Below, one piece after another: positions 1-64,000 of a stretch of 64,000 bases of DNA. A program made the translations under genes and the position numbers. The DNA lies in contig SLTJ01000005.1 of the NCBI GenBank assembly GCA_004347685.1, forward strand, positions 1 through 64,000, in the 5' to 3' direction. This DNA comes from Clostridia bacterium. Its GTDB lineage: Bacteria > Bacillota > DSM-521 > Neomoorellales > SLTJ01. Below the pieces are notes generated by a model, which did not search any database, was not told the DNA's origin, and saw only the letters and a program-made list of their open reading frames with translations. Position 1 is the stretch's first letter. Every line of letters starts with the position of its first letter.

Positions 1-194
1 AGCCGAGTCCAGTACTATTTTTCAAGCTGGCACAGGGTGGCTGAGCAGTTACCTTAATTCTATTCATCCTCAAGCCAGGTTTCTATGAGCTGCATCACAT
101 CCGGGTACCATATCTGGTATGGTTAACCTTCATTTTTTGCTACAGAGGTTGGGAGGGGGCAATACATGTAAGTTGAAGACGGCTGTTGGCGGGC

Positions 195-432
195 TTACCC
201 TCTGCAATAACGTTGGACCACCCCGGCGATAAATGGCTTAAAATCATCGAGGTTCTCCTGGATAATCTTCCAGAGCTCATGGTCATCCACCCGGTCGTAT
301 AAGTGGTCGAGGCGGTTCCGGAAGCGGGCCATCGCTTCGTACGCTGGGAGCATGTCCTCGGGAATAAGGCCGTTTCGGGCCGCAATAATGACAGCTTCCC
401 GGTAAGACTTGGGCAGACCCCTGGAGGTTGAA
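195..432 (-). pseudogene. HepT-like (DUF86/HEPN) toxin, C-terminal fragment
   Basis: On the minus strand an open frame reads as the C-terminal half of a HepT/DUF86 protein and ends at TAA (195-197). It contains RNRLDHLY, which fits the Rx4-6HxY catalytic signature of HEPN RNases, followed by an acidic helix (ENLDDFKPFI) typical of the family end. The N-terminal half is missing, no start codon precedes the homology and no MntA nucleotidyltransferase partner is nearby. Family knowledge: HepT is the toxin of HepT/MntA pairs. I infer a dead remnant. The catalytic motif itself is undamaged. Confidence 0.6.
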
Positions 433-486
433 GTGCAAGGAGAGGCCGGAGCCCCGCAGCCAGCTTTAACTATTTACCAAAGTCCG

Positions 487-1767
487 CTAAGCGCACAGCA
501 CCTGGCCGTAGCCGAAATCGGGCCGCAGCAGCCTATGCTTTAGTCTGGTCACCTTGGCCTTCTTGCGCATCAGGGCGCTGTAGACGCCGGCCTGGCGGAT
601 GTCTCCTACCAGAATAAGACCGACGATGATGTCGTCCTTCAGGACTATCTTCTTGTAAAGATTGTGTTCGGGCCGGTACTCCTTCAGGATTTCGTAGCCG
701 TCACCATCAGCCTGAGCCAGGCCGACAGCTATGGCCGGCACATCGCGAAACTCAACCGCGTTCTGCATGCCGATCATCCCGCCATACTCCCGGGGTATTC
801 CGGCCATGTTATACCCGGCCACCCGGCCCTGAGCCACGGCGTTGGGCCAGATGGGGGTCAGGCCGATACGGCCGCTCACCACATCCTCAGTCTCAGCCAC
901 ATCGCCGCCGGCGTAAACGCCTTCCATACCGGTGGACTGGTATTTATCCACCACTATCCCCAGGTTTACCTTTACCCCAGTTCCCTCCACCAGCCCGGTG
1001 TTAGCCCGGGTGCCGGTGGCCACGATGACCAGCTCGGCCTTGAGATGGTCGCCGTTCTCCAGGATGACGCCCCGACCAGCCTTACCAAAGACCTTTTCCC
1101 AGAGACCCGGGGCCGCGATTTCTTTTATTCCCGCACCCAGGATAAAGCGGATGCCCTCGGCCTGCATTTCCCGCAACAGGATGGCGGCCGCGCATGCGTC
1201 AAACTGCTGCGGCAGGATCTGCGGCATCTTCTCCACCACCGTCACTTCCAGCCCTCGGTGGTACAAGGCCCAGGCTGCCTCCAGACCCACGAAGCCGCCG
1301 CCGATGATCACCGCCCGGCGCGCCCGGCCGGCCTGGGCCAGAATCTTTTTGGCATCCTCCAAAGTGCGCAGCCCGTAGACCCCTTCCCCGGTGATCCCGG
1401 GAACGGGCGGCATAAAGGTGGAACTACCGGTGCTGATAAACAGACGATCGTACTTGAGCCTGGCGCCATTGTCCAGGCGGGCCACCTTTTCTCCGACATC
1501 CAGCCTTACCAGGTTGCGGGCCACGATGGTGTCCGCGGTGGCGCCGCAGATGGCCACGTCGGTCTTTTTGGTGATACGGCAAGGACCATGGCTACACAAC
1601 TGGCAGCATACCCCCTGCATGCCAAAACCGCACTGCGGCTGCTGCGCCTCGTAGCGGTCGAAGATGGTGGCCAATCCCATGGCCCGCGTCCGGTCATACA
1701 TTTCATTGGTGCTGCGGTGGGCCGAAACGCAGGTTCCCTGGGCACTGCAAGCGGAACAACTCGTCAT
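487..1767 (-). CDS. Chimeric ORF: CooS N-terminus fused to CODH-associated FAD/NAD oxidoreductase
   Basis: This 426-codon open frame joins residues 1-89 of the CO dehydrogenase encoded at 19071 to residues 83-419 of the oxidoreductase encoded at 21639. The junction is at about 1500 and is in frame. A parental segment equal to 2547 bp (849 codons), including the rest of cooS and all of cooF, is absent. The N-terminal piece keeps the cysteines of the CooS B and D clusters (CGFGMQGVCC, CSHGPC) but lacks every C-cluster ligand. The C-terminal piece keeps the NAD-type GGGFVGLEAA motif and the late AGGD FAD motif but has lost the N-terminal FAD Rossmann loop. The junction shows short homology (AAGG-N-TGG in both parents). 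The start ATG has the same GGGGGAG Shine-Dalgarno site as cooS, and CRP-like sites remain upstream. It may be expressed, but cannot act as a CO dehydrogenase and probably not as a normal flavoenzyme. Confidence 0.85.
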   Translation of the reverse strand: MTSCSACSAQGTCVSAHRSTNEMYDRTRAMGLATIFDRYEAQQPQCGFGMQGVCCQLCSHGPCRITKKTDVAICGATADTIVARNLVRLDVGEKVARLDNGARLKYDRLFISTGSSTFMPPVPGITGEGVYGLRTLEDAKKILAQAGRARRAVIIGGGFVGLEAAWALYHRGLEVTVVEKMPQILPQQFDACAAAILLREMQAEGIRFILGAGIKEIAAPGLWEKVFGKAGRGVILENGDHLKAELVIVATGTRANTGLVEGTGVKVNLGIVVDKYQSTGMEGVYAGGDVAETEDVVSGRIGLTPIWPNAVAQGRVAGYNMAGIPREYGGMIGMQNAVEFRDVPAIAVGLAQADGDGYEILKEYRPEHNLYKKIVLKDDIIVGLILVGDIRQAGVYSALMRKKAKVTRLKHRLLRPDFGYGQVLCA

Positions 1768-1953
1768 TTTTTCTCCCCCTCCGTCAGAAAACATTCTGTG
1801 TCGTACTGGCAGCCGGCCTGGCCGTAGTCCGGCCCGCGCGTTAGACGTACCCGACGGTCACACAGACGCTCTGCCATGCCCCGGCGGGCCAAAGCCAGAA
1901 AGGCGGCCGGCTTCCTCGCTGCTTCAATCCTACCGCCGCCACCATGACAAAAC

Positions 1954-1992
1954 TATGATGCAGTTCACACTCTAACTGTGACTTTCATCACG
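1954..1992 (-). promoter_or_regulatory. Tandem CRP-type sites upstream of the chimera
   Basis: Two TGTGA-N6-TCAYR-like palindromes lie at 1977-1992 (TGTGACTTTCATCACG on the plus strand) and 1954-1969 (TGTGAACTGCATCATA on the minus strand), 23 bp centre to centre. The pair of sites upstream of cooS has the same spacing. A TAGGAT -10-like hexamer follows the nearer site by 21 bp in both loci. The layout is conserved although the sequence around it has diverged. Binding by the CRP-like protein of this window is an inference. Confidence 0.55.
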
Positions 1993-2008
1993 CACTCTGG
2001 CTGCCATC

Positions 2009-2950
2009 AGCCATAAGGGGACCTGCGGCCGGTGCGCTATCAAGATCAAAGAGGGCAAGGTACGAACCCGGGAAGGAAACATCGGTGCCCGCCTGCGGCG
2101 TACCGGCCACGTGCTCGCCTGCCAGACTTTGGTGGAAGGCGATGTGCTGGTCGAGGTGCCCAGGGACTCCCGGCTGGACGAACACCCGGTGCTCCTGGCC
2201 CGCCGGGCGGAGAGCGGAGAATTGGCGGAAAAGGAGCTCGACCTCCTGGAAGGCTAGGCCTTTGATCCCCTGGGCCGGAAAGTGTACGTGGAGCTTCCAC
2301 CCCCTTCCATAACGGCACATGCCACTGATCTCAGCCGGCTGGAGATCGATCTGCGGAAAAGGGTTCAGGCCGGCCACTTCCATATCGGCCTCAATAACCT
2401 GCGGCGGCTGGCCGAAGTGGTGCGGGCCGGCGACTGGAAGGTTACCACCACCCTGGCCCACATGGACGGGTTTACCGAGATAGTGAACCTGGAGCCAGGC
2501 CGTTCCCCGGGCCGGGCCTACGGCCTAGCCATTGACATCGGAACCACTACAGTAGTCGTTTATCTGGTGGACCTGGCTACCGGGGCCAGGGTGGACCAGC
2601 GTGGCGGGTACAACAAGCAGGCCCGCTACGGCGACGACGTTATCTCTAGAATGATCCACGCTACCGAAAACGGCGGGTTAAATGAGCTGCTCGCGGCGGT
2701 GATTGCTACTATAAACGAGCTAGTAGAGAAGCTGGTCCAGCGTAACGGGATCGCCAAGAGCGATGTTTGCGTTGCCGTATCGAAGCCTGCCGTCTTTCCC
2801 GGTATCCAAAGCCTGCTAAAGACCGTGCAAATGGATGTAAATGATATTGACCGGGTCCTGATTGCCGGCGGCTTTGGCAACTACCTGAATATCCGGGATG
2901 CAATTCAGATCGGGTTGCTGCCGGACCTGCCGGCGCCAGCCGGAAACTAA
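2009..2950 (+). pseudogene. Decayed copy of the ASKHA/RACo corrinoid-activator gene
   Basis: This is a damaged paralogue of the intact gene at 9285-11189, with about 80 percent amino-acid identity by eye where both exist. Homology starts at the ferredoxin cysteine region (GTCGRCAIKI), so about the first 40 residues are gone. A TAT-to-TAG change at about 2255 stops the frame in the linker (LEG-stop-AFDP). The following frame restores the ASKHA phosphate motif DIGTTTVVVYLVD. About 220 residues are then missing: sequence near RNGIAKSDV jumps to FPGIQSLLKTVQ. The frame ends early after GLLPDLPA. It lies divergent to the chimeric coo gene, with the CRP-like sites between them. No functional product is expected. 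Confidence 0.85.
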
Positions 2951-3089
2951 ACTTGTCCGAAGTGTTGGCCTCCCGCTCGGCAGTGGAAGTACGCCCCAGA
3001 GCGGAATTTCCGCCTGTTTCGTCCGGCATCTATTGTCCCTCCTGAACGTCTTGTTGGCTTTCCTGGCCGGCCTGCCGGAGCGGCTGTGG

Positions 3090-4133
3090 CCAGGTGGCAG
3101 TGCCAGCGCCGGTCCCGGCCAAAAGGGGTGACGTTGCGCTCGGCCACCAGGGCCCGGGAGATCAGGTCGGCCAGCTCCGCCTCCACCGGCGTGCCGCCGG
3201 GCCGCGGCAGCTCCACCTTCACCACCCCCATCAGCGGGTAGTCCAGCTCCCGCTGCTCCCGCAGCCGCACGTACCAGAAGGCTACTTTGCCGTTGTAAGC
3301 ACTGAAGGCGGCCGTCCGGTGGGCGTGAGGCAGGCCGGCCAGGATGGCGGTAACGTCCCGGCGGTCCTCACCCCGGCCCCGGGACCTGCGGCCTAAGTAA
3401 AACTGCGGGTCCTTACGGAACGACTTGGCCACCCCGACAAGATACCGGCTCTCCACAAACTCGTCCAGCTTTACCGCGCCGTCTAGGATCAGCCAGTTGT
3501 GCGCGTCGCGAGAGCCATCCGTGGCCCTGATCATTTCGATCTCCAGTTCGTGCATGCGGTGCCTGGCTTTGGCCCCGGCTTTGTTACGCAGGTCGCCTTC
3601 CTGCTCACCCCGGTTCAAGGCATGGGCTTTACCAACGTCGTGGAGCTCGACGAGCCCGTCTGCCCGGTGAAAGCGTTCCAACTGGTGCCAGACGCGTCCG
3701 AAATTCCCCTCGCCCCTTTGGGGAGTAGGAGCAACACCTTGTATTTGCTGGCCAGCACCCGGAGGTTACCATCGGGCCGGCGTTCGATCACGGCCGCGCC
3801 CACCTGGGCCAGCTCAATGGGGAAGGAACGGTTCCCTTCAATACCTGTGGCCAGGAAATAGGTGCGGATGCTGCCGTCAATGAAGAACCGGTAGAAGGGC
3901 TGCTCGATGCGGGGCAGTGGAGGCGTGGGCCGGTAAAGGGAGGTCAGGCTGGGTGTCGGCGTCTCGGCAAAGGCCGTTACTTCTCCCATCTCCCGGTTGA
4001 TCAGGGCATCCTCTAGCTCGTCAGGGTCTGGATGCAGGTAGTCTTCCACCGCCTTCCCGGCCGCCGGTAGCACGCCTATGTTGTCGGCCAACACTTCCAG
4101 TACCGGCGTTAATTCGGCCAGGGGATTGGGCAC
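3090..4133 (-). pseudogene. NurA-domain nuclease-like gene, frameshifted and truncated
   Basis: Two overlapping minus-strand frames make one protein. The first (from 4133) contains FYRFFIDGSIRTYFLATG, which fits the first acidic motif of NurA nucleases. The second contains NWLILDGAVKLDEF, a second acidic motif, and continues to PFGRDRRWHCHL. The switch of frame falls at a GGGG run on the coding strand (plus 3706-3709), so one lost G would explain it. Homology ends at about 3100, before the usual C-terminus. NurA partners the HerA helicase in DNA-end processing, and no herA is seen here. A sequencing error could explain the frameshift but not the truncation. Confidence 0.55.
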
Positions 4134-4250
4134 GAGTATTACCCCCTAGATTTCACAGACCATCACCATGTAGATAATTTCTGCGCAGGCGGAGGAAAGT
4201 CCTGCCACAGCGGGAGGTCAAAAGTAATCCAGGCCCATCTTATTTTTGTG

Positions 4251-4279
4251 TTGACTTTGGCGGGTTCATATGCTATGAG
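4251..4279 (+). promoter_or_regulatory. Possible sigma-A promoter
   Basis: TTGACT and TATGAG are separated by 17 bp. The predicted start falls at the ATG of the transposase fragment, leaving no leader, so this may be chance or a promoter joined to the fragment by rearrangement. Confidence 0.3.
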
Positions 4280-4285
4280 AGTGGC

Positions 4286-4566
4286 ATGTACATCCGCAAG
4301 ACCGTCCGCAAGGGCAAAAAAGGAAAGAATACGTCAACTACCTATTGATGAAGTCCATGGCTACAAGGGGCCAAGGCAAAGGACGATCTGTTTCCCTGGG
4401 CAGCTTGGAGCCCGGCCCGCCGGAGCAGTGGTATGCCCTGGCAAAGAAGCTGGAGGCCGCCCTGGCCGGCCAGCTCTCTTTGGAAGATCTAGATCCTCGC
4501 GTTGAGGAGATTGTGGCGAAGGCAGGAAGGCGAGGCGGCAAGCGGCAACGGAGCAGGGCGAAGTAG
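4286..4566 (+). pseudogene. IS1634/IS4-type transposase, N-terminal fragment
   Basis: The start MYIRKTVRKGKKGK matches the N-terminal beta region of IS1634-group transposases. The frame then shifts in an A-rich run near 4312-4325 and continues as SLGSLEPGPPEQWYALAKKL and DPRVEEIVAKA, typical of the region just after it. The frame ends at TAG 4564-4566. The DDE catalytic domain is absent. It is a short, inactive insertion-sequence remnant lying head to tail with the SMR remnant. Confidence 0.6.
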
Positions 4567-4577
4567 TGGAGGTTCGT

Positions 4578-4741
4578 ATGATGAAATATTGGTTGTTGCT
4601 CCTGGCGGCAATTCTTCTAGAAGTATGCGGCACCACTTCGATGAAACTTTCATCTTCTACTTTCGCGAACCTGTGACTTTCCCGCGAATTGTCGCCTTTG
4701 GCGTGATTATAGCCGGCGTAATCATGTTGCGCCTGAGTTAA
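4578..4741 (+). pseudogene. Small multidrug resistance (SMR) transporter with internal deletion
   Basis: The gene starts MMKYWLLLLAAILLEVCGTT, the first helix of SMR transporters with the essential membrane glutamate (LLEVCGT). After MKLS the sequence jumps out of frame to FREPVTFPRIVAFGVIIAG, the fourth SMR helix, and ends VIMLRLS at TAA 4739-4741. Helices 2 and 3, about 55 residues, are missing. Both gene ends are clean. Its stop overlaps the end of the opposing HD-GYP gene by 4 bp. It cannot make a transporter. Confidence 0.7.
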
Positions 4742-5529
4742 TGGCAGGTAAGCGGAAGTTGGGCCAGCTCCGTCCAGGGAAGCTCGAGCCATTTCACAGC
4801 CAGTTCCGGGTCAAACTGGCTCCCTGCCCCGCGCCGCACTTCCTCCAGGGCCACTTCCAGCGGCAAGGCTTTCCGGTAGGGCCGGTCTGTGGTCATGGCG
4901 TCGAAGCTGTCAGCCAGGGCGATGACCCTGGCCCCAAGGGAAATCTCCTCGCCCTTGAGGCCGTCCGGGTAACCGCCCCCGTCGTAGCGCTCGTGATGGT
5001 GCTTGATCCATGGAATCAGTTCCCGCAAGGGGGCCAGAGGCGCCAGGATGCGGGCCCCGATCAGGGGATGTTCCTTGATGAGGGCGAATTCCTCGGGACT
5101 CAGGCGGCCAGGCTTGTTCAATACTTCCTCCCGCACCCCGATTTTCCCCAGGTCATGGAGGGAGGCGGCCAGGCGGAGGTTTTCAATAAACCCGTCTTCC
5201 AGCCCCAGGCCGGCAGCCAGGCGGACGGCGTACTTGGCCACCCGGCCAGAATGACCGCGGGTGTACCGGTCCTTGGCCTCCAGGGTACGGGCCAGGGCTT
5301 CCATGGCCGCCAGGAACATTTCCTGGTTTTCCTGCCGGGCCGCTTCCAGTTCCTTGACCCGGGCCCGCAGCACCTGGTAAAGTTCCTCCATTTCCTGGAT
5401 ATGAATTAAAAGCAGCCGCTCCTTGGCCGCAGCCACGGCGCGGGTTTCCTCCAGCTCCAGCCGGTGCGAATCCTCCGGCTGCCCCGGTACCTGGTATCTC
5501 CGGCGCATCCTGATAATTTTGCGCACCAC
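4738..5529 (-). CDS. HD-GYP domain protein (putative cyclic-di-GMP phosphodiesterase)
   Basis: The 263-residue protein has a charged N-terminal coiled coil (about residues 25-75) and then a complete HD-GYP domain. Visible are the HD pair (SLHDLGKIG), the HHHERYDGGGYPDGLKG signature and the late DSFDAMTTDRPYR motif. No membrane segment or receiver domain is present, so it should be cytoplasmic. HD-GYP proteins hydrolyse cyclic di-GMP. The input may come from the V4R protein encoded 12 bp upstream in the same direction. The start is one of two adjacent GTG codons behind GAGAGGGTG. It looks intact, unlike most of its neighbours. Confidence 0.8.
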   Translation of the reverse strand: MVRKIIRMRRRYQVPGQPEDSHRLELEETRAVAAAKERLLLIHIQEMEELYQVLRARVKELEAARQENQEMFLAAMEALARTLEAKDRYTRGHSGRVAKYAVRLAAGLGLEDGFIENLRLAASLHDLGKIGVREEVLNKPGRLSPEEFALIKEHPLIGARILAPLAPLRELIPWIKHHHERYDGGGYPDGLKGEEISLGARVIALADSFDAMTTDRPYRKALPLEVALEEVRRGAGSQFDPELAVKWLELPWTELAQLPLTCH

Positions 5530-5541
5530 CTATCACCCTCT

Positions 5542-5991
5542 CTAAAAAAGAAACACCTCAAACTGGCAATAGGGGTCACCGTTGCTCACGCCCTTGGTTT
5601 GGGTAGACTTGGCCCGCCGTTGCATTATCTTTTCCAGGGCCCCGGCGATCAGGCCGCTCTCGAAGTGACAGACGAGCTGGCCGATGTTGGGAAGACCTGA
5701 ACACGTCATACACTCCCACACCCGCACGATAAGGTTACTGGTATCTACCCGCTCCAGTTCTGGAACGCCGATCTTTTGCTTCTCCAAGAACCTCAGGAAC
5801 TCGTCGCTCGTGGCCAGCGGGAGCTGCCGGCCCACCGCTTTGCCAGCCATATACAGGGTAGGCCCGGTGCTGTCGCCCAGGATTTCCTGCATCCCTACCA
5901 GCCGCAGGATGCGAAAGGTGGAGATGGGCACCTCCTGGCCCAGACGCGGCCGCGCTGGGTCACCTATTTGCGCCAGAGTAAGTCTTTCCAC
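5542..5991 (-). CDS. V4R (4-vinyl reductase) domain protein
   Basis: The 149-residue protein has the V4R pattern in its C-terminal half: VWECMTCSGLPNIGQLVCHF followed by a GLIAGALE helix and a final DPYCQFEVFLF strand. V4R domains are small-molecule or metal-binding sensor modules; the two cysteines of CMTC could bind a ligand or zinc. It starts at GTG behind GGGGGGAG and is followed after 12 bp by the HD-GYP gene, so the two probably form a sensor and cyclic-di-GMP output operon. Ligand unknown. It appears intact. Confidence 0.7.
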   Translation of the reverse strand: MERLTLAQIGDPARPRLGQEVPISTFRILRLVGMQEILGDSTGPTLYMAGKAVGRQLPLATSDEFLRFLEKQKIGVPELERVDTSNLIVRVWECMTCSGLPNIGQLVCHFESGLIAGALEKIMQRRAKSTQTKGVSNGDPYCQFEVFLF

Positions 5992-6166
5992 GCTGCTCCC
6001 CCCGTTCTGTTCAAGTCTTCAGGCATCATTCCCCGGCACATCCGCCCGCCGGCAAACCCCATGCCGGGGAGAGATGGGGGGCTTCCTGGATGTAGCTTAC
6101 CAGCCTTTGCCTCCTGTGGCTGTGATGCATGATACAATTTCACCGACAGAGGTAGCAGCAGGTGTT

Positions 6167-6470
6167 CTACCAGAGGGGTGGGAAAAAGCGGTGGGTAACT
6201 AATTGGTCAAAGAGGATCAGGAGGCCGAGAGCCCATACGTAGAAACTGAAGGCGCGCATGTTGCTGCGGGTCAGGAGGTGAATCATGAAACGGATGGCCA
6301 GGTAGCCGCTGGCACCTGGCTACCACCCCTAAAAGGGCCGGGAGCAAAGGCAGGGAGGAGCCGGCCGCTGCCGGCAGGTCGCGCAACTCCACCAGCCCGG
6401 CCCCCAGGATGGCCAGGTGCAGGAGCACGTCAAAAAGCAGGGCTGCTTCTTCCAGCCCAAAAAGCCGCTG
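6167..6470 (-). pseudogene. uppP remnant with internal deletion and frameshifts
   Basis: This is a damaged second copy of the UppP gene found intact at 17582-18394. The C-terminal end (FDQLVTHRFFPPLW, stop TAG at 6167-6169) and the ILGAGLVELRDLPAAA segment are recognisable but in different frames. The segment near LAILGAGL is then joined to sequence matching the parental N-terminal third (a run ending with CCCAAAAAGCCGCTG). About 400 bp are missing, with TGGCC present at both parental break sites. It is nonfunctional. Confidence 0.7.
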
Positions 6471-7296
6471 GCATGTGCGCCAGCCAGACCGGCTTTACGC
6501 CTACGCCTTCTTTGAAGGCTTTCCGTATGACGGCTTCAATTATTTTCCAGTACGGAAAGTTCGCCGCCGTCCGGTTGAACTTCTTATTCGTGTCCAGCCG
6601 GTCTTTGCCAAAATCCAGATCCTCTACCGCCAGGGGTTTGCCCAAGGTCTTGGCTATACCTACCACCACTTGGGTCAGCACGCCGATAAAATAGGTGCGC
6701 CGGTCCCCCCGGCTGTAGGCCAGTTCCGGCATCTTGATGTATAGAAACCCATTCGGGTGTACCGCGACCTGAAACTCTTCCGAACTTGAGCAGCGCTTTC
6801 GGGTAAGGGACCGCGAAGCCTTCCGGCCACGGCTCCGGCTGGCCGGTGTAACCCACGTTGGCCAGGGCCGCGCCGTCCGGGTTAGCGTCCACCCCCAGGT
6901 AGCCCAGGTTGGGGTCGGTAATAACCTGCGGGGCCTCCACGGCAAAGGTAATGTGCGCCCGGTAACGGTTATCACGCCCCTTGATCAGTTCCACAGTGTA
7001 GGGGGCTCCCGTGAGAAGCAGTTCCCACACTCCCAACCGGTGCTTCTCTGGCACCCAGAGCCGGCCCTCTACCCGGGGCGCTCTGGCCATCGCCGGTCGC
7101 CCTTTGCTGTCTGTGCCGGTCTGTCTCGACAGGTGAGAAATAGCGATCGATAAGGCGAACTTACCGTTCTGGTAGCTTATCCGGAGGTTCGGGTTGCCGT
7201 CCTTGGTTTCATCCCCCCAGCTTCTTTTTGGCCCGCGCCAGCTTGGCCCGAGACTCCTCGATCTCCAGGGCCAGCAATTCTTTCTGCAGGAGGGTG
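6471..7296 (-). pseudogene. TnpB-like (IS605 OrfB family) transposase-associated nuclease, broken
   Basis: Across several minus-strand frames the sequence reads as an IS605 OrfB/TnpB-like protein: an upstream helical part (LLQKELLALEIEESRAKL), VEGRLWVPEKHRLGVWELLL, the first RuvC motif GYLGVDANPDG, then after a shift near 6780 the second RuvC motif LAVEDLDFGKD and NFPYWKIIEAVIRKA. The C-terminal zinc-ribbon and last RuvC aspartate are absent: homology stops at KPVW, where the uppP remnant begins. The upstream end stops where the IS701 fragment starts. Inactive. Confidence 0.6.
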
Positions 7297-7302
7297 CCCA
7301 AT

Positions 7303-7977
7303 ATGATCTTGCATCAGCCGGACTGGAACCCGGGACTGCTGGCGGAGATCGGCCTGAACGCCGAAGAGGTGGAACAACTCGGAACCCTGTTGGACGAATA
7401 TCTGGCCTATTTCCAGGACTGTTACCAGCGCCGCGAACAACAAGAACACGGGGAGACGTTTGTCAAAGGCCTCTTGAGCGATCTGGACCGCAAATCCATC
7501 GAGCCCATTGCCTTGCGCTATGAGGGTGAGAAGGCGGTCCGACCGATGCAGTTTTTCTTCCAGCGTTCCCCTTGGGACGAGCAGAAGATGCTCCAATTGT
7601 ACCAAAAGCGCCTTGCTTCCATGGTGAATGACCCGGACGGGATGATTACCGTGGACGGGTCCGACTTCCCCAAAAAGGGCACCCATTCGGTAGGAACGAG
7701 TCGCCAGCATTGCGGCATCCTGGGCAAGACGGACAACTGCCAGGCCGGTGTCTTCATCGGTTACTCCGGGGCACATGGTTACGGCCTGGTGGACCGGCGG
7801 CTCTACTTGCCCCAGAAGTGGTTTGACGAAGATCACAAGGCCCTGCGCGAGCGCTGTGGTGTGCCTGAGGATGTCACCTTTGCTACCAAGCAGCAGGGTT
7901 TAGCTGTCAAAGAACCGCCCCGGATCTTCTCCATTAACCCGTCCGGGAAGAAGGAGGCTCTAGTAACACGCGGCTAA
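7303..7977 (+). pseudogene. IS701-family transposase, N-terminal half
   Basis: From ATG 7303 the frame resembles the N-terminal half of IS701-type DDE transposases: VKGLLSDLDRKSIEPIAL, the first catalytic aspartate region TVDGSDFPKKGTHSVG, then LGKTDNCQAGVFIGY and GLVDRRLYLPQKWF. Homology fades after about residue 200. The remaining 25 codons do not fit, and the frame stops at 7977, so the rest of the DDE domain is lost. It abuts the TnpB-like remnant, so one probably inserted into the other or they were joined by deletion. Confidence 0.65.
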
Positions 7978-8441
7978 AACTGCAAGTCCCGGACACCTTT
8001 GGCGCCAAGGCGTTCGGGCTACTGTTTACCTATGGACTGTCGAACTCTACTGTCTGATGAAGTCATTATACCACGGGCCAGAAGCTGGGAAAAGAAGAAT
8101 CCGCGTTGACAGGGGCGAAGGTGCCCCACCTGATCGCACCCCGTTGTGCTTCCGGTAGTCCTTCTGGTATAATGGCCATGATGAAGGAGGGAGGTAGAGG
8201 TACGCAAGGAACTGGCCGGTGAAAAGGCCCTCCTCGACCACTCCCTGCAGGCGGCTGGCGTGCTGTTTTGCCGCTAGCTATCGCGTGACGCCGGAGCCTC
8301 AGCGGGTGTTGCCACTATATCTGGTGGCTCTCGTACTTTAGTTCCTCCACTTCGCTCTTGAATAGGCTAACCGAGCCTTTTTACTCGGACGGCTTTGGAA
8401 CCACGCCCCAAAGAAGAAGTTCAGGAGGGAGACATGCCCGG
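7978..8441. other. Intergenic stretch with no gene recognised
   Basis: I find no protein of convincing length here. A sigma-A-like promoter (TTGTGC, 18 bp, TATAAT) lies at 8144-8173 on the plus strand, followed by an unassigned short frame (RKELAGEKALLDHSLQAAG) that stops at about 8276. It may be the residue of another broken gene. Confidence 0.35.
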
Positions 8442-8849
8442 ATGGAAGGTGAAAAGTTTCAGGAACTTGTACTGGAGCAGTTAAAAGTCCTGGCAGAGGG
8501 ACAGGAAGAACTGGCTTCTAAAGTGGCTAGTATGGATGGTCGCCTTGGCAATGTAGAGCGGGGTACCATTGAGCTCCAGCACGGCCAGCAGGCCATGCGG
8601 CAAGACATCACTGAGCTCCAGCGCGGCCAGCAGGCCATGCAGCAAGACATCATTGAGCTCCAGCGCGGCCAGCGCCGCATAGAAACCCGCATGGAAAACG
8701 AGATCATCGAAAAGATAGGAGCCTTATTCGACGACCGCGAGGTCCAAAATGACAGACTTGACCGCATCGAAAGCAAGCTGGAGGATATCTCGGCAGACGT
8801 TCGTTATCTTGTTACCAAGGTAGCGCTGGTGGAGAAGATGGTAAAGTAA
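8442..8849 (+). CDS. Small coiled-coil protein with a 14-residue repeat
   Basis: The 135-residue protein is rich in Glu, Gln and Arg and should be one long coiled coil. Its centre holds three tandem 14-residue units (ELQRGQQAMQQDII type), encoded by a 42-bp DNA repeat beginning at 8571, 8613 and 8655. The C-terminal part (RIESKLEDISADVRYLV) resembles small uncharacterised coiled-coil proteins of thermophilic Bacillota. The ATG at 8442 lies 13 bp after AGGAGG. A closer ATG at 8434 is out of frame. No membrane segment. Function unknown. Confidence 0.6.
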   Translation: MEGEKFQELVLEQLKVLAEGQEELASKVASMDGRLGNVERGTIELQHGQQAMRQDITELQRGQQAMQQDIIELQRGQRRIETRMENEIIEKIGALFDDREVQNDRLDRIESKLEDISADVRYLVTKVALVEKMVK

Positions 8850-9062
8850 GACAGGCCGGCACCGAGTTAGCTATGCCGGGCGCACAAACAGACCATCTGC
8901 CTCTTGGAAACCGGAACGGAGCGGACTGAGAATACTCCTGGACGTAAGTATTTGGCGAACCACCTAACCAGCACCAGCCAACCAAACGCTGCCGCGTGAT
9001 TTTCTTCCGCTTTGCGAAGATGTCGGACTTAAGGCCTAAAGAAAGTAAGGAAAGGGAATCCC
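8850..9062. other. Intergenic stretch, nothing recognised
   Basis: No gene, RNA or repeat could be supported between the coiled-coil gene and the promoter at 9063. Confidence 0.4.
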
Positions 9063-9091
9063 TTGACAACTCGGCGGGTTTAGTTTATGTT
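9063..9091 (+). promoter_or_regulatory. Sigma-A promoter upstream of the ASKHA gene
   Basis: TTGACA, a 17-bp spacer and TATGTT. The spacer and -10 include TTTAGTTTATGTTAA. A nearly identical module lies at 13765-13793, so the promoter is part of a duplicated stretch of about 48 bp. Confidence 0.5.
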
Positions 9092-9192
9092 AAGCACTGG
9101 TTCTTAATAAGCCGGCAGGCGGGATCTTCTTTATCCCAACGCCGGCGATTCTGTTTATAAGCTGCTGGGTTTCCTCTCGCTGGAAACCTAGG

Positions 9193-9208
9193 TGTGATGC
9201 CCGTCATA
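9193..9208 (+). promoter_or_regulatory. CRP-type site upstream of the ASKHA gene
   Basis: TGTGATGCCCGTCATA matches the TGTGA-N6-TCAYR pattern seen upstream of cooS. It lies 77 bp before the preferred start codon and downstream of the 9063 promoter, so it could serve a second promoter or act as a repressor site. Confidence 0.4.
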
Positions 9209-9284
9209 GCTGCCCCGGGTCCCGGTAGGTAGAATGGTGGCAAAACAGGACAGCGCGAGTCTGCGTGCAGAGGAGATGGTAGAA

Positions 9285-11189
9285 ATGCCCCAGCAATATT
9301 CGGTGCTCTTTCTCCCGGATAATGTGACCGTGCAGGTGGAGGCCGGCGAAAGTATCTTCCGGGCCGCCTCCCGGGCCGGGATTGAGTTAAAAAGCACCTG
9401 CGGTAATAAGGGGACCTGCGGCCGGTGCGCCATCAAGATCAAAGAGGGCAAGGTGCGTACCCAGGAGGGGAATATCGGCGCTCGCCTGCGGCGTACCGGC
9501 CACGTACTGGCTTGCCAGACATTGGTTGCGGGCGACGTGGTGGTCGAGGTGCCCAAAGACTCCCGCCTGGACGAGCACCAGGTGCTCTTGGCTGGCCGGG
9601 CCGACCAGGGCGAGCTGGTCGAAAAGGAACTCGACCTCCTGGAGGGCTATGCCTTCGAGCCTGTCGGGCAAAAGGTATACGTAGAACTGCCCCCGCCTAC
9701 CCTGACGGGGAACGCCACGGACCTGAACCGGCTGGAGATCGAACTGCGCAAAAAGGTACCGGCCGGGCATTTCCACATCGGCCTTAACAACCTGCGGCGC
9801 CTGGCCGAGGTGGTGCGCGCCGGTGACTGGAAGGTTTCCGCCACCCTGGCCCACATGGACGGGCTTACCGAAATAGTGGACCTGAAGCCAGGCTCCTCCT
9901 CCACCCAGGCCTACGGCCTGGCCATTGACATCGGGACCACCACGGTAGTGGTCTACCTGGTGGACCTGAACACCGGGGCGACGGTGGACCAGCGGGGCGG
10001 GTACAACAAGCAGGCCCGCTACGGTGACGACGTTATCTCCCGGATCATCCGCGCCACCGAGAATGGTGGACTAAATGAGTTGCACACCGCCGTGATCACC
10101 ACCATCAATGAACTCGTTGAGAAACTGGTACAGCGGAACAAGATAGACCGCGCTGACATTAGTGTAGTCGTAGTGGCAGCCAATACCACCATGACCCATA
10201 TGTTTCTCGGGCTGCCGCCCAAGTATATTCGCCTAGAGCCCTATATCCCTACCGCCTCTGAATTCCCGCCGGTAAAGGCCGGCGAACTCAACCTGGCCAT
10301 CAACCCCGACGCGTGGGTGCTCTGCTTCCCGGCGGTGGCCAGCTACATGGGCGGCGATATCGTGGCCGGTGTCCTGGCCACCCGGCTGGCAGAATCCGAC
10401 GCGCTCACTCTGTTTATTGATATCGGTACCAACGGCGAAATGGTGCTGGGCAACCGGGACTGGATGATCTCCTGCTCGTGTTCAGCCGGACCGGCCTTTG
10501 AAGGCGGTGGTATCACCTTTGGGATGCGTGCCATGAAGGGGGCCATCGAGCGGGCGACCATTGACCCCCAAACCTACGAGGTGGAGGTACAGGCCATCAG
10601 CGGCTACCGGCCCATAGGTATTTGTGGCTCCGGCCTTATTGACCTGCTGGCTAAACTGCGGCGCGCCGGCCTCATTGACCGTACCGGGCAGTTTACCCGG
10701 GATACTGTCACCCCGCGGCTACGCCAGACGGATGAAGACACGGAGTTCGTGCTGGTCTGGGGCAGTGAAACCGAGTGCGGCAAGGATATCGTCATCACCG
10801 AAAGCGATATCAAGAACATCCTCCGCTCCAAGGGAGCGGTCTTTGCCGGCATCCAGAGCCTGCTGAAGGCGGTACAACTGGACGTGCATGATATTGACCG
10901 GCTCCTGATTGCCGGCGGCTTCGGCAATTATTTGAACATCCACGATGCCATCCAGATTGGGTTGCTACCGGACCTTCCGGTTGAGAAATACGCGTTTGTG
11001 GGCAATACCTCGGTCAAAGGGGCCAAGCTGGCCTTGCTGTCGCGGCCCGCCCTCGAGGCGGCCCAGGAACTGGCGCGCAAAATGACTTACCTGGAACTAT
11101 CCGCCGGTTCCTCCTTCATGGACGAATTCGTCTCGGCCCTTTTCCTGCCCCATACTGACCTTTCCCTCTTTCCTTCGGTGAAAAACTGA
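9285..11189 (+). CDS. ASKHA-domain [2Fe-2S] protein, reductive activator of corrinoid protein (RACo-like)
   Basis: The protein is about 634 residues from the preferred ATG (AGGAG 9 bp upstream); an upstream in-frame start at 9234 would add 17. The N-terminus is a [2Fe-2S] ferredoxin domain with STCGNKGTCGRC and a later LACQ cysteine. After a linker comes the ATPase-like ASKHA domain (DUF4445) with LAIDIGTTTVVVYLVD, FIDIGTNGEMVL, GICGSGLIDLLAK and LIAGGFGNYLNI. RACo proteins use ATP to return an inactive Co(II) corrinoid protein to Co(I), keeping methyl transfer to acetyl-CoA synthase going. No corrinoid protein or methyltransferase gene lies beside it here, so its partner is unknown. A CRP-type site is upstream. 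A decayed paralogue sits at 2009. Confidence 0.85.
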   Translation: MPQQYSVLFLPDNVTVQVEAGESIFRAASRAGIELKSTCGNKGTCGRCAIKIKEGKVRTQEGNIGARLRRTGHVLACQTLVAGDVVVEVPKDSRLDEHQVLLAGRADQGELVEKELDLLEGYAFEPVGQKVYVELPPPTLTGNATDLNRLEIELRKKVPAGHFHIGLNNLRRLAEVVRAGDWKVSATLAHMDGLTEIVDLKPGSSSTQAYGLAIDIGTTTVVVYLVDLNTGATVDQRGGYNKQARYGDDVISRIIRATENGGLNELHTAVITTINELVEKLVQRNKIDRADISVVVVAANTTMTHMFLGLPPKYIRLEPYIPTASEFPPVKAGELNLAINPDAWVLCFPAVASYMGGDIVAGVLATRLAESDALTLFIDIGTNGEMVLGNRDWMISCSCSAGPAFEGGGITFGMRAMKGAIERATIDPQTYEVEVQAISGYRPIGICGSGLIDLLAKLRRAGLIDRTGQFTRDTVTPRLRQTDEDTEFVLVWGSETECGKDIVITESDIKNILRSKGAVFAGIQSLLKAVQLDVHDIDRLLIAGGFGNYLNIHDAIQIGLLPDLPVEKYAFVGNTSVKGAKLALLSRPALEAAQELARKMTYLELSAGSSFMDEFVSALFLPHTDLSLFPSVKN

Positions 11190-11334
11190 TAGTCACACCG
11201 CCTCCTGGACCGGCATGGCCCAACTGGCCCGCCGGTCCGGGCTGCAAAGGCTATCTGCCCCATCCCCGGGTGCCCGCCCCTGACCTCGCCGCACCGGTTC
11301 GGTCAGGTTCCTGCCGGCCAATAAGCCGGCCGAC

Positions 11335-11471
11335 AGTCTTTGAGGAGGTCCAGGAGAGCCCCCGGCGTGCGATTTCTTTCTGGGGATACCTCGCTTCTCG
11401 AGCAGCGGGAAAAGTACGTCATCTTCCTTGTGGTGGTGACAGCGGTCGGTAAAGACCGCAATAAAGTCTAG
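11335..11471 (-). pseudogene. Hemerythrin-domain protein fragment
   Basis: A minus-strand frame reads FIAVFTDRCHHHKEDDVLFP and then LLEKRGIPR, close to the middle of HHE/hemerythrin-like proteins (FADRCHHxKEEDVLFP). A stop precedes it and the rest of the four-helix domain is missing. It is a remnant. Hemerythrin-like proteins often accompany nitric oxide reductases, and norCB follows at 11692. Confidence 0.5.
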
Positions 11472-11503
11472 CTAGAGCCTACGCTACCAGGTCAGGTTTT
11501 CCC

Positions 11504-11605
11504 TTACCCCTGGCTCTTATGGGCATACATGGCCCGGTCGGCCAGGCCAATCAGCTCCAGGAGTTGGCCGGCCTCTCCCGCTGCGTAGCCCACAGCCTGC
11601 CCCTA
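11504..11605 (-). pseudogene. GGDEF-domain C-terminal fragment
   Basis: The minus-strand sequence reads GYAAGEAGQLLELIGLADRA and then MYAHKSQG before TAA. The LADRAMYAxK pattern is the usual end of GGDEF diguanylate cyclase domains. A stop lies just upstream and the GGDEF motif itself is gone. Confidence 0.5.
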
Positions 11606-11691
11606 AACTGGACTATGTAGCGTCATGCACATCGGCAACTGTGACGCAGGTCATAGAATTCAGCTATCTCAGCATGTAACATAGATACTGC

Positions 11692-13131
11692 TCAGGCGCG
11701 CCAGAAGGCCAGTTCGCGCAGGAACAGGTGCCGTTGCCTCCAGGCCGGAGCAAGTATGGCCCAAACAAGGAGGAGGTCCCCCACGGCAAAGAAGGCCCCG
11801 CCGGCGGCCCGGAGTCCCAGGTAGGGGCGGATCAGTCCTTGCACTTCCATAAAATCGCCGCCGACTACCCGCCAGAGGTAGGCTTGCAGGAATCCGGCCA
11901 GGGCCAGGGCCCCACCCATGACGACCAGCCCCAGGTTCACCAGGGCTAGCCCCAGCCAGGCCCGTCGCCCCTCAGCCCGACTGAGCTCGAGATGCCTGGT
12001 CAGGACATAAAAGGAGCCAGCCAGGATCATAAGGCCGAAAGCGCCGAAAAGGGCCAGGTGGGCATGGGCGGAAGTGAGGTACGTACCGTGGGCATAGAGG
12101 TTGAGGCGGGGGATGGCCAGGGTGAAGCCCAAAAGGCCAGCCCCGGTCAGGTGGTAAAAGACGCTGGAAGCCACCATGGCCAGGCTTAGTTTGCTCGCAG
12201 GATCAAGCCGGCGCCAGCGACCGCGTCTGAAGCCCTTGGCGGCCGAAAAGGTGAGAAGGAGGATGGGCACGAGCTGCAAGCCGCTAAAAACCCCGCCGAT
12301 CCACATCCAGTAGGACGGTAGCCCGATCCAGTAATAGTGGTGAGCCGTGGACAGGATACTGCTGGCCACCACCAGGAAGAGTTCCAGCCACAGGGCCCCC
12401 TCAATCGCGGCGCGGCCTTCCCCTAGGACCGCCAAAAGCACGGCCGCCAGCACTGCGGTGGCCACCAACTCGAGGCTCCCCTCTTCCCACAGGTGCACCA
12501 CCCAGAACTTGACGATTTCATCGGCCGCCGGATGGGGGTAAAAGAAAAGGTTGGGGACGAAAAATGCGACCAGGGTGATGGCACCTAAAAGAAAGGCCAG
12601 CAAAGTGGGCCGGCCCCTGGGCACACCATGTTTGAGGTAGGTCCGGCCCAAATTGTAAGCGAATATCACACTGGCCAGGACCAGGGCCCAGTCCAGGGGC
12701 GGAATGGCCTCCAGGTATTCGCGGCCCTCAGTCAACTTCAGGCTCAGGGCTCCAAGGTCCAGGAGGAGAATCAAGGTGAAGATCAGGAACTGGCCCCGGG
12801 CCAGACGGCGGCTGGCCAGGTCAGTGCCAGCCTCGGCCACAAAGAAATAATAGGCTAGGCCCATAGCCCCGAGCAGGGGCCAGAAGATGGCCAGGTTCAG
12901 GTGGATAGACCGGCCGACCTCAAAAGGCACTGGTACTGGGAGGTCGGGGATGACCTGGTCCAAGGCGCCGGCGGTGGCTACCAGGCTTTGGATACCGAAA
13001 AAAAGAAAGGCGGCCAGGGCGTAGGGATAAGCCACGCCCTGGGAGGGGTATTCGCGGGGGCGACCTGGAGTCGGCTCGCCCTGGCGGTGGAAAAGGCGGG
13101 AGAATAGTTTGGCGAAAAGATAACGGAGCAC
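11692..13131 (-). CDS. norB: Nitric oxide reductase large subunit NorB (cNOR type)
   Basis: A 479-residue membrane protein with about 12 helices. It has the heme-copper family histidines in NorB order: SIHLNLAIFW (heme b ligand), VVHLWEEGSLEL (non-heme iron ligand with nearby glutamates), TAHHYYW (the His pair) and SAHAHLALFG. The glutamates of HLWEEG are a NorB rather than an oxidase trait. It reduces two NO to N2O, taking electrons from NorC. The start is GTG behind AAGGGAG, 18 bp after norC, so the two form an operon. In an anaerobe the likely job is NO detoxification, matching the nrfA and hemerythrin genes in the window. Confidence 0.85.
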   Translation of the reverse strand: MLRYLFAKLFSRLFHRQGEPTPGRPREYPSQGVAYPYALAAFLFFGIQSLVATAGALDQVIPDLPVPVPFEVGRSIHLNLAIFWPLLGAMGLAYYFFVAEAGTDLASRRLARGQFLIFTLILLLDLGALSLKLTEGREYLEAIPPLDWALVLASVIFAYNLGRTYLKHGVPRGRPTLLAFLLGAITLVAFFVPNLFFYPHPAADEIVKFWVVHLWEEGSLELVATAVLAAVLLAVLGEGRAAIEGALWLELFLVVASSILSTAHHYYWIGLPSYWMWIGGVFSGLQLVPILLLTFSAAKGFRRGRWRRLDPASKLSLAMVASSVFYHLTGAGLLGFTLAIPRLNLYAHGTYLTSAHAHLALFGAFGLMILAGSFYVLTRHLELSRAEGRRAWLGLALVNLGLVVMGGALALAGFLQAYLWRVVGGDFMEVQGLIRPYLGLRAAGGAFFAVGDLLLVWAILAPAWRQRHLFLRELAFWRA

Positions 13132-13149
13132 GGGAAAATCTCCCTTGAG

Positions 13150-13599
13150 TTACTCTTGGTCCCCTTCCCGGGTCCCCTGGTCCGGATCCGGCGCTGAAAT
13201 CTCTGTTTCTAATACGGTCCTGGGGGGCCAGCCCTTGACCTGTAGGCGGTCGAGAAAGTAGAAATAGGCCATCAGGGCCTCTACCTCGGTTGGCTTCACT
13301 GGCGGGTGGCGCCGGCGGGCGTGGGGCCGCATCCTGGCCGGAGTGGTGAGAAAGCGGCGGAGATCTTTCTCCTGGCGGCTGCCCGCTACGTGGGTAAGAT
13401 CGGGGCCCACATACCCACCGTTACCCAGGATGGTGTGGCATTCCACGCACCCGTATTTCTGCCACACCCTCTTGCCGGCCACAACCTCCCCGGGGACGGT
13501 CGCCGGTCTGATTCGGAGCCAGGACAGGGCCAGCAGGCCAGCGAAGACGAGCAGAGTTATCAACAGCAGTACCGTTAAACCCCAGGCTTTTCGCGGCAC
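13150..13599 (-). CDS. norC: Nitric oxide reductase cytochrome c subunit NorC
   Basis: A small protein with one N-terminal membrane anchor (about residues 8-28) and a single c-type heme motif CVECH followed by TILGNGGYVGPDLT, the usual NorC sequence. The C-terminal MAYFYFLDRLQVKGWPP is also typical. It passes electrons to NorB. The frame opens at GTG 13608, but that codon touches the GGGAGG site; the GTG three codons on (13599) is better spaced and is preferred. The usual C-terminal methionine ligand is not obvious, although MRPHARRRHP may supply it. Confidence 0.8.
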   Translation of the reverse strand: MPRKAWGLTVLLLITLLVFAGLLALSWLRIRPATVPGEVVAGKRVWQKYGCVECHTILGNGGYVGPDLTHVAGSRQEKDLRRFLTTPARMRPHARRRHPPVKPTEVEALMAYFYFLDRLQVKGWPPRTVLETEISAPDPDQGTREGDQE

Positions 13600-13764
13600 G
13601 AAACCCACCTCCCGACCGGTACCAGGCTTCCGGTTACCCCTGTTTCGATCCCTGGCCGCCCCAACCCCTTACAGATAAGTAAAGTAGAGAAGGTCAGGGA
13701 GGCCTCGGCCGGCCGGATTCACCTGGCCCCAGTAAACCGGGAATAACCCGCTAAGTAAAGTCCC

Positions 13765-13793
13765 TTGATGACCCGGCAGGTTTAGTTTACGTT
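13765..13793 (+). promoter_or_regulatory. Orphan promoter module, duplicate of the 9063 promoter
   Basis: TTGATG, 17 bp, TACGTT, with the same TTTAGTTTA-GTTAA core and flanks as 9063-9091. The -10 overlaps the inverted repeat GTTTA-N8-TAAAC. Nothing intact follows on the plus strand, so it may be the leftover of a second promoter copy, or the palindrome could be an operator for the divergent norCB operon. Confidence 0.3.
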
Positions 13794-13867
13794 AAACACG
13801 GGTTTTTTAGTTAGCTGGCCAGGAGCGGATTTTTGGGCGTAATGGCCGGAGCCAAACGCATGCCTCA

Positions 13868-13920
13868 GGGCCACGGCTTCGAGCAACTGGTGTATGGCAA
13901 CGGCTCCGATGACGGCCATA
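13868..13920 (-). pseudogene. Tiny remnant of a CadA/ZntA-type P-ATPase gene
   Basis: The minus strand reads AVIGAVAIHQLLEAVAL, close to MGAIAIHQLPEAVAV of the intact P-type ATPase at 29021-31123. About 45 bp of near match are left. This stretch says nothing else: no full gene lies between norC and the IS3 fragment. Confidence 0.5.
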
Positions 13921-14204
13921 GATTTGAGGGGATAGTGTAAAACGGCAGTTGTCTAGTAGAGGATCGCGAGCTACCGTAGCAAGTCGGCATGATATGGCAG
14001 CTACTTCTTCCCTTACGGGACAAGAGATGTCGCCTTCGATTTATTGATAGCAGGAAGGGTTTATGGGGTCCTTGTGCGGCAGGGGGGCTCCTGGACCGGC
14101 TGCTGCCTGCGCGGGCTTTTCCCGCGCGTTGGGAGACTGCCGTGTAGATAAAAAGCCCACCGGTCTGACCAGCCGTAATGTCTTCCCAAACCGTAGGGTA
14201 TGGG

Positions 14205-14289
14205 TGGCCGCCCGCTCATCAGCGAACAACTGGGGCATCCCCTCTATGGCCTGGCTCCGCCAGCGATTAAGCTGGGTAGGATGCACACC
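14205..14289 (-). pseudogene. IS3-family OrfA fragment
   Basis: The minus strand reads VHPTQLNRWRSQAIEGMPQL followed by FADERA, matching the second half of the helix-turn-helix of IS3-group OrfA proteins. The first half of OrfA and all of OrfB are missing. Confidence 0.45.
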
Positions 14290-14292
14290 ATC

Positions 14293-15006
14293 CTAGAGCT
14301 GGCGCGGTATACAGATGGGTTCGCCAACCTGTAGCTGGTTTGGGTTAACCAGGTGCGGGTTCGCTTCGATTAGCCGTGGCAAAGGAACACCGAAGCGCCG
14401 ACCGAGGCTGGCCAGGGTATCTCCGGGCCGTACCAGGTAGATAGTGCCCCCGGGGCAAGGGATAGGACCCGGTATGCCAGGTGGCAGGCAGATGACCTGA
14501 CCGACCTGTAAACGATCGGGATCTACACCTGGGTTGGCAGCCCTTAGCGCCTCTATGGTGGTGCCGAAGCGCCGGGCCAGGCTAGAGAAGGTATCGCCGG
14601 CCTGGATCGTATAAGTATCCCCTGGGCAGGGGGGTGAAGGGGACGGGGCCGGGATGCAGACTTGTTGCCCAACGAACAACTTATCGGGGTCTACTCCCGG
14701 ATTGGCCGCAATAAGGGCTTCTACGGCAATCCCAAATCGCCGGGCCAGGCTAAAGAAAGTATCGCCAGCTTCAACCGTGTACAGAAAGCCACCGGGGCAA
14801 GGACCGGGGACAGGTGGTACAGGGATGCAAATGATCATACCAATACGCAGGTTGGTAGGATCTACGCCGGGGTTAGCGGCCTCCAAGGCTTCAACCGTGG
14901 TGCTAAAACGGCGGGCCAGGCTAAAGTAGGAATCCCCCGGCCGAATGGTGTAGAGCGTACCTCCTGGGCAGGCAGGTATTTCAAAGGGATATTGTTGTCC
15001 GTCCAA
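14293..15006 (-). CDS. Protein of four LysM domains
   Basis: The 237-residue protein is four consecutive LysM modules of about 58 residues (YTIRPGDSYFSLARRF, YTVEAGDTFFSLARRF, YTIQAGDTFSSLARRF, YLVRPGDTLASLGRRF), each ending in a ICIP-type strand and joined by Pro/Gly linkers with CPGG. LysM binds peptidoglycan or chitin-like glycans. There is no signal peptide and no enzymatic domain, which fits spore-coat or SafA-like proteins exported with or attached to the spore rather than a secreted hydrolase. The start is probably TTG at 15006. The cysteines before each module could cross-link. Confidence 0.8.
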   Translation of the reverse strand: MDGQQYPFEIPACPGGTLYTIRPGDSYFSLARRFSTTVEALEAANPGVDPTNLRIGMIICIPVPPVPGPCPGGFLYTVEAGDTFFSLARRFGIAVEALIAANPGVDPDKLFVGQQVCIPAPSPSPPCPGDTYTIQAGDTFSSLARRFGTTIEALRAANPGVDPDRLQVGQVICLPPGIPGPIPCPGGTIYLVRPGDTLASLGRRFGVPLPRLIEANPHLVNPNQLQVGEPICIPRQL

Positions 15007-15159
15007 TTTAACAACTTACCCCCCCTCTGTTGATATAGATGGTATATGCAAGAACCAGGTATTCTGCTAACACTTGATCCCCACAAGTTACGCGCGAGGG
15101 GGTGACATCAGCCCCGGCGCTGCCAACGCAGTTGAGGCCTCTCCTATTTTGGAGTTTGA

Positions 15160-15360
15160 TATACGATGGTGGCCTTGCTGGGAGGGGAGGAGGTTACGGT
15201 AAAGCATTACGTAATGGAAGGCGGCCACGGCCTGTTGCGGGCCAATAATCACTATCGGGATTACCCGGACATACCCTGGGGCCTGCAGACTGGGTCACTG
15301 GTGTGGTCGAGCGGGTGGTCACGCGTCCGGGGCCGTCCCCGCGACCCGCGTATCTCTGCC
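15160..15360 (+). pseudogene. LexA/S24-type peptidase domain fragment
   Basis: A plus-strand frame reads VALLGGEEVTVKHYVMEGGH, then LLRANNHYRDYPDIPWG, resembling the lysine-active-site strand region of LexA/S24 regulators (VALVDGEATVKRF). A frameshift near 15285 leads to TGVVERVVTRPGP, as in the family end. No N-terminal helix-turn-helix is present. The surrounding stretch 15007-15420 holds nothing else I can name. Confidence 0.4.
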
Positions 15361-15420
15361 TCAATGAATGTCTTCATTTGGACTACAAAACCCTTGACTT
15401 TGTCTATCCAAGGCCGGGTG

Positions 15421-16359
15421 TCAGCCGTGGCCGGGGAGGCGGCCGAGCCAGGCGGCAAAAGCACGGGTGAAGGGCAATGCGGCTAGAGAGGTGATGAGAT
15501 TGAACAGGAGGTGGGCGTTGGCCACCTGCCCGGCCGGGGAAGCTGAGGTAAGGCTGACCAGGGCGGCAAAAGCTCCTGTCAGGGGAAAAAAGACGGCCAC
15601 GCCGCCCAGGTTCAACAAGAGGTGGGCCAGGGCCACCCGGCGGCCGGCGCCGTTACCCCAAATGGCCGCCACCAGGGTGTCGGCGCAAGTGCCGATATTG
15701 CTGCCCAGGACGAGGGCCACGGCCGCAGGCAGGGTAAGCAGTCCCTGGGCGGTGAAGGTGACGATGGCCGCGGTGAAAAGGGTACTGCTCTGAACTACAG
15801 CCGTGGCCACCATTCCGGCGGCCAGCGCCCGGCCGGGGCTGGCGGCCCAATGGGCCAGGAGGTCATAAGAGCTGGGGAGGCCGGCCAGAGGGGTCAGAGC
15901 CCTGGCGAGAAGATCCAGGGCCGCTAGTAGGAACCCGAGACCGGCCACGGCCAGGGCTAGGCGACGCCGGTGGATTCGCCGGCTGACCAGGGCCGCGGCC
16001 AGGCCGAGGGCTGCCAGGGGAAAGCCGAAACGCGTAAAGTCCAAGGCCAGGAACTGCACCGTAGCGCAGGTACCGATGTTGCTGCCCAAAACAATTCCCA
16101 GGGCGTTCTCCAGGGGTAGAAGGCCGCTCGTGACCAGGGCCACGGTGGTAATGGTTACGGCGCTGCTGCTGTGAACGAGGGCGGTAACGGCCGTGCCTAC
16201 CACCAGACCGCGCCACGGGGTAGAGGTGGCCAGGACAAGCAGCCGCCCCAAGCGAGGGGCTGCGGCCTGGGAAAGCCCTTGCATGAGGCGCAGGCCGAGA
16301 AAAAAGAACAGGAGGCTGACCACCAGCAACAATAGCGAAAAAACAGTAGTGCCCGCCAC
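15421..16359 (-). CDS. Na+/phosphate cotransporter family protein
   Basis: The 312-residue membrane protein shows the inverted duplication of the PF02690 family: ALVHSSSAVTITTVALV with GSNIGTCAT in the first half and AVVQSSTLFTAAIVTFT with GSNIGTCADT in the second. The QSS/HSS and GSNIGT loops form the substrate and sodium site. It ends after the transport domain and lacks the C-terminal PhoU-like part of larger members. It should import phosphate with sodium. It stands alone and is transcribed away from corA. Confidence 0.85.
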   Translation of the reverse strand: MAGTTVFSLLLLVVSLLFFFLGLRLMQGLSQAAAPRLGRLLVLATSTPWRGLVVGTAVTALVHSSSAVTITTVALVTSGLLPLENALGIVLGSNIGTCATVQFLALDFTRFGFPLAALGLAAALVSRRIHRRRLALAVAGLGFLLAALDLLARALTPLAGLPSSYDLLAHWAASPGRALAAGMVATAVVQSSTLFTAAIVTFTAQGLLTLPAAVALVLGSNIGTCADTLVAAIWGNGAGRRVALAHLLLNLGGVAVFFPLTGAFAALVSLTSASPAGQVANAHLLFNLITSLAALPFTRAFAAWLGRLPGHG

Positions 16360-16613
16360 GGTTGCGACTCACCCCCAGAATACCTATGGACTGCGCCCGG
16401 CTTTTAGCCCTGGTAAAGTCGGCCTGTTTTTCCTTCCCCTCCCTCACGCCAACCAAACATCTCCTCCCAGCGCCGGTTCCCCGATAGTGCCGCGCTACGT
16501 CTGTCGTCGAGCATACCAAAGGGTGAAACCAGGCCCTGTGCTTTCCAAACCCGGTGGTATAGTGGTATAATAACAAAAGCAGGCCGGTTACCTGGAGGGA
16601 AAAGGGGAAGCTC

Positions 16614-17576
16614 GTGTTAAGATACCTCAGTTACCACCCACAGGCGGGGATCCAGAAGGAATTCAGGCCGGAAGGGTTTGACCCCTGGACCGAGGAGGGG
16701 AGAATCTTCTGGCTTGACCTGGAGGCTCCTACGGAGGAAGAGGTGGACCTCCTCGATACCGTGTTTAAATTTCATCCCTTGGCGGTGGCCGACTGCCGGG
16801 ACGACCAGCACCGGGCCAAGACCAAAGATTTCGACCGCTATCTCTTTATTACTCTGCACGCCGTCAGTCCCCCGGCACGCCGCCGTCCACCCCTGGAAAT
16901 AAACATTTTCTGGGCCGGCAACTTCGTGGTTTCGGTGCACCGACAACCCCTGGAGCTTATCAACAGGATCTACGAGGAATACAATAAGTCACCGGACCTG
17001 CTGAACCAGGGCACGGGCTTCCTGTTCTACCGGCTGAGCGACACCCTGACCGCCGCATACTTTGACCTGTTCGACCGCCTGGACGAGGAAATTTGGAATC
17101 TGGAGGAACTCATTTTTACCCGGCCCGGCCGCCACGCTGTCAACGGAATCTTTGCCTTGCGCCGGCGGCTTATCGGCCTGCGGCGGGTTTTAGGGCCGCA
17201 GCGGGATATTTTCAGTGCGCTCATGCGCCGGGAGGACCTGCCTTGTCCGGCGCCCGGCGCGCGGGTGTACCTGGGAGACATCTTTGAACAGTACCTGCGC
17301 CTGACCGACCAGCTTTCCACCTTTCACGACCTGGCGACTAACATCCTGGAGGCCTACCTTTCTCTAACTTCCAACCGCCTGAACGAAATAGTCAAGGTGC
17401 TGACAGTAATCACCACCATTATGATGCCCCTGAGCCTGATAGTCGGTATCTACGGGATGAATTTTCGGTATATGCCAGAACTGAACTGGCGCTACGGCTA
17501 CTATTACGCCCTGGGGCTGATGGCCGCCGTGAGCGGCGGCATGCTTTATTACTTTCACCGTAGGGGATGGCTGTAA
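16614..17576 (+). CDS. corA: CorA-type divalent cation transporter
   Basis: The 320-residue protein has the CorA plan: a large cytoplasmic alpha/beta N-terminal domain, a long helix, and two C-terminal membrane segments with the selectivity motif YGMNF between them. It forms pentamers that carry Mg2+ (also Co2+ or Ni2+). It starts at GTG 16614 behind AAAGGGGAAG, and a TATAAT element lies at 16566-16571. It converges on uppP. Nickel or cobalt uptake would suit the Ni-dependent CO dehydrogenase, but Mg2+ is the default. Confidence 0.9.
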   Translation: MLRYLSYHPQAGIQKEFRPEGFDPWTEEGRIFWLDLEAPTEEEVDLLDTVFKFHPLAVADCRDDQHRAKTKDFDRYLFITLHAVSPPARRRPPLEINIFWAGNFVVSVHRQPLELINRIYEEYNKSPDLLNQGTGFLFYRLSDTLTAAYFDLFDRLDEEIWNLEELIFTRPGRHAVNGIFALRRRLIGLRRVLGPQRDIFSALMRREDLPCPAPGARVYLGDIFEQYLRLTDQLSTFHDLATNILEAYLSLTSNRLNEIVKVLTVITTIMMPLSLIVGIYGMNFRYMPELNWRYGYYYALGLMAAVSGGMLYYFHRRGWL

Positions 17577-17581
17577 GCGTT

Positions 17582-18394
17582 TTACCACAGGGGCGGGAAA
17601 AAGCGGTGGGTCACTAATTGGTCGAAAAGAACCAGGAGGCCCAAAGCCCACACGTAGAAACTAAAGACGCGCATGTTGCTGCGGCTGAGCAGGCGAATCA
17701 TGAAGCGGATGGCCAAGTAGCCACTCACCCCTGCGGCCACAGCCCCCAGGAGGGCCGGGAACCAGGGTAGAGAAGTGCTGGCAGCCGCTGGTAGGTCGCG
17801 CAACTCCACCAGCCCGGCCCCCAGGATGGCCGGGGCCGAGAGGATGAAAGAGAACCGGGCCGCCGTCTCCCGGTCCAGCCCCCGGAAAAGCGAGCCGGCT
17901 ATGGTCAATCCCGAGCGGGAAATGGCCGGCAGGATGGCCAGGCCCTGCATGGTGCCGATAAAGGCCGCATCCAGCAAGGAAATGCGTTCCATGGTTTTCG
18001 GGTTGTACCTGGGTCGCTGGCTTTCGGCCAGCCAGAGCACCAGGCCGGTGATAATAAACTCCACCCCCAGGCTCTGGCCGCTGGCAAAGAGCCGGTCGAA
18101 GAAATCGCGGAAGGCCAGGCCGATAATGCCGGTGGGGATGGTGCCGGCCACCAGGAGCCAGGTAAGGTGGGAGGCCGGTCGGCGCAAGATGCCGGCAAAC
18201 TCCCGGTAAAAGACGACCAGGACCGCAACCAGGGTGGCCAGGTGCAGGACAACGTCAAAGAGCAGGGCCGCTTCCTGGAGCCCAAAAAGCCGCTGAAAAA
18301 GGACCAGGTGCCCGGAACTGCTGACCGGGAGAAATTCGGTCAGGCCCTGGACAAAACCGAGGATAATCGCTTCCCAGCCGGTAAGAGAACCCAT
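17582..18394 (-). CDS. uppP: Undecaprenyl-diphosphatase UppP (BacA)
   Basis: The protein is 270 residues from the ATG preceded by AAGGAG (an upstream in-frame start at 18424 would add ten). It has the two family signatures GLTEFLPVSSSGHL and PAISRSG in a multi-helix membrane protein, and ends RFFPPLW. It dephosphorylates undecaprenyl pyrophosphate, recycling the lipid carrier for cell-wall synthesis and giving bacitracin resistance. A deleted, frameshifted copy lies at 6167-6470. Confidence 0.9.
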   Translation of the reverse strand: MGSLTGWEAIILGFVQGLTEFLPVSSSGHLVLFQRLFGLQEAALLFDVVLHLATLVAVLVVFYREFAGILRRPASHLTWLLVAGTIPTGIIGLAFRDFFDRLFASGQSLGVEFIITGLVLWLAESQRPRYNPKTMERISLLDAAFIGTMQGLAILPAISRSGLTIAGSLFRGLDRETAARFSFILSAPAILGAGLVELRDLPAAASTSLPWFPALLGAVAAGVSGYLAIRFMIRLLSRSNMRVFSFYVWALGLLVLFDQLVTHRFFPPLW

Positions 18395-18633
18395 TGCTAA
18401 CTCCTTCCTGCGCCCCAGGGGCAAAAAACTAAGCTCACCGCGCTAATCAGTCCGTAGGGGAACCCCCGTGGTTGCCCATTTTCGTTGGGCGGCCAGGGGA
18501 CCGCCCCTTTGTCCGGCGGAATTATTTCCAACCTGGAACAACCCCGGGTTCTTTTACGTCTAAGAAACGGCGGCACGGTCATTATATCACCGGCCGTCCT
18601 CCCAGACAACAAGTTTTTGTCTCGAGAGCCAGG
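18395..18633. other. Intergenic stretch, nothing recognised
   Basis: No gene is supported. The sequence runs from the uppP start to the MprF-like remnant. Confidence 0.35.
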
Positions 18634-18775
18634 TGCCCGCGACGAAAAGGCGGGTACCTGGTTTTCTCCCAGGTGCGGCCCAATTCCCTCCCTGCTTACC
18701 GCTAGGCTGACCTCAACCTTTTGAAAATGGGCAATGAAAACCATTATTTTCCTGAAGAATTTCCGCCGCTCACTT
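18634..18775 (+). pseudogene. Remnant of the DUF2156/lysyltransferase gene (copy upstream of coo)
   Basis: The sequence aligns with 25330-25465 of the intact gene at 24449. One frame reads VFSQVRPNSLPAYR, stop, ADLNLLKMGNE, against VFYQVLPDFLPAYRQAGLNL of the intact protein. A stop codon and poor matches show decay. A second remnant of the same segment lies downstream of the coo operon. Confidence 0.55.
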
Positions 18776-18785
18776 GTCTTAATAC

Positions 18786-18851
18786 TGTGATCAGAATCAC
18801 ACTAGAAGTGTGAGTTGCGTCACGGTTTTCGTACCGCCCGGGTGATAGGAT
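18786..18851 (+). promoter_or_regulatory. CO dehydrogenase promoter with two CRP-type sites
   Basis: The perfect palindrome TGTGATCAGAATCACA lies at 18786-18801 and TGTGAGTTGCGTCACG at 18809-18824, with centres 23 bp apart. An extended -10 (TGATAGGAT, hexamer 18846-18851) follows, and no good -35 is present. If transcription starts at about 18858, the sites centre at -41.5 and -64.5, the class II geometry of CRP, FNR and CooA activators. Which regulator binds is not shown by the sequence. The CRP-like protein at 50660 has a matching recognition helix. Confidence 0.6.
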
Positions 18852-19070
18852 TTGGGTAGCCAGAGGAAACCGGTAATGAGGCCCTGTTTTCCGGCGGCCG
18901 TTGTCGGCACCCATTGCGACCGGGGGAACTGGACGAACGTCCCCGGGAGTAAGCTTGGCGGGACGGGAGCATTCGTTAGCCGGTAGCCCTTGCGAGCCAC
19001 CAGGCGCGGTCGGCGGGGCAAGCCGTTGCCGGTGCGATGATCACAATGTTTTTCACGAGGGGGAGAAAAA

Positions 19071-20969
19071 ATGACGAGTTGTTCCGCTTGCAGTGCCCAG
19101 GGAACCTGCGTTTCGGCCCACCGCAGCACCAATGAAATGTATGACCGGACGCGGGCCATGGGATTGGCCACCATCTTCGACCGCTACGAGGCGCAGCAGC
19201 CGCAGTGCGGTTTTGGCATGCAGGGGGTATGCTGCCAGTTGTGTAGCCATGGTCCTTGCCGTATCACCAAAAAGACCGACGTGGCCATCTGCGGCGCCAC
19301 CGCGGACACCATCGTGGCCCGCAACCTGGTAAGGCTGGCCGTGCACGGCACCGCAGCCTATACCCATCACCTAGAGGAGTTGGCCCGGACCATCAAGGCC
19401 ACCGTGGCTGGCAAGACGCCCTTTAAGATCGGGGACGAGGCCAAGCTGCGGGAAATAGCCAGCCTGGTTGGCCTGGACGCCAAGAAACCCGCCGGCGAAC
19501 TGGCCACGGCCCTGGCCGACATCATCCTGGCTGAGCTGCGCAAAGGCTCTGACGAGCCCCTGGCCCTGGTGAACCTGCTGGCACCCAAAACGCGCCTGGA
19601 GGCATGGCAAGAGTTGGGAGTAGTTCCTGGCGGCGTGCTTTCGGAAATCCGTGACGCCCTGACCAAATCCATGACCAGCATTGATACCGACCCGGTGGAC
19701 CTGCTGCTCACCGTGGTGCGCTTGGCCCTGGCCGCCGGCTACATGGGCCTGGTAGGCACCATCACCATCCAGGACATCCTCCTGGGCACCCCCAGCCTGG
19801 CCCAGAGCGAGGCCGACCTGGGGATAATTGACCCGGAGACGGTGAATATCGTGGCCCACGGCCACGTGCCGCTGGTGGCCACGGCTGTCATTCAGGCCAG
19901 CCAGGATCCCGAGATGCTGAGCTTGGCCAAGAAGGCCGGCGCCAAGGGAATCAGGGTTTACGGCTCTATGTGCACCGGCCAGGAGCTCATGCAGCGTTCG
20001 GCCACCAGCGCCAAGGGCTTTGCCGGGCAACTTTCCAACTGGCTGGCCCAGGAATACTACGTGGCTACGGGCGCGGTGGACCTGGTCATGATGGACATGA
20101 ACTGCTCTATCCCCGGCCTCAAGACCGTAGCTGACCGGTTCCACACCCGGCTGGTGAGCGTGGACCGCATCGTCCGCATGGCCGGGGTGGAAGACCACGT
20201 GGATTACGCCCCGGAGAAGGTGGCGGAGCAGGCCCGCGAGCTCATCAAGATGGCCATCACGGCCTATAAAAATCGGGGTCAGGACATCCACATCCCGCCG
20301 TACAAGAACCCGGCAGTAGCCGGTTTTGGCGTGGAAACTATCCTCGGGGCCCTGGGCGGCAGCCTGGACCCGCTGCTGGACGCGGTAAAGAAGGGCAGCA
20401 TCAAAGGCATCGCCGCGGTGGTCGGCTGCACCAATAACCGCAACGGCCATGATACCCGGGGCCTGACCATCATGCGCGAACTCATCAAGAATAATGTCCT
20501 GGTTATTGCCGCCGGCTGCATGTCCAGCGCGGCCGAAATCGAAGGTTTGATGCGGCCCGAGGCCGCGGACCAGGCCGGCGAAGGGTTGCGGGGAATTTGC
20601 CAGGCTCTTGGCATCCCGCCGGTACTGAACTTCGGCTCCTGCGTGGACATTGGCCGCATCGGCGTGGCCGTCACGGCCATTGCCGGCGCTTTGGGGGTAG
20701 ACCCGGCCCAACTCCCGGTAGTGGCTTCAGCGCCGGAGTACCTGGAGCAGAAGGCCGTAGTGGACGGCGTCTTTGCCGTCGCTTTCGGCATCACCACCCA
20801 CCTGGGGCCGGTGCCGCCGGTCACTGGCAGCGAACTGGTGACGAAGATCCTGACCCAGGATATCGAGGGCCTGACCGGCGCCAAGTTCCTGGTGGAGGAA
20901 GACCCTGAGAAGGCGGCCCAGGCCATGCTGGCCGTGATTGACAGCAAGCGCCAGGCCCTGGGCATCTAG
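19071..20969 (+). CDS. cooS: Anaerobic Ni-Fe carbon monoxide dehydrogenase catalytic subunit
   Basis: The 632-residue protein has all CooS landmarks. The N-terminal CGFGMQGVCCQLCSHGPCRI block supplies the B- and D-cluster cysteines. The C-cluster ligands are His265 (GHVP), Cys301 (GSMCTG), Cys345 (MNCSIP), Cys453 (VGCTNN), Cys483 (AAGCMS) and Cys524 (GSCVDI). The acid-base histidine HGTAAYTHH and lysine SAPEYLEQK are present. It oxidises CO to CO2 or works in reverse as a homodimer in the cytoplasm. It lacks the partners of an acetyl-CoA synthase, and cooF and a flavin oxidoreductase follow, so it probably feeds electrons from CO to NAD(P). Start: ATG behind GGGGGAG. Its first 89 codons are repeated in the chimera at 487-1767. 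Confidence 0.95.
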   Translation: MTSCSACSAQGTCVSAHRSTNEMYDRTRAMGLATIFDRYEAQQPQCGFGMQGVCCQLCSHGPCRITKKTDVAICGATADTIVARNLVRLAVHGTAAYTHHLEELARTIKATVAGKTPFKIGDEAKLREIASLVGLDAKKPAGELATALADIILAELRKGSDEPLALVNLLAPKTRLEAWQELGVVPGGVLSEIRDALTKSMTSIDTDPVDLLLTVVRLALAAGYMGLVGTITIQDILLGTPSLAQSEADLGIIDPETVNIVAHGHVPLVATAVIQASQDPEMLSLAKKAGAKGIRVYGSMCTGQELMQRSATSAKGFAGQLSNWLAQEYYVATGAVDLVMMDMNCSIPGLKTVADRFHTRLVSVDRIVRMAGVEDHVDYAPEKVAEQARELIKMAITAYKNRGQDIHIPPYKNPAVAGFGVETILGALGGSLDPLLDAVKKGSIKGIAAVVGCTNNRNGHDTRGLTIMRELIKNNVLVIAAGCMSSAAEIEGLMRPEAADQAGEGLRGICQALGIPPVLNFGSCVDIGRIGVAVTAIAGALGVDPAQLPVVASAPEYLEQKAVVDGVFAVAFGITTHLGPVPPVTGSELVTKILTQDIEGLTGAKFLVEEDPEKAAQAMLAVIDSKRQALGI

Positions 20970-20997
20970 TGAGCCCACCTGCTCACCTCAATATAGA

Positions 20998-21028
20998 GCC
21001 GGGCCGGCGCCCCTGGCGCGGGCCCGGC
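20998..21028 (+). other. Strong hairpin between cooS and cooF
   Basis: GCCGGGCCGGCGCC pairs with GGCGCGGGCCCGGC over 13 base pairs with one mismatch and a three-base loop. There is no T-run, so it looks like an mRNA stabiliser, processing site or partial attenuator that could set the cooS to cooF ratio. Confidence 0.55.
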
Positions 21029-21135
21029 AGCCCCTTCGACAAGGAACATTTGCTCTTGCGTAGTTAGAGGTTAATGAGTCTAAGGTGGGTTACTGCATAA
21101 CCTTCAGGAAAATCAGTCCGGAAAGAAGGTGTCCT

Positions 21136-21642
21136 ATGAAGGAGATCATGGTCTATACCGAGCGCTGCAACGGCTGCCTGACGTGCGTCCTGGCCTGCGC
21201 CGCGGCCCATGCGGAGGATAAGACCATCGTCGGGGCCATGGCTGCCGGAGTACCAGGCCGCCTATTCATCCAGGCCGTCAACGGCCGACCGGTGCCGGTC
21301 CTCTGCCGCCACTGCGAGGAGCCGGCCTGCGTGGCCGCCTGCATGACCGGCGCCATGCAAAAGGACCCCGAGACGGGGATAGTGACCAATGAAGGCCACG
21401 AGCAGACTTGTGTCGGCTGCTGGATGTGCATCATGGCGTGTCCCTACGGCGCAGTCGTGCCGGCACCGGGTAAGGAAAAGATGGCCATTAAGTGCGATCG
21501 CTGCCCCGACCGGGACGTGCCAGCTTGCGTGGCCGCCTGCCCCAACCTGGCCTTGGCTTTCATCGAGCCGGAGGATTTTGCCAGGGAGCGGCAAAAGTCC
21601 GTGGCTACAGCCCTGGCTGTCGAGGCAGGTGTACCAGCATGA
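21136..21642 (+). CDS. cooF: CooF-type four-cluster ferredoxin
   Basis: The 168-residue protein has many cysteines in polyferredoxin spacing (CNGCLTCVLAC, CRHCEEPACVAAC, CVGCWMCIMACPYG, CDRCPDRDVPACVAAC), enough for four [4Fe-4S] clusters as in CooF/DmsB/HydN proteins. It takes electrons from CooS and gives them to a partner. The ATG at 21136 (after GAAGG) is preferred over an upstream in-frame start. It overlaps the next gene by 4 bp, so electrons probably go to that oxidoreductase. Confidence 0.9.
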   Translation: MKEIMVYTERCNGCLTCVLACAAAHAEDKTIVGAMAAGVPGRLFIQAVNGRPVPVLCRHCEEPACVAACMTGAMQKDPETGIVTNEGHEQTCVGCWMCIMACPYGAVVPAPGKEKMAIKCDRCPDRDVPACVAACPNLALAFIEPEDFARERQKSVATALAVEAGVPA

Positions 21643-22898
21643 CGGCCTACGTCATTGTCGGCAACAGCGCGGCCGGGATTAGCGCCGCCGAAACCATCCG
21701 CCGCCTGGACCCGGAGGGTGACATAACCATCGTGGACGTCGAGAAGACGCCGGCCTATTCCCGCTGCCTGCTGCCCAATTACCTGGGCGGGACCCGGAGT
21801 GAAGATGCCCTGCGAATCCGGCCCCGGGACTTTTACCAGAAACTGCGCCTTAACACCTGCTTTGGTTACCGGGTGGCAAGGGTGGATGTCGGAGAAAAGG
21901 TGGCCCGCCTGGACAATGGCGCCAGGCTCAAGTATGATCGTCTGTTTATCAGCACCGGTAGTTCCACCTTTATGCCGCCCGTTCCCGGGATCACCGGGGA
22001 AGGGGTCTACGGGCTGCGCACTTTGGAGGATGCCAAAAAGATTCTGGCCCAGGCCGGCCAGGCTCGCCGGGCGGTGATCATCGGCGGCGGCTTTGTGGGC
22101 CTGGAGGCGGCCTGGGCCTTGTACCGCCGGGGCCTGGAGGTGACGGTGGTGGAAAAGATGCCCCAGATCCTGCCGCAGCAGTTTGACGCATGCGCGGCTG
22201 CCATCCTGCTCCGGGAAATGCAGGCCGAGGGCATCCGCTTTATCCTGGGAACCGGCATCAAGGAGATCGCTGCCCCGGGCCTCTGGGAAAAGCTTACCGG
22301 CAAGGCCGGCCGTGGCGTCATCCTGGAGAACGGAGATCGCCTCAAGGCCGAGCTGGTCATCGTGGCCACCGGCACCCGGGCTAACACCGGGCTGGTGGAG
22401 GGAACTGGGGTAAAGGTAAACCTGGGGATAGTGGTGGATAAATACCAGTCCACCGGTATGGAAGGCGTTTACGCCGGCGGCGATGTGGCTGAGACTGAGG
22501 ATGTGGTGAGCGGCCGTATCGGCCTGACCCCCATCTGGCCCAACGCCGTGGCTCAGGGCCGGGTGGCCGGGTATAACATGGCCGGAATACCCCGGGAGTA
22601 TGGCGGGATGATCGGCATGCAGAACGCGGTTGAGTTTCGCGATGTGCCGGCCATAGCTGTCGGCCTGGCTCAGGCTGATGGTGACGGCTACGAAATCCTG
22701 AAGGAGTACCGGCCCGAACACAATCTTTACAAGAAGATAGTCCTGAAGGACGACATCATCGTCGGTCTTATTCTGGTAGGAGACATCCGCCAGGCCGGCG
22801 TCTACAGCGCCCTGATGCGCAAGAAGGCCAAGGTGACCAGACTAAAGCATAGGCTGCTGCGGCCCGATTTCGGCTACGGCCAGGTGCTGAGCGCATAG
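21639..22898 (+). CDS. CO dehydrogenase-associated FAD-dependent NAD(P) oxidoreductase
   Basis: The 419-residue pyridine nucleotide-disulfide oxidoreductase family protein has an N-terminal FAD Rossmann motif VIVGNSAAGISAAE, a central NAD motif VIIGGGFVGLEAA, a late FAD motif YAGGDVAE, and a C-terminal dimer-like domain. A CRCLLPNYLG-like stretch (SRCLLPNYLGG) near residue 42 recalls NADH oxidase and rubredoxin reductase relatives. The cooS-cooF-oxidoreductase order is known from several CO-using bacteria, where it is thought to link CO oxidation to NAD(P)H. It overlaps cooF by 4 bp, showing translational coupling. Codons 83 onward are repeated in the chimera. Confidence 0.9.
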   Translation: MTAYVIVGNSAAGISAAETIRRLDPEGDITIVDVEKTPAYSRCLLPNYLGGTRSEDALRIRPRDFYQKLRLNTCFGYRVARVDVGEKVARLDNGARLKYDRLFISTGSSTFMPPVPGITGEGVYGLRTLEDAKKILAQAGQARRAVIIGGGFVGLEAAWALYRRGLEVTVVEKMPQILPQQFDACAAAILLREMQAEGIRFILGTGIKEIAAPGLWEKLTGKAGRGVILENGDRLKAELVIVATGTRANTGLVEGTGVKVNLGIVVDKYQSTGMEGVYAGGDVAETEDVVSGRIGLTPIWPNAVAQGRVAGYNMAGIPREYGGMIGMQNAVEFRDVPAIAVGLAQADGDGYEILKEYRPEHNLYKKIVLKDDIIVGLILVGDIRQAGVYSALMRKKAKVTRLKHRLLRPDFGYGQVLSA

Positions 22899-23036
22899 CC
22901 AGGCAGTAATGCGATTTGCCCCCGTATTTTCGTGGCCACCGGCACCTTCGCCCTGCGGCCCAGCCCGGCAAAGGAACTGCCGTGGTCAGATCTGGTGATC
23001 CCCGACAACCAAAAAATCTTGCCAACCACAGCCAAT

Positions 23037-23065
23037 GTGCCAAGCCCTGCTTACGGGCTTGGCAC
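23037..23065. terminator. Perfect hairpin downstream of the coo operon
   Basis: GTGCCAAGCCC and GGGCTTGGCAC form an 11-bp stem with a 7-base loop, 138 bp after the oxidoreductase stop. There is no T-run, so it may end transcripts with help from Rho, or protect the 3' end. Confidence 0.45.
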
Positions 23066-23111
23066 GAATGCTTACGCTCACCTGCCGGCAAGCCCCCGGG
23101 CGGCAGCGTGT

Positions 23112-23180
23112 CTATGCGTTTTGGAAATGGCTAAGGAAACCAGTATTTCCCTGAAAAGTTTTAGCCTCTCGAGACAAGTG
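23112..23180 (+). pseudogene. Second remnant of the DUF2156/lysyltransferase gene
   Basis: A short frame LEMAKETSISLKSFSLSRQ matches LKIGEEALIPLENFSLSGR of the intact protein, and TTTTAGCCTCTCG is identical in DNA. It covers part of the same segment as the remnant at 18634, so the coo operon is flanked by two direct remnants. Confidence 0.45.
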
Positions 23181-23210
23181 CATCTGTACCTGGCCCGGCC
23201 CTTATGATAT

Positions 23211-23436
23211 ACTAAATGGGCAAAATTGGCTGTATGTTATATCCCAGGGTTAATCCTCTTGCCAGAGAAAGTAAATATCCAGCCTGTCAGGCCGGTCGGA
23301 GGTCGGGCGGCGAACGACTGAACACCGCAAGCCGGGTTATCAGCCGTCGCGAAAGTGACGGCGAGGCCGCGCTCAAAGGCTGTGAGAGGCGGTGGCCTGA
23401 GTAGTTGCCAGAGAAGATTGGAACAGGAGGTTTGTC
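23211..23436 (+). other. GC-rich leader, possibly structured, before the MprF-like pair
   Basis: GCCGTC-GCGAAAGT-GACGGC and a GGCC-closed stem with internal pairs lie at about 23346-23400, after a weak palindrome CCTGTCAGG. The length and stems suggest a structured 5' leader, but it matched no riboswitch class I know. Confidence 0.3.
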
Positions 23437-24465
23437 ATGCGGCGATACCTGGTCATAATCCTGGCCCTTTGCCTGGCAGGGCTGCTTTTGTGGCTGCTCC
23501 TCCGCCATCAAGGGGGCGAGCTGGCAGACATTATGCGCCTCATCCCGCGGATTCGGCTGTACCTTTTGTTCCTTTCTCTCCTACTGCAGCTTGTTTTCTT
23601 ATTGGATCAGGCCGTCCTGTACCGGATCATATATACGGTTCTGGGCTGGCCAGTAGCCTTGGGCCGCCTCTATCTGCTCACCCTGGCCAGCACCACGGCC
23701 GGGAGGCTGGTGCCGGTGGGCACGCCAGCAGGGGTGGCCGTCTTCGCCGGCGAGGCGGCCAGGGACGGTATCTCCCCGTGGAGCAGCGTGCTCAACAACG
23801 CCCTTTTTTACCTTTTTGATTACCTGACCTTCTTTTTGTTCCTGGGCGGGGGGCTGCTTTACCTCTCCACCCGGCACCAGCTTACCACTGGGCAACTGAC
23901 CACGTCCTTGGTGTTGCTGGCACTCATCCTGGCGGCGGTGCTCCTTCTTGTCCTGGTAATGTTTAAGCGCGACTTGGTGCGCCAGGGGGCCGCCCGGCTT
24001 CTGTCCTGGACAAACAGCCTTGGCCGCAAATACAGGGGTAAAGACTTCTTCGCGACTGGGCCGATCTTGAGGGGACTGGAGGAGGTTTTGGAGCAACTAG
24101 GAAATCTCCGGTATAGGAAACGGGACATGGCCCTGGTAGCCTTCTGGGCCGTCATGCTCCAGGTCATTGACCTGGCCATCCTTTATAGCCTTTTTGCTTC
24201 CCTGCACCAGCCGGTTTCCCCGGGAGTGCTGGTGACCGGCTTCGGCCTGGCTACCCTTTTTGCCCACATAACCTTTATCCCCAACGGGATGGGCATATAC
24301 GCCGCTTCCATGGCCTGGGTGTATACTTCCCTGGGTATCCCCTGGTCGGTGGCCACGGCGGTAGCCTTGTTGTACCGGGCAGTAACCTTTTGGTTTCCCA
24401 TACCTATAGGGGCGGTGGCCTGGCACCTTGCCCGCAGGAGGGCCGATCATGTCCTCGAGCCATAG
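23437..24465 (+). CDS. Lysylphosphatidylglycerol synthase transmembrane-domain (flippase-like) protein
   Basis: The 342-residue membrane protein has about eight helices of the PF03706 family. Visible family features are the TLASTTAGRLVPVGTPAGVA stretch and the late FAHITFIPNGMGIYAASMA stretch. In MprF this domain flips lysyl- or alanyl-phosphatidylglycerol to the outer leaflet. Here the flippase and synthase parts are on separate genes: the next gene overlaps by 17 bp and encodes the synthase-like half. The pair would change surface charge and give resistance to cationic peptides. Confidence 0.75.
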   Translation: MRRYLVIILALCLAGLLLWLLLRHQGGELADIMRLIPRIRLYLLFLSLLLQLVFLLDQAVLYRIIYTVLGWPVALGRLYLLTLASTTAGRLVPVGTPAGVAVFAGEAARDGISPWSSVLNNALFYLFDYLTFFLFLGGGLLYLSTRHQLTTGQLTTSLVLLALILAAVLLLVLVMFKRDLVRQGAARLLSWTNSLGRKYRGKDFFATGPILRGLEEVLEQLGNLRYRKRDMALVAFWAVMLQVIDLAILYSLFASLHQPVSPGVLVTGFGLATLFAHITFIPNGMGIYAASMAWVYTSLGIPWSVATAVALLYRAVTFWFPIPIGAVAWHLARRRADHVLEP

Positions 24466-26122
24466 GCACTGGCGGCGGGCGGCGGTGGGATTCGCTGTCT
24501 TCCTGGGAGCGGTTAACATTCTTTCGGCCCTTACTCCGACCCTGTCCTGGCGGCACGCCTACCTGGTACACGTGGTGCCGCTGGTCATCCGGGGCGGCAG
24601 CCGGCTGCTGACGGTCATCGCCGGTTTCCTGCTGTTCGTTACCTCTCCGGCTCTGGGCAAAGGGAAGCGCACCGCCTGGGTGGTCACCCTCACCCTGGTC
24701 CTGGTGTCTACTTTCTTGCACCTGCTCAAGGGGTTGGACTATGAGGAGGCGGCCGTCACCATGGCCTTTGGCGTTTTCCTGCTGGCGGCCGCCGGCCATT
24801 TCCAGGCCCGCAGCGATGCCCCCTCTATCCGTACCGGCCTCAACATCCTGGTGGCTGCGGTCCTATTCAATTTGCTCTACGCCGTGACCGGATTGTACCT
24901 GTGGCACCACCACCTGAGCCTGAAGGCGGACGGCCGTACGATCCTGGCGGCCGCCTTTTACCTGGCTTCCTTCAGCTTCTACCCGGGGCTGGCCGGCCTG
25001 ACGCCGGTCAGCCGTTGGTTCCTGGATTCCGCCTATGGGGTTAACAGCGCCTCGCTCTTAACCGCGGTGTGGATGCTCCTTCGCCCCGTTGCCCACCGGC
25101 AGCACGCCAGCCTGCAGGAACACGAGCTGGCCCGCAACCTGGCCGAACGCTGGGGCCGGTCTTCCCTGGTTTTTTTCACTCTCTGGCCGGATAAACTCTA
25201 TTATTTCCCGGCCGCGGGCGACTGTTACGTGGCCTACCGCCAGGTGGGCGACACAGCGGTAGCCTTAGGGGACCCGGTGGGGGCACCGGAGAAAATAAGG
25301 GCCGCCATAGAGGAATTTATTAACTTGGCCGACGAAAACGGCTGGTATCCGGTTTTCTACCAGGTGCTGCCTGATTTCCTCCCCGCTTACCGCCAAGCTG
25401 GCCTCAACCTTCTGAAAATAGGCGAGGAAGCCCTTATTCCCTTGGAAAATTTTAGCCTCTCGGGCCGGGCCTGGAAGGAGGTACGCTACAGCGTTAACAA
25501 GGCCAGCCGGGCCGGCCTGGGGGTGAGGTTCTACGACCCGCCGCTGGATGACAGCCTGTTGGACCGGCTGGCAGAAGTCTCCGAGGCCTGGCTGAGGTTC
25601 CGCCACGTGCCGGAAAAGGGGTTTTCCCTAGGGTGGTTCGCGCGGCAGGTGGTGCGTGATCTCCTGGTGGCCACCGTGGAAGACAGGCACGGCCGGATCT
25701 ACGCCTTTGCCGACTTCGTCCCCATGTATCACCTGCCCCAGGCCTCGCCCGATCTCATGCGTTACCAGCCGGATGCGCCCGCCGGAGCCATGGATCTCCT
25801 GATCGTGGAAGCGGCGTACTATTTCCAGCAGCGGGGATACCTGGCCCTCAATCTCGGGCTGGCACCCTTGGCCAGCATCACCCCGGAAGAAAAGGAGGGG
25901 TTGGCCGGCCAGGCCGAGGCCCTCCTGTTCCGCAGTTTCGCCAACCTCCAGGGTCTCTACCATTTCAAGGCCAAATATAACCCCGCCTGGGAACCTCGCT
26001 ACCTGGCCTACCCCGGGACACTTACGTTACCCAAGGCCGCCCTGGCCGTGGTGCGGGCCGGCAATCCGCAGGGACTGAGGGCATATTTTCGGCCGGTGCG
26101 GCGACAACGCCTGAATGGATAG
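24449..26122 (+). CDS. DUF2156 aminoacyl-phosphatidylglycerol synthase-like membrane protein
   Basis: The 557-residue protein has six or so N-terminal helices (residues 10-220) followed by a cytoplasmic double-GNAT domain of the DUF2156 type. Visible are YYFPAAGDCYVAYRQVGDTA, GDPVG, WKEVRYSVNKASRAGL and the late YHFKAKYNPAWEPRYLAYPG motif, which is the MprF family end. It should transfer lysine or alanine from aminoacyl-tRNA to phosphatidylglycerol. Start: ATG 24449 behind CAGGAGGG. Two decayed fragments of the same gene lie at 18634 and 23112. Confidence 0.8.
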   Translation: MSSSHRHWRRAAVGFAVFLGAVNILSALTPTLSWRHAYLVHVVPLVIRGGSRLLTVIAGFLLFVTSPALGKGKRTAWVVTLTLVLVSTFLHLLKGLDYEEAAVTMAFGVFLLAAAGHFQARSDAPSIRTGLNILVAAVLFNLLYAVTGLYLWHHHLSLKADGRTILAAAFYLASFSFYPGLAGLTPVSRWFLDSAYGVNSASLLTAVWMLLRPVAHRQHASLQEHELARNLAERWGRSSLVFFTLWPDKLYYFPAAGDCYVAYRQVGDTAVALGDPVGAPEKIRAAIEEFINLADENGWYPVFYQVLPDFLPAYRQAGLNLLKIGEEALIPLENFSLSGRAWKEVRYSVNKASRAGLGVRFYDPPLDDSLLDRLAEVSEAWLRFRHVPEKGFSLGWFARQVVRDLLVATVEDRHGRIYAFADFVPMYHLPQASPDLMRYQPDAPAGAMDLLIVEAAYYFQQRGYLALNLGLAPLASITPEEKEGLAGQAEALLFRSFANLQGLYHFKAKYNPAWEPRYLAYPGTLTLPKAALAVVRAGNPQGLRAYFRPVRRQRLNG

Positions 26123-26249
26123 ATAAAAAATTCGCCATTCCTTTCCCCATTATGATCTTCATCATCTATGCCGGTCTAAGTCACTTGTCTTTTTGTGCGT
26201 TGAAGCGTAAGATTAAGAAGGTAGGGACGGAAGGAATTGAGATACTTGT

Positions 26250-26579
26250 ATGGACCTGGAGGCAATCCTTAAAAAGCAAGTACAGGCTGGGGCATATTCC
26301 GTCCGGCCTCATGCGGTACAGCATGCTTTGGCCGAGGGGTTTGCACCAAAACATATTGCCGAGGCTATCCTTAATGGCCGGATAATCGAGATCTATCCCG
26401 GGCGGAACAGGTGCCTTGTTTACGGTAGGGCCAGGTTGACGGCCAGGGTGAACCTTGAGCTTCATGCTGTATGTGATTACGGAGACCCTGAAATGTTGGA
26501 CATTGTTACCGCGTACATCCCAGACAATAAAGTATGGGAAACGCCGCCCACTAAACGAAGAAGGGGGTGCCGCAAATGA
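26250..26579 (+). CDS. DUF4258 protein (putative toxin-like partner)
   Basis: A 109-residue protein with the DUF4258 pattern: VRPHAVQHALAEGF at the start and IIEIYPGRNRCLVYGR in the middle, then DPEMLDIVTAYIPD. DUF4258 folds like small RNase toxins of the RelE/BrnT type. Its stop overlaps the start of a YgiT-type zinc-finger gene (ATGA), an arrangement typical of putative toxin-antitoxin pairs. Start: ATG after GGAAGG. Toxin activity is an inference. Confidence 0.7.
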   Translation: MDLEAILKKQVQAGAYSVRPHAVQHALAEGFAPKHIAEAILNGRIIEIYPGRNRCLVYGRARLTARVNLELHAVCDYGDPEMLDIVTAYIPDNKVWETPPTKRRRGCRK

Positions 26580-26836
26580 GCAATAGAACCCGCAGGTGCG
26601 GCGAGTGCGGCAGCAAGACCGTTTGGCAGAAGCTACCTCTAGATTTTGAACGCAAAGGAATAAAGGTAACGATCTCCGAGGTAGAGGCCATGGTCTGCCC
26701 AAACTGCCACGAAATATACCTTAGCCCCGAAGTAGCAGAAAAGGTGCATAGCAACGCGGAGAAACTCCTGCTGGCCGCGGAGGCCAGCCTGGCTACCGCC
26801 CCTGAAATCAAGCAATACCTTGTGACCATGCCGTAG
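26576..26836 (+). CDS. YgiT-type zinc finger protein
   Basis: An 86-residue protein with two CxxC pairs (CGECG and CPNCH) of the YgiT/MqsA N-terminal zinc finger, then a C-terminal helix pair (EVAEKVHSNAEKLLLAAEAS). It lacks the helix-turn-helix domain of full MqsA. It should bind or neutralise the DUF4258 partner. Translation is coupled by the ATGA overlap, with GGGGGTG as ribosome site. Confidence 0.75.
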   Translation: MSNRTRRCGECGSKTVWQKLPLDFERKGIKVTISEVEAMVCPNCHEIYLSPEVAEKVHSNAEKLLLAAEASLATAPEIKQYLVTMP

Positions 26837-26860
26837 GCAAATCCGGCTTTATCTCTCCAC

Positions 26861-27062
26861 GTGAACCACCACAATCAGGCAGGCCAAAGTGGCAAAGTGG
26901 CCGTCAAGCGCGACTGGCTCCTGGTGGTGATCTTGCTGGCTGCCTTTCTGGTGGCGGCAGCCATTTACCCCTACTTGCCGGAACAAGTCCCCATCCACTG
27001 GAACGCAGCGGGACAGGTTGACAATTACAGTTCCCGGGCCTTCGAAACGCGTTTTTCCCCCG
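26861..27062 (+). pseudogene. DUF1648/SdpI-like membrane protein, N-terminal fragment
   Basis: The frame from GTG 26861 gives an N-terminal helix (DWLLVVILLAAFLVAAAIY) and PEQVPIHWNAAGQVDNYSSR, the DUF1648 signature. It breaks off after about 65 codons where the end of the opposing MFS gene begins. The rest of the SdpI-type domain is missing. Confidence 0.55.
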
Positions 27063-27065
27063 GAG

Positions 27066-28280
27066 CTACGTCTGGGGTGCCTGCACCGCACGGCGGACTG
27101 AAAAAAGCAGGGGCAGGGAGCAGAGCTCTAGCACCACGGCCAGGACAATGGCGTAAGGAATGGCCACGCCGTAGAGGATGCCCATGGCGGTGCTGCCCAC
27201 AAACCAGGCCGCGCCGTATCCCGTGTTGAAGATACCGTAGGCCAGGCCGCGTCTTTCTGCCGGGATGATCTCAGCCACCGCCGCCCGCATGATGGTCTCC
27301 TGCATACCCATGGCCGCCCCCCAGCAAACCACTCCCAGAATCGCAAGGTAATAGGCATGGGAAAAGACCAGGAACGGCACCGGGATGGTAAAGAGTGGGA
27401 GAAGACTCAGGGTCAAGAGACCCTTTTTGTCAAACAGGTGCCCCACGGGCAGGGCCACCAGGGCATCCACTCCCATAGCCACCGCAAAGAGGATAGGAAT
27501 CTGAGCATCCGGCATTATCCCCTGCGCCTTGAAGTGGTAAGATATAAGCTGGAAGTGGGTAAAGCCGGCGAGGCTGGCCGTGGTGAAGGCCATATAGAGC
27601 CAGAAAACCCGTGGCATTTTCCCACTGTCCGGAAGGAGCGACGCCTCCTTGCGGGTCGTTTCCATGTCCTGGGGGCGGGGGAAGAGAAAGCGGGAAACGA
27701 ATAAGACCAGCAAGGCCAGAATGGCTGGAATGAAAAGAACAGCGAAGGCCGGTTGATAACGGCCACCCCGGAGGTAGAGGATGGCACCCACGATCAGCGG
27801 CCCGCTTACGGCCCCGATCTGGTCCAGGGTTTCGTGCAGGCCGAACCCCAGGCCGCTCCCCACCTGGCGGCTGGCGTGGGAAAGCATGACGTCCCGCGAC
27901 GGAGCGCGGATGGCTTTGCCTAGGCGCTCGGCCACGATCAAAAGGGCCGCCACCTCCCAGCGGCCGGCCAGGGCCAGCAAAGGCACGGCCAGCAGGTTTA
28001 GACCATACCCGATGATGGTAATCAGCCAGTAACGCCGGGTGCGGTCGGCCAGGTAGCCGAAAAGCAGACGCAGGCCGTAGCCAACCAGCTCTCCCAGGCC
28101 GCCTACGAAACCTACCGCTGCCGCGCTGGCGCCCAGGAGAGAGAGGTAGGGGCCGGTAATGCTGCGGGCCCCTTCGTAGGTCATGTCGGCGAACAGGCTC
28201 ACCAATCCCATCAGGACGATAAACCGGAAGGCATTGCGTCTCAGACCACTATCTTTTGCCACGTGCTCTCTGCCCCCCAT
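27066..28280 (-). CDS. MFS transporter linked to ChrB
   Basis: A 404-residue, 12-helix major facilitator protein. The loop 2-3 motif GYLADRTRRYW is the usual MFS signature. LPVGHLFDKKG is its second-half counterpart. It is encoded about 80 bp after a ChrB-domain gene in the same direction and shares its promoter. ChrB-MFS pairs occur in many Bacillota, and the MFS is then a candidate exporter of chromate or another oxyanion. Substrate not shown by sequence. Confidence 0.75.
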   Translation of the reverse strand: MGGREHVAKDSGLRRNAFRFIVLMGLVSLFADMTYEGARSITGPYLSLLGASAAAVGFVGGLGELVGYGLRLLFGYLADRTRRYWLITIIGYGLNLLAVPLLALAGRWEVAALLIVAERLGKAIRAPSRDVMLSHASRQVGSGLGFGLHETLDQIGAVSGPLIVGAILYLRGGRYQPAFAVLFIPAILALLVLFVSRFLFPRPQDMETTRKEASLLPDSGKMPRVFWLYMAFTTASLAGFTHFQLISYHFKAQGIMPDAQIPILFAVAMGVDALVALPVGHLFDKKGLLTLSLLPLFTIPVPFLVFSHAYYLAILGVVCWGAAMGMQETIMRAAVAEIIPAERRGLAYGIFNTGYGAAWFVGSTAMGILYGVAIPYAIVLAVVLELCSLPLLFSVRRAVQAPQT

Positions 28281-28362
28281 GTACTGTATCTTCTCATCAC
28301 CAGGCGACCACCAACCAGGCGGAGGTGATCCAGAACTCTGTCCTCCATACTATTCTCCCTCC

Positions 28363-28914
28363 TCATTCCGGCCCAGACCCTTCCTGGGCCAAGAATACTC
28401 TGCCCGCGAAGGTCTCCAGGGCTTGCTGGCATTGGGAAAGATAATCCTCGGCCACGGCAGCCTTCATGGCACCGAAGAAATCGCGGTTCTTTATCTTTTG
28501 CAGCCAGGTCTCCAGCCGCCGCAGACCCTCCTCGTTTTCCTCCAGCTCGCCAAAGGTGAAGTTCCGCCGTTCCGTTTCCCTGCGGATTTCTGCTAAGAAA
28601 GCCCCACACTGCTCCAGAAACTCCCCATATTCGGCGTCGCGCTCCCCATTGAACCGCCCGACCACCTTTTCCTGGGCGGCTGTTCCCAGAGGTTCTGCCA
28701 GCAGCAGCAAACTTTCACCTTCGGCTTTAACAATTTCTTCTGCCAGGGCATGGAAAAGGTTACGGTTGGCCGGGGTGTCCGGCAAGACACACACCGAGTT
28801 TTGCAGGTAGACGGCGCCTCTTTCTTTCAGACGCCGCCAGACGGCGACCCGGTAGCGGGACGGCTCGGCGGGAATCTTATAAATCAGGATCAGCCATTTG
28901 CCGGCCTCGGTCAA
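28363..28914 (-). CDS. ChrB N-terminal domain protein
   Basis: A 183-residue protein starting WLILIYKIPAEPSRYRVAVW, the ChrB N-terminal domain signature, with RRLKERGAVYLQNSVCVLP following. The second half is helical and charged (EIRRETERRNFTFGELEEN). ChrB proteins sense chromate and control ChrA-type resistance. Start: TTG behind GAGGGAG. The doubled operator upstream is its likely target, so it may repress itself and the MFS gene. Confidence 0.75.
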   Translation of the reverse strand: MTEAGKWLILIYKIPAEPSRYRVAVWRRLKERGAVYLQNSVCVLPDTPANRNLFHALAEEIVKAEGESLLLLAEPLGTAAQEKVVGRFNGERDAEYGEFLEQCGAFLAEIRRETERRNFTFGELEENEEGLRRLETWLQKIKNRDFFGAMKAAVAEDYLSQCQQALETFAGRVFLAQEGSGPE

Positions 28915-28938
28915 GCGATCACTCCCTCATCCAGCTCT

Positions 28939-28987
28939 TGTAACTATCGTTACTATAGAGCATAGCATGTAACTATCGTTACGTCAA
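28939..28987 (-). promoter_or_regulatory. Sigma-A promoter with two identical operators (chrB-MFS)
   Basis: On the minus strand TTGACG (28982-28987) and TATGCT (28959-28964) are 17 bp apart. The 15-bp sequence TGTAACTATCGTTAC, an inverted repeat with GTAAC/GTTAC arms, occurs at 28968-28982 between -35 and -10, and again at 28939-28953 at about +1 to +15. Two identical sites 29 bp apart covering the promoter are a strong repressor layout. Confidence 0.65.
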
Positions 28988-29020
28988 GCAGCCGGAATCC
29001 ACTGTTCCACTGAGACCTTT

Positions 29021-31123
29021 TTAGTGCTTCCTGTACCGTAGGGTCCTGGTGGCGTTAAAGATGGCCATCAGGGCGACGCCCACGTCCGCGAAAACGGCCT
29101 CCCAGATGGTAGCTACGCCGAAGACACCCAGGAGAAGGAAGAATCCCTTGACGCCCAGGGCCAGCGCTACGTTTTGCCGCACCACGCGGCCGGTATGGCG
29201 GGCGATTTCGATGGCTGTGGCCAGTTTGGAGGGAGCGTCCTCCATCAGCACCACGTCGGCGGCCTCGATGGCCGCGTCGCTCCCCAGCGCTCCCATAGCC
29301 ACCCCCACGTCCGCCCTGGTGATCACCGGGGCGTCGTTGATGCCGTCGCCCACGAAGGCCAGCTTCTGTCGGCGCCGGTCGGGGAGGGCGGCCTGTAAGT
29401 CTTCCACTTTCTCCACCTTGCCCCCTGGCAGCAGTTCGGCGAAATAGGCGTCCAGCCCAAGGGATTCGGCCACCCGCCGGGCCACCGTTTCCTCGTCCCC
29501 GGTGAGCATCACCATCTGCCTGACCCCCAGTTCCTTTAAGCGGGCGACGGCTCTCCTGGCGTCGGTCTTCACTTCGTCGGAGATGACGATGTAACCGGCA
29601 AAAGTGCCGTCAATGGCCACGTGCACGCCGGTGCCTTCCAGGTCGCAAATCTCATGGACGATCCCTTCCCGGTGCATCAGGCGGTCGTTGCCGGCCAGCA
29701 CTCGCTTGCCATCCACCAGGGCACTAATGCCGTGGCCGGGGATTTCCCGGTATTCGTCTACCATGTCCGGTGGGATTTCCCTGCCGTAGGCCTCTCGGAT
29801 GGACTGGGCGATGGGATGGGTGGAAAAGGCTTCAGCATGGGCCGCCAGGGCCAGGAGTTCCGTTTCCGCGAAACCATGATACGGTACCACCCGCGTCACC
29901 CGGAAAACTCCTTGGGTCAGGGTGCCTGTCTTGTCGAAAACCACTGTGTGGAGACCGGTCAGGGCGTCCAGGAAGTTGGCCCCCTTAACCAGGATGCCGC
30001 GGCGGGAGGCCCCGCCGATGCCGCCGAAGTACCCTAGGGGAATGGAAACCACCAGGGCGCAAGGGCAGGAGATGACCAGCATCACCAGGGCGCGGTAGAG
30101 CCATATGGAAAACGTGGCCCCGGGAAGGACCATCGGCGGGATGACCGCCACGGCCGCAGCTCCCGCCACCACCACGGGGGTGTAATAGCGGGAAAAGGCG
30201 GTGATGAACTGCTCGGTGGGGGCCTTGCGGCCGGCGGCGTTCTCCACCAGCTCCAGGATGCGGGCCACCGAGGATTCGGCATAGGGCTTTGTCACCCGGA
30301 CGGTCAGGAGACCCTGGCCGTTGATCATGCCGGCCAGAACCTGATCACCGCTTTTCACCTTGCGGGGCACGGATTCGCCCGTCAGGGCCGAGGTATCCAG
30401 AAAGGAGGTTCCTTCCACCACCTCGCCGTCCAGGGGCACCCTTTCCCCGGGCTTGACGATGATACGCTGGCCGACCGCCACTTCCTCCGGCGGTACCGGC
30501 CTGGTTTCTCCATTGATCTTCAGGTTGGCGTACTCCGGCCGGATGTCCAGGAGGGCGGCGATGGATCGGCGGGAACGGTTTACCGCTCTTCCCTGGAAAT
30601 ACTCGCCTACCGCATAGAAAAGCATCACCGCCACGGCTTCGGGCAACTGGTGGATGGCAATGGCCCCCATGGTGGCCACGGTCATCAAGAAGTTCTCGTC
30701 GAAGACCTGGCCCCTGGCCAGGTTCCGGATGGCGGTCCAGATCACCGGTCCCCCTACCAGCAGGTAGGCAGTCAACAACACGACATACTCGGCCCAGGAG
30801 TAAGGGGTGTGGTGCAGGGGCGGGTGGAAGATGAAACCCACCGCCAGGAGCAGGCCAGCAACCACGATGGCGTACGGCGCCCTCTTTTCCTCGCGCCCCT
30901 CCTCCGCGGCCGCCGGCCTGCGGCCAGCCTGTTGTAACAGGGTCACACCGGGTTCCACCCGGCTGACGGCCTCCCGGGCCGCCTCGGCCAGCTCCGGGGG
31001 CAGTTCCAGGCTTTGGTCGGCAAAGTTAACGGTTACCCCCTCCAGCCCCTTGATCTGGCGTAGTTCCTGCTCAATTTTGGCGGCGCAACTGGCGCAGTCC
31101 AGTCCGGCCAAGGTGTACCGCAT
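29021..31123 (-). CDS. P1B-type heavy metal ATPase (Cd/Zn/Pb type)
   Basis: A 700-residue protein: an N-terminal heavy-metal domain (LDCASCAAKIE), six or more helices with the SCPCALVVSIP metal motif, phosphorylation site DKTGTLTQG, actuator TGESVP, nucleotide motif STHPIAQS and hinge GDGINDAPVI. CPC plus late-helix residues mark the P1B-2 Cd/Zn/Pb group. The true start is the ATG behind AGGAGG (the frame opens far upstream). The CadC-like regulator lies upstream with a gene fragment between. A 45-bp piece of a related gene lies at 13868. Confidence 0.9.
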   Translation of the reverse strand: MRYTLAGLDCASCAAKIEQELRQIKGLEGVTVNFADQSLELPPELAEAAREAVSRVEPGVTLLQQAGRRPAAAEEGREEKRAPYAIVVAGLLLAVGFIFHPPLHHTPYSWAEYVVLLTAYLLVGGPVIWTAIRNLARGQVFDENFLMTVATMGAIAIHQLPEAVAVMLFYAVGEYFQGRAVNRSRRSIAALLDIRPEYANLKINGETRPVPPEEVAVGQRIIVKPGERVPLDGEVVEGTSFLDTSALTGESVPRKVKSGDQVLAGMINGQGLLTVRVTKPYAESSVARILELVENAAGRKAPTEQFITAFSRYYTPVVVAGAAAVAVIPPMVLPGATFSIWLYRALVMLVISCPCALVVSIPLGYFGGIGGASRRGILVKGANFLDALTGLHTVVFDKTGTLTQGVFRVTRVVPYHGFAETELLALAAHAEAFSTHPIAQSIREAYGREIPPDMVDEYREIPGHGISALVDGKRVLAGNDRLMHREGIVHEICDLEGTGVHVAIDGTFAGYIVISDEVKTDARRAVARLKELGVRQMVMLTGDEETVARRVAESLGLDAYFAELLPGGKVEKVEDLQAALPDRRRQKLAFVGDGINDAPVITRADVGVAMGALGSDAAIEAADVVLMEDAPSKLATAIEIARHTGRVVRQNVALALGVKGFFLLLGVFGVATIWEAVFADVGVALMAIFNATRTLRYRKH

Positions 31124-31141
31124 TCGCTGTTCCTCCTTGCT

Positions 31142-31320
31142 TACAGCAAAGTGATAATCCCGACCGCCGTAATAATGGTCCCCGACATTACTTCGCCGTA
31201 TCGCTCCAACCAGGCGAAGCGGAGGGTCTCCAGACCCCGCGCTGAAAGCCACACGATGCCGACCATAGATACCACGGTCACCACCACCCAGGCCCCTATA
31301 GCCGCGAGGGAAGAAAAGAC
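31142..31320 (-). pseudogene. C-terminal fragment of an integral membrane protein
   Basis: Minus-strand frame with a hydrophobic helix (WVVVTVVSMVGIVWLS), FAWLERYGEVMSGTIITAVG and TAA. The LERYGE..SG ending recalls metal or sulfite permeases of the UreH/TauE kind. It begins right after the ArsR stop with no start or N-terminus, so it is truncated. Confidence 0.4.
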
Positions 31321-31322
31321 GC

Positions 31323-31667
31323 CTATCTCCCTTCAGCAAAGTGAGCCTGGGCCTCTCGGATCAGGTTTAGGATGTGAGCATCGTCTAGGGAATAGTAGAC
31401 CATCTTACCGTCACGGTGGTATTTGACCAGGCGCAGGGCCTTCAATAGCCGCAGATGGTGAGAGATAGCGGGCAAGCTCATGTCCAGGATCGAGGCCAAA
31501 TCACACACGCAAAGTTCCTGGTGGGCCAGCAGGTACAAAATCTTGGTACGGGTTTCGTCCCCGAGTACCTTAAAAATTTCGGATAGGCCAGCCACTTCCA
31601 GGACCTTATTCCGCAAGTGATTCAGGTTTTCCGAAGGGCAGAAGCTGTCACACAAGTCGTTAGGCAA
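31323..31667 (-). CDS. ArsR/SmtB family metal-responsive repressor (CadC-like)
   Basis: A 114-residue winged-helix protein. N-terminal LCDSFC and ELCVCDLA supply the four cysteines typical of CadC soft-metal sites. The DNA helix is LDMSLPAISHHLRLLKALRL. It releases DNA when Cd, Pb or Zn binds, inducing the P-type ATPase encoded next. An AT-rich patch (TTAAGTAATCGTTTAATTAA) at about 31684-31710 upstream may hold its operator. The operon is interrupted by the fragment at 31142. Confidence 0.85.
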   Translation of the reverse strand: MPNDLCDSFCPSENLNHLRNKVLEVAGLSEIFKVLGDETRTKILYLLAHQELCVCDLASILDMSLPAISHHLRLLKALRLVKYHRDGKMVYYSLDDAHILNLIREAQAHFAEGR

Positions 31668-31879
31668 TTCAACCCCTCCGTGTTAAGATTAAGTAATCGT
31701 TTAATTAAATTGTACTAGGCTACGCCTTTCATGTCAAGCCCGGCATCAAGAAACCGCCGGCAAGCAGGCCACGGCGATTAGTTGCGCCAGGAGCGTCACG
31801 AAACACCTGCCGAGCTGGCCGGGGTAGCCCCGGCAAAGCGAGTCAGCGGCAGCGCCGGCCCGGGCGGCAATTTCTCACG

Positions 31880-32010
31880 GCGCGGGCGAGTTACAGTAGG
31901 CGTTAAAGGCGTCAAGCCACCGCTGGTTTTCCCGCATGAATTCCACCAGCCGCCTGATCCGCTCAATTGGTTCCTCGCTCAGGTGGTGTTCGATCCTCTC
32001 CGTCTCTGAA
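31880..32010 (-). pseudogene. Possible DtxR-family metalloregulator fragment
   Basis: The minus strand reads MFSETERIEHHLSEEPIERI and then RRLVEFMRENQRW, similar to the middle helix of DtxR/MntR regulators (EERIEHxLSEE). Neither the DNA-binding half nor the end is present. The rest of 31668-32033 holds nothing else I recognise. Confidence 0.35.
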
Positions 32011-32033
32011 AACATCTTGGAAAAAGCGGCCTG

Positions 32034-32648
32034 CTAGGCCCGGTGCCGCACCAGGTGGCGCCAGAGCAGATAACAGACCAGGACGACCAGGAGGATAACG
32101 ATCAGCAAGTCCAACTGGTGAAAAAGGGTCCCCAGTTGCTCCCAGCGATTCCCCAGTTGCACCCCCACGTAGGTCAAAAGCCAGCTCCAGGGCAAGGAGC
32201 CTAGGAAGGTGTAGATCACGAAGCGGTCCAGGGGCATACGGGCAATCCCTGCCGGGAGGGAAATAAAGGTACGGACCACCGGCAGGAGCCGGGTAAAAAA
32301 GGCAGTAGCTTCTCCGTAACGGGCAAACCAATTCTCCGCCTGCTCCAGGTGCTGGGGAGAGATGAGCAAGTAGCGCCCGTAGCGTAAGAGCAATGGGCGC
32401 CCGCCGTGCACCCCCACCAGGTAGGCGCCTACCGAACCGATGGTACCCCCTACCGTGCCGGCAAGCACCACCCCCCAGAAAAGAAGCTCCCCCTGGGAGA
32501 CCAGGTAGCCGCCAAAGGGCAGGATTACCTCGCTGGGTATGGGGATACAGGCGCTCTCCAGAGCCATGGCTATGCCGATCCCAGCGTAGCTGAGGCGGGA
32601 GATAAGCGCAGTGATTACTCCGGCCAGGGCGGCCAAGAAGCCGGTCAC
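32034..32648 (-). CDS. DedA family membrane protein
   Basis: A protein of about 204 residues with the DedA/SNARE-associated domain. The signatures ESACIPIPSEVILPFGGYL, GGRPLLLRYGRYLLIS and FFTRLLPVVRTFISLPAGIARM are clear, including the glutamate and arginine conserved in DedA lipid flippases. They return undecaprenyl phosphate or phosphatidylethanolamine across the membrane. GTG 32648 behind AAGGAGGG is the preferred start; the longer frame runs into the PAP2 fragment. Confidence 0.85.
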   Translation of the reverse strand: MTGFLAALAGVITALISRLSYAGIGIAMALESACIPIPSEVILPFGGYLVSQGELLFWGVVLAGTVGGTIGSVGAYLVGVHGGRPLLLRYGRYLLISPQHLEQAENWFARYGEATAFFTRLLPVVRTFISLPAGIARMPLDRFVIYTFLGSLPWSWLLTYVGVQLGNRWEQLGTLFHQLDLLIVILLVVLVCYLLWRHLVRHRA

Positions 32649-32654
32649 TTGGTT

Positions 32655-32838
32655 CCCTCCTTGCCAGATGCGGTGGAAAAACGCCTTCCCAACGGTCAAT
32701 CCCAATATCCAGCAGTACGTCTAAGAAACGCGCGGCCCGCAGCGCCCAGCCGGCAACGGCTCCCACCACCATACCGCCCAGAACATCAAGGGGATAGTGA
32801 AGTCCGTAATAACAGCCATTCCCCCTTGAGAAGATCAT
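32655..32838 (-). pseudogene. PAP2-family phosphatase, C-terminal fragment
   Basis: The frame reads YYGLHYPLDVLGGMVVGAVA, the last catalytic motif of PAP2 phosphatases, with a final helix and tail. Nothing upstream supplies the KxxxxxxRP and PSGH motifs, so only the end is left. Such enzymes often neighbour DedA proteins. Confidence 0.6.
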
Positions 32839-32859
32839 ATTTCCCGCAGGTACTAAATG

Positions 32860-32892
32860 GGTTCCCCCGCACCAGGCCGGTGCGGGGGAACC
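32860..32892 (-). terminator. Hairpin downstream of htrA
   Basis: GGTTCCCCCGCACC and GGTGCGGGGGAACC form a perfect 14-bp stem with a 5-base loop just after the htrA stop. The following CATTTAG is only weakly T-rich, so termination is likely but not certain. Confidence 0.55.
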
Positions 32893-32913
32893 GCGGGCAG
32901 GTGGGCTAACTAA

Positions 32914-34098
32914 CTAACGGGCTAGCTGATTAGGTTTTTCGGCGATGGTTACACCTTTATAGATGGTATTTCCGTTGCGCCAGATAAGAAGGGTCATTTT
33001 CTGGCCGATCTTGGCCTGCTGAATGGTCCGGGAAAGATCCTCTGGAGACTTGACCTTCTGGCCGTTCACTTCCAGAACCACGTCACCGCGCCGCAGGCCG
33101 GTTCCTTGCGCCGGGCTGCCGGCGGCCACTTCGTTGATGAGGGCACCCTCGGGTTTTTCCAGGCCGAAGTATGCCGCCAGCTCTGGCGTAACTGCCTGGA
33201 GCCCCACGCCCAGCCAGGGACGGCTGAGGTGTCCTTTTGTTATCAGGGTATCCACCACGCCCTTGGCTGTACTCGCCGGGATAGCGAACCCTATGCCCTG
33301 GGCCGCAGCGTTAACGGCCGTATTAATGCCCACCACCTCGCCTTGGAGGTTTAGAAGTGGGCCACCACTATTGCCCGGGTTGATGGAGGCATCGGTCTGC
33401 ACCAGGTTCTCGTAATGCCTGTCCTCCACGGTGATCGGGCGACCCTTGGCACTGATCACCCCCACCGTCACCGTATGATCCAGGCCGAAAGGATTACCGA
33501 TGGCGATCACCCACTGGCCGACCCGCACTTTATCGGAATCTCCCAACTGCAGGAAGGAGAAATCCCCCGCACCGGCGACCTTTAATACGGCCAGATCCAG
33601 GTCGTAATCCGATCCCACTATTTTGGCCGGAAGGGGCTTGTCGTAACCCTTTACCGTCACTTCAATGTCCTTTGCCCCGTCCACCACGTGCTCGTTAGTC
33701 AGGATGTAGCCGTCTTTGGAAATGAGGAACCCCGAGCCCAAACCCTGTCGCACTTGGGGCGACTGGTTTTCGCTGAAGGGAAGGTCCCCGAAGAACTGCC
33801 GGAAAAACGGGTCGTCAAGAAAAGGATTAACCGCCTGTTGCTGCACCTCCACCCGGGTATCAATCTTTACCACCGCCGGCCCGGCCCGGTCCACGATGTT
33901 GGCGATGGCGTCGGCATCAACTCCTGGCGGTGACGAGGGGCCGGTCAGAGGTTCTGCCGGTGTTACCGTCTGGTTCTGGGTGTCTGCCCGGGCCACGAAG
34001 GATATCTTCCCGCCGCCGACGGCAACGGCCGTCACAGCCGCGCCCAGAAGAAAAGCAATTACCACCAGAATAATTGTGTTGCGCTTCCTAGTGCCCAT
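32914..34098 (-). CDS. HtrA/DegP-type serine protease with PDZ domain
   Basis: A 394-residue protein. N-terminal membrane anchor (TIILVVIAFLLGAAVTAVAV), a disordered linker, a trypsin-like domain with catalytic His (TNEHVVDG), Asp (YDLDLAVLKV) and Ser (NPGNSGGPLLN), and one C-terminal PDZ domain (LRRGDVVLEVNGQKV). It degrades misfolded proteins outside the membrane. ATG 34098 lies 5-6 bp after GGAGGTGA and is preferred over the ATG at 34113. Repeat copy 1 lies just upstream, between this gene and its promoter or beyond. Confidence 0.9.
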   Translation of the reverse strand: MGTRKRNTIILVVIAFLLGAAVTAVAVGGGKISFVARADTQNQTVTPAEPLTGPSSPPGVDADAIANIVDRAGPAVVKIDTRVEVQQQAVNPFLDDPFFRQFFGDLPFSENQSPQVRQGLGSGFLISKDGYILTNEHVVDGAKDIEVTVKGYDKPLPAKIVGSDYDLDLAVLKVAGAGDFSFLQLGDSDKVRVGQWVIAIGNPFGLDHTVTVGVISAKGRPITVEDRHYENLVQTDASINPGNSGGPLLNLQGEVVGINTAVNAAAQGIGFAIPASTAKGVVDTLITKGHLSRPWLGVGLQAVTPELAAYFGLEKPEGALINEVAAGSPAQGTGLRRGDVVLEVNGQKVKSPEDLSRTIQQAKIGQKMTLLIWRNGNTIYKGVTIAEKPNQLAR

Positions 34099-34124
34099 TT
34101 CTTTCACCTCCATTGACCACCTAT

Positions 34125-34262
34125 CCTGAAAATGAGAGGTGGGAGGTGGGAAGTGGGAGGTGGGACACTTGTAGGAACTTGCTACGCAAATTCCAAATCA
34201 ACATCCACGCCTCCTACCCCACCGCCGTTTTTCCATCCTCCTGGTGGTGCCGGGGCGCCGAG
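34125..34262 (+). repeat. Dispersed intergenic repeat, copy 1
   Basis: Starts CCTGAAAATGAGAGG, runs into four GGG tracts with 4-base gaps (a G-quadruplex pattern), then GACACTTGTAGGAAC and the hairpin GGAACTTGC-TAC-GCAAATTCC (34174-34194). It ends with TTTTTCCATCCTCCTGGTGG and TGCCGG. It lies 5' of htrA. Three relatives are at 42433, 46502 and 60521. Confidence 0.7.
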
Positions 34263-34334
34263 CCCCGGCATGGTGGTCTACTTAATTAGACTCCATCATC
34301 CCTGTGAAGGTTACACGTTATTTCCCGGCGGCAA

Positions 34335-34440
34335 AAAAATTAAGCCCGAATTTCCTGCCGTAAAAATAGGTAATAGGCCAGGGCAAAGACAATCAGCGTA
34401 GCCGCCACCAGGCCGGTCAGGTGTGGCCACACGGGGATCA
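34335..34440 (-). pseudogene. Possible membrane permease end fragment
   Basis: The minus strand reads [20 protein letters not shown] and LRQEIRA before a stop, like the last helix of an ABC-2 type permease. No other part of such a gene is present. Low confidence. The rest of 34263-34567 shows nothing. Confidence 0.25.
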
Positions 34441-34567
34441 GCCTGCTCTTTGCCTTCTACCACCAAAGTATCCCCCGTCCTTGCCGAAGAAAATGGATAG
34501 GCGAAGTCAGGATCCTGGGGTCCTGGGATCGCAGATTAACGGATCTTCTGCTCCCGACCTCTGTTTC

Positions 34568-35188
34568 TTAGGACCCGTTGTCCGATACCGTGCGCACCAC
34601 CGGGCCGTCAATACGCAGGATCATGGAATGAGTTTCGGCGGCGGAGCTCCCTTGCGAGGAGACGAGGACCGCCTTCCCGGGGCTGTCAGGGGCCTTGATT
34701 ACCTGCACCGGGGGGATCAGTTGCCCTTCCAGTGGTACGGTATAAAGGAGTTGCCAGGAGGAGGTTTCACTTTGTCGTTGCCACACCAGGGCCAGTACCT
34801 GGCGCAGATCCAGGGTACCCTCAATCTGCCACACGGCAACCAACTCATCTTCTCCCTCCCCGTCCAGGTCTACCAGGGCGGCATAAGCCGGCTGCCCGGC
34901 TACCTCCCCCGGCGCGCCTGGTCCCGCGTTGTCCGATTGCCACCGCCAGATCAGAAGCAGCAGGATGGCCGCCGCCACGGCCGCCCATGTAGCCCACCTT
35001 AAACCCGGCCGGAGTCCAGTCTGAGGCGGAGACGGTGAAGGGGTCCTGGCCAGCCAGGCATACTGGTCGGCCATCCGGTGCACGTGGGCACGCATTGATG
35101 GGGAGAAAGTCCAGCCCCGGAAGGTTTGCCGTAAGATCGACCGCAATTGCCGCAACTGCTTTTCCGCATTGTTACTCTGTCTGGTCAT
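34568..35188 (-). CDS. Putative anti-sigma or sigma-linked membrane protein
   Basis: A 206-residue protein with a charged cytoplasmic N-terminus, one membrane segment (ATWAAVAAAILLLLIW) and an outer domain with LVDLDGEGEDELVAVWQIEG, an FG-GAP-like calcium-type loop. It overlaps the sigma gene upstream by 17 bp, which is the normal place of an anti-sigma factor. No zinc-binding HxxxCxxC motif is visible, so the anti-sigma role rests on position and topology. Confidence 0.55.
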   Translation of the reverse strand: MTRQSNNAEKQLRQLRSILRQTFRGWTFSPSMRAHVHRMADQYAWLARTPSPSPPQTGLRPGLRWATWAAVAAAILLLLIWRWQSDNAGPGAPGEVAGQPAYAALVDLDGEGEDELVAVWQIEGTLDLRQVLALVWQRQSETSSWQLLYTVPLEGQLIPPVQVIKAPDSPGKAVLVSSQGSSAAETHSMILRIDGPVVRTVSDNGS

Positions 35189-35741
35189 GGCCACCACCAT
35201 CCTTCACGAGCCCCTCCAGGCGCCGCCGGCCGCGCAGGAGACGTACCTTCGCGGCCGGGACCGTGATACCTAAAACCTGGCTGATCTCCTTGAGGCTCAA
35301 GTCGTGATAGTAGTGTAGAAGCAAGACTTCTCGGTAGGCCACCGGCAGGGAGTAAATGGCGTGCACTACTTCCTGGGCCGTAATGTTTTCCACCGCCATA
35401 GCTTCAGGATCGGCGGTGTCGCCGTACTGGGCCAGGTTATCCGGTTCGGTACATATATAGCGGTTTTTCTTCCGCAGGGCATCCCGGCAAACGTTTACGG
35501 TAATCCGATATATCCAGGTATAGTAAGAGCTCTGGCCGCTGAACTCGTCCAATGCCAGGTAGACGCGCAGGAAGACCTCCTGGGCCGCGTCTTGGGCCCA
35601 CTCCCGGTCCCTGAGATAGCTATAAGCCAGATACAGCACCTTGTCACCGAACCGGCGCATCAAGTATTCCAGCTCCGCGTGCCGGCGCTCCGTATCCGAT
35701 GGTTCAAGCCCGTGGCGGCCCGCGGGCTCATTTTCGGCCAT
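35172..35741 (-). CDS. ECF-type RNA polymerase sigma factor
   Basis: A protein of about 189 residues with sigma-70 region 2 (YLRDREWAQDAAQEVFLRVY and YYTWIYRITVNVCRDALRKK) and region 4 (LPVAYREVLLLHYYHDLSLK, then EISQVLGITVPAAKVRLLRG). It directs RNA polymerase to stress or envelope genes when freed from its anti-sigma partner. ATG 35741 lies 9 bp after AGGAAGG. A GTG at 35762 is the alternative. The downstream gene overlaps it. Confidence 0.9.
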   Translation of the reverse strand: MAENEPAGRHGLEPSDTERRHAELEYLMRRFGDKVLYLAYSYLRDREWAQDAAQEVFLRVYLALDEFSGQSSYYTWIYRITVNVCRDALRKKNRYICTEPDNLAQYGDTADPEAMAVENITAQEVVHAIYSLPVAYREVLLLHYYHDLSLKEISQVLGITVPAAKVRLLRGRRRLEGLVKDGGGHDQTE

Positions 35742-35979
35742 CCTCCTGCACCTTCCTCTCACGGGATACCAGCCAGGTATGGATTCGCCGCCGCTAACCT
35801 GTTTCCTGCATGACTATCGCCTGAGCCCTTCCTGTCCTGGTGATAGCGACACTCAAGAAAATATCCCTGCTCCACCCCGGCGCTTCAGGTCAAAGTTGAG
35901 GTATGCTGGCCCAGGTGGGGCAACCACATTCCAACAGGGAAAGCGGCCCGTCTGACGACAAAGATCCCGGCCGCGCAAG

Positions 35980-37254
35980 TCACGCCCGGGAAAGACTGGA
36001 GTACACTACCAGCAGCAGGGACATCCCTGCCATTAAGAGCGTGGTGGCCCAGGCAACGGCGTTGAAGCCAGGCGAATTGGTGTACTTCCCCATGATGTCG
36101 GGCGTATTGGCCAGGTCCAGCATAAACGCAAGAGTGACAGGTAGGAGAAAACCGTTTGCTACCTGAGACCAGAACATAACCGCAATGAGGGGCAGGCCTG
36201 GCAGGAGGATAAAGCCAACGCTGGTGGCAATCAGGGCCGTGTAAACCCAGTAAAACACCGGAGCCTCAGCCCAGTTCTTATCAAGACCAGCCTCAAAACC
36301 CAGGGCTTCACAAAGCGAATAGGCAGTGGCCAGAGGTAGGATGGCCGCCGCAAATATCGAGGCATTTAGAAGTCCAAAGGCAAACAGTTGGGAGGCCCAG
36401 CGCCCGGCCAGCGGTTGGAGCGCCATAGCTGCGTCTCCAGCAGTCTCGATACTTACTTGATGCTGGTAAAGGGTGGCGGCACACGCCACGACTATAAATA
36501 CGGCTATCAGGTCGGTCATGAAACAACCAACGATCACATCCAGGCGCGAGTGCCGATACTGCTCCATACTTATTCCTTTTTCTACCACTGCCGACTGGAT
36601 ATAAAACTGCATCCAGGGAGCAATGGTGGTTCCGACCAGGCCGATGAAGATCGTCAGGTAATTTTTTTCCAGACTAAAGCTGGGGATGAACAGGGAGTGA
36701 TAAACCTCCTCCCAATTCGGACGAGCCAGTAACCCCGAGATAACGTAGGAAACGTACAGCGCCGAAGCCGCCAGAAAAATTCGCTCTACGTACCTGTAGG
36801 AGCCTTTCACGACCATCCCCCATACCAGAAGACCCGCCAGGGGCACCGAAAGATACTTGCTAAGACCGAACAGCTCCGTGCTGGCCGCGATTCCCGCGAA
36901 CTCGCTGATAGTGTTGGCCAGATTAGTAAGCACCAGTCCGAGCAAAATCAACAAAACAACTCGTACTCCGTAGCGCTCGCGCAAGAGGGCGGCCAGGCCT
37001 TTTCCCGTGGCCGCTCCCATCCGGGCGCTCATTTCCTGGATCACAATGAGGGCTAGGGTTATGGGAAGGAATAGCCATAGCAACTGGTACCCTAGTGTGG
37101 CCCCGGCCACCGAGTAGGTAGTTATCCCCCCGGCATCGTTGTCTACATTGGCAGTAATAATTCCTGGCCCCATGACGGCCAGAAAGGTGAGCAAGGGGAC
37201 CGTCAGTCTCCCCATGGAGATCCGCCATCGTCCCGTTCTTCTCTCCCGGCTCAT
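35980..37254 (-). CDS. Nramp (SLC11)-related divalent metal transporter, NRMT-like
   Basis: A 424-residue protein with 11 helices. Helix 1 carries NVDNDAGGITTYSVAG where classical Nramp proteins have DPGN, and helix 6 carries TTIAPWMQFYIQSAVVEKG where they have a metal-binding MPH. Loss of these residues is known from Nramp-related Mg2+ transporters (NRMT). Its 4-bp overlap with a MgtE-domain gene also points to Mg2+ rather than Mn2+ or Fe2+. Substrate is an inference. Confidence 0.75.
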   Translation of the reverse strand: MSRERRTGRWRISMGRLTVPLLTFLAVMGPGIITANVDNDAGGITTYSVAGATLGYQLLWLFLPITLALIVIQEMSARMGAATGKGLAALLRERYGVRVVLLILLGLVLTNLANTISEFAGIAASTELFGLSKYLSVPLAGLLVWGMVVKGSYRYVERIFLAASALYVSYVISGLLARPNWEEVYHSLFIPSFSLEKNYLTIFIGLVGTTIAPWMQFYIQSAVVEKGISMEQYRHSRLDVIVGCFMTDLIAVFIVVACAATLYQHQVSIETAGDAAMALQPLAGRWASQLFAFGLLNASIFAAAILPLATAYSLCEALGFEAGLDKNWAEAPVFYWVYTALIATSVGFILLPGLPLIAVMFWSQVANGFLLPVTLAFMLDLANTPDIMGKYTNSPGFNAVAWATTLLMAGMSLLLVVYSSLSRA

Positions 37255-38552
37255 GGTCTGCCCCTCCGGGCTAGCTTCCCACCTACGAGATAATGAGAAA
37301 ACGTTTCCAGGTTGTTACGGTCGGGCAGCAGTGTCTCGATTATGTCGTCCACTGTAATAATGCCCAGCATAATGCCCTGGTCATCTACGACTGGCACTGC
37401 CAGAAGATCGTACTTGGCGATAACCTCGATGGCTTTATGGCCATTGTCACGGGGGTTGACCTTAAGCACCCTTTTTTCCATAATTTGGTCTAGGGTTTGG
37501 TTCGGGGGAGCCACAATTAACTGGCGGAGAGAAACCACGCCGACCAGGGTATTGTCGCTCTCCAAAACAAAGAGGTAATAGATCGTATCCGCCGAAGGGG
37601 CCAGCTCGCGCAGCCGGTCAATGGCTGCTGCGGCGGTAGTCCGGGGAGAAAAGGAGAGGTACTCGGTCGTCATCAGGGCCCCGGCAGTGTCGGCGGGGTA
37701 ATCCATTAGCTTGCGCAGGCTGTTGGCCCTTTCCGCCTGCATGAGGTTGAGAATCTGTTCGGACTTCTCGCGGGATACCTGGCCGAGGGCGTCGGCGGCT
37801 TCGTCGGGCGCCATTTCTTGGATAATGGTTGAGGCGGCGCTACTTTCCAGGCTCTCGATAATATCACTGCGGGTATCCGGCGCCACTTCGGCCAGCGCCT
37901 CGGCTGCGGTCTGGTTGTCCAGATTTTGAAGAAGTTCTAAGCGTTTCGGAGCATTAAGGTCCTCAATGATGTCCGCCAGATCGGCCGGACGTAATTGGCC
38001 GATCTTATCCCGGGAAACATCAGGGCGCAACCTGAGGTCGGCAACCCTGGCTTCCAGCGGCACAATATGTTCCCAGCCGAGGAGTTTGTTTTCTCGTCCT
38101 TTAGCAAAAAAGTTCAGCCCCACCCGCCGGAGTAACCCTCGTACCCCGATATCCACAGCCGTCAGTAAAAGCTTGCGGGATTCCTCTTGCTCAACCCAGA
38201 CAAGCTGGATGTCGTTAACCCGGGCCAGTTTGGAACCATTGATGTCAATAACCTGTTTATCCAGTAACCATTTGCTCACATAGATTTCATCCGCCTGCAA
38301 CTGGCACTTGGCGGTAGCGGCAAAGTCCTGGCGTAGCTCGATATATCGCTCTCCCCAGGCCAAAACCTCACTGGTGGCCACGTGATTTTGCGTATGCCGC
38401 GCGTATTTAATCCCTACCGCGGTGGGATAGACCGCCTCCCACCGAATGGCCATGTCCCGAAGGCACCCGATAACCTCTCCCCGGGCGTCACGGATAGGTT
38501 TCCCCAGGACTTGACTTAGAAAGAACTCTTGCTGTATATTAGCCGCAGCCAT
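37251..38552 (-). CDS. MgtE N-terminal plus CBS domain protein without the channel domain
   Basis: A 433-residue soluble protein. A PRC-barrel-like region (GKPIRDARGEVIGCL) comes first, then the MgtE N superhelix (LRPADLADIIEDLNAPKRLE and following repeats), then a CBS pair (MTTEYLSFSPRTTAAAAIDR and VVDDQGIMLGIITVDDIIET). The MgtE membrane domain is absent. It probably senses Mg2+ and gates the Nramp-like protein encoded next, with a 4-bp overlap. The ATG at 38552 behind GAGGTGG is the preferred start. Confidence 0.8.
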   Translation of the reverse strand: MAAANIQQEFFLSQVLGKPIRDARGEVIGCLRDMAIRWEAVYPTAVGIKYARHTQNHVATSEVLAWGERYIELRQDFAATAKCQLQADEIYVSKWLLDKQVIDINGSKLARVNDIQLVWVEQEESRKLLLTAVDIGVRGLLRRVGLNFFAKGRENKLLGWEHIVPLEARVADLRLRPDVSRDKIGQLRPADLADIIEDLNAPKRLELLQNLDNQTAAEALAEVAPDTRSDIIESLESSAASTIIQEMAPDEAADALGQVSREKSEQILNLMQAERANSLRKLMDYPADTAGALMTTEYLSFSPRTTAAAAIDRLRELAPSADTIYYLFVLESDNTLVGVVSLRQLIVAPPNQTLDQIMEKRVLKVNPRDNGHKAIEVIAKYDLLAVPVVDDQGIMLGIITVDDIIETLLPDRNNLETFSHYLVGGKLARRGRP

Positions 38553-38685
38553 GCATCGCCACCTCGCTCGCGCCGGGAGATAGACGGAAGGCACTTGGTT
38601 ACTAGGAACAACCCAGAATGTAGCACTTGCGCTGGTGCTTGTCAACATTTTCTCCTTCTGCACCACCTGCTGGGGGAAGCCAGGG

Positions 38686-38937
38686 ATGAAATCAGTACCC
38701 TCCAAGAGAAGGGCGGTTTTCTTGACCGTAGCCATGCTGGTGGTCATTGTCCCCGCCTCATTGTTTCTTGCCCGGGGACTTATCGAGGGGCGCCGGGATC
38801 ACCACCATGAAGTGAGTATTAACCTGAATCCGAGAAATGAGTTACTTAAGGTTTCTGGCCCGCCGCGCGGCGAGGTACCTGTGGATGTCGGGTTATGTCG
38901 TACTGGTGGTACTAAAGTAACACCCGCAAACTGCTAA
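38686..38937 (+). CDS. Small membrane or secreted protein, unknown
   Basis: An 83-residue frame from ATG 38686 with a basic start, one hydrophobic segment (AVFLTVAMLVVIVPASLFLA), then a short polar tail with HHH. Ribosome site GGGGGAAG is 9 bp or more upstream. No family recognised. It could be a real small gene or chance. Confidence 0.35.
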   Translation: MKSVPSKRRAVFLTVAMLVVIVPASLFLARGLIEGRRDHHHEVSINLNPRNELLKVSGPPRGEVPVDVGLCRTGGTKVTPANC

Positions 38938-38958
38938 ATCTACAAACATAGACTGGGA

Positions 38959-38987
38959 TTGACTGGAGTAAACTAAAGGGTTATACT
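38959..38987 (+). promoter_or_regulatory. Sigma-A promoter for motAB
   Basis: TTGACT, a 17-bp spacer and TATACT, about 110 bp upstream of motA. Flagellar stator genes often use a sigma-D promoter (TAAA-N15-GCCGATAA), and none is visible here. Confidence 0.6.
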
Positions 38988-39101
38988 TTTTGCGGCGGGC
39001 CGTGAAAATTGTTTGCCTCCGACGAAGCGGGGATAACGTCTCCCGTATTTAGGATACGGGCCGGCCTGCCGGAGCATGTGAAGGGGGGAGCGGGGGAATA
39101 A

Positions 39102-39914
39102 ATGGATTTGGCTACCCTTCTGGGCCTGGGACTAGCGGTGGCATCGCTGTTTATCTCGCTAATCATGGAAGGCGGGACCCTGGCCTCCTTGTTGAACCCT
39201 TCGGCCCTGGTGCTGATCGTCGGCGGCACCCTGGGAGCTACCATGATTTCCTTTTCCATGAGGGATGTGACCAGGCTGCCCTCTTTCCTCTCTCAGGCCA
39301 TCAAAGGGGCTGAACCGGACACCAGAGGCATTGTCGAAGCCCTGGTCAAATGCGCTGAACTGGCCCGCAAGGAAGGCCTCATGGGTCTGGAAAACAAGGC
39401 CTCGACCGCGCCAACCCCCCTCATGGCCCACGGGCTGGAGCTGGCGGCTGATGCCATGGACCCCGAGCAGGTGGAAATGATTTTATCGGCCGAAATAGCC
39501 GAGAGGCAGCGGCAGGCCAAACTCGGGGCGGAAATAATGGAGACAGCCGGCGGATATTCGCCGACCATGGGCATTATCGGTACGGTGATGGGCCTGGTGC
39601 ATGTGCTCGGTAACATCTCAAATACAGAAGCTCTGGCCGGGGCCATCGCGGTGGCTTTTCTCGCCACCTTCTACGGCATCGCCATGGCCAATTTACTGTG
39701 GCTACCTTTAGGAGGAAAGTTAAAACAGCAGGCGAAGCAACAGAAGGTGACGGACGAGGTGGTCATGGAAGGAATTCTAGCCATCATTCAAGGGACAAGT
39801 CCAAGACTGGTGCGGGATAAGCTGGAAACTGCGGCTGGCTTGCGCGCTGCACCGGCGGTTCAGAAAAAGGCTGTTCTCTCTGGAGGTGAGGCTGTTGCTG
39901 AAAGAAAGGCGTAA
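39102..39914 (+). CDS. motA: Flagellar motor stator protein MotA
   Basis: A 270-residue protein with four helices and the large loop between helices 2 and 3. Family motifs are present: VGGTLGATMISF, AGGYSPTMGIIGTVMGLVHVL and ATFYGIAMANLLWLP. With MotB it forms the ion channel that powers rotation. ATG behind AAGGGGGGAG. It overlaps motB. The ion, H+ or Na+, is not decided by sequence. Confidence 0.9.
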   Translation: MDLATLLGLGLAVASLFISLIMEGGTLASLLNPSALVLIVGGTLGATMISFSMRDVTRLPSFLSQAIKGAEPDTRGIVEALVKCAELARKEGLMGLENKASTAPTPLMAHGLELAADAMDPEQVEMILSAEIAERQRQAKLGAEIMETAGGYSPTMGIIGTVMGLVHVLGNISNTEALAGAIAVAFLATFYGIAMANLLWLPLGGKLKQQAKQQKVTDEVVMEGILAIIQGTSPRLVRDKLETAAGLRAAPAVQKKAVLSGGEAVAERKA

Positions 39915-40722
39915 GCGCGAAGAAGATAGTGGCGAGGGTGAGGGGGGCCACGATGGTTCCGGGGGAATGCGCTGGCTCTTGACCTATTCCGACCTAATCA
40001 CCCTGCTGATGGCCTTTTTTATCGTGATGTATGCCATGTCCCAGATTGATACGGCCAAGTACCAGGCTCTGGCCCAGGCGCTGGGGCAGGCCCTGTCGGG
40101 AACCAGTTACATAGGGGCGGAGGGGGCAGGGATTGTCCCTGGAGCAAGCCAGAGTACAGGAGCCGCAAGTAACCCTTCCGCTCAGGATGCCCTAGGAAAA
40201 ATAGCCCAGGATCTGACGAGCTACGTCAACAGCCACGGCCTGCAGGGTAAGGTAGCCCTTTTTCTGAGCGATGAAGGGCTGAACGTCAGTTTTACCGGCT
40301 CCGTCCTCTTTGATCTCGGCAAGGCTGATTTGCGCGCCGACGCCATTCCAGTGCTCGAAGAAGTGGCCAACTACTTGCGCCAGATCCCCAACTACGTAGG
40401 AGTGGCCGGCTCTACCGATGACCTGAGAATAGCCACCGCCCAGTTCCCGTCCAACTGGGAGCTTTCGGTGACCAGGGCTACCACCGTGGTGCGATTCCTG
40501 GTGGAACAGGAAGGCCTCGACCCGCACCGCCTGCTGGCCTTGGGATATGGCGAATACCATCCCCTTTACCCCAATACCAGCGCGGAAAACCGGAGTAAGA
40601 ACCGCCGCATTGACATTATTATCTACCGTTCTCCACCCTTTCTCGCTAATCAGGAGAGAGGAGTTACCCCTTCCCGACAGCCTTCTACGGCACCAAATCT
40701 CCAAGGGAGATTGAAAAACTAG
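39895..40722 (+). CDS. motB: Flagellar motor stator protein MotB
   Basis: A 275-residue protein with one helix that holds the ion-binding aspartate (LLTYSDLITLLMAFFIVMYA), a plug-like linker, and a C-terminal OmpA/MotB peptidoglycan-binding domain (ELSVTRATTVVRFLVEQEGL, SAENRSKNRRIDI). The TTG at 39895 is 8 bp after GGAGG and is preferred over GTG 39886 that touches it. It overlaps motA and converges on pabB. No other flagellar genes are near. Confidence 0.9.
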   Translation: MLKERRKREEDSGEGEGGHDGSGGMRWLLTYSDLITLLMAFFIVMYAMSQIDTAKYQALAQALGQALSGTSYIGAEGAGIVPGASQSTGAASNPSAQDALGKIAQDLTSYVNSHGLQGKVALFLSDEGLNVSFTGSVLFDLGKADLRADAIPVLEEVANYLRQIPNYVGVAGSTDDLRIATAQFPSNWELSVTRATTVVRFLVEQEGLDPHRLLALGYGEYHPLYPNTSAENRSKNRRIDIIIYRSPPFLANQERGVTPSRQPSTAPNLQGRLKN

Positions 40723-40732
40723 CAGAGCGTTC

Positions 40733-42313
40733 TCAAACTATCTTGGCAGAATTACAGTATTTGGATAAAGCTATAGCCAGGCCCTGGGCCTTGTGCAGGG
40801 TCTCGTCGTACTCGGCCGCGGAGGTAGAATCGGCCACAATCCCTCCCCCGACCTGGAAGTAGGCTAGTCTGTCCTTGACCACGAAGGTACGGATGGCGAT
40901 GTTCAGGTCGGCGTCGCCATTAAAGCCCAGCCAGCCGATGGATCCGGTGTAGATACCCCGACGCACCGGCTCCAGTTCCTCGATGATTTCCATGGCCCGC
41001 ACCTTGGGCGCCCCAGTAATGGAACCGCCGGGAGAGGTGGCCCGGATAAGGTCGGCCAGGCCGGCCCCCGGTCGCAGGGTCCCGGTTACAGTGGCCACCA
41101 GGTGAAAGACACTGGCATATTCCTCGAGGACCAGCAATTCCGGTACCCGTACCGAACCGTAGCGGCAGACGCGGCCCAGGTCGTTGCGCTCCAGGTCCAC
41201 GATCATCACTAGCTCGGCCCGGTCCTTTTCGCTCTGCCAGAGTTCCTCGCGCAGGCGCCGGTCTTGTTCCGGGGTCGCGCCCCGGGGTCGGGTGCCTTTG
41301 ATGGGTCGGGTTTCTACCTGGCGGTCTTTTACCTGGAGGAAACGTTCCGGGGAGGAGCTGACTACGCTCACCTCCGGATAGGCCAGGAAGGCGGCGAAAG
41401 GAGCCGGGTTGACCGCCCGGAGCCGGAGGAAGAGCGCGTAGGGATCCTCCGGCCAGGGAGCCACTAGGCGCTGGGAGAGATTAGCCTGGAAAATGTCGCC
41501 AGCGGCGATGTAATCTTTTACCCGCTGTACCGCTCGGCAGTATTCCTCCCGGGTGAAATTGGCTTGAACCAGCCCGGCGGCCAGCATCTCGGCGGCCAGG
41601 AGGGGGGGCGCCCCTTCGCCGGCAGCCGCCTCCACTCCGCCGCCAGGGCCGACTTTCCTACACCCCGCCAGGCTGATGTCAGCCCCGGGAATGTTATACC
41701 CCCCGAAGCCCGGGCCGCGCAGCCGCGCGGACATTTTCCGTGCTCGCTCGGTAAAGGACCTGCTGGATGTCAGCTCCGGCAGCCTGGCGGAAACCAGATA
41801 TACCTCGCCGTTAAGGTGGTCTACGGCCACCAGGGTATGGTAGAAACATAGGTAGAGGTCCGGCAGCCCCAGGTCGTCGTCGGCCGTGGCCGGCAGCTTT
41901 TCCAGCACCCGGCCCAGGTCGTAACCCAGGTAGCCCACCGCGCCCCCGGTAAAGGGAAAAAGCTGGTGGCGCTCGGTCCTCTGAAAGCGGCCCAGCAGCC
42001 GGTCCAGCACCTCCAGAGGGTGGACTTTTCCCTGCCAAGAAGTACCGTCCTCCCAGGCCAACTCGCACCATTCCCCCTTGGCCCGGAAAACCAGAAAGGG
42101 CTCGTTGCCTAGGAAAGAATACCGCCCCAGGCGGTTATCTGTCAGGCTGCTTTCCAGCAGGAACCCGTATCGGCCTGGTTGGTAAAGCCGGGTAAAGAGC
42201 AGGTGGGGCAGCGGCGGCAGGTCGAGCTTCTCCACCGAAAGCGGTGGGTCGGACAGGCATCCGCGCCCGGTTTTATCCCCAAAAAGAAAAAGACCAGCCA
42301 CCCTGGTCCTCAC
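40733..42313 (-). CDS. pabB: Aminodeoxychorismate synthase component I (PabB)
   Basis: A 526-residue chorismate-using enzyme. ETRPIKGTRPRG has lysine at the position that marks PabB (TrpE has alanine). Other motifs: IVDLERNDLGRV, FHLVATVTGTL, SPGGSITGAPK. It makes aminodeoxychorismate for folate with a PabA glutaminase, not visible here. The frame opens at GTG 42313 behind GGAG, but codons 2-11 overlap a terminator-like hairpin, so translation and transcription may be linked. A later GTG (42235) has no ribosome site. Confidence 0.85.
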   Translation of the reverse strand: MRTRVAGLFLFGDKTGRGCLSDPPLSVEKLDLPPLPHLLFTRLYQPGRYGFLLESSLTDNRLGRYSFLGNEPFLVFRAKGEWCELAWEDGTSWQGKVHPLEVLDRLLGRFQRTERHQLFPFTGGAVGYLGYDLGRVLEKLPATADDDLGLPDLYLCFYHTLVAVDHLNGEVYLVSARLPELTSSRSFTERARKMSARLRGPGFGGYNIPGADISLAGCRKVGPGGGVEAAAGEGAPPLLAAEMLAAGLVQANFTREEYCRAVQRVKDYIAAGDIFQANLSQRLVAPWPEDPYALFLRLRAVNPAPFAAFLAYPEVSVVSSSPERFLQVKDRQVETRPIKGTRPRGATPEQDRRLREELWQSEKDRAELVMIVDLERNDLGRVCRYGSVRVPELLVLEEYASVFHLVATVTGTLRPGAGLADLIRATSPGGSITGAPKVRAMEIIEELEPVRRGIYTGSIGWLGFNGDADLNIAIRTFVVKDRLAYFQVGGGIVADSTSAAEYDETLHKAQGLAIALSKYCNSAKIV

Positions 42314-42378
42314 CCCAATTCTCCGAGTCGTCTCAGCTAATCTAAGGTCTTCTCGTCTCTTGTTCTTCTCGTCTTATT
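42281..42378 (-). promoter_or_regulatory. Candidate TRAP-type transcription attenuator of pabB
   Basis: On the minus strand the leader carries eight GAG/TAG triplets within about 65 nt, most in a 5-nt register, as in TRAP (MtrB) targets. It leads into an intrinsic terminator: GACCAG-GGTGG-CTGGTC followed by TTTTTCTTTTT (plus 42281-42308). AAGACC in the triplet zone can pair with GGTCTT of the terminator to form an antiterminator. Tryptophan-bound TRAP would then favour termination. Inferred from sequence. Confidence 0.45.
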
Positions 42379-42432
42379 AAGTTTTGCCGATATCAGTATA
42401 ACTGCCCGTCCCTCATCCTGTCAAGGAGGCCG

Positions 42433-42571
42433 CCTAGAAAATAGAGGTGAGAGGTGGGAAGTGGGAGGTGGGACACTTGTAGGAACCGGCTGCGCCAGTT
42501 CCAAACTTGAAATCTGGGCCTCCCGCTTCGCCTGTTTTTATCCCTCTGTTGGTGCCGCCGGCGGCGCGGGC
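42433..42571 (+). repeat. Dispersed intergenic repeat, copy 2
   Basis: Starts CCTAGAAAATAGAGG, then GGTGGGAAGTGGGAGGTGGG, GACACTTGTAGGAAC and hairpin GGAACCGGC-TGC-GCCAGTTCC. It ends with GTTTTTATCCCTCTGTTGG and TGCCG. It lies between the pabB leader and the deacetylase end. Confidence 0.7.
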
Positions 42572-42589
42572 GAGGAGTGCGGCCGAAGC

Positions 42590-43633
42590 CTATGGAGGCG
42601 CAGGTGGCAGATCCGGGAAGCCAGCCAGGTAGGACCGGTAAGGGGCGAGCTTCTTGACAAACCCGCGGTAGCCGTCGCTGCCGTTGATGCGGATCCGCTT
42701 CAGCCGCAGGGGGGCCTGGTCGGCCGCGGCCAGGCCGTACTCGGTAGTAACCCCGGCCAGGTAACCGGCAGCCTTCACGGCCCCCACTACTCGGGTATCC
42801 GCCTTGCCTGCCGGGTAGGCGAAACTGACCGGCGCGGTCCCGAGCATTTGGGCCAGGGTTTCCCGCGAGCCCGCCACCTCCCTGACAAGCACCTTATCTG
42901 AGACCGTGGTCAGGTCCAGGTGGCTGATGGTGTGGGAGCCAACTTCAAAACCGGCGTCCGCCATCTCGGCCAGCATGGCTGCGGTCAGGCCATTGGGCTT
43001 ATTTAGCTTGGCGGTGTTGATAAACAAAGTGGCAGCGAAGTTAAAATCCTTCAGGATAGGGAAGGCCTGGCTGTAGACACTGGGATAGCCGTCGTCAAAG
43101 GTAAGCACCACCGGCCTGGCCGGGAGCGGCCAGCCTTCTTGCCAGTGGGCCACCACTTGCTTTAAGGTCACAGCGTGGTAGCCGTTGTCATCCAGATACT
43201 GCATCTGGGCCCGGAAGTCTGCAGGCTCCACGTACAGCTCGGCATAGGTCCGGCCCGGGTGATCCACCACGTGGTACATGAAGATAGGAACAAATTCATA
43301 CCGGACATCTTCGCCCTTGCTTCCCGACCTCACGCTGCCGGCCCCGGCTACGGGTTTTATGGCGGCCGCTTTCGGTGCGGTCTTAGTTCCCGGTATCCCC
43401 GGTCCCGGTGCCGAACCACCCTCCTGCAGGCCGGTCCCGGCAGAGGCCGAAACGGGTTCCCGGCCGAACCCCGCCGGCACCCCTGGCTGTTCTGGGGACA
43501 TGTTTTGGCCTGTCTCCGGCGCGGCCGGACGGGCACTGGTCGGAGGTTGGTCCGAAGAATAGCCGCAGCCTGTTAGCCACAGCAGCAGCAAGAACACTGC
43601 CGCTAGCTTGCGCAAGGGAACTATGGTACCCAC
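42590..43633 (-). CDS. Polysaccharide deacetylase lipoprotein
   Basis: A 347-residue protein. The N-terminal signal ends in the lipobox LTGC, followed by a long Pro/Gly linker and a NodB domain (YHVVDHPGR start, TFDDGYPSVY, SHTISHLDL, late FAYPAGK). The aspartate pair and HxxxH bind the metal. It deacetylates peptidoglycan or another glycan on the outer membrane face side. Last of the minus-strand series from the helicase. GTP-like start not visible; ATG region follows CTTGCGC. Confidence 0.8.
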   Translation of the reverse strand: MGTIVPLRKLAAVFLLLLWLTGCGYSSDQPPTSARPAAPETGQNMSPEQPGVPAGFGREPVSASAGTGLQEGGSAPGPGIPGTKTAPKAAAIKPVAGAGSVRSGSKGEDVRYEFVPIFMYHVVDHPGRTYAELYVEPADFRAQMQYLDDNGYHAVTLKQVVAHWQEGWPLPARPVVLTFDDGYPSVYSQAFPILKDFNFAATLFINTAKLNKPNGLTAAMLAEMADAGFEVGSHTISHLDLTTVSDKVLVREVAGSRETLAQMLGTAPVSFAYPAGKADTRVVGAVKAAGYLAGVTTEYGLAAADQAPLRLKRIRINGSDGYRGFVKKLAPYRSYLAGFPDLPPAPP

Positions 43634-43651
43634 TCCCCGAGGTACTAACTT

Positions 43652-44899
43652 TTACGTCCCTAGATCGAAGGAAGTCAGGTATTTCTCCTGCTCCGCGGTG
43701 AGATCTTCAATTTCGATCTGCAGGCTGGCGAGCTTCAGCCTCGCCACTTCCCGGTCTATTTCCTCCGGCACTGGGAATACCTGCTTGCCCAGGCTGCCCC
43801 GCGGTTGCCCGGCCAGCCAGGCCACGGACAGGGCCTGATTGGCGAAGCTCATGTCCATTACCTGGGCTGGGTGCCCTTCGGCGGCCGCCAGGTTAACCAG
43901 CCTTCCTTGGGCCAGCACAAAGATGCGCCGGCCGTCCTGCAGGCGGTATTCCTCGACGTTTTCCCGTACCTCCTTTACTTCCACGGCCATTTCCCGCAGG
44001 GCGTCGAGGTTCAGCTCCACGTCGAAGTGGCCCGAGTTGGCCACGATAGCCCCGTCCCGCATCCGCTCGAAATGCTGCCGGTCAATGACGTGTTTGTCTC
44101 CGGTCACGGTGACAAAGATCTGGCCTACGGTACTGGCCTTGACCATGCTGGTCACCCAGTAGCCGTCCATGACTGCTTCCAGGGCCCGCAAGGGATCGGC
44201 TTCCACCACGATCACGTTGGCTCCCATGCCCTTGGCCCGGCTGGCCACACCCTTGCCGCACCAGCCGTAGCCAACCACCACCAAGGTGCTGCCGGCAATC
44301 AGGTAGTTGGTGGCCCGCAGAATGCCGTCCAGGGCCGACTGGCCAGTACCGTAACGGTTGTCAAACATATGCTTGGTGAGGGCCTCGTTCACGGCCACGA
44401 TGGGATACTGCAGCACCTCCTCCTTTTCCATGGCCCGCAGCCGGATGACGCCGGTGGTGGTTTCCTCGGTGCCACCCAGGATGTTCTCCAGCAACTCGCG
44501 GCGCTTGCCATGGAGCGTGTTGACCAGGTCCGCGCCGTCGTCCATGGTGATCGCCGGCCGGGTGTCCAGAACCTGGTTAATATGGTGATAGTAGGTCTGG
44601 TTGTCCTCGCCGCGCACGGCATAGGTGGGAATATCGTAGACCTCGTTAAGGGCCGCGGCCACATCATCCTGGGTGCTTAGCGGGTTGGAGGCGCAGAGGG
44701 CCACCTCGGCCCCGCCGGCCTTCAGTGTCCGCATCAAATTGGCTGTCTCAGTAGTAACATGCAGGCAGGCACCGATTCGGATTCCCGCCAGCGGTTTTTC
44801 TTCACTCCAGCGTTCCCTGATGCCGGTCAAGACCGGCATGTGCCGGTCAGCCCAGAGAATCCGCCTTTCTCCCTCGCGAGCAAGCTCTGATAAGGACAA
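43652..44899 (-). CDS. ahcY: Adenosylhomocysteinase
   Basis: The 415-residue enzyme splits S-adenosylhomocysteine into adenosine and homocysteine using NAD. Motifs: [50 protein letters not shown], the NAD loop [18 protein letters not shown], and SGHFDVE. TTG 44899 behind GGGAGG is preferred. It lies in an apt-mtnP-ahcY series, so the cluster recycles SAM by-products and the adenine they release. Confidence 0.95.
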
Positions 44900-44952
44900 G
44901 AAAAAACCTCCCTGGTAAAAGTGTGTTTTTCGCCAACCCGCAACCCGCAAGC

Positions 44953-45756
44953 TTACTCAATGCGGGCCCCGGCCAGGCTGCGGCTACACTCGCAGGTGCG
45001 CTCGGGCGGGATGGCTGCGATTATCAGCTTGACCAGCTTCTTCAACGGGCCAATGCTGGCGCCGAAGACCCGGGTGACCTCCTCGTGGTTTACCGGCCTG
45101 ATATCGGGATGGCCCTCCAGACCCACGTCATAGTCGGTGATGAGGGACAGGTTGACATAACATATCTCCAGTTCCCGGGCCAGGATACATTCCGGGTACT
45201 GGGTCATATTGATCACATGCCAACCGTTGCTGGAAAACCAGCGGCTCTCCGCCCGGGTGGAAAAGCGCGGCCCCTGGATAACTACCACCGTGCCGTGGGG
45301 ATGTATGGTGAAGCCAACTTCACCGGCCTTGTCAATGGCTATCTGGCGCAGTTTGGGGCAGTACGGGTCGGCGGCGCCGATGTGAGTGGTGATGGGGCCG
45401 TCATAAAAGGTGTCGGCCCGGCCGGTGGTGCGGTCTACAAACTGGTCGCAGACCACCAGGTCCCCGGGTTTGAGGTCGGGGTGAAGGCTTCCGGCCGCGC
45501 AGGGCCCGATGATATGGGTTACGCCCAGTTCCTTCATGGCCCAGACATTGGCCCGGTAATTTACCCGGTGAGGCGGGAGGGAATGATCCCGGCCGTGGCG
45601 GGGCAGGAAAGCCACCTGTTTTCCGGCCCAGGTACCCAGGGCGATCTTATCGCTGGGGGGGCCGTAAGGGGTCTCCACCTTGATCTCCTGGAAATCCTCC
45701 AGAAAGTCGTAGAAGCCGGTGCCGCCGAAAATCCCTACTTGTGCTCTGGCTGCCAA
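44953..45756 (-). CDS. mtnP: S-methyl-5'-thioadenosine phosphorylase
   Basis: A 267-residue purine phosphorylase of the MTAP type. [15 protein letters not shown] phosphate loop, [34 protein letters not shown] and [18 protein letters not shown] are present. It cleaves methylthioadenosine to adenine and methylthioribose-phosphate. TTG 45756 after GGAGGAGGA is the likely start. Adenine goes to Apt, encoded next upstream. Confidence 0.95.
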
Positions 45757-45782
45757 AATATCCTCCTCCTCCTCCACAGCAT

Positions 45783-46313
45783 CTATTCGTCGAAGGCGAG
45801 AATGGAGAAGACGCTGTAATCCTTCAGCTTCTCCCGCCCGTGCAGGTAGGTCAGCTCTACCAGGAATGCCAGCTCCACTACCACGCCGTGGAGCCTCTCC
45901 ACCAGTTGGGCCGTGGCCAGGCCGGTCCCGCCGGTGGCCAGGAGGTCGTCCATGATGACTACCCTTTGCCCAGGCCGCAAGGCATCCCGGTGGATCTCCA
46001 GGGTTTCCCGGCCGTACTCCAGCTCGTAGTCTACCCTGGCGGTTTCGGCCGGGAGCTTGCCAAACTTCCGTACGGGGATAAAGGGTAGCTGCAGGCGGTC
46101 GGCCAGGGGCGCCCCGAAGATGAACCCCCGCGATTCGATGGCTAGCACGGCCTCCACCATCTTGTCCCGGTAGTGGTCAGCGAAAATGTCCACCACCTGG
46201 CGGAAGGCCCTGGCATCTTTGAGCAGGGTAGTGATGTCCCGGAAGAGCACTCCCTTTTCGGGAAAGTCGGGAATGACACGGATTTTTTCTACCAGGTCAG
46301 CAGTCTCTACCAT
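45783..46313 (-). CDS. apt: Adenine phosphoribosyltransferase
   Basis: A 176-residue enzyme with PDFPEKGVLFRDITTLL, ESRGFIFGAPLA and the PRPP loop VVIMDDLLATGGT. It turns adenine into AMP. ATG behind AAAGGAG. The open frame extends far upstream but that part has no family match. Confidence 0.95.
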   Translation of the reverse strand: MVETADLVEKIRVIPDFPEKGVLFRDITTLLKDARAFRQVVDIFADHYRDKMVEAVLAIESRGFIFGAPLADRLQLPFIPVRKFGKLPAETARVDYELEYGRETLEIHRDALRPGQRVVIMDDLLATGGTGLATAQLVERLHGVVVELAFLVELTYLHGREKLKDYSVFSILAFDE

Positions 46314-46501
46314 CCATTCTGCTCCTTTCGGCGAGTACTTAATCGGGCGAGCATACCCCACCAGACGCCTGGTCGCGGGCCTATGTACCCCGAGTGCGGG
46401 CGGGCCATGCGCCGCAGCCATATTCTTGGCCAGACGGGCCGGGGCCGGCGTTCCTGAAGGCATCTTCTTTGCAGTTCGACGCCAGGGGGGGCAAATCCTG
46501 C

Positions 46502-46600
46502 CCTGAAAATAAGAAGTGGGAGGTGGGAAGTGGGACACTTGTAGGAACCGGCTGCGCCGATTCCTGATCTTAACTCCCGTCTCTGCCACCGCCTTCTAGG
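46502..46600 (+). repeat. Dispersed intergenic repeat, copy 3
   Basis: Starts CCTGAAAATAAGAAG, then GTGGGAGGTGGGAAGTGGG, ACACTTGTAGGAACC and hairpin GGAACCGGC-TGC-GCCGATTCC. It lies 5' of apt and reaches the stop codon of the next gene. The last part is shorter than in the other copies. Confidence 0.7.
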
Positions 46601-47693
46601 TGCCGGCGCAGCTCGGGCACAAGAACCGTCCCCGGCTGTCAAAATACACTGCGGTGTTGGGGCGGTGGCAGGCCAGGCAGAGGGGGAGTTCCAGGGCTCC
46701 GGCGGCCAGGTTGTAATAGAGCGTCATGGGGGTGCGCATATTCTTGTGCTCGATGTCCAGGGTAAGTTTGACCTTGGGCCACACGTATACGGTGACGCTG
46801 TCCACCTCCGCCTCCACCATTATCCGGTATTTACTGCGAATGTCCTCCACCCGCTTGTAGAAGTCAGCCTGGGTTGCGGGTAGTTTCTTTTCCAGGCGTT
46901 GCCGCCGTTCCTCATTAGCGTCCTGCCGGTGTATCCGCTGACGGATCTCGACCATGGTCTGCCGGTAAAAGGAGGCGAGCCGCTTGGCCTCATCCTGCAG
47001 GAAGTGTTGCATGCGGGCCTGGAACTCACCCAGATCCTGGGTTATCGCGCCGGGCAGAGCTTCCTTGGCCGCCTCGTAGGCCTTGGCGTACCCACAGTGG
47101 TCCGCCGGAGTCAGAGCCGCTATGCCGGGATCGCCGGTGACAAAAAACATGGTCTGCAGCCAGGGCAATTGGTAGTTTACCTCCTGCCCCACCGCGGTAT
47201 CCACCAGGATGGGATAGATATTTTCCTGCTTTTCATCGGAAATAAACCGGGTGCGGAAGTTGAAAAGGACGGCTTCGCTCCGTACCACCCCGGCCGAACG
47301 GAGCACTGGTGGGCGGCAGCGGACAAATTCCAGGCGCTTCTTTATTTTGGCCGAGATATCCGAGGGTACGTTTAAAGTTGAAACTGCAGCTACCTTGCGG
47401 GCGATGCGGCCGGCTTTCAGGCCTAGGCCTACAGCCCGGTCCAGCAGGGGGCTGCCATAAGCAACCAGTTCTGCCTCTGGGTTCTCGCAGGCCACCTCAT
47501 AGTCAAAGGCTAGTTGTACTTCCTCCGGCAGTTCCAGGGCGGCAGCCACTTCCGAAGGCAGCAGCGCTTCCAGCAGGGCATAGCCCGGGGTGTCTACCAC
47601 TGCCCCATGGGCCTCGAGGGTATCCAGGAAGTAGCGCTGCAGGCTGATCTCCTGTTTTGGACCTCGATTTTCCTGTTTCCCGCCGGCAGTCAT
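46596..47693 (-). CDS. Zinc-ribbon protein partnered with a SNF2 helicase
   Basis: A 365-residue protein. The first two thirds are alpha/beta with no family I recognise, the middle is a charged coiled coil (IRQRIHRQDANEERRQRLEK), and the end is a zinc ribbon (CLACH and CPSC). It is encoded 90 bp after the SNF2 helicase in the same direction. ATG 47693 behind GGGAGA. It could be the substrate-recognition or nuclease-binding partner. Unknown. Confidence 0.6.
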   Translation of the reverse strand: MTAGGKQENRGPKQEISLQRYFLDTLEAHGAVVDTPGYALLEALLPSEVAAALELPEEVQLAFDYEVACENPEAELVAYGSPLLDRAVGLGLKAGRIARKVAAVSTLNVPSDISAKIKKRLEFVRCRPPVLRSAGVVRSEAVLFNFRTRFISDEKQENIYPILVDTAVGQEVNYQLPWLQTMFFVTGDPGIAALTPADHCGYAKAYEAAKEALPGAITQDLGEFQARMQHFLQDEAKRLASFYRQTMVEIRQRIHRQDANEERRQRLEKKLPATQADFYKRVEDIRSKYRIMVEAEVDSVTVYVWPKVKLTLDIEHKNMRTPMTLYYNLAAGALELPLCLACHRPNTAVYFDSRGRFLCPSCAGT

Positions 47694-47783
47694 GGTTTCA
47701 TCTCCCATCAAGGGTACGTGGCCTGGGGTCAGGTTTATCCGCTGTTCTTATCCTTCTATCGGTGTTGTTCGTTGCCTGGGTAT

Positions 47784-50462
47784 CTAGTCAAAAATTTCCA
47801 GATCGTGTTGTTTAATTTCCTCATACCTTTCCCGGGAGCGGGCCAGGGCGTCGCCCAGTTCGGCAATTCCCTTGGCCAGTTCCGCATCCGAATGTGAACC
47901 GGCCCAGATGTCCATAATCAGATCTTCAAAGTCCTTTTCCTCCGCCAGCTCACCGAGGATCATGTCCAGCTCCCCCACCACCAGCTCGAACATGTTGATC
48001 TTGGTATCTAGCAGGCTCAGGATATAGGATTCGACCGTACCTGCGGCCGCCAGGTTATAGATGCGGACATCATGCGTCTGCCCGATACGGTGGATGCGAC
48101 CGATGCGCTGTTCGATGCGCATGGGATTCCAAGGGAGGTCGAAGTTTATCATGATATGACAGAACTGCAAGTTGCGACCTTCACCGCCGGATTCGCTGCT
48201 GATAAGCACGGGGATATCGGCCGCGAAGTCCGCAATCGCCTCTTCCTTCTCCTGGCGGCGCATTTCCCCGTGGAACATGGCGAAGTCCAGGCCGTTTTCA
48301 CGGCATACGGCTGCCAGGTGCTCCTGGGTGTGGCGGAAATTGGTGAAAACTATCGCCTTTTCCCCCTTAAGCGCATGCAGCAGGCGGATCAGGGACTGTC
48401 CCTTGGCGAACTCCTTGGTCTCCCCGGCCAGTTGGACCAGGCGGGTCAATCGCTCCTTCTGTCCTTCATCCCTGGGTTCGCGGGCCAGCTTGTCCAGGGT
48501 GGGCAGAACCGCCCACGGGCTGCTGCCGACCTCACGCTGTAGGGTCTTGAGCACGAGTTGCTGGCTGGCCCGGCCCCCGGCCAGGTTATATTCCTGGCGT
48601 ACGTAGTCCGTGAGCTGGCGGTAAAGCTCTGCCTCGGCCGCGGTGGGGTTTACCAGGATCGTTTCCGCAGTGCGTTTGGGCAGGCTAAGGCCCACCGTTG
48701 AGCGCCGGTTGCGGATCATTACCTCCCGGGTCAGGCGCCGCAATTCTTCAGCGTTTTTGGGCTTACGGCGGTCTCCACGGGTGATAAAGGTGCTGGCAAA
48801 GGAACTGGCCGTCTGGAGTTGCCCGGGCCGCAACAGGGTGATGAGGTTGTACAGTTCCTCCAGGTCGTTCTGTACTGGCGTGGCGGTGAGGAGGAGGATG
48901 TATTTTTTCTTCAGTTCGTTGATGAACTTCCAGTTGAGGGTGGTGCGGTTGCGACAGCGGTGGGCCTCGTCCACTACCACACAATCAAAGAAGGTCTCGA
49001 GAATCTGCGTGCGGTGGGGCTCCCGTTTGGCCATATCCAGGGAGGCGATGATACGATCAAAGGTTTTCCAGGGCGCGGGATGGTTTTGAAAGCGCGGTTC
49101 GTCGTGGAGGACGAAATCCAGGCCAAACTTTGCCCGGAGCTCCTCAGCCCACTGGGAGGCCAGGGAGGTGGGACAGAGCACCAGCACCTTGCGGGCCAGA
49201 CCCCGGAGAATATATTCGGTGATAATAAGGCCAGCCTCAATGGTCTTGCCCAGTCCTACCTCGTCACAGAGCATCGCGCGGCCGCGCATGCGCTGCATGA
49301 CTTCCCGGGCAACCTCTACCTGGTAGGGATAGGGAGTAAAATTGCGCGCTACCTGGAGGCAAAGGAGAGTGTTGAACCCGGGGTTGGTGGACAGGGAGCA
49401 GGCCTGCTGGTGAAGATTCTCTTCAGGTGGAGTGGCATAGCGGCTCTGGGCGAGGGAAGAGAGAATCTCTTCCCAGGCGGCGTCACGAAACTGCATCTGG
49501 GGCTCGGGCAGCCGGGTGGCCAGTGCAGCCATGGCATCAAATTCCCGGTCCAGGGCAGAGTACTCGTCCTCCAAACCTGCGGACTGACGTTGAGGTTCCG
49601 GCAGGGTGCCGCTGGTTCCGCTGGCATCCCTGGTGGCTGGCACCGACGCCATGCTCGTCCCCGGCGGCGCTGTGCTCCGCTTTGCGGGCCGGGACGGTGC
49701 CTCGGGGCCCCCGGCTTGCCCAGACCTGGGGGCCACCTGGGGGCGGTTTTTTCCCGCGGCGGCCGGCCTTCTTGCCGCTGCTTTCTCTCCGGCCCTCTTG
49801 TTCCTCGGGGCTGGGGGTTCTTCCTCCCCAGCGATAATCCCCATCTGCGCCAGAAGTTCGAGAGCCTTTATGATATCTTCCTTGGACCGCTTCTTACCCG
49901 GCCGGTATTCAGGGGGCAAGAAGATATTCAGCAGTTCATCTGCGGTCAGGTCCTCCAGGCTTTGCCGAGCCTTATTTCGGCTCCGGCCGGTGCTGCCGGG
50001 TTGGCCTCCTGCCGGTCCCGACTCCCGGCCCCCGGTCCGGGATTCCTGTTTTCTGTGGGAGGTAGCCGGTGGAGATTGGGCCGCAACTACCTTGCCAGGT
50101 TCCAGGGATTCTGGCTTTTTCGAGGAGGCTGCGGCCGACTCCCCTTCCTTCCGCCCGGCGCCGGCGGGCACCGCGTCCAGGAAAAGAATAAGGCCGCCGT
50201 TATTTTTCTCCTGGTGCACCACCCTCATGGCGTTTGCACCTGAACGGCGGAAAAATTGCTCCAGCTCCGGATGGTACAGGGCGCGGTGGGGGTTGAGAAG
50301 CTCGACGGTGAGAGGCTGTTGGCCGGGCAGCACCAGGGTTATAGGTAACACCGCAGGCCTGGTGGGCAAAAGCCGCCGCAGTTCCCCGTTCAGGAGCAGC
50401 AGTCCTGTTTTCAAGTATTCCCAGTCAAGCTGAAAGGTGCAATTCCCAGGCATTCTCGCCAT
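47784..50462 (-). CDS. SNF2-family (RapA-like) ATPase with long disordered linkers
   Basis: An 892-residue protein. Residues 1-100 form a small N-terminal domain, 100-300 are Pro/Gly/Ala/Arg-rich and likely disordered with a short helical domain near 170-210. The motor follows: CDEVGLGKTIEAGL (about residue 397), VVDEAHRCRN (about 497), LLTATPVQNDLEEL, SSESGGEGRNLQFC and QRIGRIHRIGQ (about 784). It translocates on DNA or remodels complexes as RapA does. ATG 50462 or 50453. A zinc-ribbon partner follows. Confidence 0.85.
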   Translation of the reverse strand: MARMPGNCTFQLDWEYLKTGLLLLNGELRRLLPTRPAVLPITLVLPGQQPLTVELLNPHRALYHPELEQFFRRSGANAMRVVHQEKNNGGLILFLDAVPAGAGRKEGESAAASSKKPESLEPGKVVAAQSPPATSHRKQESRTGGRESGPAGGQPGSTGRSRNKARQSLEDLTADELLNIFLPPEYRPGKKRSKEDIIKALELLAQMGIIAGEEEPPAPRNKRAGEKAAARRPAAAGKNRPQVAPRSGQAGGPEAPSRPAKRSTAPPGTSMASVPATRDASGTSGTLPEPQRQSAGLEDEYSALDREFDAMAALATRLPEPQMQFRDAAWEEILSSLAQSRYATPPEENLHQQACSLSTNPGFNTLLCLQVARNFTPYPYQVEVAREVMQRMRGRAMLCDEVGLGKTIEAGLIITEYILRGLARKVLVLCPTSLASQWAEELRAKFGLDFVLHDEPRFQNHPAPWKTFDRIIASLDMAKREPHRTQILETFFDCVVVDEAHRCRNRTTLNWKFINELKKKYILLLTATPVQNDLEELYNLITLLRPGQLQTASSFASTFITRGDRRKPKNAEELRRLTREVMIRNRRSTVGLSLPKRTAETILVNPTAAEAELYRQLTDYVRQEYNLAGGRASQQLVLKTLQREVGSSPWAVLPTLDKLAREPRDEGQKERLTRLVQLAGETKEFAKGQSLIRLLHALKGEKAIVFTNFRHTQEHLAAVCRENGLDFAMFHGEMRRQEKEEAIADFAADIPVLISSESGGEGRNLQFCHIMINFDLPWNPMRIEQRIGRIHRIGQTHDVRIYNLAAAGTVESYILSLLDTKINMFELVVGELDMILGELAEEKDFEDLIMDIWAGSHSDAELAKGIAELGDALARSRERYEEIKQHDLEIFD

Positions 50463-50659
50463 CCCCTAACCGTTCCAGCCGGAAGCAAACGCTAAGCGTG
50501 ATTTCCTTTCCACCTTACGAAGATACCAGGACTTAAGGGCTTATCATGGTTACCAAGTTGGGTTTCAGAAATTAGCAGACCGGCCTGGAAGACCCGTACC
50601 AATTTAGTACCATATGGTAGATGCTTCTCGTCGCAATCGCCGCCTGAGGCCAGACAGTA

Positions 50660-51316
50660 CTATTCACGGCCGAGCTGCCGTAGGCGCTTCAGATCCAGGA
50701 TGGTGATGTGGGACCGGGAAAGACGCAAGATACCCTGGTTCTGCAGATCAGCAAGAGTGCGGCTCACCGTTTCGCGGGATGACCCCACCAGGCTGGCCAG
50801 GCCGGTTTGGGTCAGGGCCAGGTCCAGGCGGACACCCTCCGGGGTCTGCACGCCGAAATCCCGGGCCAGCTTGAACAGGCGGCCGGCAATGCGGCCGTAG
50901 GTGCTTTTCAGAGCCAGACTGCTGATCTGGCGGTAGCAGGTGCGCAGGCGGGAGGCGGCGGTGGCGAGAAGGAGTTCGTTCAGGTCGGGACACCGCCGGC
51001 GCAGTTGGTGCAATTCCTCCCTGTTTATCAGGGCCACCTGGCTGGTATCCATGGTTTCCACGGTCAAGGGCTGGGGGCCACCGTCCAGGACCGCAATTTC
51101 TCCCAGGAGTTCACCCGGGCCCAGGAGGTGGATGATCTTCTCCCGGCCCTGGGCCGAAAGCCGGTAAAGCTTCACCTTGCCCTCCAGGAGAAATCCTAGC
51201 GCTTCCCCGGGGTCTCCCTCCGTGAAGATGGCCCGGCCGACCTGGTAGGTGCGCGCGCTGGCCCGGGCTGCCACGGCCTGCCTGGTTTCCGCTGTCAGAT
51301 TGAACTGTTCCAGCAT
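50660..51316 (-). CDS. CRP/FNR family transcription regulator
   Basis: A 218-residue protein with a cyclic-nucleotide-binding-like domain (GEALGFLLEGKVKLYRLSAQ, GELLGEIAVLDGG) and a C-terminal helix-turn-helix (LASLVGSSRETVSRTLADL). The recognition helix SRETVSR keeps the Arg-Glu-Arg pattern by which CRP reads TGTGA. That matches the sites upstream of cooS, the chimera and the ASKHA gene. No N-terminal FNR cysteines and no clear CooA heme His/Cys77 are seen, so the signal is unknown. Confidence 0.85.
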   Translation of the reverse strand: MLEQFNLTAETRQAVAARASARTYQVGRAIFTEGDPGEALGFLLEGKVKLYRLSAQGREKIIHLLGPGELLGEIAVLDGGPQPLTVETMDTSQVALINREELHQLRRRCPDLNELLLATAASRLRTCYRQISSLALKSTYGRIAGRLFKLARDFGVQTPEGVRLDLALTQTGLASLVGSSRETVSRTLADLQNQGILRLSRSHITILDLKRLRQLGRE

Positions 51317-51764
51317 ACGACCGGCCCCTTTCCCGGCCCCCTTTCCGGGCTGGATGCCGCGAGCGCCGGTGGGGTTTAGCTTTGGCTTCCCTGGTTTTTG
51401 GTTATTATAACATGGTTCTTGTCTGGGGAAAAGGGTTAAGGGACTTTTTTCCGCCCGTGATAATGTTACGGGCGGTAACGGCCTCGGGTATCGGTAAGAT
51501 TGCCTCGGATGGTATGTACGCAGTGTTTTTTACCGCCTTGCTGGAAAAGCAGGAAAAATGCCGTCAGGTGGCGAAATGGTATTGTGAAACCGTTCTTATG
51601 CGTAGGTTCAAAAACCTTATCGCCACTGTCAAGCAGTAGTGCAAGGGGCTACATGAGCACAAAGGTGATTTTTAGGTCTGCGGCCAGGTGGCAGTTACGC
51701 CTGATCAGGCCGTGGGCAGTGCGACTGTCCGGCTGATACGACTAAATCTGGGGAGGGATGGGAA
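51317..51764. other. Intergenic stretch
   Basis: A hairpin CCGCCCGT-N9-ACGGGCGG sits at about 51447-51471 and a sigma-A-like element ends at TATAAC near 51406. A frame of 85 codons (51382-51639) has no ribosome site or family match and is not called. It may be the leader of the chemoreceptor gene. Confidence 0.35.
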
Positions 51765-53453
51765 ATGAAGCTGGGCCTGAAAGCCAAAATTCTGCTGTTG
51801 GTCTTGCTGGTGATGGTGGGGCAGTCCGTGGCCATGGGTACCTACGCGGTGCTGACCATGCATGCCAAGGTCATTGAGGCAGCCCAAAAGAAGCTGATGG
51901 CGGATCTGGCCCTGGGCCGGACCCTACTGGAGGAAAGGTATCCGGGGGAATGGTCCATCCGGGACGGCAGTCTGTACAAGGGTGAGGTCCGGATGAACGA
52001 GAACTTCGAGCTGGTGGACCTTATCGGTTCCCTTACCGGAGATACGGTAACCATCTTCCAGGGCGACACCCGCGTGGCCACTTGTGTCAAAAAGGTGGAC
52101 GGGACCAGGGCGGTGGGCACGAAGGTTTCGGACAAGGTGGCCCAGGCCGTGTTGAAGGAAGGGCGGACCTATGTCGGCGAGGCTGACGTGGTTGGCACCA
52201 TAAACCAGACGGCCTACGAGCCGATCAAAAACGCCGCCGGGGAAATCATTGGCATCTGGTACGTGGGGGTGCCAAACAGCACGTATGACCAGTTGGCCAC
52301 GGACTTCCGTAATAATATTATCCTGTTCGCGGCCCTGGCCCTGGTAGTTGCGGCTGTTGCCGCCTGGCTGGTAGGCACCCGCTTAACCAGATCCTTGCTT
52401 ACCCTGGAGAAGGCCGCCGGCAAGGTAGCAGACGGTGATCTGAGCGTAACCTGGGATGTCAAGGGCGAGGATGAGATAGGATCTCTGGCCGCATCGCTGG
52501 CCACTATGCTGCACGGCTTGCGCCAGCTCGTGCAAAGCACCCGCAATGGCGCGGAGCAGGTGGCGGCTGCGGCCCAGCAACTCAGCGCCGGTACGCAGCA
52601 GAGCGCCGGGGTCATCAACCAGATCAACCAGGCGGCCCAGGAGCTGGCTACGCAGGCCGACCAGCAGAACCAGGAAGTACAGGGCACCATGGCTGCCATT
52701 GAAGAGACTTCGGCCGGTATTCAGGAGATCGCCGCCACGGCTGAAGAAGTGGCCGCTTCGGCCCAGGAAACCAGCCACCGGTCCATGGATGGCAACCAGG
52801 CCATGGGCCAGGCCATGGCCGAGATGGAGAAGATCAAGGCTTCGACCCGGGAGGTGGCGGCTACCGTCAACGAACTGGGCACCCGCTCCCGGGCCATCGG
52901 CCAGATAGTGGATCTCATCAGCAACATTGCCGATCAGACGAATCTTTTGGCCCTGAATGCCGCTATCGAAGCGGCCCGGGCCGGGGAGCAGGGCCGGGGC
53001 TTTGCGGTGGTGGCCGAGGAGGTGCGGAAGCTGGCCGAGCAGTCGCGGCAGGCCGCTCAGGAGATAGCTTCCCTCATTCGCCAGATCCAGGACGATACCT
53101 CCCAGGCCGTACAGGCCATGGAGGGAAACGTCAGCCTGGTGGAAAGCGGCAACCAGGTGATGGCTGGCGGGGCCGAAGCCTTCCGGCAGATAGGGGCTGC
53201 TGTGGACAGCGTGGCCCTACAGATACAGGAAGTCTCCAGGTCTACGGAGGAAATGGCCCGGGGCAGCGAGGACATGGTCAGCGGCGTGACGCGGATCGGG
53301 GAACTGGCGCAAAAGGTGGCCGAGGCGGCCCAGAATATGGCCACCAGTACCGGGGAGGAGGCGGCTTCCATGGCGGAAATCGCTACTGCAGCCGATTCCC
53401 TGGCCCGCCTGGGAGAAGAATTGCAGCAGGCCATCTCCTGGTTCAAACTGTAA
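51765..53453 (+). CDS. Methyl-accepting chemotaxis protein (Cache type)
   Basis: A 562-residue protein: N-terminal helix ([18 protein letters not shown]), an outer single-Cache sensor ([36 protein letters not shown]), a second helix, HAMP ([11 protein letters not shown]) and the MA signalling domain with [20 protein letters not shown] and [16 protein letters not shown]. It tunes CheA activity. ATG behind GGGAGGG. The ligand may be a small carboxylate or gas. It stands alone, converging on an HD-GYP gene. Confidence 0.9.
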
Positions 53454-53540
53454 TTCCGGCAGGGTTGGTTATGCGGGAGCCGTAGGGAATGTGGTGCCAA
53501 ACAGGTGAGGGCGAAGCCAGGCTAGCCTGAGAGGCAAAAG

Positions 53541-53563
53541 GAAGCCGGATCAGGCGGCTTTAA
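53541..53563. terminator. Possible bidirectional terminator
   Basis: AAGCCG-GATCAGG-CGGCTT between convergent genes, with TTT on one side and CCTTTTG on the other strand. Short stem, moderate confidence at best. Confidence 0.3.
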
Positions 53564-53604
53564 ACAGTATCGGAGGGTTCTGGCAGGAAGGCTCAGTCCG
53601 AAAA

Positions 53605-54696
53605 TCAGGCTACCCGGCCGTGTCCGCCCGTTTCCTGGGCCACGCTGAGGAATATGCCGTAAAGATCTGCCGGAGCTCCCGCCAGCAGTTTCGGTGTGTC
53701 CCCCTCCCGCTCGAGAACCCGGAGAAAGGCGTCCACCAGCTCGGGGTCAAACTGGGTACCGCGGCATCGGTTCAACTCATCCTTTGCCTGGGCTGGGCTC
53801 CTGACGCAGCGGTAGGGCCGCTCGCTGATCATGGCGTCGTAGGCATCGGCCACGGCGATTATGCGGGCCCCCAGAGGAATGTCCTTCCCGGCCAGGCCGT
53901 CCGGGTATCCCTTGCCGTTGTACCACTCGTGGTGGTGGGCGATGACCGGCAGGAGGTCGCGCAGGAACTCGATCCCTTCCAGCATGGAGGCACCCAGGGC
54001 GGGGTGGCTTTTCACTATCTCGTATTCCTGCGGGTCAAGCGGGCCGGGCTTGCGCAGCAACTCGCCCGGCACTCCGATCTTGCCGATGTCGTGCAGGATG
54101 GCGGCGCAGAAAAGGGAGCGGATTTCCGTCTCGCCTAATCCCAGCTCCCGGCCAATGGCCAGGGCATAGCCGGTGACCCGTTCGGAATGACCGCGGGTGT
54201 ACGTGTCCTTGGCTTCCACGGCGGCCATCATAGCCTTGAGGATGGAGACGAAGAGCTCAAGGTTGCGCTGGTTGGCCGTGGCCAGTTTCCCCGCCTGGTC
54301 CCGGCATTCGCGGCTGAGCTGGCGCTCCCTGAGCATGATCCAGGCGATAAACAGGCAGAATGCCAGGTAGAAGAAGGGGACAAAGAAGCCCTCGAAGAAG
54401 AGCTTCTCCCACTGGGCTAACTGCCAGTTTTGTACCAGTACCGGCCAGCGGGCCGTGGTTACGGTCGCAGCCGCATAAGCAGCTATGCCGGCCCCGGCCC
54501 GCAGATTGAAAGCCAGGCCGGCATAGATTACCGGGGCGCCAAAGAGGATAAACATGATCTGCTGGGTGGTATTGGTGGTGAACCAGACCACCAGGGTAAC
54601 CGCCGCCACGCATGCGGTCAGGACCGGCAGGGAGAAACGGGTATGGCCGGTTATATCCAGCGGGTTAATGGAACGGATTTGTTCTATCGAGGGCAT
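53605..54696 (-). CDS. Membrane HD-GYP domain protein (cyclic-di-GMP phosphodiesterase)
   Basis: A 363-residue protein. Residues 20-130 form several helices (ITGHTRFSLPVLTACVAAVT, then VTTARWPVLV), then a short coiled coil, then a full HD-GYP domain: LHDIGKIGVPGELL, HHHEWYNGKGYPDGLAGKDI and ADAYDAMISERPYR. It removes cyclic di-GMP in response to a membrane signal. ATG behind GGGAGGAGG. It is close in layout to the HD-GYP protein at 4738 but has its own membrane part. Confidence 0.85.
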   Translation of the reverse strand: MPSIEQIRSINPLDITGHTRFSLPVLTACVAAVTLVVWFTTNTTQQIMFILFGAPVIYAGLAFNLRAGAGIAAYAAATVTTARWPVLVQNWQLAQWEKLFFEGFFVPFFYLAFCLFIAWIMLRERQLSRECRDQAGKLATANQRNLELFVSILKAMMAAVEAKDTYTRGHSERVTGYALAIGRELGLGETEIRSLFCAAILHDIGKIGVPGELLRKPGPLDPQEYEIVKSHPALGASMLEGIEFLRDLLPVIAHHHEWYNGKGYPDGLAGKDIPLGARIIAVADAYDAMISERPYRCVRSPAQAKDELNRCRGTQFDPELVDAFLRVLEREGDTPKLLAGAPADLYGIFLSVAQETGGHGRVA

Positions 54697-55028
54697 CACA
54701 TGAACCTCCTCCCGCTCTGGCGAGCGCGGACACTCCGGGTCTCGGAGAGGAGTACTTAATACTAAGCGCACGAGACCAGCTATTCTACTCTACATAAGGC
54801 TCCTCCTTTCCTGCCGGCCCGCAAAAATGGCCCATGGGCACACTTTTCTGGCAGCAACCCATGGATGACCAGGATTAGGAATGTTGCCACGTGGTGGCGT
54901 GGAGGTCTACCTTGAAAAGACCGGACTGCGGTGGGTTAGCCCAAATGGGTAGTTTGGGATAGCGTCCCCGAGCCGGCCTCGCAGGCCTCAGCCCACGGAG
55001 GTGCAGGCAAGTATCTTCCCCGGCCGGG
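54697..55028. other. Intergenic stretch
   Basis: Several imperfect palindromes (AACCCA-N-TGGGTT, GGTCT-N-AGACC) at 54857-54937 could fold into a branched RNA before the HD-GYP gene on the minus strand. No known RNA class fits. Confidence 0.3.
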
Positions 55029-55736
55029 TCAGGGATCGAGTTTGTAGCCCACGCCCCGCACCGTCTTCACCCAGCGGGGACGGGCCGGGTCGGGCTCGAT
55101 TTTTTCCCGCAGCCTCTTGATCATCATGGTCACGGCTGCCGTATCGCCCTCGTAGTCGGTATCCCACACCTGGCGCAACAACTGCCCGCGGGTAAAAACG
55201 CGCCGGGGGTTGGAGGCCAGCAGCCAAAGCAGGTCGAATTCCTTAGTGGTGAGCTCGACAAGGCGGCCGCCTACCTTCACTTCCCGCGTGCCCCGGTTTA
55301 TTTCCAGCTCTCCGCAGGTGACCACGTCGTCCGGGTCTGCCCTGGTCCCGCGGCCCGGCCCGGCCCGCCGCAGGACGGCCTTGATCCGCAGCACCAGTTC
55401 GGCCGGGCTGAAGGGTTTGGTCAGGTAGTCGTCGGCCCCCAAGTGAAAGCCGAGCAGCTTATCTACCTCCTTATCCCGGGCCGAAAGCACCAGGATGGGA
55501 ACATCTGAGCCTTGCCGGATGCGGTTACAAACCTCGTAACCGTCCATTCCGGGAAGCATCAGGTCGAGGAGCACCAGGGAGAAGGTACCATGGCCCAGGG
55601 CTGCCAGGGCCTCCTCGCCGCTGGGGCAGCAGGTCACGGCATAGCCTTCGTGTTCCAGGGTGCGGAGCAATACCTTGGCGATGCTCTCATCGTCTTCCAC
55701 TACTAAAATGTTGGCCCTGGGGGCATCTTCTTTCAA
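55029..55736 (-). CDS. OmpR-type response regulator
   Basis: A 235-residue protein with a receiver domain (VVEDDESI, phosphoacceptor LVLLDLMLPGMDG, LTKPFSP) and a winged-helix output (LTTKEFDLLWLLASNPRRVF, VTMMIKRLREKIE, TVRGVGYKLDP). TTG start overlapping the kinase stop by 4 bp. It is phosphorylated by that kinase. Confidence 0.9.
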   Translation of the reverse strand: MKEDAPRANILVVEDDESIAKVLLRTLEHEGYAVTCCPSGEEALAALGHGTFSLVLLDLMLPGMDGYEVCNRIRQGSDVPILVLSARDKEVDKLLGFHLGADDYLTKPFSPAELVLRIKAVLRRAGPGRGTRADPDDVVTCGELEINRGTREVKVGGRLVELTTKEFDLLWLLASNPRRVFTRGQLLRQVWDTDYEGDTAAVTMMIKRLREKIEPDPARPRWVKTVRGVGYKLDP

Positions 55737-57538
55737 CCGGCGCCTTCCTCCCCTTTGAAAACGTCGGAGCCTGACTGGCCGGGGAGATCGGCCCTGGCTG
55801 GAATGGTAAAGGTAAAGACGCTCCCCCCGCCGGGCGCCTCGTCAACCGTGATACTCCCGCCGTGCATTTCCACCAGGCCCCTGGCCACGGAAAGGCCCAG
55901 GCCGGTGCCGGGATAGCGGCGTCGGGCGGAGTTATCTAGCTGGCGGAAGGGCTCGAAGATTACCTGGCGCTGGTGGGGAGGGATGCCTGGACCGCTATCA
56001 ATCACGGCTACGGCGAGGATCACGTTACCGGGCGCCAGGTCATCCTCCGGACTGCCCGCCGCTTCAGGTACCGGGACCGGCCCGGCTTCCACGGTGACGC
56101 TGCCCCCCGGTGGGGTGAATTTGACTGCATTGGAGAGCAGGTTAAGGAGCACTTGCTTGACCTTGGCTACGTCACCGACGGCCGGGGGCAGGTCCGGGGC
56201 GAGGTTTACGCTGTAGCTTAGTTGTTTTTCCTGCATTGCCGGCCGCATGATCCGGCCGGCTTCGGCTATGATGTCGGCTATGGAAAATTCCTCCCAGTTC
56301 AGTTCCATTTTGCCGGCCTGAAGGCGGGACATCTCGAGGATGTCGTTGATGATGGCCAAAAGAGTCTTGCCGCTTTTCTGGATGTCCTGGATGTACTCCT
56401 GCTGTTCCCGGGTTAACGGGCCGGCCACCCCCTGTTCCAGCAGTTCGGCCAGGGCCAGGATGGAGGTGAGGGGTGTCCTCAGTTCGTGGCTCATGTTGGC
56501 CAGGATGCGGGACTTAAATTCGCCGGCTTCCTGCAGCTCCCTTTTTTGCTCCTCCAGTTGCCTGTTGGCCGCCAGGAGCTCGGCCGTCCTCTCCACCACC
56601 TTTTCCTCCAGACCCTGGTAAAGCTCCTGGAGCCTGGCTGCCATGTCGCGGAAGGTTGTTGCCAGGTGTTGCACTTCACCGTAGGCCCGGGGAAGGGCAG
56701 GTACGGCCTCCCAGGCTCCCTCGCCCCACCTGCTGGCCACCATGGCCAGTTGGCCCAGGGGAGCGGCCACCAGGCGTTGCATGAGGAAGTAAATGGCCAG
56801 GGCAGTAGCGCCCCCCAGGAAAATGGCCAGCAACAGGCGGTAGCGCAGGTTGACTGTGGCATAGGTGTCAAAGGAGGCCATGGGCACGGTGATGCTCAGG
56901 GCCCCGGCCAGGTCTCCCAGGTGGTAGCCCTCCCGCAGGTGCCCGGATACGTCCAGGGTGCCGGCCGGCTCCCCATGGCACGGCAGGCAGTCTTCTTTGG
57001 CCACCAGTGGCACCATGTAGCGGAAGTACCGTTGGCCCGCCCTTTCCTCTACTCCATAGCTCTCCTGGAGGCCGGGATTGGCGGCAAAGGCCAGCAGTTG
57101 CTCACGTTCCCAGGCATCGGGCGCGTTGGCGCTCAGGCGCGGGGAGAGCCGGGTCTGCTTGATGGTGTAAGTGGTGCGGGCGTTGAAGATTTCGCTGGCC
57201 CCCTGAATCACGGCTGCCGGGTTCATGTGCTTGAACTCGTAGTTGCCGTGGGCGTCCCGGTTGATGCGGTCCTGGTTGGCGGCCATGAAGGCGCGCACGG
57301 CCAGGATCTGTTCCACCATTACCTTGCTTGACTGCCGCACCTGGGCCAGGGCCGCCTGCTCCTGCTGCCTGGCCTCCCAGAAAAAGCCGGCCAAAAGGAT
57401 GGTCAGCACGCCGCCGACAATGGCCACCATAAACCGGAAGGTTAAGCTGCAGGCCCAAGCCGGGAGCCCGACGGTGTGAGATATGGCCCTGGTTGGGTTT
57501 GACATAGTGCTGGTTTGAGCTTTCAAGGACGGTGGCAT
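55733..57538 (-). CDS. Sensor histidine kinase with a c-type heme (DUF3365/Tll0287-like) domain
   Basis: A 601-residue protein: first helix (FMVAIVGGVLTILLAGFFW), an outer DUF3365 domain with CLPCHGEPAG (about residue 183), a second helix, HAMP-like region, coiled coil, then HisKA (NMSHELRTPLTSI, about 349) and HATPase (NLLSNAVKFTPPGG, SGPGIPPHQ, PGTGLGLSV). The single CxxCH should carry a covalently bound heme, so the ligand may be NO, CO, O2 or redox state. It is divergent from nrfA, a likely target. ATG behind GGGGAG. Confidence 0.85.
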   Translation of the reverse strand: MPPSLKAQTSTMSNPTRAISHTVGLPAWACSLTFRFMVAIVGGVLTILLAGFFWEARQQEQAALAQVRQSSKVMVEQILAVRAFMAANQDRINRDAHGNYEFKHMNPAAVIQGASEIFNARTTYTIKQTRLSPRLSANAPDAWEREQLLAFAANPGLQESYGVEERAGQRYFRYMVPLVAKEDCLPCHGEPAGTLDVSGHLREGYHLGDLAGALSITVPMASFDTYATVNLRYRLLLAIFLGGATALAIYFLMQRLVAAPLGQLAMVASRWGEGAWEAVPALPRAYGEVQHLATTFRDMAARLQELYQGLEEKVVERTAELLAANRQLEEQKRELQEAGEFKSRILANMSHELRTPLTSILALAELLEQGVAGPLTREQQEYIQDIQKSGKTLLAIINDILEMSRLQAGKMELNWEEFSIADIIAEAGRIMRPAMQEKQLSYSVNLAPDLPPAVGDVAKVKQVLLNLLSNAVKFTPPGGSVTVEAGPVPVPEAAGSPEDDLAPGNVILAVAVIDSGPGIPPHQRQVIFEPFRQLDNSARRRYPGTGLGLSVARGLVEMHGGSITVDEAPGGGSVFTFTIPARADLPGQSGSDVFKGEEGAG

Positions 57539-57982
57539 GGCCAACACTCCCCAGGCGAGAAACGGCCCTATCTACCGTATTTCCCGTCAATTATACCGCA
57601 GTCCGCGCCAGATCGCCAGTAGTTCCTATTAATTGAGAAAATCGTCGGCAGGCGAGGGTGGAAATAGTGCTTAGAAGTGTTACGGTAATGTTAACTTTCC
57701 GTTAGGTCGCGGATAGAAATCGGTTGTACAATTATTAACAAAGGGGCATGGTGGCTCGGGACCGGTTGCCGGTCGGAAGTTGTGCGGTTCCTGAATGAGG
57801 AGGAGGTGGGATCTTGGGGATAGCCTTTATTGAGGGGGGTGCGAAGAATGTCCTGAATGAGCCGTAATTCTAACACGTAGTCCTACGGCCGCCAGGCCCT
57901 GCAACCGGTGGAGGTTTTGCAACACCGTGCTAGTGGTAACGTTATTTATGCCATGAGCAAAGGATCGTGAGGTGAGCACTCA
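57539..57982. promoter_or_regulatory. Divergent kinase/nrfA intergenic region with a Rex-like site
   Basis: TTGTACAATTATTAACAA at 57724-57741 is 18 bp, like the Rex consensus TTGTTAA-N4-TTAACAA, with a perfect right half and two changes in the left. A sigma-A element is not clear. The rest shows no gene. Rex would link expression to NADH/NAD balance. Confidence 0.4.
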
Positions 57983-59533
57983 ATGCAGAGGAAGATTTTG
58001 TGGGTGGCATTAGCTCTCCTGGCGGCGCTGGTCTTTGCCGGTGTTTCCCTGGCTGCCTCCGGCATCAGAATTGTGGTGGATGGAAAGGCTCTAGATGTCA
58101 GGGAGGCGCGCCTGGAAGGCGGCCGGGTTATTGTCCCGTTGCGGCCCGTTCTTGAAGCCATGGGGGCCGAGGTAAGGTGGGATAAGGCCAGCAAGACGGT
58201 ATTTATCACCACCCGGAGTGTGGCTAAGACATCCCAGCCGGCGGCGCAGCCTTCCGGTCTGGGAATAGACCCGGCCTCATGGGCCGAGAGATATCCGGCG
58301 GAGTACCAGACGTATCTTCTGAACAACCAGGGCGGCGTGGAGCACAGCAAGTACCGGGGATCCGATAATTTCGACCGCAACAGCGCCTGGCCCTTCCAGT
58401 GGGTCCTTTACGATGGCTGGGGTATGGGTAAGCAATACACCGAGTCCCGCGGGCACACCCTGGCCCTGGTTGACCAGCTCGAGATCAACCCTGCCCGGCG
58501 GGCTGCCGGCGGCGTCTGCCTGAGCTGCAAGACTCCGGCTGCACCGCAACTTAAGGAGAAGATGGGGGTAGACTACTACCGCCTTCCCTATGATGAGGTT
58601 TACAAGCAAATACCCCAGGAATATAACAAGCTCGGGGTTTCCTGCATAGACTGCCATGATCCCCAGACCCAGGAACTGAGGATAACCAGGTGGCCCCTCA
58701 CGGAGGCCCTGGCACGGATGCAGGGGGTACCGGCCAGCTTCACCCAGAGCCAGAAGGCGTCGCTGGCCTGTGCCCAATGCCACGTTACCTACAGCATCCC
58801 CAAGGATAAGGACAAGAAGTCCATCGGCCTGGTCTTTCCTTGGGACGGGGCCAGGTGGGGAGGCATAACTGTTGAAGATATTGAGAGGAACATCAAAGAG
58901 CAGGGGTTGTACGAATGGACCCATGCCGTTACCGGCCTCAGGTTAGGTCATATCCGCCACCCGGAGTTTGAACTCTTCACCAACAACAGCCCCCACTACC
59001 GGATGGGCCTGAGCTGCGCCTCCTGCCACATGCCTAAGGTTGAAGTGAACGGGCAGACCGTTTCCTCCCACCAGTGGACCAGCCCCTTCAAGCAGGACCT
59101 GGTGGCCTGCCGTTCCTGCCACCAGGAAGGGGCGGAGGCCTTGAAGCAAAAGGTAATCGCCATCCAGGACCGGACCAACGAGCTTTATACCGAAGCCGGG
59201 TTTACGGCGGCTCAGGCGGCCAAGGCCATTGAGATGGCCAACAAGACGCTGGCTGCCGACCAGCAGTTACTGGCCCAGGCTAAGGAAGCCTACGAAAAGG
59301 CCTATTACCGGGTGGTGTTTGTCGGCGCTGAGAACAGCATGGGCTTCCACAATCCGGCCGAGGCCGAGCGGGTGTTAAAGGATGGCCTGGCCTACGCCCG
59401 GGAAGCGGAAACAAAGGCCCGCCAGGCCCTGGAGAAGGCGGGGGTAACGCCTCCGGCCGCCTTCGACCTGGAGCTGAATAAGTATCCTTACGACCCGGCC
59501 CAGAACAGGGCTGCAGGCCACAGGGAGCAATAG
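57983..59533 (+). CDS. nrfA: Cytochrome c nitrite reductase NrfA with an N-terminal copper amine oxidase-type domain
   Basis: A 516-residue exported protein. After a signal peptide (WVALALLAALVFAG) comes a domain of about 50 residues (IVVDGKALDVREARLEGGRV, VPLRPVLEAMGAEV, WDKASKTVFI) of the copper amine oxidase N-terminal kind. The NrfA part has the catalytic CLSCK heme plus CIDCH, CAQCH, CASCH and CRSCH. It reduces nitrite to ammonium by six electrons. No nrfH is seen. The extra domain may hold it to the cell wall or replace NrfH docking. ATG behind GAGGTGAG. Confidence 0.9.
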   Translation: MQRKILWVALALLAALVFAGVSLAASGIRIVVDGKALDVREARLEGGRVIVPLRPVLEAMGAEVRWDKASKTVFITTRSVAKTSQPAAQPSGLGIDPASWAERYPAEYQTYLLNNQGGVEHSKYRGSDNFDRNSAWPFQWVLYDGWGMGKQYTESRGHTLALVDQLEINPARRAAGGVCLSCKTPAAPQLKEKMGVDYYRLPYDEVYKQIPQEYNKLGVSCIDCHDPQTQELRITRWPLTEALARMQGVPASFTQSQKASLACAQCHVTYSIPKDKDKKSIGLVFPWDGARWGGITVEDIERNIKEQGLYEWTHAVTGLRLGHIRHPEFELFTNNSPHYRMGLSCASCHMPKVEVNGQTVSSHQWTSPFKQDLVACRSCHQEGAEALKQKVIAIQDRTNELYTEAGFTAAQAAKAIEMANKTLAADQQLLAQAKEAYEKAYYRVVFVGAENSMGFHNPAEAERVLKDGLAYAREAETKARQALEKAGVTPPAAFDLELNKYPYDPAQNRAAGHREQ

Positions 59534-59554
59534 GCATTACCTGGGATTTGGTTT

Positions 59555-59581
59555 GCCGGCGGGTTAGCCGCCGGCTTTTTT
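59555..59581 (+). terminator. Intrinsic terminator after nrfA
   Basis: GCCGGCGG-GTTAG-CCGCCGGC followed by TTTTTT, 22 bp after the nrfA stop. Confidence 0.85.
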
Positions 59582-59675
59582 ACTATTTCGCTGTGGTCGC
59601 CCATGGTATATAATAGGAGTGCGTCTATCTGCCGGTATTTTTTTACGAACACCTAACAAAGGGAGGCCTTGAGGC

Positions 59676-60074
59676 ATGCAGTGGAGTAATTCCCTGGCCA
59701 CGGGCGTGGGCGAGATTGACAGCCAGCACAAGGAACTGATTGAGCGGGTAAACAAGTTGTTGGAGGCCTGCAATCAGGGTAGGGGTAAGGAAGAGGTTGG
59801 CGGGATAATAAAGTTCTTGGAGGATTACGTAGTCACCCATTTCGGGACCGAAGAAAGGTTCATGGCCCGGTACGCCTATCCTGAGGCAGCGGCTCACAAG
59901 CAGCAACACGCCGAATTCGTGAAAAACTTCGGGGAACTGAAGTCCCAGTTCGCCGCCGACGGTCCCTCCCTGCAATTTGTCATGCGGGTCAACCGGGTGG
60001 TGGTAGACTGGCTGATAAACCACATCAGCAAGGTGGATAAAGCCTTGGGAGCGTACTTAAAGACCAGGATGTAA
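59676..60074 (+). CDS. Bacteriohemerythrin
   Basis: A 132-residue non-heme di-iron protein. Ligand motifs: IDSQHKELI, THFGTEERFM, AHKQQHAEF and INHISKVDK, all in order. It binds O2 or NO for storage or defence. ATG behind GGGAGG. It follows the nrfA terminator, so it probably has its own promoter (TATAAT near 59610). It fits the NO and nitrite theme. Confidence 0.9.
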   Translation: MQWSNSLATGVGEIDSQHKELIERVNKLLEACNQGRGKEEVGGIIKFLEDYVVTHFGTEERFMARYAYPEAAAHKQQHAEFVKNFGELKSQFAADGPSLQFVMRVNRVVVDWLINHISKVDKALGAYLKTRM

Positions 60075-60170
60075 ACACACTTGTATACTGTATAAGAACA
60101 GCCAGGTTATTGCATTTCCCTGGCCGGACGGTGTATACTTTACCAGAGAAAATTGCTGGGGGATCGGTCG

Positions 60171-60548
60171 GTGAAGCGTTTATCCCTGCTTACAATCGCA
60201 CTGGCGATACTTCTCCTCACAGCGGGCATGGTAAGCCTGGTCGGAGGGAGCGGACTGCTCCTTGCTGGCCATTCCCCCTTGTCGGAATCACCACCTACCA
60301 TTACGGCCCTCTCGGTCGACGCGTATGTCGAGGTCGGTGAACAACGGAGCGGCCGCAGCCGGGGGCTGGCAGAGGGTCCGGTTGGCCTGACCAGCATGAC
60401 TTGGCTTCTATGGCTGTTTTGTCTGGTAACCGCAGCGGCGGCCCTTTTCGGCTGCCCGGTCCCGCCCCGGCGCCGGCCGGGTTGGCTGCTTCCCGTCCAT
60501 TATCAGTCATCCTACCTCAAAAGGCGGGAGTTGAAGGTTAGAGGTTAG
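60171..60548 (+). CDS. Small membrane protein, unknown
   Basis: About 125 residues from GTG 60171. An N-terminal helix (LLTIALAILLLTAGMVSLV), a polar middle, a second helix (WLLWLFCLVTAAAALFGC) and a basic tail. The last codons run into repeat copy 4, so the end may be altered. No family recognised. Confidence 0.35.
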   Translation: MKRLSLLTIALAILLLTAGMVSLVGGSGLLLAGHSPLSESPPTITALSVDAYVEVGEQRSGRSRGLAEGPVGLTSMTWLLWLFCLVTAAAALFGCPVPPRRRPGWLLPVHYQSSYLKRRELKVRG

Positions 60549-60686
60549 AGGCGGGATCTTTCGGAACCGGCCGAAGCCGGTGCCCAATTCGCATGCCGAC
60601 CTCACCTCGCCCTTGCTTCCAGCCACCCGATTTTCATTCCCTGACTTGATTTTTCCATCGCTGTGTGATGGTTGCCGAGCCCGCGT
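60521..60686 (+). repeat. Dispersed intergenic repeat, copy 4 (divergent)
   Basis: Starts CCTACCTCAAAAGGCGGG, then GTTAGAGGTTAGAGGCGGG and hairpin GGAACCGGC-CGAA-GCCGGTGCC (60563-60584). It ends TTTTTCCATCG..GTTGCCGAGCC, matching the end of copy 1. It is the most divergent copy and lies upstream of accC. Confidence 0.55.
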
Positions 60687-60806
60687 GTACGGCGCCGAGG
60701 GCCGGGGGGCGATCCGCACTCTGGCCGTGAATCCCCGAAATATGCGCCTTGCGAGCTTTAGCACCGAGGTATTGTTGACTTCACAGTTTGAGGAGGAGAG
60801 CCAGCC

Positions 60807-62159
60807 TTGTTCAAGAAAATCCTGATCGCCAACCGTGGGGAGATTGCCCTAAGGGTGCAGCGCACCTGCTGGGAGATGGGGATCGAAACCGTGGCGGTTT
60901 ATACACCGGTGGACCGGGAGGCCCTGCATGTCCGTTGGGCCAGTGAGGCGTACCCGCTGGAATCCCCTTACGGCTACCTTGATGTGGAGGAAATCCTGGC
61001 CGTGGCCCGCCGCAGCGGGACCCAGGCCGTCCATCCGGGATATGGTTTTTTGGCCGAGAATCCGGTTTTGGCGCGCCGCTGCCGGGAAGAGGGCATCGTT
61101 TTCATCGGGCCGGATGTGGCTACCCTGGAACTAGCCGGGGATAAGGTGGCGGCCCGGCGGGAGGCTGCGGCTGTAGGGGTGGCGGTAGTACCCGGGGCCG
61201 AGGTTGAGGATGCGGCCGCGGCCGCGCAGGCGGCGAGCAGCCTGGGCTATCCCCTGCTGGTGAAGGCTATTGCCGGGGGCGGCGGCCGGGGCCTGCGCTT
61301 AGTGCGCAATCCGGGAGAACTGAAGGAGGCCATGCACGCTGCCAACCTCGAGGCCATGTCAGCCTTCGGCCATCCTGGGGTCTACCTGGAACGCTTCCTG
61401 CCGGCGCCCCGACATATCGAGGTGCAGGTCCTGGCCGACCGCTACGGCAGCGTGGTAACCCTGGGCGAAAGGGAATGTTCCATCCAGCGCCGTCACCAGA
61501 AGCTCATTGAGGAATCTCCGTCGGTCATCGTGGAGCCGCAGTTGCGGGAGGCGTTGAGCCAGGCGGCCGTCAAGGTGGCCAGGGCCTTCGGGTATACCGG
61601 AGCCGGCACGGTGGAGTTCCTTCTGGCGCCGGACGGCCAGTTTTACTTTATCGAAGTAAACGCTCGCATCCAGGTGGAGCACCCGGTTACCGAGTGGGTG
61701 ACCGGAATTGACCTGGTGCGGGAGCAGATCCGCCTGGCTGCCGGGGAATCCCTGGGTTACGGCCAGGAGGCTATCTCCCTGCGCGGGTGGGCCATTGAAT
61801 GCCGCCTGAACGCAGAAGACCCGGCCCGTAACTTCATGCCTTCGCCCGGTACAATTACCACCTATATCCCTCCCGGAGGTTACGGAGTGCGGATGGACAG
61901 CGCCGCCTATGCCGGGTGTGTCATCCCTTCGTGTTATGATTCTCTGTTCGGCAAGCTTATCGTCTTGGGCCGGGACCGGGGCGAGGCCATTCGCCGCATG
62001 CAGCGGGCCCTGGAAGAAACCGTGGTGGAGGGGATAGCCACCACCATCCCCTTCCACCGGTGGGCCATGGCCAGCGAAGCCTTCCAAAAAGGGAGGCTGT
62101 CCACCGGCTTTGTAGATACTTACTGGCTTCCGGGCCGGGAAGTAGGGAAAATGGCATAA
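60807..62159 (+). CDS. accC: Biotin carboxylase subunit (AccC type)
   Basis: A 450-residue ATP-grasp enzyme. KILIANRGEIALRVQRTC start, VHPGYGFLAEN, GGGGRGLRLVRN ATP loop, IEVQVLADRYG, ERECSIQRRHQKLIEE and NARIQVEHPVTE catalytic region. It carboxylates biotin for acetyl-CoA or another biotin-dependent carboxylase. TTG start behind GAGGAGGAG. No BCCP gene is next to it. Confidence 0.9.
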   Translation: MFKKILIANRGEIALRVQRTCWEMGIETVAVYTPVDREALHVRWASEAYPLESPYGYLDVEEILAVARRSGTQAVHPGYGFLAENPVLARRCREEGIVFIGPDVATLELAGDKVAARREAAAVGVAVVPGAEVEDAAAAAQAASSLGYPLLVKAIAGGGGRGLRLVRNPGELKEAMHAANLEAMSAFGHPGVYLERFLPAPRHIEVQVLADRYGSVVTLGERECSIQRRHQKLIEESPSVIVEPQLREALSQAAVKVARAFGYTGAGTVEFLLAPDGQFYFIEVNARIQVEHPVTEWVTGIDLVREQIRLAAGESLGYGQEAISLRGWAIECRLNAEDPARNFMPSPGTITTYIPPGGYGVRMDSAAYAGCVIPSCYDSLFGKLIVLGRDRGEAIRRMQRALEETVVEGIATTIPFHRWAMASEAFQKGRLSTGFVDTYWLPGREVGKMA

Positions 62160-62253
62160 GGGGGTTAGAGAACGGATGCCAAGGGGACCATAAGGTTGTG
62201 CTGGAATCGGGTAGAGTTTACCGCATATTTTGGTGGGACAAGGAGGAGTGTTA

Positions 62254-64000
62254 GTGGAAGTATTAATAGCGATATCTGGAGCTCTGGCTATCTTGATGAT
62301 CATCTATCTCACCGTCAGCGTTTTCCGGCACGACAGAGGCCCAAAGAACATGCAGGAGATCGCCCAGGCGATCCGCGAAGGGGCCATGGCCTTCTTGAGC
62401 CGGCAGTACCGCACCATCGCCTTGCTGGCCATTATTGTGGGCGTAGCCCTGGGGCTACTTACCAGGGAATGGCACACCACCCTGGCCTTCCTGGTCGGTG
62501 CCTTATGCTCGGGGTTGGCCGGGTATATCGGCATGTACGTCGCGGTCAACTCCAACATCCGCACCGCGGCCGCGGCCAGATCGAGTCTGAACGAAGCCCT
62601 GCAGCTTTCCTTCCGTGGGGGAGCCGTGACCGGCCTGGCAGTAACGGCCCTGAGCTTGCTCGGGGTAACCGGGCTTTTCTATGCCTTTGGCGGAGCCGTA
62701 GACCCGACCCGGGCCCCGCTCTCCATCGTGGGCTTTGGTTTTGGCGCCAGCTTCGTGGCTCTCTTTGCCCAGCTCGGCGGCGGCATCTACACCAAGGCGG
62801 CTGATGTGGGCGCCGACCTGGTGGGCAAGGTAGAGGCCGGCATTCCTGAAGACGACCCCCGCAACCCAGCCGTCATTGCCGACCTGGTGGGAGATAACGT
62901 CGGTGACTGTGCCGGCCGTGGTGCCGACCTATTTGAGTCTACGGCCGCCGAAAACATCGGGGCCATGATCCTGGGCATCGCTTTGTTCCCGGTTTTTGGT
63001 GTCAACGGCATCCTCTTTCCGCTGGTAGCCCGGTCGGTGGGCATCGTCGCCAGCATTATCGGCATGTTCTTCGTCCGCACCCAGGAGGAGGCCGACCCCA
63101 TGCGAGGTCTGAACCTAGGGTATATCGTCACCTCCGTCCTGGCGGCCGTTTTCCTCTTTTTCGTCACCCGGACCATGCTCAGCGCCCCGGGTGTCAACTA
63201 CCTGTACTTTTACGGTGCGGCCTTGATCGGGATTATTTTAAGCTTCCTGTTTGTATACATCACACAGTACTACACATCCTATGCCTACCGGCCGGTTAAG
63301 GAGATAGCTAAGGCTTCCGTTACCGGGCCGGCCACCAATATCATCACCGGCTTCTCCGTGGGGATGGAAAGCCCAGCCTTGCCGGTAATCTTGATTTCGG
63401 CCGCCATTTACGGCGCCTACTGGCTGGGGGCCCATAGCGGCCTGGCGGGTGGCGGACTGTACGGGACCGCCGTAGCCACCATGGGCATGCTCTCGGTAGC
63501 GGCCTACATCCTGGCCATGGACACCTTCGGCCCCATCACCGATAACGCCGGGGGTATTGTCGAGATGTCCGGGGCGCCGGAAAACATTCGCCGGCGCACG
63601 GATCGCCTGGATGCCACCGGCAACACCACCAAGGCCCTGACCAAAGGCTATGCCGTGGGCAGCGCCGCCCTGGCCACCTTCCTGCTCTTCTCAGCCTATA
63701 TTGACGAGGTGAAGCTGCACCTGGGTATTACCGGTAACTTCCCGGTGGACATCGGCAAGCCAGAGGTTTTCGTGGGGGCCTTTATCGCGGCCATGGTAGT
63801 ATTCCTGTTCAGCTCCACCGCCATCCGCGCCGTAGGGCGGGCAGCCCAGTACGTGATCCTGGAAGTGCGGCGCCAGTTCAAGGAAAAGCCAGGGATCATG
63901 GAGGGAAAAGAGAGGCCTGAATACGGCACCTGCGTGGACATTGTTACTCGTGGGGCCCTGAAGGAAATGGTGGTGCCGGGCCTCGTGGTAGTAGCGGCGC
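62254..64000 (+). CDS. hppA: Membrane-bound proton-translocating pyrophosphatase (partial)
   Basis: The frame runs off the window end after 582 codons. It is a multi-helix protein with the pyrophosphate site (GGGIYTKAADVGADLVGKVE, then NPAVIADLVGDNVGDCAGRG), DTFGPITDNAGGI and GNTTKALTKGYA. Lysine in GNTTKA marks the K+-independent, H+-pumping class. It recovers energy from pyrophosphate made by biosynthesis. GTG 62254 lies 7 bp after AGGAGG. Confidence 0.9.
   Translation, partial: MEVLIAISGALAILMIIYLTVSVFRHDRGPKNMQEIAQAIREGAMAFLSRQYRTIALLAIIVGVALGLLTREWHTTLAFLVGALCSGLAGYIGMYVAVNSNIRTAAAARSSLNEALQLSFRGGAVTGLAVTALSLLGVTGLFYAFGGAVDPTRAPLSIVGFGFGASFVALFAQLGGGIYTKAADVGADLVGKVEAGIPEDDPRNPAVIADLVGDNVGDCAGRGADLFESTAAENIGAMILGIALFPVFGVNGILFPLVARSVGIVASIIGMFFVRTQEEADPMRGLNLGYIVTSVLAAVFLFFVTRTMLSAPGVNYLYFYGAALIGIILSFLFVYITQYYTSYAYRPVKEIAKASVTGPATNIITGFSVGMESPALPVILISAAIYGAYWLGAHSGLAGGGLYGTAVATMGMLSVAAYILAMDTFGPITDNAGGIVEMSGAPENIRRRTDRLDATGNTTKALTKGYAVGSAALATFLLFSAYIDEVKLHLGITGNFPVDIGKPEVFVGAFIAAMVVFLFSSTAIRAVGRAAQYVILEVRRQFKEKPGIMEGKERPEYGTCVDIVTRGALKEMVVPGLVVVAA

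Follow-up and report, generated by a model that had tools for sequence, protein, structure and literature searches.

Does an open reading frame that joins the beginning of one enzyme to the end of another represent a young fusion gene or a pseudogene that still looks intact? The question is raised by a frame of 1281 nt at 487–1767 (minus strand) of the window analyzed here, a stretch of 64,000 nucleotides from a Clostridia bacterium. It runs from ATG to TAG over 426 codons without stop or frameshift, and the predicted product of 426 residues consists of CooS residues 1–89 followed by residues 83–419 of an oxidoreductase (FNOR). The mechanical ORF call begins nine codons further upstream, at 1794; the ATG at 1767 is homologous to the cooS start and is preceded by a ribosome site (GGAGGGGGAG). 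An intact cooS-cooF-FNOR operon at 19071–22898 (plus strand) served as the reference copy. The cooS head of the chimera (1500–1767, minus strand) comprises 268 nt with 0 differences from intact cooS (19071–19338), and beyond it the frame tracks the FNOR gene (21639–22898) through to the stop codon, with the FNOR tail occupying 487–1502 (minus strand).

The two parts meet at a TGG microhomology (1500–1502, minus strand). Compared with the intact operon, the chimera lacks 2547 nt, or 849 codons (19339–21885, or an equivalent interval), comprising the end of cooS, the whole of cooF and the first 82 FNOR codons. The repeats at the junction, GGTAAGGCTGG in cooS and GGCAAGGGTGG in FNOR, are identical at 9 of 11 positions and share an exact homology of 3 nt (TGG); among random cooS/FNOR junctions, a match of at least 9/11 arises in 0.3% of draws, and an exact homology of at least 3 nt in 6.6%. 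An earlier, sequence-only reading had described the locus in these terms: CooS 1–89 joined to oxidoreductase 83–419 in 426 uninterrupted codons behind a ribosome site, by a 2547-bp deletion with short homology at the break, leaving an FeS-cluster stub on an oxidoreductase that lacks its first FAD loop, downstream of CRP-like sites. This description is borne out in full, with a two-part match that is exact to the base and that lends good support to the proposal that a second coo operon suffered an in-frame deletion. The same reading had missed a mosaic pattern of identity, the adjoining broken duplicates and the nearby contig start in shared end sequence.

The upstream region of the chimera is a diverged paralogue of that of the intact operon, although the local match is borderline against shuffled controls, 1 in 300 of which was equally good. 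A pair of CRP-type palindromes is kept (1954–1992, minus strand; sites 1954–1969 and 1977–1992), spaced 23 nt apart, as is the counterpart pair ahead of the intact operon (18786–18824, with sites at 18786 and 18809). Across the window, a search for TGTGA-N6-TCACA with at most one mismatch returned eight palindromes, against 0.9 expected; further examples lie at 9193–9208 and 11640–11655, and one precedes the intact RACo ORF by 25 nt. By eye, an ORF at 50660–51316 was assigned to a Crp/Fnr-like regulator.

Beyond the exact cooS head, the divergence between remnant and intact operon, newly observed here, is distributed as a mosaic: 0 of 268 nt differ, a stretch of about 10% divergence follows, and this gives way to an identical run of 549 nt. 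The FNOR part contains 39 differences, of which 37 fall within ORF nt 318–723 (one at 318 and 36 in 443–723), none over the 549 nt and two in the last codons. When 39 differences were placed at random, the longest identical run averaged 106 nt and, over 20,000 trials, reached at most 311 nt. A second, unrelated paralogous pair, located on different contigs (3092–4169 of the window versus 9711–10789 of contig C2), is likewise mosaic, with identical runs of 476 nt and 176 nt between diverged stretches, where random expectation for the longest is about 94 nt. This pattern suggests recent gene conversion between paralogues, although repeat collapse in assembly could give a similar mosaic; the literature on gene conversion and short repeats yielded nothing specific. 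As the deletion sits in an identical stretch, it probably postdates the most recent exchange between the copies. That a locus already carrying the deletion was simply copied is ruled out by the FNOR block, which is about 10% different, and by upstream and downstream flanks that differ.

The diverged block also carries a record of past selection. There, 30 of 94 codons differ and only six of these change the residue (dN 0.039, dS 0.54); this mostly synonymous change indicates that both versions evolved mostly as working enzymes before the deletion, and the second operon thus appears once to have been functional. Polarizing the amino-acid differences against orthologues did not assign clearly more changes to the chimera, and at site 227 the phenylalanine of the chimera is more typical than the residue of the intact copy. 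After the lesion, no change has accumulated in the 268 and 549 nt of identical sequence, and the remaining differences are older and mostly synonymous; there has therefore been no time yet for stops to arise in the open frame.

The chimera adjoins at least four other broken duplicates within 6.5 kb. A RACo-like pseudogene (2013–2933, plus strand), 82% identical to the intact gene at 9234–11189, is truncated at its 5′ end and has an internal TAG and a net in-frame deletion of 654 nt. A truncated duplicate (187–421, minus strand; 93%) of a 141-aa gene on contig C1 lies on the other side; the original on C1 adjoins what by eye is a nucleotidyltransferase-like ORF. An intact two-gene unit on contig C2 has a broken duplicate at 2932–4169 (minus strand), with one gene cut down to its start and the other frameshifted, and a uppP/bacA-like pseudogene (6138–6470, minus strand; intact counterpart at 17582–18424) has suffered a 408-nt in-frame deletion and a 2-nt frameshift. 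An ORF near this block (7228–7977) matches a DDE_5 transposase domain. The remnant (1767) and the intact operon (19071) form inverted repeats that face each other head to head across about 17 kb, and recombination between them could in principle invert the intervening DNA.

The contig (C19) begins 486 bases from the chimeric ORF, and its positions 1–52 are common to several other contig ends, probably as the end of a multi-copy insertion sequence. Given this start so near the ORF, in sequence shared among contig ends, the draft assembly is weakest precisely here. The chimera might be an artefact: the genome would then contain a longer second locus or none at all, and fragments of the intact operon would have been joined or copied during short-read assembly or gap filling. 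The genome is a draft of 54 contigs, and the alternation of identical and diverged runs, both here and in the unrelated pair shared with C2, is something that collapsed repeats could produce. However, an exact overlap of 3 nt is too short for an assembler join, the 39 differences in the FNOR part (two of them at its very end) and the different flanks show that it is not a simple copy, and the upstream region is that of a diverged paralogue. We therefore consider an assembly artefact unlikely.

If the junction is genuine, the CooS N-terminal Fe–S stub on a truncated NAD(P)H oxidoreductase might form a new redox protein. The frame is open, a ribosome site and an operator pair precede it, and the stub has the complete set of D-/B-cluster cysteines (Cys 46, 54, 55, 58, 63 and 74), in the pattern C-X7-CC that corresponds to the definition of a type II D-cluster (PMC6344411). 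The NAD(P)-binding Rossmann fold is retained (PF00070 match at remnant residues 151–218), together with the C-terminal domain. By contrast, CooS is reduced to less than a fifth of its length: the C-cluster ligands and catalytic domain are absent, and only profile positions 1–39 of 513 of the Prismane/CODH domain (PF03063) remain. Among the missing FNOR residues 1–82 are the FAD loop (GNSAAG) and the motif SRCLLP, both of which vary little across 15 orthologous sequences (13 distinct), so that a FAD enzyme would have to operate without its FAD loop and without the conserved cysteine of SRCLLP.

Neither the distribution of the chimera nor its substitutions speak for a new function. The sequence-only reading had proposed searching relatives for the same junction; this was done, and among the hits listed from a DNA search of 40 relatives none spanned both parts. 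A protein search covered 398 genomes of the phylum, this one included, which was the sole representative of its genus among all genomes searched. Among the top matches listed for the 397 others, with few candidates scored per genome, none spanned the fusion; these matches cover the CooS part or the FNOR part, never both. A scan of genome contigs also listed no match spanning both parts, and in the literature cooS-cooF-FNOR clusters are described, with no such chimera among the entries listed. No substitution can be attributed specifically to the period after the deletion.

Two features that might be taken as signs of function, the preserved frame and the low dN/dS, lose their force against controls from the same window. 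Counting repeated 6-, 8- and 10-mers within 15 long genes, 62%, 72% and 84% of repeats, respectively, lie at distances that are multiples of three, versus 33%. Short repeats in these genes being mostly in phase, a deletion length divisible by three is to be expected, and the weight that had been placed on 2547 as a multiple of three is accordingly slight. All three internal deletions measured in the block (2547, 654 and 408 nt) are multiples of three, as such a phase bias would favor; in-phase short repeats would bias repeat-mediated deletions toward in-frame products. The RACo pseudogene, which is certainly broken, has both an in-frame deletion and a similarly low dN/dS of about 0.1, so neither feature demonstrates function, and the low dN/dS of the FNOR block of the chimera reflects the time before the lesion.

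With its neighbors broken as well, a young functional fusion is very unlikely, and we hold it just as improbable that a fusion has been caught at birth, with the old promoter driving a hybrid whose stub serves as a new redox partner or acts dominantly on the dimer of intact CooS. A role for the remnant purely at the level of DNA or RNA, whether as a decoy for a CRP-like regulator or, through its inverted orientation about 17 kb from the intact operon, as a substrate for inversion or conversion, is extremely unlikely. The operator pair is kept, and identical stretches of 268 and 549 nt lie in inverted orientation, but nothing indicates that either effect takes place or is under selection, and both are expected by-products of any inverted duplicate.

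The chimera is thus very probably the recent deletion remnant of a decaying second coo operon, with a non-functional product. The sequence-only reading had left two fates open: the intact-looking pseudogene is favored, and the young fusion gene is disfavored by the absence of the FAD loop and of the CODH active site, the broken neighbors, the lack of a counterpart elsewhere and the lack of a selection signal specific to the fusion. The locus has an intact paralogue, an internal loss and essential parts removed, as expected of a pseudogene; against this stand the open frame, a plausible promoter region and the ribosome site. Because the identical parts are too recent for visible decay, the call is based on the structure of the locus and its context rather than on accumulated damage.

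In the sequence of events that we propose, the genome would once have carried a second, regulated cooS-cooF-FNOR operon. This operon would have diverged under purifying selection, with gene conversion probably moving segments between it and the intact copy. A recent slipped or microhomology-mediated deletion between short imperfect repeats in cooS and FNOR would then have removed 2547 bp, with the reading frame surviving owing to the predominance of codon-phase spacing among short repeats in these genes. Having kept its promoter region and ribosome site, the remnant is probably expressed at some level, and would make a non-functional protein and decay together with its neighbors.

As a fusion gene, the chimera is probably of no importance; it is useful as a case of a duplicated CODH operon soon after the loss of its middle. 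That a frame is open, a deletion length is a multiple of three and dN/dS is low does not, even in combination, prove a working chimera, and the codon phase of short repeats in coding DNA suggests a possible reason, namely that repeat-mediated deletions tend to give in-frame hybrids.

Among known systems, the Ni-CODH/FNOR clusters of Inoue et al. (2019; PMC6344411) have the gene content and order of the parent operon at 19071–22898, and the CooS stub shares their type II D-cluster pattern C-X7-CC, whereas in the remnant CooF is gone entirely, as are the active-site region of CODH and the FAD loop of FNOR. Compared with pyridine nucleotide-disulphide oxidoreductases (PF07992; nearest solved relative by sequence, 8c0z_E), the remnant matches profile positions 67–291 with the NAD(P)-binding fold kept, but is devoid of the first 66 positions, which carry the FAD-binding GxGxxG-type loop. 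The remnant resembles deletion-fused pseudogenes of duplicated operons in that a deletion between short repeats struck the second copy, an intact paralogue exists and other broken duplicates adjoin it; it differs from them in its open frame and its mosaic identity to the intact copy.
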